From Glandiceps talaboti (taxonomy: Eukaryota > Hemichordata > Enteropneusta > Spengelidae), in contig NC_135551.1 in the NCBI RefSeq assembly GCF_964340395.1, forward strand, positions 6,230,463 through 6,294,462: a stretch of 64,000 nucleotides of DNA. Direction: 5' to 3'. Made by a program: the position numbers and the translations under genes. Under the pieces are notes generated by a model, which was given only the letters and a program-made list of their open reading frames with translations, did no database searches and was not told the DNA's origin. Positions 1 to 64,000 of the stretch are shown piece by piece. How positions within the stretch are numbered: position 1 is the stretch's first letter; each line of letters begins with the position of its first letter.

Positions 1-1545
1 TGACCTCAGCCTTAGTGAAGGCACTTTTAATAATAAACCACACTTTTTCTTCTAACCTCTACCTTATCCCCTCTTTAATGGTGCTCTATCAATTCTGAAT
101 GATATCGATTCAGAATTTAGAATGCTGAGAGATTAATAAGTATGCGGAGAGGGTAGATTATTCACTTATTGTGACAACTTGATAGCTGGGAATGGAAACT
201 GATGGGTGGGGATATGCTAGTATATAAGGGGTGGTATGTATATGCGTACAGTTTGAACACTCCCTAAATCTATCTCAAAATCAATATGGAAGAAATTAAA
301 TAGTTTACAGCAACATCTCAAGTGTGGTTTTTATAATGTGGATTGATTAATTGCAATGGTTGCGTCTGGTCATATTCAATCAGTGCACTGCAAACAATAT
401 TAATACATCAACACACAACTCAGGGTTGGGATTACATCACTTATACCATGGTATATACATAAACCCTTTAAACCGGACAACAGTACACAACTCGGGGTTG
501 GGATCACATCACTTACCATGGTATACACATAAACAACTCTTTAAACAGGACAACAATACACTACACATAGTTGGGATCACACAACATTTACCATGGCACA
601 CATAGACACTACTTTTTAAACCGGACAACTGCCATCTTGTCAACGTTCCATGCTATACATTGTTCTGATATGCACCAAACACCACGTTCATACAATTCAT
701 GTATAGTAATCCCTGTGTAATGTCAACACAACACGATCACCTGCATACAATATTTGGATACAGAAAAGAACACAGAAGTCATCGATATTTAGCAATTGGA
801 CTTCAAATTTGGAATATTTATTTTCTAACTAAGAAAACAAGGATATGTGACACTTCACTTTACGGTCTACGGAAGAGAAAATCACAGAAAAGCTATAAGC
901 ATTCTACAAAATAATTCGTTATCCCCACAATTTGCTCACTGGTAATTTCATGTCAATTCGCTCACAAAGTAAATTTACATGTTTTGTGAGATTTATGAAA
1001 TATTAAGGTGAACATTTTGAAAGTTAACAGTAATTTAAAATGCTAAGACATTCTTCAAAGGTACGCCGTACATAGTAGAATTATCAATTACAGGTCACTG
1101 ACCTCTAAACTAGCACGTGTATCGTATCATCAGATTAATATAACATTATCACAAAAATGAATAAAAATGTCATTCTAGACATGGACGATTTCTAATTATG
1201 AAATACAGTGAAATACGTATATACCACCCTACGAAGTTAAACCTGGTTGTCATATAAACACAATTTTGAAAACCAAAAAAGAGAATGACACATCAAATGA
1301 TAAATAACAAAAATCATAAAGAAAATACATCACAGTCCACTTCAGAGTCAGACATTGTAAATAGTTGAACGTACTATGACACTATATAGAGACCTATTCA
1401 GTCATAATATGAAGCCCGTGTCGGAGAATAGCGCCACCAACGTTGTAGCATAGCTGATCTTATCGAAATGAATATTTTCCAGACTTACAAATTTTTGTAT
1501 TTAGTAAAGCTGTCAACTCCGAGTCAAATACCTGTCACGTAAATA
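1..1545. other. Gene-free AT-rich stretch
   Basis: I see no supportable gene. The only structured element is a three-copy tandem repeat at 412-628. A TATA-like string (tatataagg) near 222 stands alone with no coding sequence downstream, so I do not call it a promoter. Confidence 0.5.
412..628. repeat. Three-copy tandem repeat of about 72 bp
   Basis: Three successive units each contain an 'acacaactc-gggttgggatcacatcac' type start, a 'taccatggtatacac' core and an end in 'tttaaaccggacaac'. The third copy is the most diverged. Short open frames across it are a by-product of the repeat. Confidence 0.75.
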
Positions 1546-1690
1546 TGATGCAGTGGGGGGGGGGGGGTCAATATGTTTTAGAATTAAGTGATGGGGTCAG
1601 CCTGTTTTGGTTTCACAGCGAGGGGCGTCAATGACTTTTCGTCGGCCCGATGTAAAAATCCACCCCCCCCCCCAGTAGAAAGTGACCGGT
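1545..1690. repeat. Dispersed G-tract repeat, copy 1
   Basis: A G-run is followed by 'aattaagtgatggggtcagcctgtttt', 'gtcaatgacttttcgtcggcc', a C-run and 'gaccggtcc'. The same order of blocks occurs at about 63,640-63,810. The copy abuts the point where a Gypsy reverse transcriptase reading frame breaks off, so it probably inserted into that element. Confidence 0.7.
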
Positions 1691-1900
1691 CCCTTACTTT
1701 CGCATTGTTTAGATCCGTGATGACCTCGTCTATACTCGGTGTAATGTGTCGTTTTCGTGCTGCAGTTTTATTTGGTTGTCGCATGTCAATACAAATACAC
1801 ATGTCGTCTTGGTGATCTGCTTTATGTACAGCCACAATTTTACTTGCCCATGGAGTTGGATTATCCTGTTATTCTAGCCTTCTCCAATTTAGTCTAATTA
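1689..1900 (-). pseudogene. Ty3/Gypsy-like reverse transcriptase fragment
   Basis: On the minus strand the translation contains 'PTPWASKIVAVHK' and then 'CICIDMRQPNK', 'RHITPSIDEVITDLNNAKV'. This is the fingers/palm entry of Ty3/Gypsy reverse transcriptases, just before the usual FSKLDL motif, which is missing. A stop codon lies just upstream of the PTPW block. The frame then runs into the dispersed G-tract repeat. It is a dead remnant of an endogenous retroelement; no intact pol, integrase or LTR is seen. Confidence 0.75.
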
Positions 1901-2258
1901 TTAATTGAACGCAGTTTTCGTTCAAAACGTTTGGGAAAGTGAAATAGTATACATGTACACCTATGCGTTTGAGTCACACTGGTCTCACCGAGTCGTTTGA
2001 CTTAGTAAGTGTTCATATTTCCGGACCTTCGAGTAAGTTGGCATAGTTACGTATAAGTTTATTATATTGAGCGATATTGTTCTGTCATTGTTTTACGGAT
2101 GTTTGATGGCTCAGGAAAGGTCCACCGATTTGATTATTAATTTTGACAACTTAAACTTCGACTTGATATAGTATAACGTTTGTCTTCTGAATGTGTGCTT
2201 CAAGTGAGTTTTCACTCTTGTATGGATGAACTAACCTGTTAGAACGTCGAATATTTTA

Positions 2259-2453
2259 TTAATCTGTCAGAATCATAAAGTCGTGTTCTTTGAGAACGTT
2301 GACTGATGCGTAAGTGTCGATTATAAATTTGACAGTTTTGACGGTACCTTGAATAGTGACATTCACTGTCTGATGTTGGATTTTAGTCATGAAAGTCATA
2401 AACATGTTGAGTGTTGTTGTTGAATAGATCTTGATTAGGCCTAACAAAAACAA
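2259..2453 (-). pseudogene. Ty3/Gypsy-like aspartic protease fragment (degenerate)
   Basis: The minus-strand frame reads 'VNVTIQGTVKTVKFIIDTYASVNVL', which resembles the retropepsin entry. The catalytic DTGA is DTYA here, so the glycine of the active-site turn is lost. It lies upstream, in the minus sense, of the reverse transcriptase remnant at 1689-1900, the order expected in one pol gene. I infer both come from the same decayed element. Confidence 0.6.
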
Positions 2454-2459
2454 TTGTGT

Positions 2460-3186
2460 GGTTCCGATTACACTCTGTGTTAGAATAGATGAAGTAGGTA
2501 TTTTTTTTCATTTTTTTTATATATTCGTTTTTCATATGTGAATGTCTAGTTCAGGTAGTTATATTTTCCGCTGTTTAGCAAATGATCTATGTGTTACATG
2601 GTTTCTTCTCATCAGATGTAGTCATTACAGATTGGAAAAACAGTTTTATTTTGTCTTTTTAAGTTGATTTCCCTAGCCACTATTTCTTGCAAGACTTCAC
2701 AATTTTCGCGATTTCATTCAGAATCAGCGTGAAAAACTAGGTGGGGTTGCGTAACCGGAAGCAAACAATATTTTTTAGGCCTTACAAGTACTTGTCATTC
2801 ATACCTGTCGATAATTGTGTCCCCCATTTTTTAAAACGCATACTACAATACCCAGAGATGTAAAAAGGGGTATGATCTACACTTATATCCAAAGAAGGTT
2901 GTTCCAACACATGTACAGGTAAACTAGAATGTGTGGCATATCACTGAAGTGGACGTCTCGATGTCTGGTTCTAGATTTAATAACCACTATGATTTAAGAG
3001 CAGGGTCAAATATAACTCCTTGCAGAACTATGGAATATTATTATGGTCTTGCCGTTGTTCGTATATCCATCAATAGCAAGTGTGGGAATGTAGAGCAATA
3101 GTCACAGCGTGGTTCATATTTACCTATCAGAAGCAGGTAGCTCTTTTCATGATGTCGTTATAAATCGAATGGTTTATAGAATCGTA
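2460..3186. other. No gene seen
   Basis: AT-rich sequence downstream of the IFIT-like gene (minus sense). It would hold that gene's 3' UTR and polyadenylation site, but I cannot place either with confidence. Confidence 0.4.
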
Positions 3187-3189
3187 ATG

Positions 3190-4498
3190 TTAAATCTGGC
3201 CTTGTATTGATACGCCGGTAATGTAACTCCGTATTGCTTGTCGATAGTATTGACACGCCGTTTCAAACTCATTCAACTTGTTATACATATCACCTATCTT
3301 GACAAATACATCTTTGGTGTATGAGTCACTTTGTAAAAGTCTTTGATTACACGTTTTACCGCTTCCTTCCCCCACAGGTACTCAATGCCAAGTTTCACTG
3401 TTTGCTCGGTGAATTTAATGGCATTGGCAGTGGCTTTCAGATAGTTATCGTACACGAAAGCAGCAGTATAACACGCACATGACTTTGAACGTGGATCATT
3501 ACTTGTTTTAATCACTGACATATATGTTTCTATCGCTTCTAAATATTTTCCTTGATACTGTTGTATGGCGGCAATGCGTAAAGAAGCTCTTACGAACACT
3601 CCATCAGCACATTGTATTGCACGGTTGTAATATTCATTAGCTGTCACTAAATCCTCACTACAGCTTTGTTTACCACTCTCCACGTCATGTTTATATTTCA
3701 TTATGTGTATGTCTCCCATTCCAACGAGGTAATCTGGAGTATCTGGTATTGTCTCAATTGTTTTGTCGTAGTATTCAACTGCTTTGTCAAACACCTTCAT
3801 TTTATAGTACACATCACCAGCACACTGTAACACCCATGGAGATTTAGGATTTATACGGAGAGCTTCGTGTATTTCACGCTTTGCCTCATCAATGTTTAAC
3901 TCCATTAATATCACACCAAAGAAGTTCTAGCATAGCTATGATTAGGATTGATTTCCAGTACTCTCTTTAAAGATATTTTGCATTCCTTCATTGATAAAAT
4001 ATACTCCACATCTGTGGTCGCATACATCCTGCCACTGCGGTAAAATTGCAAAATACTTTTCAAGACTAGCCAATCTGGTTTGTTCGGGAAGACACTTAAT
4101 GCCCTCTTAAAACTATCTATACCTTCATTACACGTTTTCTTTACAAAATACGTAAAAGCGGTACCCTTGTGACCGTAGACGAACGCTTTCTGTTTCTCGG
4201 TCAGTTTACCACTCCCAAGCTGCTCTATTTCGTGCAATATTTCCCTAACCTTATCAACCTCACCTAACGTGTGATAAATCCAGGCTTTATCAGCTAGAAT
4301 AACTAACTTATCACCCAGTGGTCCATCCTTATCATCACTGCTTTCAAGTTCTTTCTGGTTATCACGGAGTGCTTTGTCAAACCATGATAAGGCAGCCATT
4401 GGATCTCTTTGCTCTGGAGGTCTAAGTTCTGATACCTGTAGATAACCCATCATGGCTGTATGTGGTGTTGGACTTAGTTCTGGGTGGTATGTTGTCTC
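3190..4498 (-). pseudogene. IFIT-like TPR exon with two frameshifts
   Basis: The exon starts at an acceptor at 4499-4500 and reads three frames in turn: 4498-3911, 3914 to about 3325, and about 3325-3190. Each contains tetratricopeptide repeats, for example 'GHKGTAFTYFVKK...EGIDSFKRALSVFP', 'EAKREIHEALRINPKSPWVLQCAGDVYYKMKVFDKAVEYY' and 'DVFVKIGDMYNKLNEFETACQYYRQAI' (shown in part). The layout, with an upstream CHFTWKL-type motif, is that of IFIT proteins. The frame changes at about 3912 ('NHSYART' in one frame, 'LMELNIDEA' in the next) and near 3325 are not in homopolymers, so real mutation is more likely than a run-length error. The vertebrate family has roughly 470 residues; this exon covers most of that. 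Confidence 0.75.
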
Positions 4499-4962
4499 CT
4501 TATATCCGCAAACACCATTCTATTAATCAAATACAATTGTACAATCATAGAGCAACACCACAAACATAAACGCTGATCTGTTCAATACTATTTAGCATTT
4601 ATCTGAATAATTTATGGACCAAAAATGTGTACTCTGGCACTCTATTGGCGACTACAAAAATATATTGACGTACTTTCAAATGTAAAATGCGTGATGATAT
4701 GCGGAACATTTTTTCCCGATAGTCCTTCCCTTTTCATTTTTTCGAGTGACGTCACGCCTTAAGTAATGACGGCTCCCTAAAGGCGAAGTAATATAACGAG
4801 ATCTATGTAACAAATCACATCTTCATCAACCCAAAGGACTCGAATTTAAGTACCGTGGAAATGGTTTTGTTCTGAAAAGACGCTTTACCAATACAGTTAC
4901 ACAGTTGTCCCTTGTTTCTTTTAGAAGCGAATGTACACAAGAGGTACATACTATCTAACATA

Positions 4963-5005
<43 letters not shown>

Positions 5006-8000
5006 ATATCACACATTTACCTTATATGATTTATTACATTCCTCTTCCAACTTCCATGTAAAGTGACAAGGTAGACTCATCAATATTTCTCGTTCAGATT
5101 TCTTTGTTGATTTGATATCCAACGTGAATGTGAAATCTAAACATAAAACAAGATATGTAATTTACATCTTAATAATTATTTATATCTCTTTGTGAGACAA
5201 TGTCTTATTACATAGTACATGCAAATCACTAACATTCCAATACGTGTGAGGAAAAAAATATTAAACGTCTTCAAATACGCGATGCAACTCGAACAGCTTC
5301 ATAACAAGTACACTCATTGTCACGTATTCGTCTACGCAGGGTTATCACAGAGAAACTGTTTCTTTTCTGACAACAGGAAGCATACCTTCTCAATGGCATT
5401 CAAACCGCAAACAACAATATACTCTCTTGTATTTTGAAGACAGTGTAGATTGGGGTGGAAATTGCGATGTCACGGTGATTACATTTGTTATGACTGACAA
5501 TATTATATATAAATAATGTAAATAAGGAATTAATTACAAAAAATACTAAAAAATAACCTTCTATCATTGGATCAGTTGTTTTCCGGTCACTTTCACTCAG
5601 ATCCGGATGACCTATGTGTTTAAGTTCACTTATCTGCTGACGTAATGATTCATTTTCACGTTTTATCCTTGAGTAGTGTTCAGCGATTATGTCGTCTGAT
5701 TTATCTTGTTGGCTTACAACTGACTTCATGGCTTTCATTTCCTTCTGAAGTATGTCTTGTTCCATCTGTGTACACTTCAACATCTTCTCAGTCTCACTAT
5801 GTTCTCCCCACAAATAGCTAAAAACGGAAAGATATTGATCGCGGGAGAGTAGTCTTAACACTGAGGGCGCACTTCTTATTAGCACGTCAGGACTTAAATG
5901 TTGAGGTTTCAAAGGTAGGTCGACTGCTTTATCCTCCATAAGGTTGAGTAGATCTGATAAGATAAATAGTGATAAGGTGTATAAACATCCCATAATATAC
6001 GACTATTTATAGTTTGTTATCGTCATTTGTTTGTTATTTTATGTTATTGTAGTGCTACAAATTCATGAACCAGAGAAAATTATGCAACTATGTTTGCGAT
6101 CAAGGCATAATCTCGTTTGTATTCGCGTAGAAAAAGAAATAAAAGAAAAAGTCGTGAATTCAACTGTCATTCAGAAATGATTGCATACCATTTGTACTGT
6201 ATTTATAACTATCGCCATCTTTGACACGAATAGAAGATGATTGATCGTCATCTAAGATGAGAAGTCTTTGGATACCAAGGGCAGACAGAATCTCTGGTTT
6301 TTCAGATATCAACATTGACAACTGTTGAGATCGTTGCAGCTCCAATAGCATTGTGATTGTAGTAGTCATTGCTGCAGCTTCTTCATCTGGTTCAGTCACC
6401 ACCGTTTGACAGCTTCCAAGTAGTTTTGATAAACCAAGTCTCATGGCATCGTCTTTGTACAGAGTATTGTCGAGTTGAATTGCTACCGTATCAAATGTAG
6501 ATGTAGTATCTAAGAAAGATGGAGACGATGATTATATTAGGTGACATAGAACTATATTCCGTCGAACTTGTTTTAAAATAATTGTACCTTGAAGTAACAC
6601 AAAACTGACAGTGTTTTAAATCATGTAGTGAATATTGATTGTACCATCGTATTGTCCGCTTCCTGATTTAGCCAATACAATATATCTACAGAGACCGAAA
6701 ATAGTGTCAGAAGTTGAGAACCGTTATTGAGATATATTGTCTGATCGTAAAATGTGCTCACATGTCGCGAAAACAGATGACTGAGTGGTAGCGACATAAC
6801 ATTGACAACCGTTAAGTGACACGATTTTATTAAATGAAAGGTTAAAAGGTTGGTTGAATGCAAATAAATATGAATGTATTAATTCAGGACAGGTGATAGT
6901 TCACAGTGACCTTGAAATCGTCAAGCTCACGCTTTCTTTGTTGGTTCGATATAACCTCACTAAAATGATTAATTTTGAAATTATACTTCTACTTGGCTGT
7001 GAGAGGCATTTCGAAATGTATATTCGAATTTTAGTTAGTTTCACGACACGCCTCGCCGTACTGTACAATTTATTTACAGCTTCAGGCTTTATAAAACCGG
7101 GTCCATTTGTGACAGCAGTCTCTAAATTTGAAGAATATGACGCTCAAATTGAAGTTTTTCCTTCAATTTTTACGCTTCATATACATGTAAACTATTAGGG
7201 AACCTTCAATAAGGGATCTGATTTCATTAGTTTTGCACTGTTTTTATTTTGCCATTCCATCATTGTATTACTACCAGAGCGACATCCACCCCCCACCACT
7301 TGCAACATTATTCCATAATATCAAAACATACAATTGAAATCGCCACTGATAGACCATATCATGTGGTGAATCCTGACACCACCATAACCTTATTAACGAA
7401 CTCAAGATACAGTGGGAAGATCATCCCTCATACCAAGAAGTTTAACACATTTCTCCAGTTCTTATCAGCCTACATTGGTTACCAGTTCGTTTCAGGATTG
7501 ATTACAAAATTTTACTCTACATATAAAGCTCTCCATGGCTTAACTCCAGAGTACATTTGTGATTTTCTCCAGCCATACACACCGAGTCGCACTCTACGTT
7601 CTACAAAAACAAGAATCTTCTTGCAACAACAAATTACAGACAAGTCACCTATATGGAGGTCGTTCATTCTCATACATCGCCCCCAAACTATGGAACTCTT
7701 TACCACTTGACATTCGCCAAGCCTCCAGCCTGGATTGTTTCAAAACAAAAGTGAAGACTTATTTGTTCACCCATAGACCCTACAAGTGTAGGGCCCATGG
7801 GTCACCAAAGCCTATATGGTGCACTGTAGCCATTCATCGCTACTGAACAGAACATTGCTCTGGAAATCGTTGCTATGCAAATTTCGATCGATTGATTGAT
7901 AAATTAGCAGAGGAGTGTGTGTCACAAGAGAGAGGGGTGGAGTGGGGAAGGGTAGGCTTTAAAAAATTAAGGATATTGCAGTAAAGCAAGATGTTGACCT

Positions 8001-10434
8001 CTGTTCAGGATATGTCAGTAAATCAACGTTAGAACGCCCTTCTAATCTTCAAGGGCCTGAAGCTCTGCCGATTAGATCCAAGTAAAGGGATTTGATTAAT
8101 GAACTTTGTCTCCGCACACATTCACTGTAATGGCAATCGTGGGAACTAATGGATGTCATTAAAAGTATCAACGCGATGACAGCGGTGGAGGTTTTATCAT
8201 TTATTGTCAGACTAGGAACCCTTTTCACTTATGACAAAATTGAATCCAATATGTTTTTTGAAAAAATGAACACGGGAAAAGGTAAACTTTTACAGATTGG
8301 GGAATTGCGCAAGGACACACTGTTAAGGTGACAGGGTGTACTTGATCCCGCTGTAAATTATTACTGAAGGTTACCTTATATACTTTATCGAAATACACAT
8401 ATATTCTGGCAACATTTTAAAAAAGTATTCCAACAAATGTATAGTGGTCTACATTGCTCTTGTTGACTATATCGATTCACTTCAATCATTCAGGAGGCAA
8501 GCAAGAAAGTGCACAAAAAACGTTCCCCAAACATAAGAATATATTTTATAGGGAAAATAGACCTGGTTATAATTAGCTCCCAGCCGATGCATTCGGTTCG
8601 GTACTTTCTCTATATAAATATATATAGAAACAAGCATGACATACCTGCACGTTTATCTTCCTGAGCTGTATCATTATGGATTTCTGGCACTGGTCTGGAT
8701 AACGCACAAACGTGTGACACTTCTACCCCACACGCATCACATATTTTGGGAAGTTCGTCGTTGCCTTGGTAACCTTGTGATGGAAGACATTATTTGTTTA
8801 CAAGAAAAACTCACATTTTACGTATAATACAAGTGAGTTATGTATTGGAATACAGTTATAAATTAATCTAAATATTACCTATTTTTTTACTGATTTAAAA
8901 TTCGTATATATGAATTACAATAACAAACTTAACTGTGAAGATTATACAGAACAGATGCTATTGTTACATATGTCTGTCTCTAGGCTTGTGGGGAGTGTCC
9001 TGGTTAATATAGACAGCATAGTAAATACCACACGTAGGTGTTGTACTGTTGACGGACACAGCAAAACGTGAATCACGTGGTAATTGCACACTACATCAAG
9101 AAAATAGTAAGCCAGGATATCATGCACGGGTCGGTTTGGTCTATGACATATAGACACCTATCGTTCATGGAGTATATACAATTTACTGTACTGTTAATGT
9201 TATGGCTGTCTCATCTGCCTTCTTTTATTCTACACATAAAATCCCAACCTGACTGCATTGTATATTCTATATGGAGTGTACAGTTACTAATATGGTATGC
9301 AATAATGTTTTAGTATATTTGTTAAAATTGTTCTAAGAACACAAGTTGTTTTTATTTGTAGCCATTGTATTAAATGACCATGAACAACAGTCATACATAT
9401 ACAACAATTGTGTTACAATGTGTATCAATCATCCTTTGCAAGAGACTGTCGCAACGTTTGTATGTTTCAGACTGTCTATTATAAAGTGGTGACAGATTTA
9501 GTAAAGTTTACTGGCCCAGGATCAGAAACCTTAAGTTGACTGGTCATACATTTTGACAAGATGTGGAAAGCAGAAGCATGTTTGCTCGCATATAGTTATT
9601 AGTTAAGTAGTAAATTAGCATGATATGTTTCGACAGACGACTGGAAAGTGGGTCAACAACTTGGTTGAATTTGCATATTTAATGAAGGACGTCTGGTGGC
9701 AATTGTGGTCATCCAATCATGTATAACATCCGAGTTGCTTTGACGCTTATAAAAGGGACTATTTTTGACAGTTATGGGATCTGATCTCCAGAGTTTTATC
9801 TAAGATGAACCTACAACGTTGCTGTTTGATTCCAGTATGGGGAATTTCTGAACTCTTTTATTTGCTTGGAAACTCAATGTTTTGCCGCGACCGTGAATAA
9901 TGCATAGTGTGGAACTGTACATTACAACAGTGAACAATCGTCAGTGTCGTCTACGATTTGTGTGCTGCAGCATACGCAGTGCGTTCAACGTATGTGCATC
10001 GATACGAGACAAACAAAGCTTTACATGGAACATTGTGAATAGTTTTATTTGCCACAACCAGCCATAAGTAATGTTCTAGTATACTCTATGTTTATATATT
10101 TTTTTTCGTACAAGCAATCTTGCTGTACAAAGTGTTGTAATTTTTTTTATCTAGATACAAATTTGACAAGTTCAAGTTAAATCTGTCACATCTGTGTGTA
10201 TGTTCTTTCTTATTTCTTCAGTGATCGTGGACCCTCCCCAGCCTGTACTTTATGAAAACCTGGCTTTCATGACACTGTCGAATCTGCACACCCAACCTAC
10301 TTTTGCTGTAACTGTATTTCAACACAGAAATCTTTTTCACTGTGTAACGTTCCAAAAGAGAGCTTTTAAAATATATTAGATACACCTGAGCTCAATGTGG
10401 AAAGTAGCTATATATTATATCACCGTCGATATGC

Positions 10435-10476
<42 letters not shown>

Positions 10477-13400
10477 ATAAAATGCAATGGCTACACTACC
10501 TTCTTTGAAATATCTCAACCTCAACAGAGCTCGTCGATATATCCGTGATGGTAGAGTAACCCGTAAGGACACTGTGGATACACTGCATCCCTGAAGTCGT
10601 TGTTCAGTTAAGATGTCATCCTCAAAGGACTTAGCGAGACGTCCTTCAACGTACTCATGCCACAAGTTCTGTAGTGATTCCGATGTCTCACAGTCTAGTA
10701 TAACCCAGAGACTGCCTGGTTTGATGAGTTCAATGGTGATAGGGCCTAACCTTGCCAGCAGTTCTTGTACACGTGGAAGGTCGTCTGGGTGTTTTATTTC
10801 ACGCATCACGATGTCTGATATCTGCCTGTGAATTTGAGATGGTGCTCCATTCCCCGACAGCGATGGTTGTAGGGTTGAGTCGACCTCCATAACCTCTATC
10901 AGAATTTTGATTAATCCTGTATCAAATTAAAAAAAGTACACACAAAGTTACACAATATACTCAAGTTCATATATAATAGCGATATTCAATACAAAATAAC
11001 AAACATGAAAGTAAATTTTGGATTTTGAAGATGTTCATACTGAATATCATGATGTAACTCTTTCCGTTCGTTCCTGAAAAGGTGTGAAAATTCCCGCGTT
11101 GGATGTTCATTGAAGTTTAAATAGAGCATTCATATGCTTATAAAGGTGTCTAGCTTCAAAAGTCACATTTGTCTTTTGCCGGTATATAGCTCTATTTTCC
11201 TGTCATTTTGAATTTATATTGATATCGATGACTTTCTTTCCGACCGAGTGCATTTGATTTCCCTCTATCTTTATCGGCCAGTGTAAAGTTTGACTGTATA
11301 ATGTGGGAATGAATACCTTATTCACACACTTTATTGGTGACTTTTCAATTTTAACAAATTTAAATTTGTGTGTGACTATTTCTCGTTGCAGAAAATTCCA
11401 ACGTTTATTCTGAGTGATCACTAGGTAGAAACTTGACTTAAATTTGGCTCAAGGTCAAAAGGACCAAGTGAAAAAATTATTTGAATTTGTTATTTTCTAA
11501 AATTTACAAATTTCCCAAAAGCCCCAATGATATTTTCCGATAGTTTGCTGTTTCTTCTACTATATGCCATCAAACTTTGTCCTGGTTAAAGAAAGATAGT
11601 AAAGAAAAAAGTGTAATTTAAATTTGACTTGGGGTCGTAAGGTCCTTCTTCTTTTCTTGGAGTTAGGCCATTATGACACTAACCCCTTCATTTGTAGACA
11701 CTGCAGTAACCTAAATATGTAATTATCTTTACAATTTTATTTCTGTTAAATCCGATGATGATTGAGTCGAGTACTAACAGTGGAAATTACAAATTCTATT
11801 ATAGTTATTCACTTAATGAAAATGTAATGCTTGAAGTTGTGAAACATACCTATCTTAGTCATAGTACTTATAGCATGAACATCTTCTGGACCGCCACTGT
11901 CATTCCCATCACCACCTGTATCGTGATATTTTTTATGATCACCATTTTTCTCTGTCTGTTGTTCTGAACTAGTGGTAAGTGATTGCTGGAAGTCATTTCT
12001 AGGATCACAGTCATCTTGAACAACAGTGTCTAGATTGAAATAAACAACAAGTGAAAATTATTTCCAAAGAGAGATAACAATGCATTTAAATGTAGGTCCA
12101 CGACTTTTAAATTGTTTTTTTATAAAAAAATATAGCATGATGTTATCTTTAATATTAATATTTTTATACTTTTTTTTTACATTAAACAAATAAATAATCC
12201 TAGACGCGCGTATGAAATATACATGAAGATACGAGATAAGACATCAAATCAAACAAATGACAAACTAGTAACACATGCATATAGGTAGTGTAATTATTCA
12301 AATACGAATTGAATATTTGTAGTTCTAGGTGAACCTGTTGGCAATACAAACAAATGAGAGGAACGTTGATATACCTGACGAGGTTATTGTGATAGGTTCC
12401 TTAATCAAGCAAGACATAGACCACTCCTTAAACTTCCTCTTAGACTCAGCAATCACACCATCTTGTGCTGATTTCTTGAGTTCGTCTTTGAGGGAGTTTG
12501 CTTGTTTACACGATACGTTGTATCTCACAAAGTTACACAATATACTCAAGTTCATATATAATAGCGATATTCAATACAAAATAACAAACATGAAAGTAAA
12601 TTTTGGATTTTGAAGATGTTCATACTGAATATCATGATGTAACTCTTTCCGTTCGTTCCTGAAAAGGTGTGAAAATTCCCGCGTTGGATGTTCATTGAAG
12701 TTTAAATAGAGCATTCATATGCTTATAAAGGTGTCTAGCTTCAAAAGTCACATTTGTCTTTTGCCGGTATATAGCTCTATTTTCCTGTCATTTTGAATTT
12801 ATATTGATATCGATGACTTTCTTTCCGACCGAGTGCATTTGATTTCCCTCTATCTTTATCGGCCAGTGTAAAGTTTGACTGTATAATGTGGGAATGAATA
12901 CCTTATTCACACACTTTATTGGTGACTTTTCAATTTTAACAAATTTAAATTTGTGTGTGACTATTTCTCGTTGCAGAAAATTCCAACGTTTATTCTGAGT
13001 GATCACTAGGTAGAAACTTGACTTAAATTTGGCTCAAGGTCAAAAGGACCAAGTGAAAAAATTATTTGAATTTGTTATTTTCTAAAATTTACAAATTTCC
13101 CAAAAGCCCCAATGATATTTTCCGATAGTTTGCTGTTTCTTCTACTATATGCCATCAAACTTTGTCCTGGTTAAAGAAAGATAGTAAAGAAAAAAGTGTA
13201 ATTTAAATTTGACTTGGGGTCGTAAGGTCCTTCTTCTTTTCTTGGAGTTAGGCCATTATGACACTAACCCCTTCATTTGTAGACACTGCAGTAACCTAAA
13301 TATGTAATTATCTTTACAATTTTATTTCTGTTAAATCCGATGATGATTGAGTCGAGTACTAACAGTGGAAATTACAAATTCTATTATAGTTATTCACTTA

Positions 13401-15236
13401 ATGAAAATGTAATGCTTGAAGTTGTGAAACATACCTATCTTAGTCATAGTACTTATAGCATGAACATCTTCTGGACCGCCACTGTCATTCCCATCACCAC
13501 CTGTATCGTGATATTTTTTATGATCACCATTTTTCTCTGTCTGTTGTTCTGAACTAGTGGTAAGTGATTGCTGGAAGTCATTTCTAGGATCACAGTCATC
13601 TTGAACAACAGTGTCTAGATTGAAATAAACAACAAGTGAAAATTATTTCCAAAGAGAGATAACAATGCATTTAAATGTAGGTCCACGACTTTTAAATTGT
13701 TTTTTTATAAAAAAATATAGCATGATGTTATCTTTAATATTAATATTTTTATACTTTTTTTTTTACATTAAACAAATAAATAATCCTAGACGCGCGTATG
13801 AAATATACATGAAGATACGAGATAAGACATCAAATCAAACAAATGACAAACTAGTAACACATGCATATAGGTAGTGTAATTATTCAAATACGAATTGAAT
13901 ATTTGTAGTTCTAGGTGAACCTGTTGGCAATACAAACAAATGAGAGGAACGTTGATATACCTGACGAGGTTGTTGTGATAGGTTCCTTAATCAAGCAAGA
14001 CATAGACCACTCCTTAAACTTCCTCTTAGACTCAGCAATCACACCATCTTGTGCTGATTTCTTGAGTTCGTCTTTGAGGGAGTTTGCTTGTTTACACGAT
14101 ACGTTGTATCTCTTTAGAGATCTCATGATTTTTTCTTCCCATTTATCACTTGCATCTTCTTGTGATTCTGCTGGTCCGATATCACAGGCTATGGAATTGT
14201 GCAGTGGAAAGTGTTTGTCTATCAATGTACCCATACCGGTAGATTTGTGTATTAAGGTTGGAATTCCTGCTGCAATGGCCATAAGACTAATCATGCCAAA
14301 TGGATCCTGCTTTGAACAGAATGCAACCAAGAGATTACATTGCTGTAAATCAGTCTGTATCTGGTCCGGCGACGATATCGGTGGATGAGGAACAATAGTA
14401 AGGTGGCCTGCCTTTCCCTTCTTTTCTAAATATTCCTTGCACTCTGTATGTGATTCTCCTGAAATGCCTCTTAACTTCCATACTAGTTGAACGTCATCAT
14501 ATTTATAGTATTTGACTACTTTTCCCATCACAATTGCTGCAACATCAAACTCTTTGAGATAATCGATGCTGGATATGCCATCTAATGAGAGAACCTCTAT
14601 TCTATTCTCCACTGAAGACGAATGGTAATGGAAATTAATGAACTCTTCTCCAAGCCAAGGTACATATTCAAGTGGAGTTTTATCTTCAAGCATAATGAAT
14701 TTTCTTTCATAGTGTTCGAACACATTTGACCCCAGATGCAAGAGAGTTTTGGAGTTCTTGGCGTACTGCAATGCATCTTTCTCTTTGACCTGCAGAGCAG
14801 TTGATATGAGCCCCATTTCTTCAGGAATGTCATGAAAAAATGGGACAAAATCTGCACTAGGGAAAAGCTCTTCTTGAAAGGTCATAGCCTCATCGGCCGT
14901 TCCAGATGTAGTGGAGACATAACCAAAGATTTGATAAATTGGGCCGCATTGCTTGGCATGTTCAAAACATTCACAAGGTAACATCAATGCATCACCCAAT
15001 GATATTCTCTTCTTAGGGTGTACTTTCGGTAAAATCAGATGGACATTGTGTTGTAGTGCATCATCCACTTCTGTCTGCGATGCTTCTAGAACAGTACAGT
15101 AGACTCGGTGTCCACATTTAGCCAGGTTTATCAAAAGCTCTTTCTGTATCAGAAAAGGGGCTACACCATACCTGTTTGGCCACCATTCTCTACCAATGAC
15201 TAGTGCAGCTCCAGTATTTGATGCCATGCCAATCAC
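3190..15236 (-). CDS. Multidomain gene: GT-B glycosyltransferase-like + TRADD-N-like + IFIT-like TPR (3' part frameshifted)
   Basis: Eight exons can be chained on the minus strand: 15236-13961, 13614-13435, 10916-10500, 8773-8645, 6509-6189, 5953-5558, 5136-5021, 4498-3190. Every junction has AG/GT borders and the phases agree (six phase-1 introns, then one phase-0), which argues strongly for a single transcript. Domain order: GT-B glycosyltransferase-like, acidic linker, TRADD-N-like, CxxC exon, unknown helical exon, coiled coil, IFIT-like TPRs. IFITs bind viral or non-self RNA in vertebrates; TRADD-N mediates TNF-receptor signalling contacts; an immune or sensor role here is inferred. The first exon starts at a splice acceptor, so a further 5' exon must exist; the first Met is four codons in. 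Two frameshifts in the last exon mean a pseudogene or assembly errors. Confidence 0.72.
4963..5008. repeat. (AAAT)n microsatellite
   Basis: About eleven AAAT units lie in the intron between the CHFTWKL exon and the TPR exon. Confidence 0.9.
5021..5136 (-). CDS. Exon with the IFIT-type CHFTWKL motif
   Basis: Acceptor 'tgtttag' before 5136 and donor 'AAG|gtaaat' after 5021; phase 1 in, phase 0 out. The 38 codons include 'EREILMSLPCHFTWKLEEE'. Vertebrate IFITs carry a very similar L-x-C-H-F-T-W-x-L block at the N-terminus just before the TPRs, and it stands in the same place here, directly before the TPR exon. This is the best single piece of evidence that the TPR region is IFIT-like rather than a generic TPR protein. 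Confidence 0.75.
5558..5953 (-). CDS. Coiled-coil exon of the GT/TRADD-N/IFIT gene
   Basis: Acceptor 'cttatcag' and donor 'GAAG|gttatt'; phase 1 at both ends, 132 codons open. It begins 'LLNLMEDKAVDLPLK' and then has heptad-rich helices with many K, E, Q ('IIAEHYSRIKRENESLRQQI'), consistent with a coiled coil of about 60 residues. No catalytic motif is visible. It probably spaces or multimerises the protein between the signalling-type and IFIT-like parts. Confidence 0.65.
6189..6509 (-). CDS. Unknown helical exon of the GT/TRADD-N/IFIT gene
   Basis: Acceptor 'ctttcttag' and donor 'AATG|gtatgc'; phase 1 at both ends, 107 codons open. The translation ('FDTVAIQLDNTLYKDDAMRL', 'MTTTITMLLELQRSQQLSML') looks helical and soluble. 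I do not recognise a domain; a death-fold or TPR-like helical segment is possible but I see no diagnostic residues. Confidence 0.6.
7390..7846 (+). pseudogene. Non-LTR retrotransposon fragment (CR1/L2-type reverse transcriptase C-terminus)
   Basis: Two overlapping plus-strand frames together give the typical C-terminal tail of CR1/L2-like reverse transcriptases: 'STYKALHGLTPEYICDFLQP', 'PSRTLRSTKTR' in one frame and then 'YGGRSFSYIAPKLWNSLPLD', 'IRQASSLDCFKTKVKTYLF' in another. The frame change near 7650 makes it non-functional. It lies antisense in an intron of the GT/TRADD-N/IFIT gene. Confidence 0.85.
8645..8773 (-). CDS. Short CxxC-containing exon
   Basis: Acceptor 'cttccatcacaag' and donor 'GCAG|gtatgt'; phase 1 at both ends, 42 codons open. 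It contains 'ICDACGVEVSHVC', two closely spaced cysteine pairs and a histidine that could bind one metal ion, then an acidic linker. The polypyrimidine tract is weak, so this is the least certain exon, but its phase fits both neighbours exactly. Confidence 0.55.
10436..10477. repeat. (CAA)n microsatellite
   Basis: About fourteen CAA units lie just inside the intron after the TRADD-N-like exon. Confidence 0.9.
10500..10916 (-). CDS. TRADD-N-like domain exon
   Basis: Acceptor 'tttgatacag' and donor 'GAAG|gtagtg'; phase 1 at both ends, 138 codons open. The translation has 'VQELLARLGPITIELIKPGS', 'LWVILDCETSESLQNLWHEY', 'VEGRLAKSFEDDILTEQ' and 'STVSLRVTLPSRIYRRAL'. The pattern (beta strand, hydrophobic strand, helix ending in L-W-x-x-Y-x-x-G-x-L, then a strand pair) is that of the TRADD N-terminal domain, which occurs in large families in amphioxus and other invertebrates. 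In vertebrate TRADD it binds TRAF2. Assignment is from remembered family pattern; a profile search would decide. Confidence 0.65.
11850..12029 (-). CDS. Duplicate linker exon (copy A)
   Basis: Identical to the linker exon at 13,435-13,614, with the same acceptor and donor. Because the exon is phase 1 at both ends it can be spliced in once or twice without disturbing the frame. Confidence 0.5.
12375..12525 (-). pseudogene. Truncated copy of the glycosyltransferase-like exon 3' end
   Basis: This repeats the last part of the exon ending at 13,961, including its donor, but duplication cut off everything before 'RYNVSCKQ'. No good acceptor lies at the cut, so the fragment is probably skipped in splicing. 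Confidence 0.7.
12526..14112. repeat. Tandem duplication, copy B (1,587 bp)
   Basis: The second copy runs into the intact glycosyltransferase-like exon at 'acgttgtatctc'. It holds the linker exon and the exon end that belong to the complete gene. Confidence 0.95.
13435..13614 (-). CDS. Acidic, disordered linker exon
   Basis: Acceptor 'caatctag' and donor 'ATAG|gtatgt'; phase 1 at both ends, 59 codons open. The translation is rich in D, G, N, S, Q ('TVVQDDCDPRNDFQQ', 'GGDGNDSGGPEDVHA') with no hydrophobic core, so it is probably a flexible linker between the glycosyltransferase-like and TRADD-N-like domains. Confidence 0.7.
13961..15236 (-). CDS. GT-B (GT4-like) glycosyltransferase-domain exon
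   Basis: Acceptor 'tatctctag' before 15236 and donor 'TCAG|gtatat' after 13961; 425 codons open. The N-terminal half has 'ALVIGREWWPNRYGVAPFL' (about residues 11-29) and 'LAKCGHRVYCTV', the Rossmann start of GT-B enzymes. The C-terminal half has 'VHLILPK', 'KQDPFGMISLMAIAAGIPTL' (about residue 315), the counterpart of the E-P-F-G-x-x-x-x-E-A-x-A-x-G-x-P nucleotide-sugar site of GT4 enzymes. Here both usual glutamates are replaced (D-P-F-G and L-M-A), so catalysis may be lost and a ligand-sensing role is possible. GT-type domains joined to NLR-like immune proteins have been reported in corals. The first Met is at 15,227-15,225, but the exon is preceded by an acceptor, so the true start may be further 5'. 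Confidence 0.75.
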
Positions 15237-15239
15237 CTA

Positions 15240-17090
15240 GAGATACAAATAAATAGTAAATTTTACAATAGGCCTATGAATAAATTAATCAATAGCATGG
15301 AGATATTATGACAATTATCTCTGTCTTATCTGTAATTGGTTTTTGACATATTTTATTCTTTTTAGTAGCTATTTTATAATGAATTAAGCACGTCAATCAT
15401 TAAAATCATATTAGGTCACAAGGCAATATGTGGTCACTGGAACTAATCTCAAGGTGTACAGAACACAAGAAGACAAAGAGGAATGGCGAGGCTGGTCATC
15501 AATTGCGTTATTAATACAGAAGCACGGTTAATTCTGCTGTATTTTTGCGAGCTCCTTTTCTCATTTACTAACACAAAATGACTCTTGTTGCAGTTAATTT
15601 CAATGGCTACATAACATCTACCCGTGCTAAATATTGTGTTCGAGATATCCTGAACTGTGGTACAGATTTACCACTCCTCGACCAGTTAATTTGTTACATG
15701 ACTAAAAAAGTTCCAATTGCCCAACACTATGACATTAAATATACATTCATTTTTGGCTTCACCAAAACAATTGAAGGAAATAATTAAGTTCCCCTTTCTT
15801 TTCGTCACCTAGATAGTGACATAACCTTCTTTCATCAAAAGAAGGTTAAGAAAAACAAAGACCAAAAACAACCACTATACGAAAAGTCAAATTTACCTGC
15901 CTTTACCCAAGCTTTACCCTACCTGTGACCAGCCTTGTCAAGGGGTAGTACAAGACGAAGTAACATGTTTGACTGTTTACAGCCCCCAGGGGAGAGATCA
16001 GAGGGGTAAATTAAGTAAAAGGTGTCACTTCGTCTCATACTCACCACATTTACACATCCTCTGCTAAAGATGTACCCTGGTTGAAAGACATGGTCAAATA
16101 TGACTTTTCGTATAGTGAAGAACAACAACAACAACAACATCAATGACAACAACAACAAAATACCAGCAAAAGGACAGAGGCAAGAAATGTTCACCACTGT
16201 GTAGGTACTTAGTCAAACTCTCATAATTTGTGGGGAGACGTTGAACTAAAATCTTTCAAATCACCATCTTCCGGATCCGGGGCAAACCGGACTAGCCAAT
16301 GGAAATAACAGAAAAGCGTAAATTGTGTCGGAATCGAAGGCTTGCTGACATAGTCATGTCCAACAACAAACGTATCATATTTGAGTACACTACTCACGTG
16401 AAAGCTCGTACATTGTTATCTAAAGGAAGTGTCAATCAAAACTAACGTCAACATCTTTGTCTGTCTTCACATTGGAGTTAGAGAATATGTCAGTCAGAGT
16501 CTACACTGTGACATATAAATTACTTGCAAGTTCGACCTTCAAAATTGCCGGTAAAATGGCGGTAAATGTGAAATTTCACCATTTATATACTAGTAAATGT
16601 AGAATGTCACCTGCTGAATGCCAATATTTATGATTTCACTGGCATTGGCACAGTTTTCATCGGCATGTTCCTAGGCTGCTCGGACAATTTAACAAAGTAA
16701 AAACAAGATGGTATGAAGTTATGTAGGCAAAATCTCCAGCATGATTGCCTGCATGATTGCCTGCATGATTATGGCCAACCACTAATGTAATAATGGGAAG
16801 CTTTTATAGAAAGTTGTAGCATAGATCTCACGGTGAGCATGTTTAAGGCCAAGAAAAAAATAATTGTTTCCTGGTGAGTTTGCATCACTTAAATATCGAT
16901 TGGAATCCTGTTGGCTGGATTCTGTCACTGTATTCTGATGTTCCATCTCCACTGGAATACAGTGTCTTCATTCTACATGGATTCTGGTAGTCTTCACTAT
17001 GTATTGTGAAGAATTCTGCTGGATACTACCAGTATCCATAACAGTATAAAGCACAATACAACGTGTATTCTGCGTTCATTTCACACAGTG
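15240..17090. other. Intergenic or first-intron region, no gene supported
   Basis: Open frames here are short and lack codon or domain signals. A perfect 10-bp stem hairpin (aaccttcttt/aaagaaggtt) lies at about 15,823-15,847 and a MITE-like unit at about 15,874-16,116. A 5' exon and the promoter of the glycosyltransferase-like gene should lie here but I cannot place them. Confidence 0.45.
15874..16116. mobile_element. MITE-like inverted-repeat unit, about 240 bp
   Basis: The left end reads CACTATACGAAAAGTCA and the right end is its reverse complement with one or two differences (tgacttttcgtatagtg). Both are flanked by similar 'aacaac' sequence (aaaaacaac before, aagaacaac after), a possible target duplication, although AAC repeats on the right make this weak. 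Confidence 0.55.
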
Positions 17091-18526
17091 TAAGAATGCA
17101 CATTTCAAATTCGATATAGTTTGCTACATACATACATCAGGCATAACAAACTGCATATAGCTTCTAACAAGCTTTGTGATGTAGCTTTTAGTTTTAGTGA
17201 CTCACTTGGATAATTAATGATTTTCAGTAAGTAGGCTATACTCCTTTCAAATTCAACACAATTTGGTACATACTTCAAACATAACTAATTATATATCTTA
17301 TGTTGCATTCCAACAATTATTGTGTGTAAACATGAAAATATAAAGATTTTGCCCTTACAGAAGGCATTCAGTTTAAATCTCGTGATGACTCTTTTTGTGT
17401 ACCAGCTTGTACTTGCACCTTTAGCACAACTGGTGCCGAAAACGGTGTGAATGTTCGAGCGAGAGTCAAAATCAATTTGGGTGTCCAAAATGTGCAGGGT
17501 CAAAAGTTATTTTTTATAAAATAGTAGTTAACTTCTGTGGGAGGCATATATTTTTACTGGTAGAGCATAATTACCCCCAAAAGGCCCCAACACAATGTGT
17601 GAATGTTGATGATTTCCACCAGTGGTAGTTTATAGAGCCTGTAGCAACGTGATAACCCTAAGGCATATCAGATTTACTCAAATGGATTGCAAGTGTTCTT
17701 TATTAGGTCATAGGTCGTACACCGACCATACTGTACATATGGCCAACAATTTATGAGCAGCTTCAGTATCTATTGCACACTGGTGATGTTATGACGTGCA
17801 TGACTTTGTCTTTGATTTCTCTTACTGGATAAAATGACCAGAGTTAAACTGAATGGCTTCAGTAAGGGTAAAGCCTTTAGATTTTCACTCTTACATATGA
17901 TAATATTTGGACTACAACAGAACGCATGCAATTAGTCATGATTCAAGTATGTACAAAATTAGATTGTATATGAAGTGTGGATTTTGAAGATACAGCCTAA
18001 TTACTGAAATTGGAGCAAATGAGTCATAAAAACTAAAAGTACATAACAAAGCATTCTGGAAGCTGTGCACTTTGGTATGGTTTGGTTTGTGTATGTTGTA
18101 ATGTATATTGAATTTGAAATGTACATTCTTAAACTTTAGCCTAATTACTGAAAATCATTATTTATGCAAATGTCAAATGAGTCATTAAAACCAAAAGCTA
18201 AACAAATTTTATATGGGCCATGTGCTTTGTTATCATCACTGTTTATACCAAATTATGTTGTGTTTGGAGTGAGCATTCTTAAGGCATAGCTTAATTACTG
18301 AAAATTATTAATTATGCAAATGACTCATTAAAACTAAAAGCTACATCAACAAGCTTTTTTCATGACAAGTACCCTGTGTCATGTTTGAAGTATGCAGCAA
18401 ATTATATTGAATTTGAAGCATGAAATTTCAAGATAAAATCAAATAACCAGAACAATTATTTATGCAAATTTACCATTACTATTCATGGAATGCTTTCAAC
18501 AAACAAATCACTTCTAGCCACTACCC
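17090..18526 (+). repeat. Dispersed repeat family A, copy 1 (5' part)
   Basis: A diverged second copy in the same orientation lies at about 26,630-28,407. Landmark blocks shared in order are 'cttatgttgcattccaacaatta', 'aagattttgccctta', 'gcattcagtttaaatct', 'ggattgcaagtgttctttattagg' and 'gtcgtacaccgaccata'. The 3' half is built of imperfect units of roughly 120 bp around 'taattactgaaaattattaattatgcaaatgactcattaaaa'. It is cut at 18,536 by the Mutator-like element and resumes at 24,597. Confidence 0.85.
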
Positions 18527-18536
18527 TAAGGAATAA

Positions 18537-18960
18537 CAATGCTGAAGTTATCTGCGAAAACGAATTGGTAAACGTATTGAAAAACGTAAACGTAAACGTA
18601 TTCGGGTAACTGACCTCAACTGACCTTTTTCAGTTCAAATTTCGAAAACAACTTTTAAATCGTAAATGTTAATAAACAGTATTGTACTTTTATCGTAATG
18701 ACTATGACTAAATCATTTTAATAATGTAGACAATTCACTAAAAGATGATTCCTTTAATGAGTTATTATGAAAGCAAGTTATTTTTTCATTGATTGGAGGA
18801 AAGATCATTTAAACACACAATCATTTGTCCTGTCGACATTCGTCGTCGTGTGTTGAATTTGTTTACATGATGGAAACGTTGTTTAATAAGGAATTAGTCT
18901 CGAAAGAAGTTTACCGACCGTCCAAGTTGGAAGGTTAGGAATATTGGGAGTAGGATATGA
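18537..18960 (+). repeat. Left terminal inverted repeat of the Mutator-like element
   Basis: Reverse complement of 24,170-24,596. The right copy keeps about 30 bp ('agacctctttttagtgg' region) that this copy lacks near 18,920. Confidence 0.85.
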
Positions 18961-19189
18961 ATTGAAAATGAAAATTCAATTCTTATATTACTAAAATCAC
19001 ACAATCAGAGATAGATGTATTACAATGGCAATGTCACTTATAAAGTGACATTGATTATGTAGATTTCCGCCCCCACATCCTCTCAACCACTTTCTTGACT
19101 TTATTTGAATAATTATTGCTTGTGTGGCTTCCGTGCAAAGTTTATAATTAATTACTTCTAGAGACTTTCCACCTGGCTCTCATGATATT

Positions 19190-19240
19190 TAGGGAGTGTC
19201 CAGATTTTACTTCCAGGGGGACGCTGGAGGATTTCCAAGT
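19190..19240. repeat. Inner inverted block, left
   Basis: 'gggagtgtccagattttacttccagggggacgctggaggatttcc' matches the reverse complement of about 23,836-23,885, one of several mirrored blocks inside the element. Confidence 0.75.
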
Positions 19241-19242
19241 CC

Positions 19243-19618
19243 TTGTGTGTATGTATGTATGTATGTATGTATGTATGTATGTATGTATGTATGTACGTAC
19301 GTACGTACGTACGTACGTATGTATGTATGTATGCATGCATACATGCATGCATGCATGCATGTGTGTATGTATGTATGTATGTATGTATGTATGTATGTAT
19401 GTATGTATGTATGCGTGTATGTATGTATGCGTGTATGTATGCATGCATGCATGCATGCAGGCATGCATGTATGTATGTATGTATGTATGTATGTATGTAT
19501 GTATGTATGTATGTATGTATGTATGTATGCATGTATGCATGTATGTATGTATGTATGTATGTATGTATGTATGTGTGTGTGTATGTATGTATGTATGTAT
19601 GTATGTATGTATGTATTG
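19243..19618. repeat. Long (GTAT)n microsatellite with GTAC, GCAT and GTGT variants
   Basis: About 375 bp of tetranucleotide units. The long Met-Tyr-Val-Cys or His-Thr-Tyr-Ile frames on both strands are products of the repeat, not genes. Confidence 0.97.
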
Positions 19619-19689
19619 TGCTAGTTGTTATACTTTGATAGACAAGTTTTACTTCTATTTCGAGTATTAGGGGATTTCACTTGGCAAAA

Positions 19690-20126
19690 ATATCAGATCA
19701 AAACATTGGGAACAGCAACAGAAAAAATGAGAAAACAAGAAATATAATGACTATGACTGGTTGAAGTTGTTCTTGAATGGAACTCATGAAAAAATGAAAG
19801 TGAAAGCGTTAGATAAATATCTTGGTGAGCATTGATTACCAAAACACAGTAAATTAAAAAGAGAAAAATTAGACATAATATCCACTCACATAATAGGAAC
19901 ACCAGAATTTAGATCTAAAAATATGACTGCAAATGAAATTAAAACTAATATCAATGGTATGAGTGAAACAGATAGTTGTGACTCTGAGACTGAAAGTGAC
20001 ACTTCTGTAATGCGTGTTCTAGGCAGTGGTGGAGACAATTGTGATACTGATAGCTCAGAAAATTCATGTACTGATGATAACACTGATAGTGATTGTGATG
20101 AAACAAGTCTTGCACATCCTCAGTGA
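19690..20126 (+). pseudogene. Broken SAP-like coding remnant inside the Mutator-like element
   Basis: One plus frame reads 'YNDYDWLKLFLNGTHEKMKV', 'KALDKYLGEH', stop, 'LPKHSKLKREKLDIISTHI', then an acidic tail ending at 20,126. The pattern of a D-W start, L-K-V-x-x-L-D-K-Y-L and a second helix with K-x-E-K-x-D is that of SAP-type DNA-binding helices found in transposon proteins. In-frame stops (TGA in the SAP block and one about 90 bp upstream) make it dead. It is probably the C-terminus of a protein once encoded by this element. Confidence 0.65.
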
Positions 20127-20267
20127 CAAGTTACTTTGAGAAGTGCCAGAATTGCAGATCGATTGATATTACATTAAATAATCGTTATTTTTTTTCATGA
20201 CCCCGCCTAAAAAAATTGTGAATTTTTTTTAGCCACCCTCTAATTTTTCCTGTGAAAAATTCAGTGA

Positions 20268-20490
20268 TGCCCTGTACAACCGACATTTGTAATAATTGCC
20301 GAAATTTGTAATAACGCCGATATTTGTAATAAAAATCACGTTTTTCGTGTAATAAAACCGACATTTGTAATAATTGCCGAAATTTGTAATAATTTCTATG
20401 AACGACAAATGTAATAAAAATTGCCGATATTTGTAATAAATTTCAGAAAAAAAATGTAATAAAATTGCCGAAATTTGTAATAAAAAATTA
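20268..20490. repeat. 20-21 bp repeat array 1 ('gccgacatttgtaataa' type)
   Basis: About ten degenerate units with the cores 'gccga[a/c]atttgtaataa'. Same family as 21,563-22,160 and, inverted, 23,617-23,822. Confidence 0.85.
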
Positions 20491-20664
20491 CATTAAGGAG
20501 GGTCCTTGCTTTCACACTAAAACATGGGTTATCCAAATAAAGAAATACAAGATCGCAAAAACATCACGTCAAACGAAAGTGGATTTAACAAGCATTAATT
20601 GAATTGGTTAATATAATAATTAATTGAACAATTAAACAAGTTATTATTATTTCAATCAATCCGC

Positions 20665-20667
<3 letters not shown>

Positions 20668-20697
<30 letters not shown>

Positions 20698-20745
20698 TGT
20701 ACATGTATGTATGTATGTATGTATGTATGTATGTATGTATGTATG
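20668..20745. repeat. (TATG)n microsatellite
   Basis: About eighteen units, with one variant unit in the middle. Confidence 0.95.
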
Positions 20746-20810
20746 GTATGTTATGAGGAAGTTTAAGAATGATTGAACAAACAAACGAACGAATTAACGA
20801 ACAAAGAAAT

Positions 20811-20967
20811 GAATGAATGAATGAATGAATGAATGAATGAATGAATGAATGAATGAATGAACGAACGAACGAACAAATTAATTAATGGATGGTTGGATGG
20901 ATGGATGGATGAATGAATGAATGAATGAATGAATGAATGAATGAATGAATGAATGAATGAATGAATG
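20811..20967. repeat. (AATG)n microsatellite with AACG and GATG variants
   Basis: Tetranucleotide tract in three blocks. Long Ser-Phe-Ile-His frames on the minus strand are artefacts of it. Confidence 0.95.
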
Positions 20968-21562
20968 TACACTGTGTAATTCGTAGCGGAGTTTTGTTAT
21001 ATTTTGCAAGCTGCCGTGGATACTGAGCAATTCGACAGAATATATTAGAAAATATGTGTTCGCATGACATTTACATGAAATTTGTGAGATTTGTCGCCAC
21101 TGATGTGTATCGATTTGACTTATACTATCAATGTTTGAGTACAGCATCCCCCTTCCATATCATTACAGTGATTTTCTATTCTTCATTAATCTATTCAATT
21201 TTAGTGGCGTTTTCGAGGATGTGCATGGTTTAGTGAGCTGTGCACTATGGGTAGTAGTTCATCATTTGAAATCTGATAGGGAAGGGATTTCAGGGATAGT
21301 TGACCAGTGGAGCCGGGAATGAGTTCATGAGTTCTGATTTATTTAGATGAAGGACAGAAAAAAGGGGAGAATAACGTCTCCCCAATCCCTTTCTCTAAAA
21401 TAATGAAATCTTATCTCCATTTCAATTAAATCATTATTTTGTGTATTTCAATTTTGAACTTGTAGAATGTTTTATAATAGCACAACCAAATGTTGTTGTG
21501 GCCACTATATATAACATTGCAACTTGTTTTGTATATTTACAGAGACTTGTACCAATTACGAA

Positions 21563-22160
21563 TATACTTGTAATAAAGTTGTTGAAAACTTGTAACAAAA
21601 TTGCCGACCTTTGTAATAAACTAACGATAATTGTAATAAAATTGCCGACATTTGTAATAAACTGACGACATTTGTAATAAAATTGCCGACATTTGTAATA
21701 AACTGACGACATTTGTAATAAAATTGACGACATTTGTAATAAACTAACAACATTTGTAATAAAATTGACGACATTTGTAATAAACTAACGACAATTGTAA
21801 TAAAATTGCCGACATTTGTAATATAACGTTGCCGGCATTTGTAATAACTTATTAACGACATTTGTAATAAAATTGCCGACATTTGTAATAACATTGCCGA
21901 CATTTTTAATAAACTAACGACATTTGTAATAAAATTGCCGACATTTGTAATAAACTAACGACATTTGTAATAAAATTGACGACATTTGTAATAAACTAAC
22001 GACATTTGTAATAAAATTGCCGACATTTGTAATAAAATTGCCGATATTTGTAATAAACTAACGACATTTGTAATAAAATTGACGACATTTTTAATAAACT
22101 AACGACATTTGTAATAACATTGCCGACATTTGTAACACAATTGCCGACATTTGAAACGAC
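21563..22160. repeat. 20-21 bp repeat array 2, about 28 units
   Basis: Alternating units 'attgccgacatttgtaataa' and 'actaacgacatttgtaataa', giving a higher-order dimer of about 41 bp. Very homogeneous, which suggests recent expansion. Confidence 0.92.
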
Positions 22161-23120
22161 ATTTGAAGTAAAACTGACAGTAAAAATTTACAAAATAAGT
22201 GCCTCATCTTCACCAATCCTAGATTTCAACAAATTAAACACCTGGATCTAAGAAACTTTATAAAAATTCCCTGTGTAAGAACTTATTCTACAAGTTAAGC
22301 CAGGGAAGTTTTGCGCCGGTATTTAGCACCAAAAATTGATACAGAACTATATTGTTATGTATTTACTTCTATGATTCAAATCCAAAATTCTTCCTTTATA
22401 TATCAGAGTTTATCGTTGGTTGGCCTGTCATAGGTTTGTGTTAATAAAACCACCAGGCAAATATTGGCAAGCGATTGTTTCTTTTTATACATTTAAGTAC
22501 AATTAGTTCACAGACCAACAATAATCGAACCTGGAAACTGGTATGTGTGTCGCTAGACTTTGGTGAGATATAGTGATATACAGTATCCATAACACCAAGT
22601 GTCCGTAACGTATGATGTCTGAAATATTCGCCTTTATGCATATTAATCTCTTCACACTCACGGACAAGAATATGTCCCTGTAGACTTATTGATATACTAA
22701 CTAATTTGTTTTTAAAAAATACTCATACCAATTACTTCTCAAGCCATTATGAAGCTTTCAATTTTTGCCCCCAAATGCACTCTAAATTGGTTGTGAAATC
22801 GCCGTTTCTAAGATTTCTAGAGAAATCAGTTTGTTGGTAGACAACCGACCAGCTAACCAACCAACCAACCAACACTTTGTCCGCAATGATTAAAATATAT
22901 ACATTCGATCATACAACCACGAAGTGTTGATCAAGTGATGGATTGATGATGCTAGTTCGTATATTCACTCATCACTCAGAAGCCTTCACAATCACAAACA
23001 ACTCATACATTCGCCGCTTGTACACTAGAGAAAGTAAGATTTAAGAACTAGATAAAATCAGGTTAGAAAACAGATTGAAATTACTTTTTAGCTACCCTCC
23101 ATACGCCCGTCTTTCCATCC

Positions 23121-23216
23121 CTCCGTCAGTCAGTCAGCCAGTCAGTCAGTCAGTCAGTCAGTCAACCAACCGACCAGCCAACCAACCAACCAGCCAACCA
23201 ACCAACCAACCGACAA
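23121..23216. repeat. (CAGT)n and (CAAC)n microsatellites
   Basis: A gtcagtcagtcag run is followed directly by caaccaaccgaccagcc units. Confidence 0.9.
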
Positions 23217-23415
23217 GTTATCTTTTGACAAAGTCAATTTAACAACACGTCCACCAATGATCAAAATTTACATTCGTTCAATAAAGCACGACGTGTTCAT
23301 CAAGTGAATTATGATTTGAACTGATGGGTTGGTACATGAGTACTGCTGGGTATATAATGTAGGTACTAGTAGGTAAGTAAGTAGCTAGGTAGATAAGTAG
23401 ACTTATTATTGACTG

Positions 23416-23417
23416 AC

Positions 23418-23464
<47 letters not shown>

Positions 23465-23465
23465 C
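23416..23465. repeat. (TTGA)n microsatellite
   Basis: About twelve TTGA units. Confidence 0.93.
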
Positions 23466-23616
23466 AAAGACTCAAAGATCCAAGTGGCTGACATAATTGT
23501 TGTAAATTAATTCTAGGAAGCCTGTAATGACGATATTTTAAATCCTTTCTAAGTTTAGAATGAGTAACTCCATTTCTTTGAAAGTCAGAGAGGAACCCCC
23601 TTAACCTTTTTTTTAT

Positions 23617-23822
23617 TACAAATTTCGGCCGGTTTATTACACATTTTTTTTCTGAAATTTATTACAAATATCGGCAATTTTTATTACAATTGTCGTTCAC
23701 AGAATTTATTACAAATGTCGTCAGTTTATTACAAATATCGGCAATTTATTACAAATGTCGGCAATTTTATTACAAATTTCAGTTTATTACAAATTTCGGT
23801 AATTATTACAAATGTCGGTTGT
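23617..23822. repeat. 20-21 bp repeat array 3, inverted
   Basis: Units 'tttattacaaatgtcggcaa' are the reverse complement of arrays 1 and 2, so arrays face each other across the element's centre. Confidence 0.9.
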
Positions 23823-24169
23823 ACAATGCCCCCCCCCCCCGAAAATCCTCCGGACCCCCCTGGAAGTAAAATATGGTCACTCCCTTACATACATACATAC
23901 ATCCATGTGACATTGCAATCTTTTCCTTGTGTCTTGTGTATGATTCATATTTATTTGCGACAAAAATATTAATTGTTGGAAAAAGTTGCCAGAGATGTTA
24001 CAAAAGAATACGTAAAAATCCTAGTATATACTGAGGTACGAAGACTTCGCTACTTCAGATCTCATCAGACGCATAAGCTATCATCAGTCCATTGACGAAT
24101 ACGTGACGGGGCGCTGATCGCATATATTCCAGAACTAAAGTTGTACTAACTTACGACCTATGTACATAT

Positions 24170-24596
24170 ACGATTCCTAACCTTCCAACGTGGGGTCGTC
24201 TCAGACCACTAAAAAGAGGTCTGGGGGGTCGGTAAACTTCTTTTGTGACTAATTCCTTTTTAAACAACGTTTCCATCATGTAAACAAATTCACGAATGTC
24301 AACAGGACAAATGTTTGTGTGTTTATGATCTTTCCTCCAATCAATGAAAATATAACTCGCTTTCATAATAACTCATAAAAGGAATAATCTTTTAGTGAAT
24401 TGTCTACATTATTAAAATGATTTAGTCACAGTCATTACGATAAAAGTACAATACTGTTTATTAACATTTACGATTTAAAAGTTGTTTTCGAAATTTGAAC
24501 TGAAAAAGGTCAGTTGCGGTCAGTTACCCGAACCCGTTTACGATTACGTTTTTGAATGTGTTTTTCAATTCGTTTTTGCAGACAACTTCAGCATCG
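24170..24596 (-). repeat. Right terminal inverted repeat of the Mutator-like element
   Basis: Reverse complement of 18,537-18,960. Its minus strand is open for about 70 codons ('IFIDWRKDHKHTNICPVDI', 'MMETLFKKELVTKEVYRP'). The left copy breaks the frame, so I treat it as a remnant of coding sequence in the TIR rather than a gene. Confidence 0.85.
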
Positions 24597-24606
24597 TAAG
24601 GAATAA

Positions 24607-24662
24607 GTATGCCAAATTTCATTTCAATTCAGCCAGCCGTGTTTTTAAGAAAACGATGCTGC

Positions 24663-24699
<37 letters not shown>

Positions 24700-24701
24700 C
24701 A
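24607..24701 (+). repeat. Dispersed repeat family A, copy 1 (3' tail with (GACA)n)
   Basis: 'atgccaaatttcatttcaattcagccagccg' followed by ten GACA units. The second copy ends the same way at about 28,340-28,407. The tetranucleotide tail is a constant 3' end of the family. Confidence 0.85.
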
Positions 24702-24736
24702 GACACACAGACGTTTCATCCTTAATATAAAATATA

Positions 24737-25345
24737 ACCTTCCCTTACAGAAGCTATAAATCACTATCTACTGTTATGAAGTTTCTAAAATTATATTGTG
24801 GAATGTTCAAGAAGGAGAAATATCAAATGACACTTACTATACAACGAAGCGTTCATTACATGACGTAGTAAGCCAAACTATGACATCCATCAGCAGACTG
24901 AGTCGACAAGTGGCGATGAATGGACGTCCGTCTGTACTATATTGTTTAGAAAGCTTCTGTAAAACAAAGAAAGATAACATTTGTGAGGAATGAATCGAAG
25001 TCGGTGACTATATTCATTGTATCATGTCAACGATCTATACCGTGTCCGCATAAATTTGAATACATACTCGATGTCTTCCGATTCTCCAATGTAAAATGAA
25101 CGATCGAAATCTGCAATTTGATATCCTGTTTCTACATAAACTACAGTATCGTGTATATTTAGAAAATTATCAGTATTGGCATGATGAATCCTCAGTGATG
25201 GTAACCCACAAACGATGCCGTCACAACTTCTACACGTATATAACAAGTATTTCGGCTGTCTAGGAGAATATATCTTGAATGGAATATCGAGCAGATGCAT
25301 AAAAAGCATATGTACATTGATACGATGCACAGACGAATGTTTAAA
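24737..25345 (+). repeat. Dispersed repeat family B, copy 1
   Basis: About 600 bp matching 29,385-30,003 in the same orientation. Shared blocks include 'actatacaacga', 'tacatgacgta', 'gtccgtctgta', 'gtgtccgcataaatttgaatacatac' and 'atgaacgatcgaaatctgcaatt'. Confidence 0.85.
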
Positions 25346-26625
25346 CTATGCACCCGACTATCTTTCAAACGAGGGTGATATACAGAAAAGACACTCTGTG
25401 TGATTTCATGTTCATGTTCATGTTCACCGTGATTTATCAATGCAAAGACAAGCCCTGGAAATATGTGCTCAGAGAACCTGACACAGCATCCTCGCTTCAA
25501 CCATGTTCCTCCCATAGGGAAACAACGAGACTACAAGTTTATGATTTTCAAGTACAAAAACTTTAAAGACCCACTTCAATGTTTTCAAGAGAAATACATT
25601 TTGTAAAGAGACTAAATTACTTCCAAGGATTACACGAAACGTGCTTATTATCTAATCTGTTGTAATTTATCCCAAATATCCCTTTTCACACGAAAAACGT
25701 GCGACTGTGCAGCAATATCTGGACGTTTCGATTAGAAATGTGTTACTGTCCTATGTTACTGTCAACACTACGCACAAACTTAAAAAAATATGTGTCACAG
25801 ACATCGAAGATCATCTAAAAATGTCTGTCATCTATACATTACAATATCTTAAAACATGTCGTATATATTCATCGTCACAAGTACGCTCATTTACCACAGT
25901 CATGTAACTATATGATACTGGCTATTTGTCTTGTATACAATCGCTAATTTATAGTAATACTTTGTCACATGATATAAATCATTCCGATTTTAACTTCACT
26001 CGCAGCAATTTGCCTCTCTTTCTATCTCTCCATCGTTACCCAGCCAATCCATCAAAAGATGTATAGCATGTAAACGTGGTATAATTCTTTTGAGCGTTCA
26101 AATTATAACGGGGCTGCGCATTAATAAAAATATGATGCATGACCTATTCTTCAACTTTTTGCTGTAAAACTTGGTGAAATTGTATAAAATCTGAAGATTT
26201 TTTGTCATGAAATATAACCGAAAATGGAAGTAAATATAAACAACGTTGGATGTAATTCATACTGAAGTTAATTCGTAGTAGCGATGTATGAATGTTGGGG
26301 GGGGGGGGGGTGTGGCTTGCACGAGGATCTCACTCTACATAATACCATGGACCTCGAGACATAGAAAACTGCCTTTTTTCCCATCAAAATCTACCATTTT
26401 TACCTTATCATACCTGATGTATAACCTGTCTTACGGAAGTATATGTGTGTCTGTCTGTGTCCTCGTTTTCTAAGAAAATGGCTGGCTTATTTCAAATAAA
26501 ATTTAGTGGCTTATTTCAAATAAAATTTAGTGCATATATTTTCTAGGATTGTGGCTGGTACTGAGTTTGTTTTAGTAAACATTCCATGAATATTAGTGAC
26601 AATTTATATAATTAACAGTTTTCGG
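25346..26625. other. No gene seen
   Basis: AT-rich. A 27-bp direct duplication ('tggcttatttcaaataaaatttag', about 26,483-26,530) and a G-run at 26,297-26,311 are the only structures. Confidence 0.5.
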
Positions 26626-26629
26626 GAAA

Positions 26630-28407
26630 TAGGCGATACCTTAATAATCCATGCTTGAATTCAATATAATTTGGTCCATTGATGGTAACCAAGGTCATGT
26701 GCGGTATACAGTTTGATAATAAAGCTTTTAGTTTTAATGACTGATGGAATTTGAAATGTGCATTCTTAAACGCATAACTCCCAGTGCCTGGCACCCTATT
26801 TTGCATATGACTGGCTGTATCTTTTGGAGGTGGAGAACATTGACACGGATCACCAAAATATAAACATTCCCTATAGCTTTTCACACATATCAGTGCCGTG
26901 CTAATGCTTATACTATTAATTGCCATTACACAATAACTATAATTTGCTACATACATTAACCATAACAAAGTGCATGGCTTCTAACAAGCTTTGTGATGTA
27001 GCTTTTACTTTTACTTTTAGTGAGTCACTTGGATAATTAATGATTTTCAGTAATTAGGCTATACTCTCTTCAAAATCAACACAATTTGGTACATACTTCA
27101 AACATAACTAATTATATATCTTATGTTGCATTCCAACAATTAGTGTGTGTAGGCATGAAAATATAAAGATTTTGCCCTTATAGAAGGCATTCAGTTTAAA
27201 TCTGGTGATGACTCTTTTTGTGCACCAGCTTGTACTTGCTCCTGTAGCACAACTGGTGCCGAAAATGGTGTGAATGTACGAGCTGTAGTTAGAGCTGGAG
27301 TCAAAATCAATTTTATAATATAGTAGTTACAACTTCCTTGAGAGGCATATATATTTACTGGTAGAGCATAATTACCCCAAAAAGGCCCCAACACAATGTG
27401 GGAATGTTTATATTTTCCACCAGTGAAGCTTGGCAGCATGATAGCCCTAAGGCATATCAGATTTACTCAAATGGATTGCAAGTGTTCTTTATTAGGTCAT
27501 AGGTCGTACACCGACCATACTATACATATGACCAACAATTTACGACCAGCACCAGTGTTCATCACGTCGATGTTATGACATGCATGACTTTGTCTTTGAG
27601 TTCACATACTGGATAGAATGACTAGATTTAAACTGAAAGGCGTCCGTGAGGGCACATTCTTTAGATTTTCGCTCTTTCAAAGTATCACACAATAATTGTT
27701 GTAATGTAAAAGAACATATGCAATTAGACATGCTTCAAGTATGCAAAAATTATATTTTATTTGAAGTATGCATTTTGTAGATATATTAAACCTAATTACT
27801 GAAATGGGTGCAAATGAGTCGTTGTAAATTATATTGAATTTGAAACGTGCATTCTTAAAATTTTGCCTAAGTACTGAAAACTATTAATTATGCAAATGAA
27901 TCATTAAAACCAAAAGCTAAATTATCAAACTTTGTATGGCCCATGGACTTTGTTATCGTCAATGTACTAAACTATGCAAATGACTCAATAAAACTAAGCA
28001 TTACATCAATTAGCTTTATGAGACAGGGGCACCCTGGTATCATGAATTACAGAACAACATTACAGAAATTGAACTTGCATTCTTTACATGTAGCCTAATT
28101 TATGAAAATTATCAATTATGCAAATAACTCATTCAAACTGAAAACTACATCAACAAGTTTTACAGGACAAGTGCCCTTTGTTAAGTTTAGCATGTACCAC
28201 ATTGCAATGAATTTGAAAAATGCATTCCTAAGATATAGCCTATTTACCGAAAACAATTAATGATGCAAATTGATCATTAATATTCATGGGATGTTTGCCA
28301 ACACCTAATCCGTTCTAGCCAGTATGCGAAAGAATACGTGCACCAAATTTCGTTTCAATTGAGGCAGTCGTTTTTGAGAAAACTATTACACAGACAGACA
28401 GACAGAC
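26630..28407 (+). repeat. Dispersed repeat family A, copy 2 (uninterrupted)
   Basis: Same order of blocks as 17,090-18,526 plus 24,597-24,701, ending in a short GACA tail. It shows the empty form of the Mutator insertion site ('tatgcgaaagaatacgtgc'). Confidence 0.85.
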
Positions 28408-28420
28408 TTTTCATCCCTAT

Positions 28421-29373
28421 GGCCAGAAAAAAAAAAAAAGGTGTTCAAAGGTGTTCAACCGGCCCTACCCATTTTTTTTTGGCATTTCAATTTTTTTTGG
28501 TGATGGTCAATATATCCTCATGCAGGCTTCACATGTCAGTAAAATGCACACAATTATGGAGATCTCTTTATATTTTCTTAATAGTACTTGTAACAATATA
28601 CATCATTTCCAAATTATATAATATCTTATACAGTGCTACCGGTTTACTTCGCTCTGATAATGCACATAAGTGTGAATTGAGATTAGACTAAGCTGTTGCA
28701 TATCCAACGTATAGGTTAAGAGCAAAAATTGACGACCATGTTATACCTCTAAATAGCCTCCTACATTGTCATATTTTCAAGAACGTTTTCATCTTTGGAG
28801 GCGTCATTTTCCAATCAGTAGCAATCAAGGTGATAATTGTCTCTCTTTCAAAACAAGATGGACGGTGGCTGGCTAAGTACCTCCCTGTATACGTTAGAGT
28901 TCATTATGAGATCTCCTTATGTATGTGAAATCCACATCCTTTGTAAAGTTCTCTCCTTTGGACTGTTATTGTAGTTTTTTATCACTATTATTTTAATACA
29001 TCATTGTACCATATAATTTGATATCTCCACTGTAGTGTAGGTGACAGAAGGGGTGGCTAAAATAATTCTGGAGTTTCATTTGGCTGGTCTTAGCATTTTT
29101 TGAGAGGAGGAGCTACACAATTTGTTTAACAATAATTGTGTACATTTCCAAAGTGTAGAACTGATGGAAATCGATTGCCAGAGACAAATTGCAAGAGATA
29201 AAATGAAAATGACTGAATAAGTACTATATAAACTCAACTTGAAATGTTTTGACATCATTATATACGATTTGTTTCAACATCCTTGTCCAACATTGTACAG
29301 AAAAAATCGACCTACCTACCCAATTTGATGAGTTAGGTTGCCCATTAAACAGCTTTAAAAAGGATTTCTGGCC
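28421..29373. mobile_element. Possible 953-bp insertion with GGCCAGAAA ends
   Basis: Between families A and B copy 1 has 35 bp, but copy 2 has about 980 bp. The extra sequence starts 'ggccagaaaa' and ends 'tttctggcc', a short inverted repeat. The target duplication is not clear (cctat before, ttata after). Confidence 0.45.
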
Positions 29374-29384
29374 TTATAAAAAAA

Positions 29385-30003
29385 TATCACCTTCCCTCAC
29401 GGAAGCTAAAAATCACTATCTGCTCTTCTGAAGTGTCTGGAATTGCTATGGTAGAGTGTTCAAGAATGAGAAATATGGAATAAAACTTACTATACAACGA
29501 GGCGTTCAATACATGACGTAATTAGCCAAACTTAGAAATATGACATCCATCAGTCGACAAATGGCGTTGATTGGGCGTCCGTCTGTATATATTGTTCAGA
29601 AAGCTTCTATGAAACAACGAAAGATACATTTGTGAAAGAATTGATGTCGGTGACTGTCTTCATTGTAATTATCAACGATCTTTACAGTGTCCGCATAAAT
29701 TTGAATACATACCCGACGTCTAAGGAATTTCCAATGTGAAATGAACGATCGAAATCTGCAATTCGATATCCTGTTTTCTACACAAACTACAGTATAGTGT
29801 ATATTTAGAAACTTACCAGTATTGATATGATGAATTTTCGGTGATGGTAACTCATAAACGATGCCCTCTCAACTTGCTAAACGTATATAGCAATGCAAGT
29901 ATTTCGCACGTCTAGGAGAATCGCTCTTGAATGGAATAAGTCGAGCGGGTGTATATAAAGCGTATGTGCGTTCATACGGTGCGCAGACCAGAGCGTATGT
30001 GCG
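29385..30003 (+). repeat. Dispersed repeat family B, copy 2
   Basis: Matches 24,737-25,345. Ends with a TATA-like 'gtatataaagcgtatg' that in copy 1 reads 'gcataaaaagcatatg'. Confidence 0.85.
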
Positions 30004-30028
30004 TTCATACGATGCGCAGACCAGAGGA
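29959..30028. repeat. Two-copy 36-bp direct repeat
   Basis: 'gcgtatgtgcgttcatacg[g/a]tgcgcagaccaga' occurs twice in tandem, directly after a TATA-like string. Confidence 0.85.
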
Positions 30029-31315
30029 GGCTGGAAGGGTCTCACGTGACACCCATGTGACCGTTTCGCGATAGAGCATACGCTGATGACCTCGGTGAGT
30101 ACCTCATTCTTTTATCCGTTTTATTCCCATTTGCGTCATTAGTCTTTCGTTCAGACAATCACTATTTTTTGAAATGACCATTACAAGTGTCATGCAACAT
30201 GGAAATCGTGTTTTCAGTATGTTTAGTGTATCTAAAACGAACACAAACTTTGGTACTCGACAAGTCAATGTTATAGATATCTACATTTCCGGGGTTTTCA
30301 CCTCGGTCGTTTTAACACAAAATTATGTTTCTATGTATGCTTTTGTCACTTTTCTATTAATTACCGTCATGAATTTCATGGTTCTGCAGGGATCTTCCCA
30401 ATACCCCACTTTATAATGTGCGTAAATTGTCAGTACTTTTTGTTGAATTTCGATGTTTTCAAGATGGCGACCCATCGTGCGTGCATATAACACGCAAAGT
30501 GGCTTGGCCATTGACGGCTGTCCTACACTTGCTGGCCGGACGTGTTTATTGACACTCTCGTGTCGTGCATTGATCGTTACACGTAACACTAATCCAATTG
30601 TCAGCATTTCCTCTTGTATCCTTAAAATTTTGTCCTTTTCACTCTTATCAAGACGTCGACATTTTTCTGTTTATTTTCAGATTCGTCGCTATCGCTAGTC
30701 GATTTGCTGTGCCAAATCTGGACTTTCTTCTGTTCTTCATGTTACATTTTGTCTGGTATTAAACCATCTCTGTGTTGCCTTCTATAAATGTGTCTTGCTT
30801 GTGAGAAAAAGACCTGAATGTAATTTAACGTAAACCTCTTTCCTACCCCCTGATGATAGCTAAAGAAATAATTTAGCTTACATCTTACAAAAAATTGATG
30901 TACAACAACGTCATGTATTACAAATTTGTATGATAAACAATTGAGACCTCCAAGGCCTATTTTATGTCAAAGCTTTAATATGTTCAGAAAGCACTCGTAT
31001 TACGGATCCACATAGTGAATATTTTCCTCTTCACATGGCTTTCATGCCAGTCACTCAAAATATCAAATCTCGCCATTCCAGCTCATAATTTCATATATTA
31101 CATCTACCTTGCTAGTTATATAATATTTCGCAATGCTTATATGATCAAAAATACTCATCATACGTTACCACAATTTGCGTAGCCTGAGCACATTTTGTGA
31201 CATGTATGTTGCCAGACGAGCAAAACCATGTCGGATTAAAATATGCGAAACTGAGAGACTCGCACAATGTGTGGCAATATATAACTTCATAATACAAAGG
31301 CCGAAGTCTTGTTGT
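30029..31315. other. No gene seen
   Basis: Several frames of 60-95 codons occur on both strands but overlap each other and match nothing I know. No splice-consistent chain was found. Confidence 0.45.
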
Positions 31316-31316
31316 G

Positions 31317-31566
<250 letters not shown>

Positions 31567-31569
<3 letters not shown>

Positions 31570-32260
31570 TGAGCAAATGTTTGTATTTTGGAAGGTAGAC
31601 ATCTAACGTTTTAGTCAGCTAGACTGAATAAAGTTGAGGAGCTGTACTTGGGACACTGCACTCAAAAATACGACCTGCTTAGCCGAGCTGCCTTCATTCT
31701 GGTGTCACTATTATACACGATTGCAGGGTGATATCGAATTTGCAAGTTACATGTTACTTGAAAATATCTCAAACATGTGCGAAATCATATACCCTTTCGT
31801 GTAGGGTCAATGATGAAATTGGGTGTGCACGGTGATTTAAATTACAGTAGTAGTTGAGCAAGTTGTGAGAAACTCGCCTGTTTGCATCGTCACGTCACAT
31901 CACTTGTCAAAGGAGGTCACCTTCGATTCCGGGGCTGATCACCCACTTTCTACCGAAAATCTTGAGTAGACCTTGTCTATTTCTAACTATAGCCATTTAA
32001 AATTACACAAGAATCCATCTCTTTTGCAAAATTTTGTAAATTTTGGGCGAAACTACAAACCGGCGAAAAACCGGACCGAAATTTCGGCGGGGTCAAGTAT
32101 TCTTCACGAAAAATCACAGTATTCCTATCAATAATTCCAAAATCGATTCTACTAGCACGGAGGGAGAAATATCAGTCGAAATGTTCGCTTTTATAGTATC
32201 CATTATGATGAATTATTGTGAAAGTTACGGCGAGTTGATGCCCCAAACCAGGGGGGGACG
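31567..32260. other. No gene seen
   Basis: Left flank of the 11.2-kb transposon. A 76-codon frame near 32,043 has no recognisable features. ATGCC at 32,261-32,265 is the target duplication. Confidence 0.45.
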
Positions 32261-32265
32261 ATGCC

Positions 32266-32691
32266 CAGTCTAGTCGTTAAACCATATTTGGAAGTGCTCA
32301 TTTACATATATTTTAGCATATCATTAGTATGCGGAATATCTTTCCACCAATGGCAAGTCGACATTTACGTTCCATTCACGAATTTAGCGCCTTTTGTTAT
32401 GAAAATACCGAGGTTTTCTCTTTCACATGCAAATTACAAAATGATCGCAGAGTTTGGGGGGTTTCCCGTCCAAATATTCATAAAATTCACGTATTACATT
32501 ATCTTTATTGAAATTAAAAAAAAAACTGACCAGGGAGTTTTTTTGTTATTGAACTTTGTATTAGATACATGAGATAATGTTGGCGGGCTACCGTGAGCTG
32601 ACGACCACTCAAACGAAAGCAGCGCGAAATAAAAAAAATTGACGATCGCTCGCGTTCTCATGGTTACACACGTACACACATATTCAGTGAG
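32266..32691 (+). repeat. Left TIR of the 11.2-kb transposon
   Basis: Reverse complement of 43,039-43,477 at very high identity. The right copy has an extra ~30-bp duplication around 'gtcgacttgccattgg'. Near-identity of the arms suggests recent transposition. Confidence 0.95.
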
Positions 32692-32753
32692 TGACAGCGC
32701 TAGTAGTAGTAGTTGTACATCTTACAGTGTTGCACCTGCCTTTTCATTCCATC

Positions 32754-33206
32754 ATGCCCAAGATAGTAATAAAGAAGATGTATGCAGTTGGCATGTACCA
32801 TTATAGGGGTACGTTATCGACGTCGAAGACTTACTATCTTCATCGTGAACAAACCAATGTTCATGACTGTAATGCCGCCGCAGTGGTCGAGAATGATAGA
32901 GGACCGGCACCACAAGTTCTCGGTCACTTGAAGAGGGACTGTGCTCGATTACTTTCAAGAGTAATCGATGCACGTCTTTCTTCAAATGGCCGATACTACG
33001 TCAAAGTCAAAGGCCGTTCCTTCTTTCACTCCCGACGACTCGGCGTCGTACAAGAATGCAACATTGGTTTTTTCGTGAAACTAGCAAACTTTTGTCAGAG
33101 CCAAGGAGATGGTGATGAACCAATGTTTTACGGTTATTACTGCCGAGTAGACAAACCGAACCAAACGGCCCTTTTCAGGGCCACACATCCTCCAAAAAGA
33201 GAATAA
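32754..33206 (+). CDS. HIRAN-domain protein encoded by the 11.2-kb transposon
   Basis: Single-exon frame of 150 codons from the ATG at 32,754, 63 bp inside the left TIR. Residues about 9-75 form a HIRAN domain: 'MYAVGMYHYRG', 'TYYLHREQTNVHDCNAAAVV', 'APQVLGHLKRDCARLLSRVI', matching the family pattern V-x-G-x-x-(F/Y)-x-G, L-x-R-E-P-x-N-x-x-D-x-N-A-x-x-V and G-x-L-x-R-x-x-A. HIRAN domains bind single-stranded 3' ends of DNA in HLTF/Rad5-type repair proteins. Here it stands alone, with a basic C-terminal half ('YVKVKGRSFFHSRRLGVVQE'). It may bind the excised or nicked transposon ends. The frame is intact; upstream codons of the same frame back to 32,691 lack an ATG. Confidence 0.8.
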   Translation: MPKIVIKKMYAVGMYHYRGTLSTSKTYYLHREQTNVHDCNAAAVVENDRGPAPQVLGHLKRDCARLLSRVIDARLSSNGRYYVKVKGRSFFHSRRLGVVQECNIGFFVKLANFCQSQGDGDEPMFYGYYCRVDKPNQTALFRATHPPKRE

Positions 33207-36186
33207 CGTAACCATGTACCATGTTACAATACACGTTCACTCCCCTCCCACCACTTCGAAAACTGTAGTGAATGTTATTTATTTATTTATTTTTTCATTT
33301 ATTTATTTATATTCATTTAAATATTGACCCCGACTAGATTGAGCACCACTTTCGGTGACCTGGCACCAGAGTACTGACTAGACACTGTAGTTTTGTACGA
33401 TGATATGTTCAGTTTTTCAGAGCTTGGATTTATTAATTTTGACAGAGTTCTACTTGTGTGAGGTAAGTTGCATCACTTGACAATACATGTTATATTCTTA
33501 GCCCAGCAAGATGTTTTCAAACAACATCTAAACAGAATTCAAGGGGTCACGGCGTACATGATCCATTGATCGTTTACTATTGCTAATCCATGTGGTAATA
33601 ATAGCGTTGTTTTCATACAATGCAAATAAAAATACGAGATAAATACAATAATTTTTCACCCCCACCTTATAAATATATCGATAATATGATTATAATTATT
33701 CATATTTTTTATTATTTATTTATTTATTTTTGTTTGTTTTAATTTATTTATTTTTTTGTTTAACCCCTTTTGAATCGTGACCACGCTTTTCCATGTTAGT
33801 AGCAGCACTAGCAGAATATTAAATTCATACACTACTACTAAAAATAGAAGGTATGACTAGAATATCACGAACAGACACACACACACACAAAAAAAATCAA
33901 TAACAACAAAGGGTTGGAAGAAGAGAGGGAGAAAGAAAAAGAAAAATGAAATTAATTACTTTTCATGTTCAGTGTATTGTCATTGAGTTGTAAAATCATT
34001 CAGTTATCTGCATCTACATATATACATCTAAATAATCTACACACATCAATATTTACCTAAATGAAAACCAAAACATTGTTATTTATACAAAAATAAATTT
34101 ATTTACATTTTATTAGATAAATACTTTAGTTTCAAAGATTTCAATGCTCAAAATTAATAATTTTCTTTGGCACTCCCTAGGATGGTTACAGTAGTCTTAT
34201 ATTCTTGAACTGAAACAGGTATCCTCTATTTGAAATATGTAAGATATTAAAAATACTTTGGACTTTGGACTACTGTTAATTTTAAGCCCTTCTTTTACAA
34301 CATGAATCAAAAGGTGAGGGCTAAACAAAATTGTGAAGGTTTTAAAACGTTTCACCTGATTTTAACTTATCAACAAAACATCATATAATAAAATACATGA
34401 ATAATAGAAAAGTTTAACTTAGTATTGTTTACACTTAACAACTTCAACATGTTCATCTTTTCATAAATATAATAATAACAATGATAATATTAATATATAA
34501 TTTAATACACAAAAAACTCATCTAGGGTTAAAGCAGTGAAACAAATAGCAGCACTATGGGTTGTTCACTTTCTCTGCAGAACTGACAACAGATTATTGTG
34601 TGTCATTAGCAATGAATACCACTCACAATAGATACATCAATACCTGCCAATATCAGACACTCAGCTACAAATTCTTAAGAAAACCAGAATTTGTACCTCA
34701 ATAACTGACAATGGCAACCAATAATGTCAATATCAGAGTAGAATTGTGTATCCATGCAAATGACACACAAACATTTGTTATCATTTCTGCAGTAAACCTA
34801 AAATATGTACAGCCCATAGCAATATGATAAATCTAATCAGAGCCAATAAAGTATTTCTAAAAACAGACAGACGATTATGAGCTGAGCACAGGCCTGTAAA
34901 GTACTATCACTAGGAGTTTTACCAGTCTGTTTACCTCCCCCCCCCCCCAAAAAAAAAAAAAAAAAAAAAGTAGTAAAAGAGGTAACATTAGCCAAATACT
35001 AGGTAATTTGAAAGTAATGTCAGTGAAGGTATAAGGATTTGTAAATAAAATCAGAGTCACTCATCAGGGCATGTATACATCTGGTCCATGCTTTGACATA
35101 ACAAAAAATTAAACTTGATAATACAATATATTAATGATTAAATTATACAATGAAAAAAGGAAAATATAGCTATTGGAGGACAATAGCTATGTAACTTGTA
35201 TGTACATACGTGAGATAGTAAGCAAGACAATTAATGGAAATAAAAGCAATCATTTGGATAAATGAAATGTAAATATCACTTTAAAAAGTTACAGTAATTC
35301 AATTTTTTTCTTGGAAAGTGATAAACAATTGTAGAAAAATTATAATTGAATCACAACCAGAGTGACCTTGTGTTAAAAAAAGTTACATAACAATTATTTA
35401 TTCATTTAATGAAAATAAAATATATGACAAAAATTAATGATTAATTCAATTTAACCCCATTCCACCACCAAAAAAAATAATCTAAGAGTCACATGCTTAC
35501 AGTCACAAACATACATATGCACACTCAAACTCGCATACACATTCGATAAACTTTGGTCAGCCATGAACACTTGCACTTGACTTACTCTCTCCTACACATA
35601 CGTACTTATACACACATCCACACTATTGTTACAAAGTCCTATCAATAATAAATCTATGACATTCAAATCTCACATACCATACCACCAAGTGACCTTGAGG
35701 AACTTTAAAATATGATAACAACTTTTCAAAGTAAAGCCACATCAACAGAAAAAAATTTGAAACCAATATACATCAACTATAAAAGATGCTAAACAAAAAT
35801 TGAAGATAAAAAATAATAATTCAAAATAAATAAATAAATAAATAAATCTATCATTGTGCAATCTCACTGAATGTATGAATATAGCTCAGTCGCTGTCATA
35901 TTAACAGATACCTACCTGGCACATGTATCACAATACCTACCTGGCACATTGCCTATTACCATAATATCAGTGGAATATTAAATGAAGCACATATATACCT
36001 ACCTGGCACAAGTGACTGGTGCTTAAGAAGGGTACTTGTCAATAAACTTACCTGGCACAGGGTGGCCATGATCAATACTTACCTGAGAAAGCACATACAT
36101 TTGAATTTGTTACACAACATAGCTTGCCACTCGGACTTTAGAGTTTGGTGTTTGCATTTGAAATACAGGACAGTATTGTGTTTTTT
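33207..36186. other. Non-coding interior of the 11.2-kb transposon
   Basis: Nearly 3 kb without a coding frame: T-rich tracts at 33,270-33,320 and 33,705-33,765, a C/A homopolymer junction at 34,928-34,969, and an AATA run near 35,825. The 3' ends of both genes of the element must lie here. Confidence 0.6.
35909..36087 (-). promoter_or_regulatory. Cluster of five consensus 5' splice sites downstream of the transposase-like ORF
   Basis: On the minus strand, just 3' of the stop at 36,187, five sites match the U1-binding donor consensus: CTCAGgtaagta, then four GTGCCAGgta[a/g]gt units at about 36,052, 36,002, 35,941 and 35,915. The repeated GTGCCAG upstream of each suggests they arose by local duplication. 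Whether they are used as donors or bind U1 is unknown. Confidence 0.5.
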
Positions 36187-39100
36187 TTAATCTTGTATTT
36201 CAAATTCAAACACCTCTGAGATGGTTGCTTGCAGATCATGCAAGTTGTGCAACAAATCCAGAAATTGTATTTTGGTACGTGCTTTCTTCAACTCTATCAT
36301 TAATTCTTCTTTGTTCTGTATAGGCAGTGTTTTAATGATAGAGTTGATTTCTGCTTTGAGTGTGGAAATGGTCTTGTTTTCATCTTTTTCACACTCAAAG
36401 CGTTCCTCCTCAGTGATATACAAGGGTGCTTTCCTTCCAGTACCAGGATACTTACCTTCACATATCATACTTACCAGTTTAGAACGTCGACGATCAGCAT
36501 TGATGGTAAAATTACTGATGTCTCTGTCCAAGGCTTTCCCATTGATGGTTATAGGTAACCGACCAGCCTGATACTTAACATATTGTGCCTGTCTCAGTTT
36601 TCCCCTGAAACACAGTAAGTCAATGGTGTAACCTGGGCGAGTACGTTCCAAAGACTTTGGGTTTGCAAGGCCAACAACTGAGAAGACTGTCTTTCTCAGA
36701 CTGGCCAGATCATCCAACCTACTACAAATGGTTAGCCACTTACCAGAATCTGGTACTGGAGGGGCCCAGGATTTTACATTTTTATTGTATTCTTCTAAGA
36801 CTGCGTCCGCCCCTTGATGAGCATCAGGCCTGCCAGATCGTGAAATGGCCTCGTGTGCCTCCAGGGTATGGCACAGCTCATCTGGATACTTTGCACGGTC
36901 AATTTCATCATATGTATCAATAAGTTGATACATAGGATGATTTCGACCGTGCCATAAGGAGCGGAGCAGTCTTCTTCCTGCACGCAGGGTCACTGTCTGA
37001 TTTTGTCTTGTTCCCTGGTGGAAAAGAAAAATACCTTGTAATTGCTGTAGTAAGATATTGTACATGAAATTCAAATGGGAATCACTAAGTGAGACTGCCT
37101 TCAACCAGCCCAAAAATGAACTGGCAGACAAGTCTACACTTGGATTCATCACTTGAAATTCATGTAACAGTTCCATCCAGATACTGTCCCTGAATTTGTG
37201 AAGGTCAAATGATATGTGATGGTCTGAGCACTTCTTCACAAATTCAAGGGATTTATCTGAATTGTACCCCTGAGAAATGGCAAAGTCCTTATAAATTACA
37301 TCCCAATATAACCCCACAAATGATTTAACTCCATTGATTTCCTCATGTAAAAGTCCCGTCCTCAAAACAACCCATGAAAACTCCCCTGTGGCATCCTCTG
37401 ATAAAATTCTACGTATAATTACATAAGGTAACCCATCACATCTGATTATAACCCATTCCCTCTGTCTATGGGTCCCCCCATACCCCCGGGTACCCCCATA
37501 TTGCCTAATGTGTGCCCTAGCCCCAATGTGGTGAAGTACCTGTCTTACTGATTCTACTTTGTTGGGATTAACAAATAAAGGGGGAACAACTAAAATATCA
37601 ATTTTCTCAGGGCCCAAATTAAATTCATCATTTGTGACAATTTGAATCGATTCCTTACCTGAATGATCCATCTTCACTTCCCCTTTGTATTCATGGAAGA
37701 CAAGTCCCTTCTTCTTATTCTGGGATTTTATAGTGGGTGCAATGTATGTGCTAGTATCTTTTCCCACTGATTTGTGGTACTTTGCCATCCAAACACCACA
37801 TGAACGACATTTCAATATTCGTTTTGATTTGTCATTCATGTGGTGTTTGAATTGACACTTAGGACACGTCGTTGTAATGTCTTTCTGTTGTTGTTTGTCC
37901 AAGTACATATCTATGTCATCTGTCTGTGGTGTTGAGTCAGGATCAGATGAGATTGCATTAGACAAAATCAAAGAGTTAACATAGGAAGTGACAGATTCAT
38001 CTGCAACAGAATTCAACAAAGGAAACTCATATTCCTCCTTCTTGGTCACATCAGTGGTAGTTACATCCTTCCACTCACTCGGTTTCATACTGCTATCATA
38101 CTGTAAAGATGAACATTTATCTAACTGAGAAACAATAACATTTGTAAAAATATCTAAAGTAACATTATTCCCATTTCTATTAATATAATTCTTTGTTAAA
38201 GGTGATTCAAAATGCTCACATTCACTATCGCTAATTTGCTAGACGACATGTTTGTGAAATGCATTCTGGTTTTAAAACTTTTCAAAAGCGTCTGCAAACA
38301 CCTTAAAATGACCCTTTTTCAGTCACTTCCCTTCGGATTTACTTCGTGAGTTTTCGGGTATTTCCGGTCCCACCTAGACCACGGGATTTTATGACGTCAT
38401 AAGAGGTATACCTTAGTACTAAGACTATGACGAGCGTAGTCACTAGGTGAATAAAACTCAACAGCATTGTGAAAAAATACATTGCTAGTGGTTGTAACAG
38501 ACATCAGTAAACAAAAACTACACTCTACATGTCTTATTAACCAACATTTACCGATATTTACTCACATTTTCTCACTAATTGGCAGTATCTGTGGGTATAA
38601 ATGCTAAAATATTATCTCCCCATATTATGGCAAAATAAATCAAAACGGCTAGACTACAGTGTAGATATACATAAACACTTGTAATGTCGGTCGCGTGTTT
38701 CAATTTATTTATCTGATTTTTTTTATTATTTGCCGAGGAGAAGCATTACAATATCTTCGACATGCATGGCGTCGACAGCATATTTTAGCCCACTATACTC
38801 GACTATACTCACTGATGTCGCCTTTTGAACGGCGCATTTAGCAACAAAGTAAACATATTTATCTTGAATAAATAAACTAGCTATTAGATTGCCATATTAT
38901 CAGCAATAAAATTGTAAAGAATTGAGGAAATTTCGTGAGTTTAGTGTTGTCATTTACATGACTTTAGCAACTCGTCTGGAAGAAAACTTGTATGGTTTCC
39001 CTTGTTGCGATATCACTTAATTTAATGCAGCAAGCCTATTTAATATTCATTAGAAGAATTTTGTAACGAATCATGGTATTCGAAGTATACAGTTTAGGAA

Positions 39101-42100
39101 ACCAACAAATCAAATATCGCGATGTGTTAATGATATTAAATATGATTGGACAATATTGACGTCGGCAATCAAGGTCGTGACCCCAGCACATGGTTATGAA
39201 AGAAAGCCTGCAACTAGATACTCTGACTTAGCCACGTCCGGTCCAATTTCTCAGGGTTTGTTTTGAAGTTAGAGACGTTATTTCACAACTTGAAGAATTT
39301 TACAATATATCTGATTGATAAATATGGATTACATCAACACGTGGATAAATTTAACCCGACACGAATGTGCGCTGTGCTCTCCCGATTCCATACGTACATT
39401 GTACATACACTGCTTCAACTTTAATCGGCGGAACTATCCTAGTATAAGCTTACTGCCGCGGCCGCGGTGACTGCACAAAACTTGACAACACTACCCTTCT
39501 ACCGATATATAATAATCACCTGTATACCGTGATAAAAACAAGCAATAATTCGAGTCCCCAACAAGTCGATGAGACCTCAGTACTTCTGTTCATTCCGATC
39601 CAAATGCGAGTATCTTAGGTTTTATATGGGTTTCAGACTCGGACTAGAGTATTACGCCCTAGACAATAATAGATGTAAACTTGTGTTCACAAGCCAAACA
39701 TGTGACAATACAAGACCACAACGAAAACTGTGAAAAATTTACAGGTCACTCTCATTTTATATATGGACAACAAAATTAGGTCGGTCACAGTTCCATTTAC
39801 ATGATGCAATGACTCGGAGCGTGCTTCCTTATGCTCCGAGCAACTTGAATCGAATCAATTAGTGTATTATGGGACCAACAAATATATTGTGGCACATGTC
39901 CCGATACACCTCCTTGAAGTTTCCCATTGGTATTCTAATAGCTAGTATATTTATTCGAGATGAAATATGTTTACGTTGTTGTTAAATGCACTGTTCAAAA
40001 TGCGACGCGAGTACGATTGGGCTAAAATATGCCGTCCTTGGCCCGGGGATGCCGTCAAAACGTCACGACGGTATCGTAATGCTTCTTATCGGCAAATAAT
40101 AAAAAATCAGATAAATAAAAGTCAATGAATGTGAAACACGCGACATTACAAGTGTTTATATATAATTAGTCGAGCCGTTTTGATTTATTTTGCCATAATA
40201 TGGGGAGATAATATTTTAGCATTTATACCCACAGATACTGCCAATTAGTGAGAAAATGTGAGTAAATATCGGTAAATGTTGGTTAATAAGACATGTAGAG
40301 TGTAGTTTTTGTTTACTGACGTCTGTTACAACCACTAGCAATGTATTTTTTCACAATGCTGTTGAGTTTTATTCACCTCGTGACTACGCTCGTCATAGTC
40401 TTAGTGCTAACGTATACCTCTTATGACGTCATAAAATCCCGTGGTCTAGGTGGGACCGGAAATACCCGATAACTCTCGAAGTAAATCCGAAGGGAAGTGA
40501 CTGAAAAAGGGTCATTTTAAGGTGTTTGCAGACGCTTTTGAAAAGTTTTAAAACCAGAATGCATTTCACAAACATGTCGTCTAGCAAATTAGCGATAGTG
40601 AATGTGAGCATTTTGAATCACCTTTAAACGCTGTTCATTATCAAAAGAAAACTCCACAAGGCCCTCTGGTGTTTCCATAAAAGATACATCACCTTTAAAA
40701 AGAACATTATTAATATAGTCATAACATGGACCAGCTGTCACATGACCCATCAGATCAACTCCTAAACGACTCCTAGTGATAGAAAACAAACAGACCTGCA
40801 CTGCTGTCATCAACTGACTAACATATCGGGGATGTCGAGCTGAATAAATAAGCTCGACAGCATGTGCCAGGTACTGGGTACCTGACACAAACCCCTTATG
40901 AGACATGCACATTTCCTTAAGAAATGAAACCAATACAGGGTTCCGTTCCGATAACATTAAGTCAATATCAATTTCCTTTAAATCTTGAACGGAACCCATG
41001 TTTTGCTTTCTACTAAGGAGATGTGCATGTTCATATAGCTCTTGATTTTCTAATCTGGCTATTTGTTTCACTGCTTGCACCCTAGCTTCTCTTGATTTAA
41101 ATCTTTCTTCTTCTTTTTTTTTCAATATTCTATTTCCTTCTTCTAATTTTGAAATTTGATTTTTCAATGATTGGTATTCCTGTGTACAAAATATAGAGAG
41201 ATGAAGTGTCAATATAAGTAATCAACAAGGTACGTAGTTTCTCTTCTCAATACTTCTATCATAAAAAAGTTTAATAAACTAAACGAATTGCATTGGTCAT
41301 ATGGCTGAGGATGTTATTTCTTTGTTATTATTATTTAAAAAGAAAAAAACAATTTTATCATGGCTTTCTAATTAAAAAATCAATGTGAAACAGCACAGAC
41401 CAATTCTGTGTTTGTAACTAAATATTCTTTAATAATGCTAGAAAAAAATTATAAAAAGGTACAATAAGAAATATTTTACACATTTATTATCCTTTTGCAA
41501 TGTATTGAGTTACAAACAAGGACTTGGCATCTATTGTTTCACATTGATTTATGAAATAGGAATCCATAATAAATATATATCCATGCAAATTACTTTTAAC
41601 AATTAAAACTGTTTGACTGTTTTAAAATCTCTAAAAGACTACATTGGTAAAACAACTTGTCATGTCATGGTATGAATATCAGACTCTATTATATCGACAA
41701 TCAAATCAAACGAAAATTTATGCCAGATTATAAAACTGAGATAATCTAACAATCAATAAATTATAGTAATTTTAATCAGTAGCCACATTGTCCAGTCAAT
41801 GTATGTACATTTTGTATATTCCTCAATGTGTATACAATATATGTTTGTCTAAAATACTAGTAGCAGTACTTACTTGATAAGAAATTACTGGTCCAGCTTG
41901 GTCCCCTCCCTCGCCGCCAACAGCTGCACTTGAAGACTAAAAGTGACAACAAAAAATCGTGAAAAAATCGTGGCTATGCAATTTGATTCATAATATCAAA
42001 ATTAGGACATCTGTGAAAACCTAATAAGAAAAATAACGCAAAATGCCTGTAATAATCATACTACTAACAACGAAAATTGAAGCCCATGTGGGTTGTACAC

Positions 42101-42670
42101 TTCTAAGTTCTATGCATGAACAAAATCTGAGTTGTTGGAGGAGTGCCAGGGGGAAGAAATCGTATTTTAGCTTTGTTGTGACCTTGAGTTCGTATCATTA
42201 CACAGTTATAAATATGGACAATTCTCACTGAATTAATTACACCATATACCCTACATCTTCCGTGTAGTAGGGTCTATATGATTACACCGAAATAAATTCG
42301 TCATATATGATTTATGGTTTTGACTTACCAATAAACTATGGTTGTCCATATCACACAGACTTCGCTGCGACTGCATGCAGGTCGCTGCATTCTATTGATA
42401 AACAACAAAGCACGACACAATTATTACCAAACTAAAAAGAGGCGGTCACGGTGCATGAGGAAGATCGTTTGTGCATGATGAGAACATTTAACTTATTATT
42501 CAACCTATAAAGATCAACGTACACAATAATACCTATTCCCGTCTGGGATGTTTTATTGAATTTAGACAAAAACATGTTTGCATGGGTTCAACAGTGAAAT
42601 TCCTAAGATATCAAATTTCCGAATTTATTTGAACTAATAAAGTCTATTTTTATTATCATTATTTTCATTT

Positions 42671-42732
<62 letters not shown>

Positions 42733-43031
42733 TTCATTATTATTATTATTATTATTATTTTAAAAAAGAATCTTACCTCCGAAACGGTTTCTCCACTCTT
42801 TCCGGGTTCGGTCTGGCCCAATACCTTCCCGAGGCAGTCCTTGCAGACAGCGCCTCTTGTCCCAAATCGGAGAAAAAAATCTCTCGACGACGTTGTAATT
42901 CTACGATTTTGGACAAGAGGCGAGTCGTTATGACTGCCCCAGGCGCCGTGACAAGGATTGTTACAATCATTATTTTTATAATAGCCAGACCGAGCCCGGG
43001 TTTTACGGGTTTTTGTAAGTCTCTTCGCCAT
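36187..43031 (-). CDS. Transposase-like protein of the 11.2-kb transposon (interrupted by a nested element)
   Basis: Exons 43031-42777, 42391-42329, 41936-41874 and 41179-36187, the last split at 40,623/38,200 by an inserted element. All introns are phase 0 with good consensus ('GAG|gtaaga', 'TTG|gtaagt', 'CAA|gtaagt'). Leaving out the insert and one TTAA, the frame stays open across the junction and the total is 981 codons. Exon 1 has a basic N-terminus and 'GAVCKDCLGKVLG'. The fourth exon starts with a coiled coil ('SLKNQISKLEEGNRILKKKE'), then a zinc-ribbon pair CPKC and CRSC near 37,850, then 'WVIIRCDGLPYVIIRRI', 'FVGLYWDVIYKDFA', 'DAHQGADAVLEEYNK'. This resembles large animal transposon proteins whose family I cannot name. 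The Met at 43,031 is 8 bp inside the right TIR. Confidence 0.75.
38200..38797 (+). repeat. Left inverted arm of the nested TTAA element
   Basis: Reverse complement of 40,017-40,623 with scattered substitutions (for example 'ttagtactaag' versus 'ttagcactaag') and small indels. Confidence 0.9.
40017..40623 (-). repeat. Right inverted arm of the nested TTAA element
   Basis: Mirror of 38,200-38,797. Confidence 0.9.
42655..42762. repeat. (ATT)n microsatellite
   Basis: About thirty ATT units with a few TTTC breaks, in the first intron of the transposase-like gene. Confidence 0.95.
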
Positions 43032-43038
43032 TACTACT

Positions 43039-43477
43039 ATGTGTGTACGTGCGTAACCATGAGAACGCGAGCGATCGTCAAATTTTTATTTCGCGCTGCT
43101 TTCGTTTGAGTGGTCGTCAGCTCACGGTAGCCCGCCAACATTATCTCATGTATCTAATACAAAGTTCAATAACAAAAAAACTCCCTGGTCAGTTTTTTTT
43201 TTAATTTCAATAAAGATAATTTAATACGTGAATTTTATGAATATTTGGACGGGAAACCCCCCAAACTCTGCGATCATTTTGTAATTTGCATGTGAAAGAG
43301 AAAACCTCGGTATTTTCATAACAAAAGGCGCTAAATCCGTGAACGTAAATGTCGACTTGCCATTGGTAAATGTCGTAAATGTCGACTTGCCATTGGTGGA
43401 AAGATATTCCGCATACTAATGATATGCTAAAATATATGTAAATGAGCACTTCCAAATATGGTTTAACGACTAGACTG
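43039..43477 (-). repeat. Right TIR of the 11.2-kb transposon
   Basis: Reverse complement of the left TIR. Contains a ~30-bp tandem duplication (43,350-43,397) absent from the left arm. Confidence 0.95.
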
Positions 43478-43482
43478 ATGCC

Positions 43483-44167
43483 TGTCACGTGACACGCTAT
43501 CGCGTCAGCGCGATGAAGCTCATTCAGTATTGATACACTGTCGAGTGCACTTCCTGTTTACCCCTAGCACTGTCTACTACCCTGTATTCGCTGCTAGCTG
43601 CTGACAACAGATCGACAAGGCAAGGTACGTACATTTTCACGTTTTAAAGTCGTATTTCCTTTTTGTGCCATCGTAATTTATTATGTTTACTAGTATATTT
43701 CATCGGCCAATCAGATCGAAAAGTATTCAGCGACGTGACCGCGGCCGTGTCGGTACCGTACGTACATGTACATGCCGGCCTGGCCTGCAGTTCATTGTAC
43801 GATTTGTAGTTCGGTATATACGGTAGGTCGCGGTCGCGTTTACCAAAAAAAGTACATGGTCATTCCATTTTCTAGAATCAACTTCAAGGCATCATTTGTT
43901 GGGCACCTACATGTTCAATGATAATTGATGACTGTTATAGTTGTGACATTCAACGTCTACGTCTAGTACGCTAGTGTGCAAGCTCGACGTCAGGTGATCA
44001 GTGCGCTACGCCGGGCATAACGTACCGCACCCGGTCTAACGCCCATAAGTTTACGTTCTTCTTTCTGCGTTCTCTGTTTTGCCGTACTTACTGAAAAATG
44101 AAGTTTCATTCGTGTCGACAAGTAAACTATGTAGTTGTTTAACATTTTAACATGTGTATTGTTTCAG
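43483..44167 (+). promoter_or_regulatory. Probable promoter and 5' non-coding exon of the XPG-HIRAN gene
   Basis: CG-richer than its surroundings. A donor-like 'GGCAAG|gtacgt' at about 43,624 could end a non-coding first exon whose intron runs to the acceptor 'ttgtttcag' at 44,167, directly before the ATG. The 11.2-kb transposon ends only about 140 bp upstream of that donor, so its insertion may have replaced part of the promoter. Confidence 0.4.
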
Positions 44168-44330
44168 ATGGGAATTGAAGGATTACTTCCTTGCCTGGAC
44201 TCGTCCAAAAAAAAAAAATTCATATCGACGATCTGACAGGAAGTGTCGTAGGCGTTGATGCATCTTGTTGGCTGCACCGTGGTGCCATTTCGTGTTCGGA
44301 AGAACTCTGTCGTGGTCAACCGACAATAGC

Positions 44331-47300
44331 GTAAGTTTTTACCTTTTCTTTTCTTTTTTTTTAGCTCCGCTGTCAGCGAAAGCTGAAAGCGTAGCTTTAG
44401 GTATAGGTGGGTATTGAGGTATAGAGAGTAGAGTGAATCATAGGTGTCCGTCAAACTTTTATATCTTCACTATCTACTCCGAAAGTGACAGTCGGAATTC
44501 TTCGATATTTGGTGTGCATGTTCCCTGGGGGGAGGCTATTCAGATTTGTTCATGCCAAGTTGATCTGTGCCATTTTCAATTTTTTATGATTTTTTTTCCA
44601 AAAATGACATTTTCATCAACTCCTCATAAACTTTAAGTCAGATTGCTTTGATATGTGGTGTGTTGATGCACAGAGGGTACCTTACTTAGATTTGTTAATT
44701 TCAAGTCAGCACGTCTTCTCTTCTATTTTTTATGATTTTTTTTTGAAATTTGAAAAAAAATGAATATGTTAATGAGTATAATGACCGACGCCATATTGGA
44801 AATCACTCCGCGAAACTTTAGGTAAAGTGCAACTTTTCAAAAGACACTATTGACGTCAAACAAGCAATGTAATATGTGCTATAGTCTTAATTCTACGCAT
44901 TGTGCGCCCAAATGACAAATATTTGTTCGAAAAAGGGTTGTAAACTTCAAATCCAATTCTCCATCCACCCCTCCTACAGAATGGTTCATTCCAGTATATG
45001 CACCTCCCTCATGATCAAGTTTGAATGCCTGTGAACTGAAGTGTATGGGACGATTTTTGACAGAGTCAGTCGTCAATAAAAACGATAATACTCTTTCTAA
45101 AATTACCACATTTTGAAAGGGAAAGTACTTTGTGGGTGGTTCATTTATGGAGTTTTGTTTTTGTACGATCAATATTGGTGGCAAAATTACAGCGTCAAAA
45201 TTGCCGATGTGGTAGTTCCGTACGGCGACAATCTCAAGTACCCGGATGTACGAGGGACTAACCCGGAAGCAAGTCGTTGCCAGCCGTACGTTACAGTGTT
45301 AACATCGTCCGAGAAATCGCTGTGTTCAGAATGTCATTATTCACAGAATTGTTTCTTTCGAGTGAAAACCCGTCTTGAATTGTATAACTCTAACAAATGA
45401 ACATGTGAAGACATGTCAAGTTATATTTTGAAAGTTGTATCGCTAGTTTCATGAGTTTGAGACGATTTGCTCACGTACTATCGAGGCTTGGACCATACTC
45501 CAGTTCAGCGGGAAGTTTAGCCAGTCCGATAATTCTTTCTGGTTTAGTTTACAACACTTTTGATCACACAGATTTTGTTTTTGTGATGAAAAGAAATTTA
45601 AAAAAAGATCACTTCAACCATTTCGTTGTGTTTTCTTTATGAAAGGTAATCGAACATGAACGAGTGTTACCACTGTAACCAGGAGGGTCTATGCTGTAAC
45701 GTATAGCAAGGGTTCGACATACACGTACACGCTAGCTATCCCGCGAGTCGAGTAACTTTCTGTGATAGGTATATTAGTAGGGAGCTCAGAATTCAAACCA
45801 CCGGCTATATGATGAATTCACGGTCATAGTAAAATTCATTTGATTTTTAATTTGCTATTTTGACCAACTCCGGTTGTCTATTCGCGATAAAATTACGATT
45901 AGTTTGGAAACGGGGTAGATTTTCTATGATTCCGTGTCATAAAAGCATGTGTTGTGTAGTTTTCGAAAAGCACACCCGGTGGGAAAGTCGCCCAACAGGC
46001 GATCTCGCGCCATTGCTGTACTATACTACGTGGCACTTTATTCTGGCGGGGTGTCTCTTGAAAACGGGAATAGCGAAGGATGAGCCAATCAAGTGAGACC
46101 TTTCAAATGTAGCTAATATTATAGCCAATAAAATTAGTTGTACGATGATTTGTGTATAATAAGGGTAAGGCTGGCCTCTACACTGTACTGGCCACGTTCA
46201 ACGGAAGTAAGTGAAGCTCAATCATAACAATGGTGGCTGTCAAAATCGAAGACGCGATTTGACCGTGTTGTTATTTCAGTGAGTTTATTCAGCAAGAAAA
46301 CAACGTGTTCTATGTTGTTGTACTTCCTACATGATGTGATGATCGTTTTTTTACCGGTACAACTTACAGCCTACAATGAAACTGCTAACTTAGTTAGTAA
46401 CACTGACACGGTACGATTCCGTGTTCCGTGTTCATGTTTTGGGGCACATTTCTAAATACGCGAAACCAGTTATTGAATGTGTAGTGGATATTGATATTCA
46501 GTTTGAAAAATTAAAATCCTGAACTTTATTTTGCGAACGGTTTTGTCATTTCTTAGTAATTATAGGGCCGACTGTATCACGTTTAACGTTTATGTCAACC
46601 CGGAAGTACATAGACACGAAAATAGACGAAGTGACTTGTACATGTAATTAGTAACAAAATTTTGCTGTAACTGCTGGTAACCTTCAAATTTATTTATTTT
46701 TATGTTGTAAATACATTCTAATATGCACTAAGGACAACACTATAAAGACTTGCTCCATGGGAAGGTAATTTTTTGTCTTTTAAAAATGCAATAGTTAGAT
46801 CAATGTGTACCAGAAATGTTATGAGCTAGAAATAAGACCACATAACATCTTATTACCCCCCCCCCAATTAAGACAAACTACTCACAGAAAGCAACAAAAA
46901 AGAGAAGAAGCTCCAAAACATAAAAAAGAGAATAACATTACAGTAATGAGTTGATGATGCACAAACAACTACAAAGAAATAGACAGTTCAATTACAACAC
47001 ACGGTTTGAAATAAATATGGGGTTTGGAAAAGTGAATTAGAAGTTGAGCAAAAACTAAGAGAGATGAAGAGCCTAAGTGAACAAGCGAAAGCACTTAAAG
47101 ATAGGACCACCAGATTTTTTGCAGGACTACTACGTTATCAATTTTACTAGTCCTGTGGGATAGTGACTTTTTTACTCCAGTGTCGAACCCTGTCAATGGC
47201 TGAGAATGACTCTCTTTCGGGTACTTGGGGATTGTCGCCGTACGGAAACTAAGATGGCGATTAATACATTTCTTCCCTATATATATATCTACTACAACTA

Positions 47301-47903
47301 GTACAAGTTGAATGTTGTTGACTTGGTAAATTTGTTAGAAAATTGAAATTGAAATTGCCTCAAAATTATTTTAGATCCCTAGTTTATTTCATTCATCATT
47401 AAAATTTTCCAGGGTTAAAGCTGTAAGACACTGGAATTATTTATAGCCAACCTCAAAATCCTCTTTTTTTTCTTTTTTCTTGTGTGCATTTCCCAGTCAT
47501 TTTTTTCTGAGATTTTGTGCAATTTTTCATAACTGTAGATTTTTGTTATAAAATGGTGACTATGGTATAAAAGTACAATACATTACCAACTTCTGTGTAA
47601 AATGTGTTTTATAGTGAGACATCATATGAAACCACTAACCACTTTATTGCATCGCTAAAACAAAACTGCATAGTAAAGAGCTGAAGAACTGAACCACTTC
47701 TACATGTCACCAAAATAAAAAATAAAATAAAAAAAACAAACAGCGGAGCTATTCTGACCGATAGGTCGCTTGTTTACAGTAAATTCAACGCTTGAAATTG
47801 CCTTAGCTATCTAAAAACTATAGCACTCTCAAACAACAAATTATGTGATATTTCATCTGTTTAACAATGTTATTTTATTTTCCTTCTCTTCTGGTATATT
47901 AAG
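44331..47903 (+). other. First large intron of the XPG-HIRAN gene, no other gene supported
   Basis: Frames up to 101 codons around 44,880-45,640 occur on both strands and lack domains. AT-rich repeats and a C-run at 46,857-46,866 are present. I see no further exon to repair the exon 1/2 phase mismatch. Confidence 0.45.
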
Positions 47904-50724
47904 TATTTTATGGCTCGATTGAACCATCTGAAAAACAATGGTGTCAAACCTGTTGTTGTGTTCGATGGGTTTAACAGTCTGCCGGCAAAATAAGCTGTGA
48001 GGATGTCACAAAACAAGTATGTACATTGTCATTTTAGCAGTCCCCGTTAGCTCAGTAGCTATAATAAACTATGTTTTACAAATTGGACTCATAACATTGC
48101 ATGGATGTTACTATTCTGATAATGACTGCAAATGAACAGCAAAATTAATTTAAGCAATATATTTTACGCATACTCCACAGAGGAACATCTATGACAAAGT
48201 AGACATAGACACCAAAACTATTCAAACATGAATCTTTTCAAAGTCCATACACTTGTTATTTCAATTGTTCCTAACTTGCAGAGAACGAGCCAAGAACTTG
48301 CAAATGGGTCTTGCTCTATCAAGAGAAGGAAACAACTTTGCTGCCAGGATGGCGTTCAACAGAGCCATCACCATAATAGAAGACATGGTGGGAAAGCTCA
48401 TCAAAGTAAGAATTCGTTTATTTCAATCAGTTTTTTGGTGAAAGTTGCATAAGTGTTGTCTTACAATTCTTTTTTTCAGAGATATCTGCTGTATAAATAC
48501 CATTATGGCACAATAGATCCTGGCTTGATTTTTTTTTCATTTTGCCATAATGGTATTGTCAGATTAAAATGTCTCCTAGTTAAATAATGTTAGGCTGACT
48601 ATATCATACACAGACACACTAACATTTGTTATGATACTCTGTTAAAAACTGTTCCTTTCTTCTGTCATAGCACATACAACAGGCCAACATAGATTATCTT
48701 ATCTCACCTTATGAAGCAGACGCTCAACTAGCATACTTGTCAAAATGTGGTGTTATAGAATATGTTATAAGTGAAGACAGTGACCTCCTCATGTATGGAG
48801 CACAAAGGGTAAGACATTTCTTTCATATTGTTGTTCATGTTTGTGACTAACATAAACAGTCAATTAGACAAAAATCCAGAACCATAGCCTACAAGTGTGG
48901 TATTTTGTTTGAGGTGAATAGAGTTTTTTGTTTATTACTTTCTTTATTTCTTTCATGTTTTGCAGGTTATCTACAAATTTGACAAGGAGACTGGCTTAGG
49001 TGATCTGATAGAGCAAACCAATTTGTTTAGATCATTTCCAGAGTTTGATTTTTCTTTTCACAAATTTCAAAATGTCTGTGTGCTTGCTGGGTGCGATTAT
49101 CTAAAGTCAATACCTGGTATAGGAATCAGAAGGGCGATCCACTTCATGAGAGCAATTAAGGACAAACATATTATTCAGGTGAGTTAAAGCTATCTTTGCA
49201 TGCACTCCTCAACAACATTCATAATGGACAAGTTACACAGATTTAAATTAACGTCTGACACCATTTTATATTCAGTGGGGCTCAGGATGTTGTGGTTGTG
49301 TTGTACTATTGCAACTATATAACTTAATTAACATAATGACAATGTCACAATCATAATGATCTCATGTTTTATGCATTAGATTATGTACAGATCATATTAT
49401 TAAATATATCACTACAGTACAAACTACTTTTGTCTGTGTCTAGGAAATACCAAACATTGGGAAACATATCCAGCGTCAGGTAACAGTACCTGATATGTAT
49501 GTACATCAGTTCCTGAAGGCACTCTGTGTATTTAACAGACAAGTGGTGTTTGACCCTGTCACTAAGATGTATACCCGTTTGATAGCTGACAACATGTCAG
49601 CTGATGACAATTATGCTGGGTCGTATACTTTTACTGTTTGTATATTAGATTACTATTAATATATTATTTTATTACTTCATGTCATAGTCAGCCTGTACTC
49701 TAAATGAATGCAGAAACACCACTATGTCTTACCATTAAGTTAGATACAATTGTAACTATTTTTTTAAATGTAGGTTATGACAACTGTTGTATAGGTAATA
49801 CACTATACCTGATTACAGTGACTGCATTACCAGGCCATAAATAACACTAGGTTCTTCATAAATGTATATTTAAATACCTTCTCCTATGCTGTTGGCTGGT
49901 GAAAATAACTTTATTTTTATGCACTGTTTCATGTTAATTTGTAGTCACCAAATGATGGCAATATTGGCAATGTTACACCTTTATAGCCTGCATTGGTATT
50001 CCACATCACCACTGCTTACAATAATGTTTTATCTGTATGATAACATCAAATTTTTGATGTTGCACTCTCACACATTTCAGAAGTCATAAAAGTCGTTTGA
50101 GTGTTTCTATACATGTTGTTTATTGTACATCTTAACTCATAATCCCAGTATTCCAGACAGTCCCCCTATCTTCTGTGTAGACAATACTGTGATTTCAGAA
50201 AGTTTCCTTGATGAAACAGGTAAGGTTTAGTACTACTGGATAAACAACCTGCATCTTCTTTCAGTAATTATTTTGTTGTCTGTATAGCTTTTTTTTCTTG
50301 CAAATACTTCCAAAAAATTTGCATTAGTGCCAAGTATAACAAGTAGGGGTGGTGTACATGTCCAGGTCTTGATCATACAAAATTGAAAACATTGCAAAAA
50401 TGAATGCCACTCCAAGTGATAGAAACACTCGCAGAGTATGGGTTGTGGAGAGCCATTGCAGGAATTTGCAATCACCAACAATATTGGTGCTTCAAGAGAA
50501 AAATCAACCTGAGTTGTGACTTTATATGGTATCCATGTTAAGGGCTATAGAACTATGGGAGTGAGGGGAATAATGTATTAAAAGGTTGCACACTGACTAC
50601 ACAGAAGTACAAACATTTTATACATTCCAGTGTACCACAGCTGTCATTAATATTCAGTTGGCAACCATTGAATATTATACTGTTAGCAAAAGTTTGATAA
50701 ATTGTACATCAAACACGTGACATA

Positions 50725-53700
50725 TTATAATGTTGGAGGTGGGGGGAATGCTTCCTGAGTACGATGAAACTGGTCCCGAATGGTTCTTGCACCTCTTCTT
50801 GGTAGCTGTGTTCTGTTTGGGACATCAATACCTGGATCTGAAAATCTTGTAAACCTCACTTTGTCTAGGCGTTCTGTCCCTCTCTTTGATGACTCATTAA
50901 AACTTGGTAACGGGTCTTCAGTATATCTTTGATTTGGTCCCAGATAATAGTAATATGGCAAATTCTTGTCAATTCGTTTCTCATATTCATAGCAAATTTT
51001 CCTGAAAAGAAATTACACATGGTTATTTATGACACTGCTACAAAGTGTCAATACATTGCAAGGGTGAGATGCATGCAGTGACATCTTACATCCACATATT
51101 ATAATGTCCCTTTTGAGATGAGCAGTACAGTTTTCCATCCAATACTATTAGCATGTACACTTCAGTTATGAAATCCAAAACCTGAGTCGCGGGATAGCCA
51201 GCAAAAGTCATCACAAACCTGTAATTCTCTTTCAACTTCTTGTGGTCAAATATAGGCCCTAGCATGTGATGTAATAGAGATATGAATGATTCCACGTCAT
51301 CTGATGTACCAGCCCTTGGATGTTCAGGGGGTAAATTACGATTTTGAGAAACCCTGCTTCGCAGTTCTTGGCTTTCGATGTTGGCAATAAGCCCAATAAC
51401 GACCTCTCTTGTCAGTCCCCTTATTCCTTTTATAGGTCTAAAAAAATGAAATAAATTAATGGATTGATGTAACTGTTTGCTATAACTTAGACATGTTGAA
51501 AAAGCAAATGAGAACTTTTTTTATATTTTGTTGAGGTTAGATGCAATGTACATTACATTTGAAGTGTCAAACTTGCAATATAAAACCCAGATGTATTATA
51601 TGGTTGCAAACTGAATATTCAGGAATACAGAAATGATATACTGTGATAAAGATGGGAGTACGTATGTGGTTGGATCTTACCAAACAGGCAGTTACACAAG
51701 TCTCTCATGATGTGAGCAAACTTGATTAGAACTCACAATTGTAGGTTAAATCATGAAATGACTCTCCAAATCCATAATTAATGTTCCCCCTTTGTATTTT
51801 ATGTATGTGTACACGCGTAACAAATGACTAACAGAATACAAAAAAAACCAGAAAAAATTGATTCCTCACTTGATGCCAGGTTTCCTGTAAAATGTCAGAT
51901 ACAATGTATGCGTAAACCTTTTAAAAAAATATACTGAAATTACAGTTGTTGCAAGTACAGTGTGATGAACCAAAAGCAGCACTTAATTTGCTATAGGTAC
52001 AACATAGACAAGAGTGCTTTAAATTTTCATACTTTTTGTTGCTAATAGTAATGATGATTGACAATTTTTTCATATCTCAAAAGTTTCTTTTTAATGTCTT
52101 TGCAGATATGACAGACTCATCGTATGACCCAGGAACAGACACCAGTATATCTGACATAACGAAACATTTAACTAGACAACAGTTACGCAATATCCTGCAA
52201 GTCAGAATTACACAAATCGATGGTACGATCAGATGGACCATCCCATCATTCCCTGTACTAACAGTAAATTTTTTGAAAGGACTGGGGGATATCAAAGATG
52301 TCAATAACCTTCCAGTTCTATTCAACGCTATTCTATCAGCAGACTTGCCCTGTGATGTTTGTGTCACAAGTTTTTGTGACATTGTGATAGCAAATGTCAC
52401 TTACAAAGTTCTGTGGACGTGGGATTTCACTTATTGTGATTTGCCCGATGACTACAAAACCACTTCAAGTGTTTCAAATTCGTCATCAAGTAGCCAAACA
52501 GCTAGGTCTGCATATAGCAGCAGCAGTGAGGCTACTGGTGATGACATTTATGTTGCCAACCCAGACGACATGTATTCTGCTGACAAACCACACACACTGC
52601 CCTTCAAAGTGGTTGGCGTTACATTCACAGAGATGCAACAGGATGTGCTTTACCACTTGAAGAAAAGTGCAGAGGAACGACACAATGCTGAAGTGTTTTT
52701 ACGCCATGAGCCTTCTAATGTTTTAGATACAAATGCAGTGGCAGTCATGATAACAACATCAAAGTTTGGGGAAGTTAGAATTGGGTATATTCCAAAAGAA
52801 TTAACCAAATATGTGTTACCATTTTTAAATGTATTAAAGTGTAGAATAGCAGAAATTTTTTACAAACTGCAATGGTATAGGCCCGGGCATTACATGCAAC
52901 TCCTAATTAGTAAGCCATCTAAGTGGCATGATGAAGTTATTAAGAAATCATTAAGAGTACGATAAAAATCTAATGGCTCTCAGATAAATGTGTCTTGTAT
53001 GTCTCAAAATAGCATGTGTATTTCTGTTATAAAATTTGTGATGTACTGTACAGCATATCTGTACACTCTTTGACATATTACAATGTTGGTTTTAGAGATG
53101 TGTAGGGTTTTATGGTTGGAGAATTATGATTACCTATTTACATCTAAGTAAGAAAACCCAGGGACTTCATTTCGGTAAGGCATCCAATCTTCCAGGATAT
53201 AATTCAACATTCTCTCATTGTAATCATTCCTTGTCTGTTCATTAATACCACGGCCATCTGTTGCTTTGTGCCAGTTCAAAACTATTTCTGCAAATCTAAG
53301 CAAAACATTAGTCATATTTTATGAGCAATTCTATTGTTTGAACATTAATGTCATTGTGGTTTGAATAACATAAGTATGATAATCTGAAACCTATGTTAGC
53401 AAATTCTGCAAGGAGGTAGGGGAAGATAGTACTGTAACAAAACCAAACAACCAACCTTTTCTCGTTTGTATATCCCATCCTTTCAAAGAAGTGAATCACA
53501 CCAACAGAAAACATGCTTTCACAATCCCCGACAGATTGTTTCCTTTTACCAGTTACAGCAGTGAACGTTAGTCCAGTGTTTGGATCTTTCATAGCTTCTG
53601 CCCATCTGTTATTGAAAGATGAATACAAACAACAGTGAGTCACTAAATCATGTACATACAGTATAAATATTGTTTCGAAACCATTGGGTAATGCTGTGCT

Positions 53701-56700
53701 TTAGCAGTAGATGACATGACAATCAAAGCCTAGTGATGTGATTACATGGTTAATTTGTCTTATCATGTTTTTCAAACCATATAAATTATTTATTTCAAAA
53801 GATTGAAAGGAAGTAAATATGCCAGGGTAGCTTATATATTATGATGAGAACAGATTTACAGTCAAAATATAATGTATTGGGTTTGATGTCAATACCTCTG
53901 TGAGTCTACATCTGGTATTGCGCCATTCCTAAGGCATGTAGTTAAACATTTCAGAAGATGGCCATGGTCCTCTCTATCCATATGGTATTCTTGTGTTTGT
54001 GAATCCAACTCTGGTACATATAGATATTTCTCAAAGTCAACACCATTCTGTGAATAGTTATGAACTTTCCAACGGAAGATATAAGTGGCAAGAATTGACT
54101 TCAGGCAATCAGTTACGGACTCTGCTTGACCTATTAACATAATGAAAGTTAATGAATGTAGCACATTGAAAATGGTAGTAGCAATGAAACTGATAAAAAA
54201 TGTCATTCATTTTGTTGATGTATGGGAAGCAAAAAAAAAATCCAATGTTTTCAACAGTTATTTATCCCAAAAAATGTAGTACTACTGTATCATCTATACA
54301 TACTGAAGTTATTAACATACCTGTTGTCCATGGTCTTGGTTCATACTGATCTGGATACATCTTTTTCCTGAGTGCATATATAGCTTCATCAAATGATTTT
54401 CCTTCATTTCGTATCAAACCCCATAACCACTGAACATCTTGTAATGGAATTGCATCGTGTTGGAGGAGTGGCGTATGTCCTTCTGTATATATTAGTACAT
54501 AAATAGAATGTGTCATTCTGTAAATGGTGTTATAATCATTTCTAACAAATTTTCAGTCCCCTCCATTACTGTATTTGTATCATATAAGCCTGCACGTGTA
54601 CTTACTAGTACCTACACTTTACAGTAGTCTAGTACTAAAATTTGGCTACAAACTACCCTAGAAGCAGGACATTTTGGTAACGAGGGAGAATATTTACATT
54701 TTATGGCACTGTTTTGATAAATAATATTAGGATTGTCTTGTACCTCTACTACTTGCTCCTCCAACATGATTTTTTCAACTAGCTATTGTAATTTCGAGAT
54801 TGATAAATTAAAAAAAACAATAGGTCCTTTGGTACAGAGCAGCAAAGAATGTGTTACATTTCTGCTGTGGTGATACATTGTGCTTTAGCAGCAATTCAGT
54901 TACCTTCATCCATGGTCAAATACATTTTGATTGCATTTACAGATGTTTGTCGTGCGTTTGATTTTGCTTCCATCATAAGCTGTATAATTGATACCGGTCT
55001 CTCAGTACCCATCGTCCTCAGTGAGTTCCACTCATATGTAAGGAATTTGACCACAAAAAATTGGTAATATTAAAGTAACAGAACTTCATGTTTTCTAAAA
55101 CAACTGTGTTCTCCAGGTTTATGAAGATAAAATGTTGACTGTACTAAGAGTATGTATGAGTGAACGAATTTATACAATAATATTAAGAAAGAGGTGGACA
55201 CAAATGTACATTGCACTTAATTACTTTTAAATTATGACAACAATCATTGTGTATACTGTTTGAATGCAGGTAAATATATGAAACATGATGCAACCAACCT
55301 ACAACAATCATTCCTATAGCAATCATGCTATCTTTTACGGTATTCTTTAGGACACGCATTGTGTTGTCCTTGATGACACCACAGGGCAGAAGGCGTACTG
55401 GTAATGCATATGGTTTCATGTTTCTAAGTTCATCACTTATCATAAAAATCATAAGGTGACTGGCAGCATCCCTTTCTTTACTGGCCACATTCTTCAAGTA
55501 GACCTTCATTCTGCTTCGGAAAACAGCCAGAGTCATTGGCGCTTCACCCACTTCACCACTGAAGATCTCAACTGTGCGTCTCAGGTTACTATTTTCCTTT
55601 ATTAATTTATCATAACCGTCTACCTCCCAGGCAAGGGCAAACAGCGTGTCTTCAGATGCATGATACTTCCCTTTTTTTTTCTCATACACTAGTTTTGTTT
55701 TTTTGTGCTCGTTACACAAAAATGTTTTATCTTTGTCCAACACACTGATGATGGCTATGCAGTCTTTTTGAACATCATGTATTCTGTCTCCCTTCATAAA
55801 CTCATGCACAAGCTTATGTTTTTCAATATATTTTTTGTGAGATTCTTGCAGCTTTCCATCCCCTAAGTCAATGTCTCCACTCCAGTCTTTTTGCATACTC
55901 TCTCTCACTGCTTTCTTAATATCACAAGCATCGGCTTTGATCCACCACCTCCCTGCTGGATTGCTCTGTTTTGCCTTGTGCAGCATTTTTACCTATGATA
56001 AATTGTTAAAAATGATGCCAGATAAGTTTGTAGTGAAAGGATGTTGTATATTTTATCATGGTGGACCACTTTTACAACACCTGTGGTACATGATTGACAT
56101 TTTATGTACACAAATACTAGATTAGTTTGATAGCCACAGTGAATTATAACTTGTATTATTCTTCTATGCAATTTTTTATTTCCCCAAATGCATGTTTGTA
56201 TAAGTTTCTTGTGTGTATTTAACCAAAATTGACATTTATCCCAGACAGGCAGGTCTCAATAAAATAAACATTGAAAGAAGTAACATGACTACCTGAATTG
56301 ATGTGTCCGATATATACTTTGCATGGCTTATCCTTTTACTGATGTTCCTTTGACTTATACCAACTACATTAACTTTAGCCTGAAACAAGAGAGAAATTTT
56401 GTAATTAGCTTATTTGATTACTTAGATGGTTGGACATTCTTGAGTAATTATCATGGCACAAAAAATGTTAAATTTCGAGAAAACTAATAGTATGCCATGA
56501 TGTGATATTTATTAGACACTTACATCCATAGTCTTCAATCTACATTTTGGTTTTCCATGTTGTACTGGAGTGATGCCATGCAATTGCGTGGTCCCAATAG
56601 AATAGCCAAGTTCATAGAGGGTATTCCTGCGCTTGTAATCATGGAGGTTTTGAAAGGCACTTATAGAGACTTTCAGAAAGTCATCTGGAACATAGTCAGA

Positions 56701-58170
56701 CAATTGTGGGTTATTTTCCCGCAGTTTAACTTCAAAGCATTTCTTCAAAATGGCCCACTGCTGACCATTTGTAAGTTTGTTGAAGGTGTTGACAATTGAC
56801 TGAATAACAGCAGTATCATCCTGATATGGGGGGTGGCTCTCTGTATCAATATCATCAATATAATCAATACCAAATGCTTCTTCAGCTTCTGCTACAGTCT
56901 TGAAATTTTGCCCTAGATACTTGCGACATCTTTCACGACATGCCATATCTGAAAAACATTTTAATTCCCTTAGCTTTCTTGATGGCACAAGCTGGCACAT
57001 TCTGTATTCACCATAACAATGTGATACTTTCATAAATATCAGAGCTGCCAAACAAATTGAGTTACATATCGCTAAAAGAAATGAGTACTACAGTAAATGT
57101 ATAGACAAATGGTCTGTTTTGGCTGTATGATATCTTTCCTCCCTTCAAAAGTGGCCTATTCTTTTATTGTCATGTGAAACTGGAAAGTTTGGCTTCTTTC
57201 TCATTTAGTTTTGTTACGTATTGAGTGACCACGAAAATGATATTTTTTTTTGTACAAATGTGATTCTCCAAATTTTTCACTGTTATATTGTTAATGAATA
57301 TGTTGTTATGTACACATGTACATTACAGTCCAGGTTCAAAAAACTATTTACTCACTGGAAAATGTTGTCAATTTAGTGTAACTTCAACAATACAGTACTA
57401 TTTTAATTAACACATTTTACTCAATTTCTGTTACCTGTTCTCTTCACCTTGGAGGTCCCATGACTGATGTATTCGGCACATTTGCCCCAAAATGATGAGC
57501 TTCTTGTACCTGGCCACTCTGTTGTTTTCTCACCACATGAGTAATTCAGGGCTACATACTTTACCAACAACCTAGTTTCTTCTACTGTCCATGCAGTGCT
57601 TCGAATTGTCTGTCACAATGTTGTAAAGAAATATATACACAAACATTTTTAAATGCATCTTTAAAGTGACAAACAGAATCCACCTTTAACATCCTATGGT
57701 ACATTTGTGGACATACAGTGAAAAAAATCAACAAATTAAAAACGAAAAAAAAATTAAAGGCAATATCAGTACAACAGTTTGTAACATGGTATAAATGATT
57801 AATAAATTATTCATTATAAATTTATAATAATAAATGAAATGAGATCCTGCTACACCGGAATCCTTCCATGTACAGACTATGGAAGTAGAACCCCTACTTC
57901 CATGTACAGACCAAGTAAGCAAATATTTAAAAAAAACAAAAAAAAAAACACACAAAAAACAAACAAACAAACAAACAACAACAACAACAAAAACAAAACA
58001 AAACAGACCTTGCCATGTACATCTTTAGTTGCCTGATGCGGAAACAACAACATCTTTTTTTTTGATGATGCGTCATAAGTGCTGTTCCCAGTGAAACTGG
58101 TTGTGCCTTCGACGCGTTTCTTGCAGAGAGAGTGAGGAGTACTCCCATCAGAAATATGTGATCGCCGCAT
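50725..58170 (-). CDS. Twelve-exon transposase-like protein with Myb/SANT domain, 956 codons, intact
   Basis: Exons 58170-58009, 57609-57435, 56948-56524, 56379-56293, 55992-55303, 55030-54904, 54482-54321, 54130-53896, 53605-53456, 53295-53134, 51437-51219, 51001-50725. All borders are AG/GT, all phases agree and the sum is 2,871 nt with no stop. Exon 2 is a Myb/SANT-type DNA-binding domain ('WTVEETRLLVKYVALN', 'SSFWGKCAEYI'). Exon 5 has 'GRWWIKADACDIKKAVRESM' and 'GDIDLGDGKLQ'. Exons 8-9 have 'DREDHGHLLKC', 'GLTFTAVTGKRKQSV'; exon 11 has 'LPPEHPRAGTSDDVESFISL'. I recall these blocks from transposon-derived proteins of cnidarians and other invertebrates but cannot name the superfamily. A 5' UTR exon probably ends at 58,741, spliced to 58,188. 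No flanking TIRs are seen, so it may be domesticated. Confidence 0.82.
52106..52965 (+). CDS. HIRAN-domain terminal exon of the XPG-HIRAN gene
   Basis: Acceptor 'gtctttgcag' then AT-ATG; the two leading bases complete a phase-1 codon left by the exon ending at 50,219. Of 286 codons, the first ~150 are unknown ('TDSSYDPGTDTSISDITKHL'), followed by a Ser-rich linker, then a HIRAN domain: 'LPFKVVGVTFTEMQQDVLYH', 'EVFLRHEPSNVLDTNAVAVM', 'EVRIGYIPKELTKYVLPFL'. All hallmark residues (R-H-E-P-x-N, D-x-N-A-V-A-V, G-Y-I-P-K-E-L) are present. This exon is intact and could also be translated alone from the ATG at 52,108. It sits inside an intron of the minus-strand transposase-like gene. Confidence 0.85.
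57908..58003. repeat. A/C-rich low-complexity tract
   Basis: Poly-A and (AAAC)/(AAC) runs at the start of the first intron of the transposase-like gene. Confidence 0.85.
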
Positions 58171-58802
58171 AATGTATCCAGGGCAGCCCTAGTTATATGA
58201 CAATGACACGAAAAATGTATATAAAAAAACGTGAGATTTGTGGGGTTTTTTTTTGTATTTACAACAGCATTTCTGGCAAAGTGGTTTGTTCGAAAGTGTA
58301 TGGTACTATTAGTATTACTACATGTAGTACAACGTTACATATAGGAATATGACGAGGCGTGCGCCGCCATCTTGAAATTGAGACAGTTTCGACTAGTCTT
58401 TGACGCTGCCGTATAGTCATTATTCGTGGAGCATTTAGTGGTGGCAAGATATAACGTAAATTATCATGAATCAAAATGTATAAATGTTGATTTTTTACAT
58501 TGAATACATGATGTTCTTCTGTGAAAAAAACATCGGAAAATAGCGTTCGTCGAAAGCTCCGACTAAGTAGTCTGACCTGTCTCCCGCATTCAAACGTAAA
58601 TAATTTCACAACTGGACGTTTTTGATATTGTTTAAGCAGTTCGGGATGATGCTTTATAGCTTAACAACAAATGTGGAACATATCTAGAGAAATGATTTAC
58701 ATATAAGCTCAAAATTCATTGAAAAACGGGAAATACTTACTTGTACTAGTTGTAGTGCAGCGGGGTCACGCTCTATTGTTCTCGGGGTCAACCCTTACAG
58801 AA
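58171..58802 (-). promoter_or_regulatory. Probable 5' UTR intron and promoter of the transposase-like gene
   Basis: On minus, a donor 'ACAA|gtaagt' at 58,741 and an acceptor 'ataactag' before 58,188 bracket an intron ahead of the ATG at 58,170. Transcription would start near or inside the CTATAGG minisatellite edge at about 58,800. Confidence 0.45.
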
Positions 58803-59412
58803 ATATCCTATAGGCGGCCTATAGACATGTCTATAGGCCGGCCTATAGGATCCTATAGAGAATTGGGACGTTTTACCTATAGGTTTCTATAGGCCAGCCT
58901 GTAGGTTCCTATAGGTTTCTATAGGCCAGCCTATAGGTTTCTATAGGTCAGTCTATAGGTATCTATATGTTTCTATAGGCCAGTCTATAGGTTTCTATAG
59001 GCCAGTCTATAGGTATCTATAGGTTTCTATAGGCCAGCCTATAGGTTTCTATATGCCAGTCTATAGGTTTCTATAGGCCAGCGTATAGGTTTATATAGGC
59101 CAGTCTATAGGTATCTATAGGTTTCTATAGGACAGTCTATAGGTATCTATAGGTTTCTATAGACCAGCCTATAGACATCTATAGGTCAGCCTAAAAGTTT
59201 CTATAGGTCAACCTATAGATGTCAACAGGTCAGCCTATAGACATCTATAGGTCAGCTTATAGACATCTATAGGTCAGCCTATAGGTTTCTCTAGGCCCAC
59301 CTATAGATGTCTATATGTCAGCCTATAGGTGTCTATAGTCCAGCCCATAGACATATATAGGTCAGCCTATAGATGTCTATAGGTCAGTGTAAAAGTTTCT
59401 ATAGGCCAGCAT
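58803..59412. repeat. CTATAGG minisatellite
   Basis: About 600 bp of units of the form CTATAGGTTTCTATAGGCCA with variants (CTATAGACAT, GTCAGC). The core CCTATAGG is its own reverse complement, so each unit can form a small hairpin. Unit length is irregular (about 15-30 bp). Confidence 0.92.
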
Positions 59413-59508
59413 TGAATTTCTACACACTTTCTGGACTTAGAAAATGAATTAATGTCCCAAGAATATTCTGAAAAATGAATTCTTGAGACAAGAAAAAGAA
59501 TTTTATTA

Positions 59509-59510
<2 letters not shown>

Positions 59511-59585
<75 letters not shown>
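59511..59585. repeat. (TA)n microsatellite
   Basis: About 37 TA units. Confidence 0.97.
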
Positions 59586-59587
<2 letters not shown>

Positions 59588-62500
59588 AAAAACCAAACTT
59601 TCATCCTTTTAAACTTTTATTTACTGAAAAATGTATGTTTAGAAACAAAAAGTTTTCAAATACCTCTCTGAACACAAGTATTAAATTGTCAAATAGCAGA
59701 TAGATTTGCTTAAAAATAGTCCTTGGCTGAACTCTGCGTTTTTGTTGAAAATGTAATGTCATTGTAAACTCCAGATGACTTGTCTTTGAATTTGTGCAGT
59801 TACTTAACAGTACTAGTGTGTCCTGCAGAAAGAGTAAAGGTTCCCAGTCATGTATGGTATCTCTTCCAATATTTTAATGAATTTTCCCTGATGCCTAAAA
59901 TTATTACTGGAATCTTCTGTTGTTACTATGTACTATGGTCATCATTTGCTTGGTGATAGCCTGCTTGTTGCTCCATTGCTAGCTGTCATGGTGCCTTTTA
60001 TGTTCTTTGAGTTTCGGTCATAGATCTTCATATTGTCATCTTCTTACATACTGGACAAACTCTTCTGCAAAATTGTGATCACTCACTCCTTTTGGCAAGT
60101 AGGCCTAAACTGAATTTTCACTTTGGATGATGTGGAGGGATAGCTGGAAAAAGGTGGATTATCTCTGGTGGATTTATCCATGGTTTGAGTTGTCCAGACA
60201 GTTAGGTATCTCTAAGCTGTTTTCTGAAAAGAAATTTATGTTCAAATATATTAGAATACATACAATTATCAACGCATCAGCTCACTACTCAATGACTAGA
60301 ATACTTCAGGACTAGAATACTTCAGTCACAGTGTCAGTGGTAACAAATGCATTACGGATTCAAAATAAATTGTTTATTTAAAGCTGCATTACCTGCACTT
60401 TGAATGCTTTTTTTCAAAATGTTTTGTTTACACCCTGAAGAGTATTACATCATCTTTGGGTATACATAGTTCTGTAGCAATTTGAGTTGAGTGATCGTGG
60501 GGTACGTATCCAAGAATTGGCGCCCTCAACGGCAATCATGATTATTTATAAATATCTACGTACTGCTTTGGATAATATCGATCAGTGATTAACACTAGCA
60601 TGCATATCTCAGTTAAGTACATAGAGTGCTCACCTTTCATATGGTTGACAAGTAGTTCACAGACTTATAAACCAGTCCATTCTACATATTCTATCCCTAT
60701 TTAGGAGTACGTAAATGATAATATTGTCTGCAAAAGCAAAACAGATACAAAACATATAACTATTACACAATCACAATTTAGCCTCAATAGAACATGTACA
60801 GGAATAGGAACTACGTTTGGCACTTATTTTGAGACTTTTCGCAATATTTCTCTTCATTCAGCCGGAAACTAAGTGTTACATAACTGGCATTGTCACTATA
60901 AGCTGAAGACAAATACTTTTGTCGAGAGTATTTTAATTAACGAAAATATTGCAGAATAATATTATTACTTTAATGTAAGTAAGACAAGCCTTCATGGAAG
61001 GCATAGACCAAAATTGATTTGACTCATATTTTAGACACTGCAAAACTAAGTATACAGTCGTAGTGTACTAGACCAATCAAGGTGTAAATCCCACATTCTT
61101 TCTTCGAAAACGTACAACTTGGTTTGTGCATGGTATAATTATATATAATCTCCTGTAAGGGTTAGCGTCATCGAGTCAAGGAGCAGTGAATCCTCTATTA
61201 CGGCCACATCCCTCCGAGTCATTAGGCGAGGAGAGAACATACACTTTTAGGGAATGAGGAATCCACGATGACAACGCACACGAGAGAAATACTGGGTGAT
61301 ACTATATTTATTATATCCATATCCCACTTATCTTTAAAAAAAAAGAAAGTGTATTGCAAATATCAATTATGCAAATTATCACTAAAACCAAAAACTATAC
61401 CAACAGGCTTAATAGGATATGTGTGTACCAAATGTTGCAGAGTGCGTATTCTTTAGATATGGCTTAATTACTAGAAAATATTAATTATGTAATTAGTCGT
61501 TGAAACTAAAAACGCTGCCAAGTAGATTTTTTAGGACATGTGTTCTTAGTCATGATTGATGTATGTTGCATTCAGTTTAAATCTGGTTTGGAAGGAATTA
61601 CTTCTGATTCAGAACGAACGCAGAAAGAGAGTGCGCCATCACAAGGACAGTGTTGGCGATGATTCCATTGGCTCCATAGTCACCTCGACCGTAGACAAGT
61701 GTGGTTATTTCAATCATCAAATCATAAGCTGGACAGGTTTATTCTTTGTACATAACCTATCACAAACAGTCAAACTTAGAGTCTGGCTTTCCCGATCCCT
61801 GTTAATCTAGTCATTTATGATTATGTGCAGATCTACATGTAACCTATAAATACAATATAATGACACCCGCTTCAATAAAGGTTATAGGTAAATGATGTTA
61901 ATTTGGAGAACTCTGCTTCCAAATGAAATGTAGATAAACTCTTAAACTCGTCCTCACAGAAAGCCTGTATTGAACTGTTGTTTAGTTGCATGTTCAATAT
62001 GTATAACGCATAGGACCATAAACAAAGTAGAAGTACCAGTACAGTTTAATGCACTATTAAACACATGATATGTTATCACATTAAATATACGAATAAAACA
62101 ACAAGAGAGATGTATCGTAAAACAGAATGCATTACGGTGGTTTCGTTTAAAGTGGTAAACTATAATTTAGTGTACCCATATCAGTTCAGCCTCGATTTCA
62201 ATATAAGGTGTGACATGGTATAAATCACTTAGTTCTGCAAGGCTGACAGCATTTATGCATGTGTTCTATGAAGACCACAATAAGTACGATGCGTTACAGT
62301 ACTAGCATGATGCAGCCACTTTACATCAGTTAGGTATATGAAACTACATTATGTAACCAGTACATCGTGTTAAACAGAACAAAGAGGATCTAAATTCCAT
62401 GATCTGAGAAGACTTTAACACACGCCTACTATTCTGGCGACACTTCAAAGAGAGACGACTACGTAATCTGGTGTTGCAGTCGAGGTGAGTTACTGAGCTG

Positions 62501-63639
62501 CTTAATTGTTCTGAATGGATATATGTATGGTAAATTGCTCTCGCATATTTGGAATTCGAATAGAGATTCAATCAACAAGTGTCAACTGACTTTATAGTTT
62601 GTTCAGACTAAAGAAATAGGAAATTTGCTGGATATAGTTATGTTTTATAAAAAGATGTACTCTATATATTAGGGGCTGTCAGGGGATAAATCGTAACTCT
62701 CCCAGCTGTGGTCTTAGGTCGTCAGCAATTCATGTTATGAAATATCCAAGTCGTATGTTAAATATTGATCCGAGTCTGACGGTTGTTTTCCCCGCAACGT
62801 CAAACAACATATTTCTTCAACAATACAATACGGTATTTATCGACAAATGTATTGATTTTCAGCAAGACCGATCTATTCTTACGAAGAACAATAACCAACA
62901 GCAGTAACACATACCATATAACTTGACATGACACCATTGCATTAGTCTAGGTCAGGTGTGCACACCCTTAGCCACATTATATAACAAATCACATTCTGAA
63001 CGTGCATGTTAAAATGCTAATCACAGGATAGTCAGTTTAACTGATTTTACATTAATTAATTTTAGTGGTGTAAGAAACCAGCTATGCTCTATGTTCACGA
63101 GGTTGTGATACGACATGGGAAACTCATTTAAAAAACTTATATTTACTTTAAATTTTCGAAGCTTGGAAATATTATCTCAAAGGCTATGAATAACCTAAAA
63201 GTGCCTAAATAGAAACAAAAACCCTCTAGATCAACCAGGGGGGGAACCTCTAGGACTCCCTCACCCCAGAGGTCACTCATGCATTAAACCAACAATAAGA
63301 TTCACCAAATTTGGCTTTAAGAGTACAAAAATTCCAAAGGTTCTAGGTGGAAGACCTCCTAGGACCTCCCATAAGAAGTGGACATATCCCAGAGGTTCTA
63401 GGGGGGGGGGGGGAACCCTAGAAACCTACCCTACCCCCTCCCCATATTGGTGCCATCTTGTAAAGCTTGGAAATTATAGAGGAGTGTACATATTCCCATC
63501 TCAAACTTTCCCACTACCTTTCGTCAATATTGTATTAAACTCAATAAATATATGGTAGTACTATCCCTTGATCTCAGGGAATATTTGCAACGGTCAAGCA
63601 GTCCATACTGAGCCACGATAAAAAATAACTGGCATGTGA
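59586..63639. other. No gene seen
   Basis: Four kilobases of AT-rich sequence with frames of 60-85 codons that have no domains or consistent splice chains. A family A repeat fragment lies at about 61,345-61,545, and G-runs occur near 63,236 and 63,400. Confidence 0.5.
61345..61545 (+). repeat. Dispersed repeat family A, fragment
   Basis: Carries the repeated unit 'tcaattatgcaaat-atcactaaaaccaaaa-ctat-ccaacaggctt' and 'ggcttaattactagaaaatattaattatg', as in the 3' half of the copies at 17.1 and 26.6 kb. Confidence 0.75.
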
Positions 63640-63810
63640 ATATGCTATAGAGGGGGGATCATCATGCTGTAAAATTAAGTAATAGGGGGTCAGCCTGTTT
63701 TCAGTTTTACAGATTTGGGGGGGGGGGGGGGTCAGTGACTTTTCGTTGGCCTTATGGAATAGACCACTGACACCCACCCCTCCCTACGGCTGGAGAAACT
63801 GACCGGTCCG
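63640..63810. repeat. Dispersed G-tract repeat, copy 2
   Basis: Same blocks as 1,545-1,690: 'aattaagtaatagggggtcagcctgtttt', a G-run, 'gtcagtgacttttcgttggcc' and 'gaccggtcc'. Confidence 0.7.
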
Positions 63811-64000
63811 TCTGAATGTTGAAGCTCACCAATCAAGTTGCCGATTTGCATTTTCAGTGTGTCAACATACCATGGCATAAAACTGTCAATTTATTTAATA
63901 TAATCTGTGTGTGATAGAACAGCATCTCTTTACTCTCTTTATTAGGCTGTGCGAAAACCAAACAGACAATTGTGGCAACAAATTTAGATGTTCAACATTG

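Follow-up and report, generated by a model that had tools for sequence, protein, structure and literature searches.

Does a stretch of hemichordate DNA encode a single protein in which a glycosyltransferase fold, a TRADD-N-like domain and an IFIT-like TPR region are joined, and what would such a protein do? The question is raised by a locus in the window, by which we mean the whole stretch of 64,000 nucleotides that was analysed (C4:6230463-6294462, in a genome of 590 Mb and 47 contigs). A first-pass annotation had proposed for this locus an invertebrate immune sensor in which the glycosyltransferase fold senses a ligand, TRADD-N signals and the TPRs bind RNA. The domain trio proves to be largely right and the sensor idea fits, RNA binding by the TPRs being the part of the proposal that found no support. 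On balance, we read the locus as a copy in decay, one of seven in a tandem family of cytosolic immune receptors, and the family, as far as its sequences can tell, has the look of a home-grown repertoire of intracellular receptors for pathogens.

Exon chain of the window copy

Read on the minus strand from 15236 to 3190, the locus comprises eight exons, with AG acceptors at all eight of them and GT donors at E1 to E7. The incoming phases are 0 for E1, 1 for E2 to E7 and 0 for E8, and the frame is continuous from E1 until it meets a first stop in E8. This check of borders and phases confirms the eight canonical minus-strand exons in matching phase that had been described from the letters alone. 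The features of the locus are the following:

13961..15236, minus strand: E1, the GT4-conflict (glycosyltransferase-4 fold) head, with its ATG at 15227; assigned by PF20706, borders and phase
13435..13614, minus strand: E2, a linker exon of 180 bases with AG/GT borders and phase 1-1
12376..12526, minus strand: duplicated 3' end of E1, part of a tandem duplication
11850..12029, minus strand: E2', the tandem copy of E2, within the 1587-bp duplication
10500..10916, minus strand: E3, the TRADD-N-like domain, borderline with PF20694
8645..8773, minus strand: E4, a short linker exon, assigned by borders and phase
6189..6509, minus strand: E5, a family-specific domain of about 100 aa
5558..5953, minus strand: E6, the probable coiled-coil exon
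5021..5136, minus strand: E7, the IFIT N-terminal exon with CHFTW
3911..4519, minus strand: E8, first part, the IFIT-like N-terminal half, in the frame of E7 and ending at a stop
3190..3926, minus strand: E8, rest, the IFIT-like C-terminal half, with two frame changes and relaxed selection

The ATG of E1 (15227) is aligned with an ATG in all five sister heads, and the borders of E3 and of E5 to E8 are conserved in those sister copies where the exons are complete. In the six sisters, no match to E2 was obtained (E<=0.01), and E4 has a single weak one (E 2e-4), in sister B, so that for these two linkers the support consists of borders and phase alone.

A tandem duplication of 1587 bp with 99.87% identity, which a self-alignment places at 10941-12526 versus 12526-14112, copies the end of E1 together with E2; when E2' is added to the chain, the frame stays open and the sole stop is the final one. 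This head-to-tail duplication (10941-14112), with its symmetrical linker exon repeated in frame, either arose very recently or is an artefact of assembly. Immediately downstream of the gene, minus-strand fragments at 1584-2507 resemble parts of an LTR element, namely its reverse transcriptase and its aspartic protease, and plus-strand frames in the E4-E5 intron (7231-7846) look similar to the C-terminal end of a LINE-type element. Elsewhere, the window holds a long ACAT-type simple repeat (19240-19620) and a minus-strand open frame of 683 codons (36190-38238) with a CxxC-type segment.

A tandem family on contig C4

Genome-wide, E3 has 13 matches, the first half of E8 has 15, and PF20706 has at least 57, which may include ordinary GT4 enzymes. 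Seven tails, here called A to G, lie at C4:6.06-6.41 Mb, the window copy being E. Sisters A, B, D and G carry, in this order, GT4, the TRADD-N-like exon, two E5-E6 pairs, E7 and E8, and the window copy has a single E5-E6 pair. In sister F, GT4, E7 and E8 are accompanied by parts of E3 and E6, with no match to E5, and sister C has the tail exons with no head within the 15.9 kb around the tail. E6, E7 and E8 stand in order in all six sister tails on C4, and a GT4 head with at least part of E3 lies upstream of the tail in five of the six, a repetition of the exon order that chance does not explain. On the same contig, the E8 tail has two more partial matches, L035 (C4:6193425) and L036 (C4:7126475), one of them with an internal stop and the other near a match to E5 (C4:7124875). 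Other candidate GT4-TRADD-N genes lie farther along C4, at 11.7-12.4 Mb.

Decay of the window copy

Even though E8 had been described as a single open exon, it takes three frames to align it with the sister proteins (4513-3917, 3911-3318 and 3345-3193), and the reading frame therefore ends at the stop just below 3914. A third frame change, suspected from the translations, was dropped, since the sister proteins require only two. The last exon is intact in all six sisters, with 430 to 449 codons, and it is these sisters, rather than the window copy with its twice-frameshifted last exon, that represent the intact gene assumed in the first reading.

Past the first frameshift, the singleton N:S count is 16:2 in the window copy versus 22:25 in five sisters summed (Fisher p 0.002), and ahead of it 4.5:3.5 versus 20.5:26.5 (p 1); sister C, near-identical to A in E8, was left out of this comparison and of the groove test below. 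Since the substitutions past the frameshift show relaxed selection, the decay of E8 looks real, and the tail end of the window copy seems, from this pattern, to be decaying in the organism and not merely in the assembly. The first part of E8 has w of 0.23-0.39 when the window copy is paired with the six sisters, and its head has w of 0.13-0.31 when paired with sisters, on large dS. The product of the window copy would be the head, the adaptor and half of the IFIT part, or nothing useful.

A GT4 head that has lost donor-site residues

E1 matches PF20706 over residues 12-393 (E 1.3e-40), and the glycosyltransferase-like domain originally proposed holds up well on this GT4-conflict profile, with 140 bits against a cut-off of 26, the profile being a broad one that all 14 control genomes pass too. 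We take the donor-site positions to be the Gly-Gly of a loop, the FGR arginine, the Lys that follows it, and the second Glu of EX7E. In the eight highest-scoring of the 57 GT4 matches (L001-L008), the Gly-Gly, Arg, Lys and Glu are kept in 8/8. None of the six family heads has the first Gly, the FGR arginine or the second Glu of EX7E, the last being replaced by Met or Ile; four of them keep the second Gly and three the Lys. The first EX7E acid is Asp in all six, as it is in three of the eight L001-L008.

The six IFIT-fused heads form one clade (98/94) among the 34 GT4 domains tested, of 57 found. The second Glu is missing from every one of the 14 rows in the wider clade around the family heads (84/94), and its loss therefore extends past the IFIT-fused family. 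Within head groups, the heads are constrained, with w of about 0.3. On the residues lost, the GT4 heads of this family are probably pseudoenzymes and not enzymes, and the earlier suggestion that the fold senses a ligand becomes plausible, because donor-site residues are gone.

A further 20 lower-scoring GT4 matches were read, which brings the matches read to 34 of 57, and the second Glu is absent from nine of these 20 and present in 11. The nine (L054-L058, L060, L061, L066 and L069) lie outside the IFIT family, and the pseudo-GT4 group may be larger. The viral contigs scanned with the GT4 head held no relative of it, PADLOC gave no match to it, and a phmmer search of the head against the PDB returned nothing at E<=1.

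The adaptor exon and the central region

With PF20694 (TRADD-like_N), E3 gives an E-value of 0.006 and 16.8 bits, under the cut-off of 23.7, and the E3 exons of four family sisters fall under it as well (15.4-22.6 bits); among more distant paralogs, two pass it (24.0 and 28.7 bits). In single scans, nine of ten paralogs match this profile at E<=1, and in an alignment of paralogs that includes the window exon, 11 of 13 rows match the TRADD-N family at E<=0.1. A single-sequence AlphaFold model of E3 has a pLDDT of 42, too low to model the alpha/beta fold expected of TRADD-N, and a phmmer search of the exon against the PDB gave one unrelated match only (E 0.17). We therefore call E3 TRADD-N-like, on evidence that is borderline but consistent: the TRADD-N assignment made at first is borderline, in that the profile matches agree with one another and the family exons scanned all fall under the cut-off.

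When E3 was scanned together with E5 to E8 against Pfam, TPRs were found and no LRR. E5 is 88-93% identical to the full sister copies, its 12 genome matches at E<=0.001 are all on contig C4, and it has no Pfam family at E<=5. E6, with 73-80% identity in the five sisters that match the whole exon, is a probable coiled coil, to judge from its match to the KASH_CCD coiled-coil profile (E 1.2e-4, under the cut-off).

The IFIT-like tail and its source

CHFTW is present in E7 of all seven copies, and the exon is 87-90% identical in the six sisters. A phmmer search of the PDB with E7 and the first part of E8 from the window gave seven matches at E<=1, five of which are IFITs, the best being IFIT5 at 9.3e-5, and the remaining two a designed TPR protein and a chemotaxis protein (0.1 and 0.65). 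With profile A4, made from the IFIT part of four sisters, all four PDB matches at E<=1 are IFITs, and the IFIT-like TPR region with a CHFTW-type motif, as first recognised, is well borne out. The second part of E8 alone is not IFIT-specific, because designed TPR proteins and OGT come ahead of or level with IFIT5, which ranks 17th (5.1e-7). Profile A1, which combines five intact tails with six stand-alone relatives, aligns with IFIT5 in a single stretch, 77-444 on 93-469 (E 6.9e-49), IFIT5 being the best natural protein among the matches listed, where two designed TPR proteins score higher. Among the intact copies, the A-C pair aside, the first half of E8 has w of 0.25-0.37.

Contig C22 carries the stand-alone relatives, a group of five IFIT-like genes at 7.59-7.62 Mb and a sixth at 0.38 Mb (L049-L053), with open frames of 748-774 codons. 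Beyond the part that they have in common with the fused tails, they have a C-terminal region of about 300 aa, which carries an N-x-x-K-H motif in four of the six. No GT4 or TRADD-N was found near them at E<=0.01 in 45 kb. In E7, and likewise in the first exons of three of the four stand-alone genes examined, 16 codons separate the GT donor, in phase 0, from the first motif residue; in the fourth gene the donor comes after 18 codons. The first motif residue is Ser in one gene and otherwise Cys. Because the tail intron has its position in common with three of four stand-alone genes, the comparison suggests that an IFIT-like gene, captured as DNA, gave rise to the tail. Retrotransposition, which has been proposed generally for TRADD-N fusions (PMC8195603), was considered as a source of the tail and fits poorly, since the intron is kept at the same place.

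Variation at the TPR groove

TPR positions 2, 5, 9, 12 and 13 line the concave groove. At these positions in four C-terminal repeats of the five distinct intact tails, the mean entropy is 1.41 bits versus 0.51 at the 76 other positions, with a permutation p of 5e-5 that is post hoc, because the pattern was noticed in the same alignment before being tested there. Among the 2002 five-position sets in helix A, the groove set ranks 4th, and when the register is slid from -6 to +14, zero gives the highest value of the 21 shifts, the maximum elsewhere being 1.16. In the two repeats with full register, the other exposed positions give 0.47 and the core 0.42. Values of w are 0.92 for the groove, 0.46 for the rest of that half, and 0.32 for the first half.

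The fifth repeat hardly varies (0.14 bits in the groove and 0.08 in the rest of helix A); when it is included, the contrast is 1.16 versus 0.47 (p 5e-5), with a groove w of 0.97. As w is 0.92-0.97 and not above 1, and dS is raised at the groove too (0.69 versus 0.30), relaxed constraint or conversion could add to the pattern, and five tails make a small sample. Placed by sequence register, the differences among tails concentrate at the TPR groove in four of the five C-terminal repeats.

Separate histories of heads and tails

The heads fall into three groups, namely A, B and D; E; and F and G. Between these groups, dS over GT4 and TRADD-N runs from 1.2 to over 3 or is saturated, whereas over E5-E8 it is 0.02-0.42. 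The DNA similarity of E to A, B or D, introns included, extends over most of 3.2-6.5 kb and ends near 6490 of the window, above which it is found in exons only. Given that the heads are anciently diverged and the tails are close across head types, the simplest reading of these sequences is that a single fusion took place long ago and that gene conversion, or exchange of tail modules, came later.

Alternative readings of the locus

Such a separately evolving tail would also be expected if the chain consisted of two adjacent genes, one GT4-TRADD-N and one IFIT-like, which agreeing phases make appear as one. An in-frame ATG in E7, four codons before the Cys of CHFTW, would make a start there possible, and the headless stretch around the tail of sister C points the same way. 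However, the splice acceptor of E7 is in phase with E6, E7 does not have the start that is seen about 20 codons before the motif in the stand-alone genes, and the head-tail order is repeated in five sisters. We therefore consider two genes very unlikely, and the eight exons would rather be transcribed together. At the other end of the chain, the frameshifts of E8 might be assembly errors in an otherwise intact window copy; in view of the N:S excess past the first frameshift and the lack of any difference before it, this explanation strikes us as very improbable.

Regarding function, the colinear IFIT homology of the tail would be in line with a sensor of the vertebrate IFIT type, whose ligand is 5'-triphosphate or cap-deficient RNA. 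The triphosphate contacts of IFIT5 include K150, R186, Y250 and R253 (PMC9677429). In the A4 alignment, which is weak in places, K150 and R186 each correspond to an invariant Tyr in the tails, Y250 to Leu or Trp, and R253 to Lys, Arg, Gln or His, the equivalents of Y250 and R253 lying at two variable groove sites, TPR positions 2 and 5 in the first of the C-terminal repeats. With these four contacts not kept, the RNA binding attributed to the TPRs at the outset has no residue-level support; the tail does not resemble a triphosphate sensor of the IFIT5 type, and an RNA sensor of the vertebrate kind is unlikely, even though RNA might be bound in another way. The head, in turn, could be an enzymatic effector, an active GT4 that modifies invader molecules, as proposed for GT4 conflict domains by Kaur et al. 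(PMC8195603), with TRADD-N and IFIT only directing it. Bacterial systems do place GT4 domains in effector positions (PMC8195603, section 15), the heads of this family are under constraint, and some of them retain the Lys and the second Gly. The second Glu, the first loop Gly and the FGR arginine, all kept in L001-L008, are nevertheless missing from the six family heads, and we hold an enzymatic role to be highly doubtful.

A proposed receptor mechanism

In the preferred reading, that of a family of cytosolic immune receptors, an intact and expressed gene would produce a protein that starts with a GT4-fold head in which donor-site residues have been lost, continues through a TRADD-N-like adaptor and a family-specific domain with its coiled coil, and ends in an IFIT-like TPR superhelix. 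Non-self ligands would be bound in the IFIT groove, where the contact residues vary by copy. The coiled coil and TRADD-N would then cluster and, by analogy with TRADD-N biology, might recruit death or NF-kB-type signalling partners, and the pseudo-GT4 head may serve as a second ligand- or partner-binding module instead of an enzyme.

A broader picture can be drawn only tentatively, and we regard it as possible with rather less than even confidence. These proteins would be diversified invertebrate intracellular receptors with a conserved signalling core (pseudo-GT4, TRADD-N and coiled coil) and an IFIT superhelix whose groove varies by copy; their tails would have been exchanged or homogenised among three old head types, head and groove specificities being recombined, and IFIT-type proteins, both fused and stand-alone, would exist outside jawed vertebrates.

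The presence of IFIT-like genes both on their own and joined to a TRADD-N-like domain would point to an origin of IFITs before the jawed vertebrates, and the fusion would link the IFIT fold with a death adaptor. A small tandem family in which variation is focused on the groove offers a testable case of non-self recognition by TPRs. The lost donor-site residues are also an argument for binding, as opposed to glycosylation, as the mode of action of at least one branch of animal GT4 conflict proteins.

Comparison with known systems

The fusion closest to this family was described by Kaur et al. in 2021, who placed GT4 before TRADD-N and LRRs after it in proteins of cephalochordates, hemichordates and cnidarians, and who also described TRADD-N with TTC28-like TPRs (PMC8195603). 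The word IFIT does not occur in the main text of that paper, and among the papers listed from the open-licence PMC literature, judged by title and start of abstract, none describes a GT4-TRADD-N-IFIT fusion. The first-pass annotation had stated that no described protein joins these domains. For GT4 and TRADD-N this does not hold, their fusion being already published (PMC8195603), and the new part appears to be the IFIT tail only. The GT4-TRADD-N(-LRR) proteins, as presented in the sections of PMC8195603 considered here, resemble the present family in having GT4 before TRADD-N (borderline in our E3), a lineage-specific expansion, and a variable C-terminal part. They differ in what follows, since the family described here ends in an IFIT-like TPR region, with no LRR in the Pfam scan of E3 and E5 to E8, and its heads lack donor-site residues.

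With the vertebrate adaptor TRADD, the family shares the TRADD-N superfamily, through a borderline profile match, and no Death domain is among the Pfam matches of the family exons scanned. The stand-alone genes on C22 are alike in their CHFxW-type first exon and, in three of the four examined, in the position of its intron, and are 34-36% identical to the first half of E8; they differ by a C-terminus longer by about 300 aa and by the absence of GT4 or TRADD-N within 45 kb. Zhou et al. reported in 2013 that TPR proteins but no IFITs are found outside jawed vertebrates (PMC3688568), a claim on which the six C22 genes bear.

With the vertebrate IFIT1, IFIT2, IFIT3 and IFIT5, finally, the family has in common the CHFTW N-terminus and a colinear TPR superhelix. 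Contrary to these proteins, the superhelix is here fused to a GT4 head and a TRADD-N-like domain, the residues of the triphosphate pocket are changed, and the exon layout is unlike the usual mammalian one, as given in PMC3688568.
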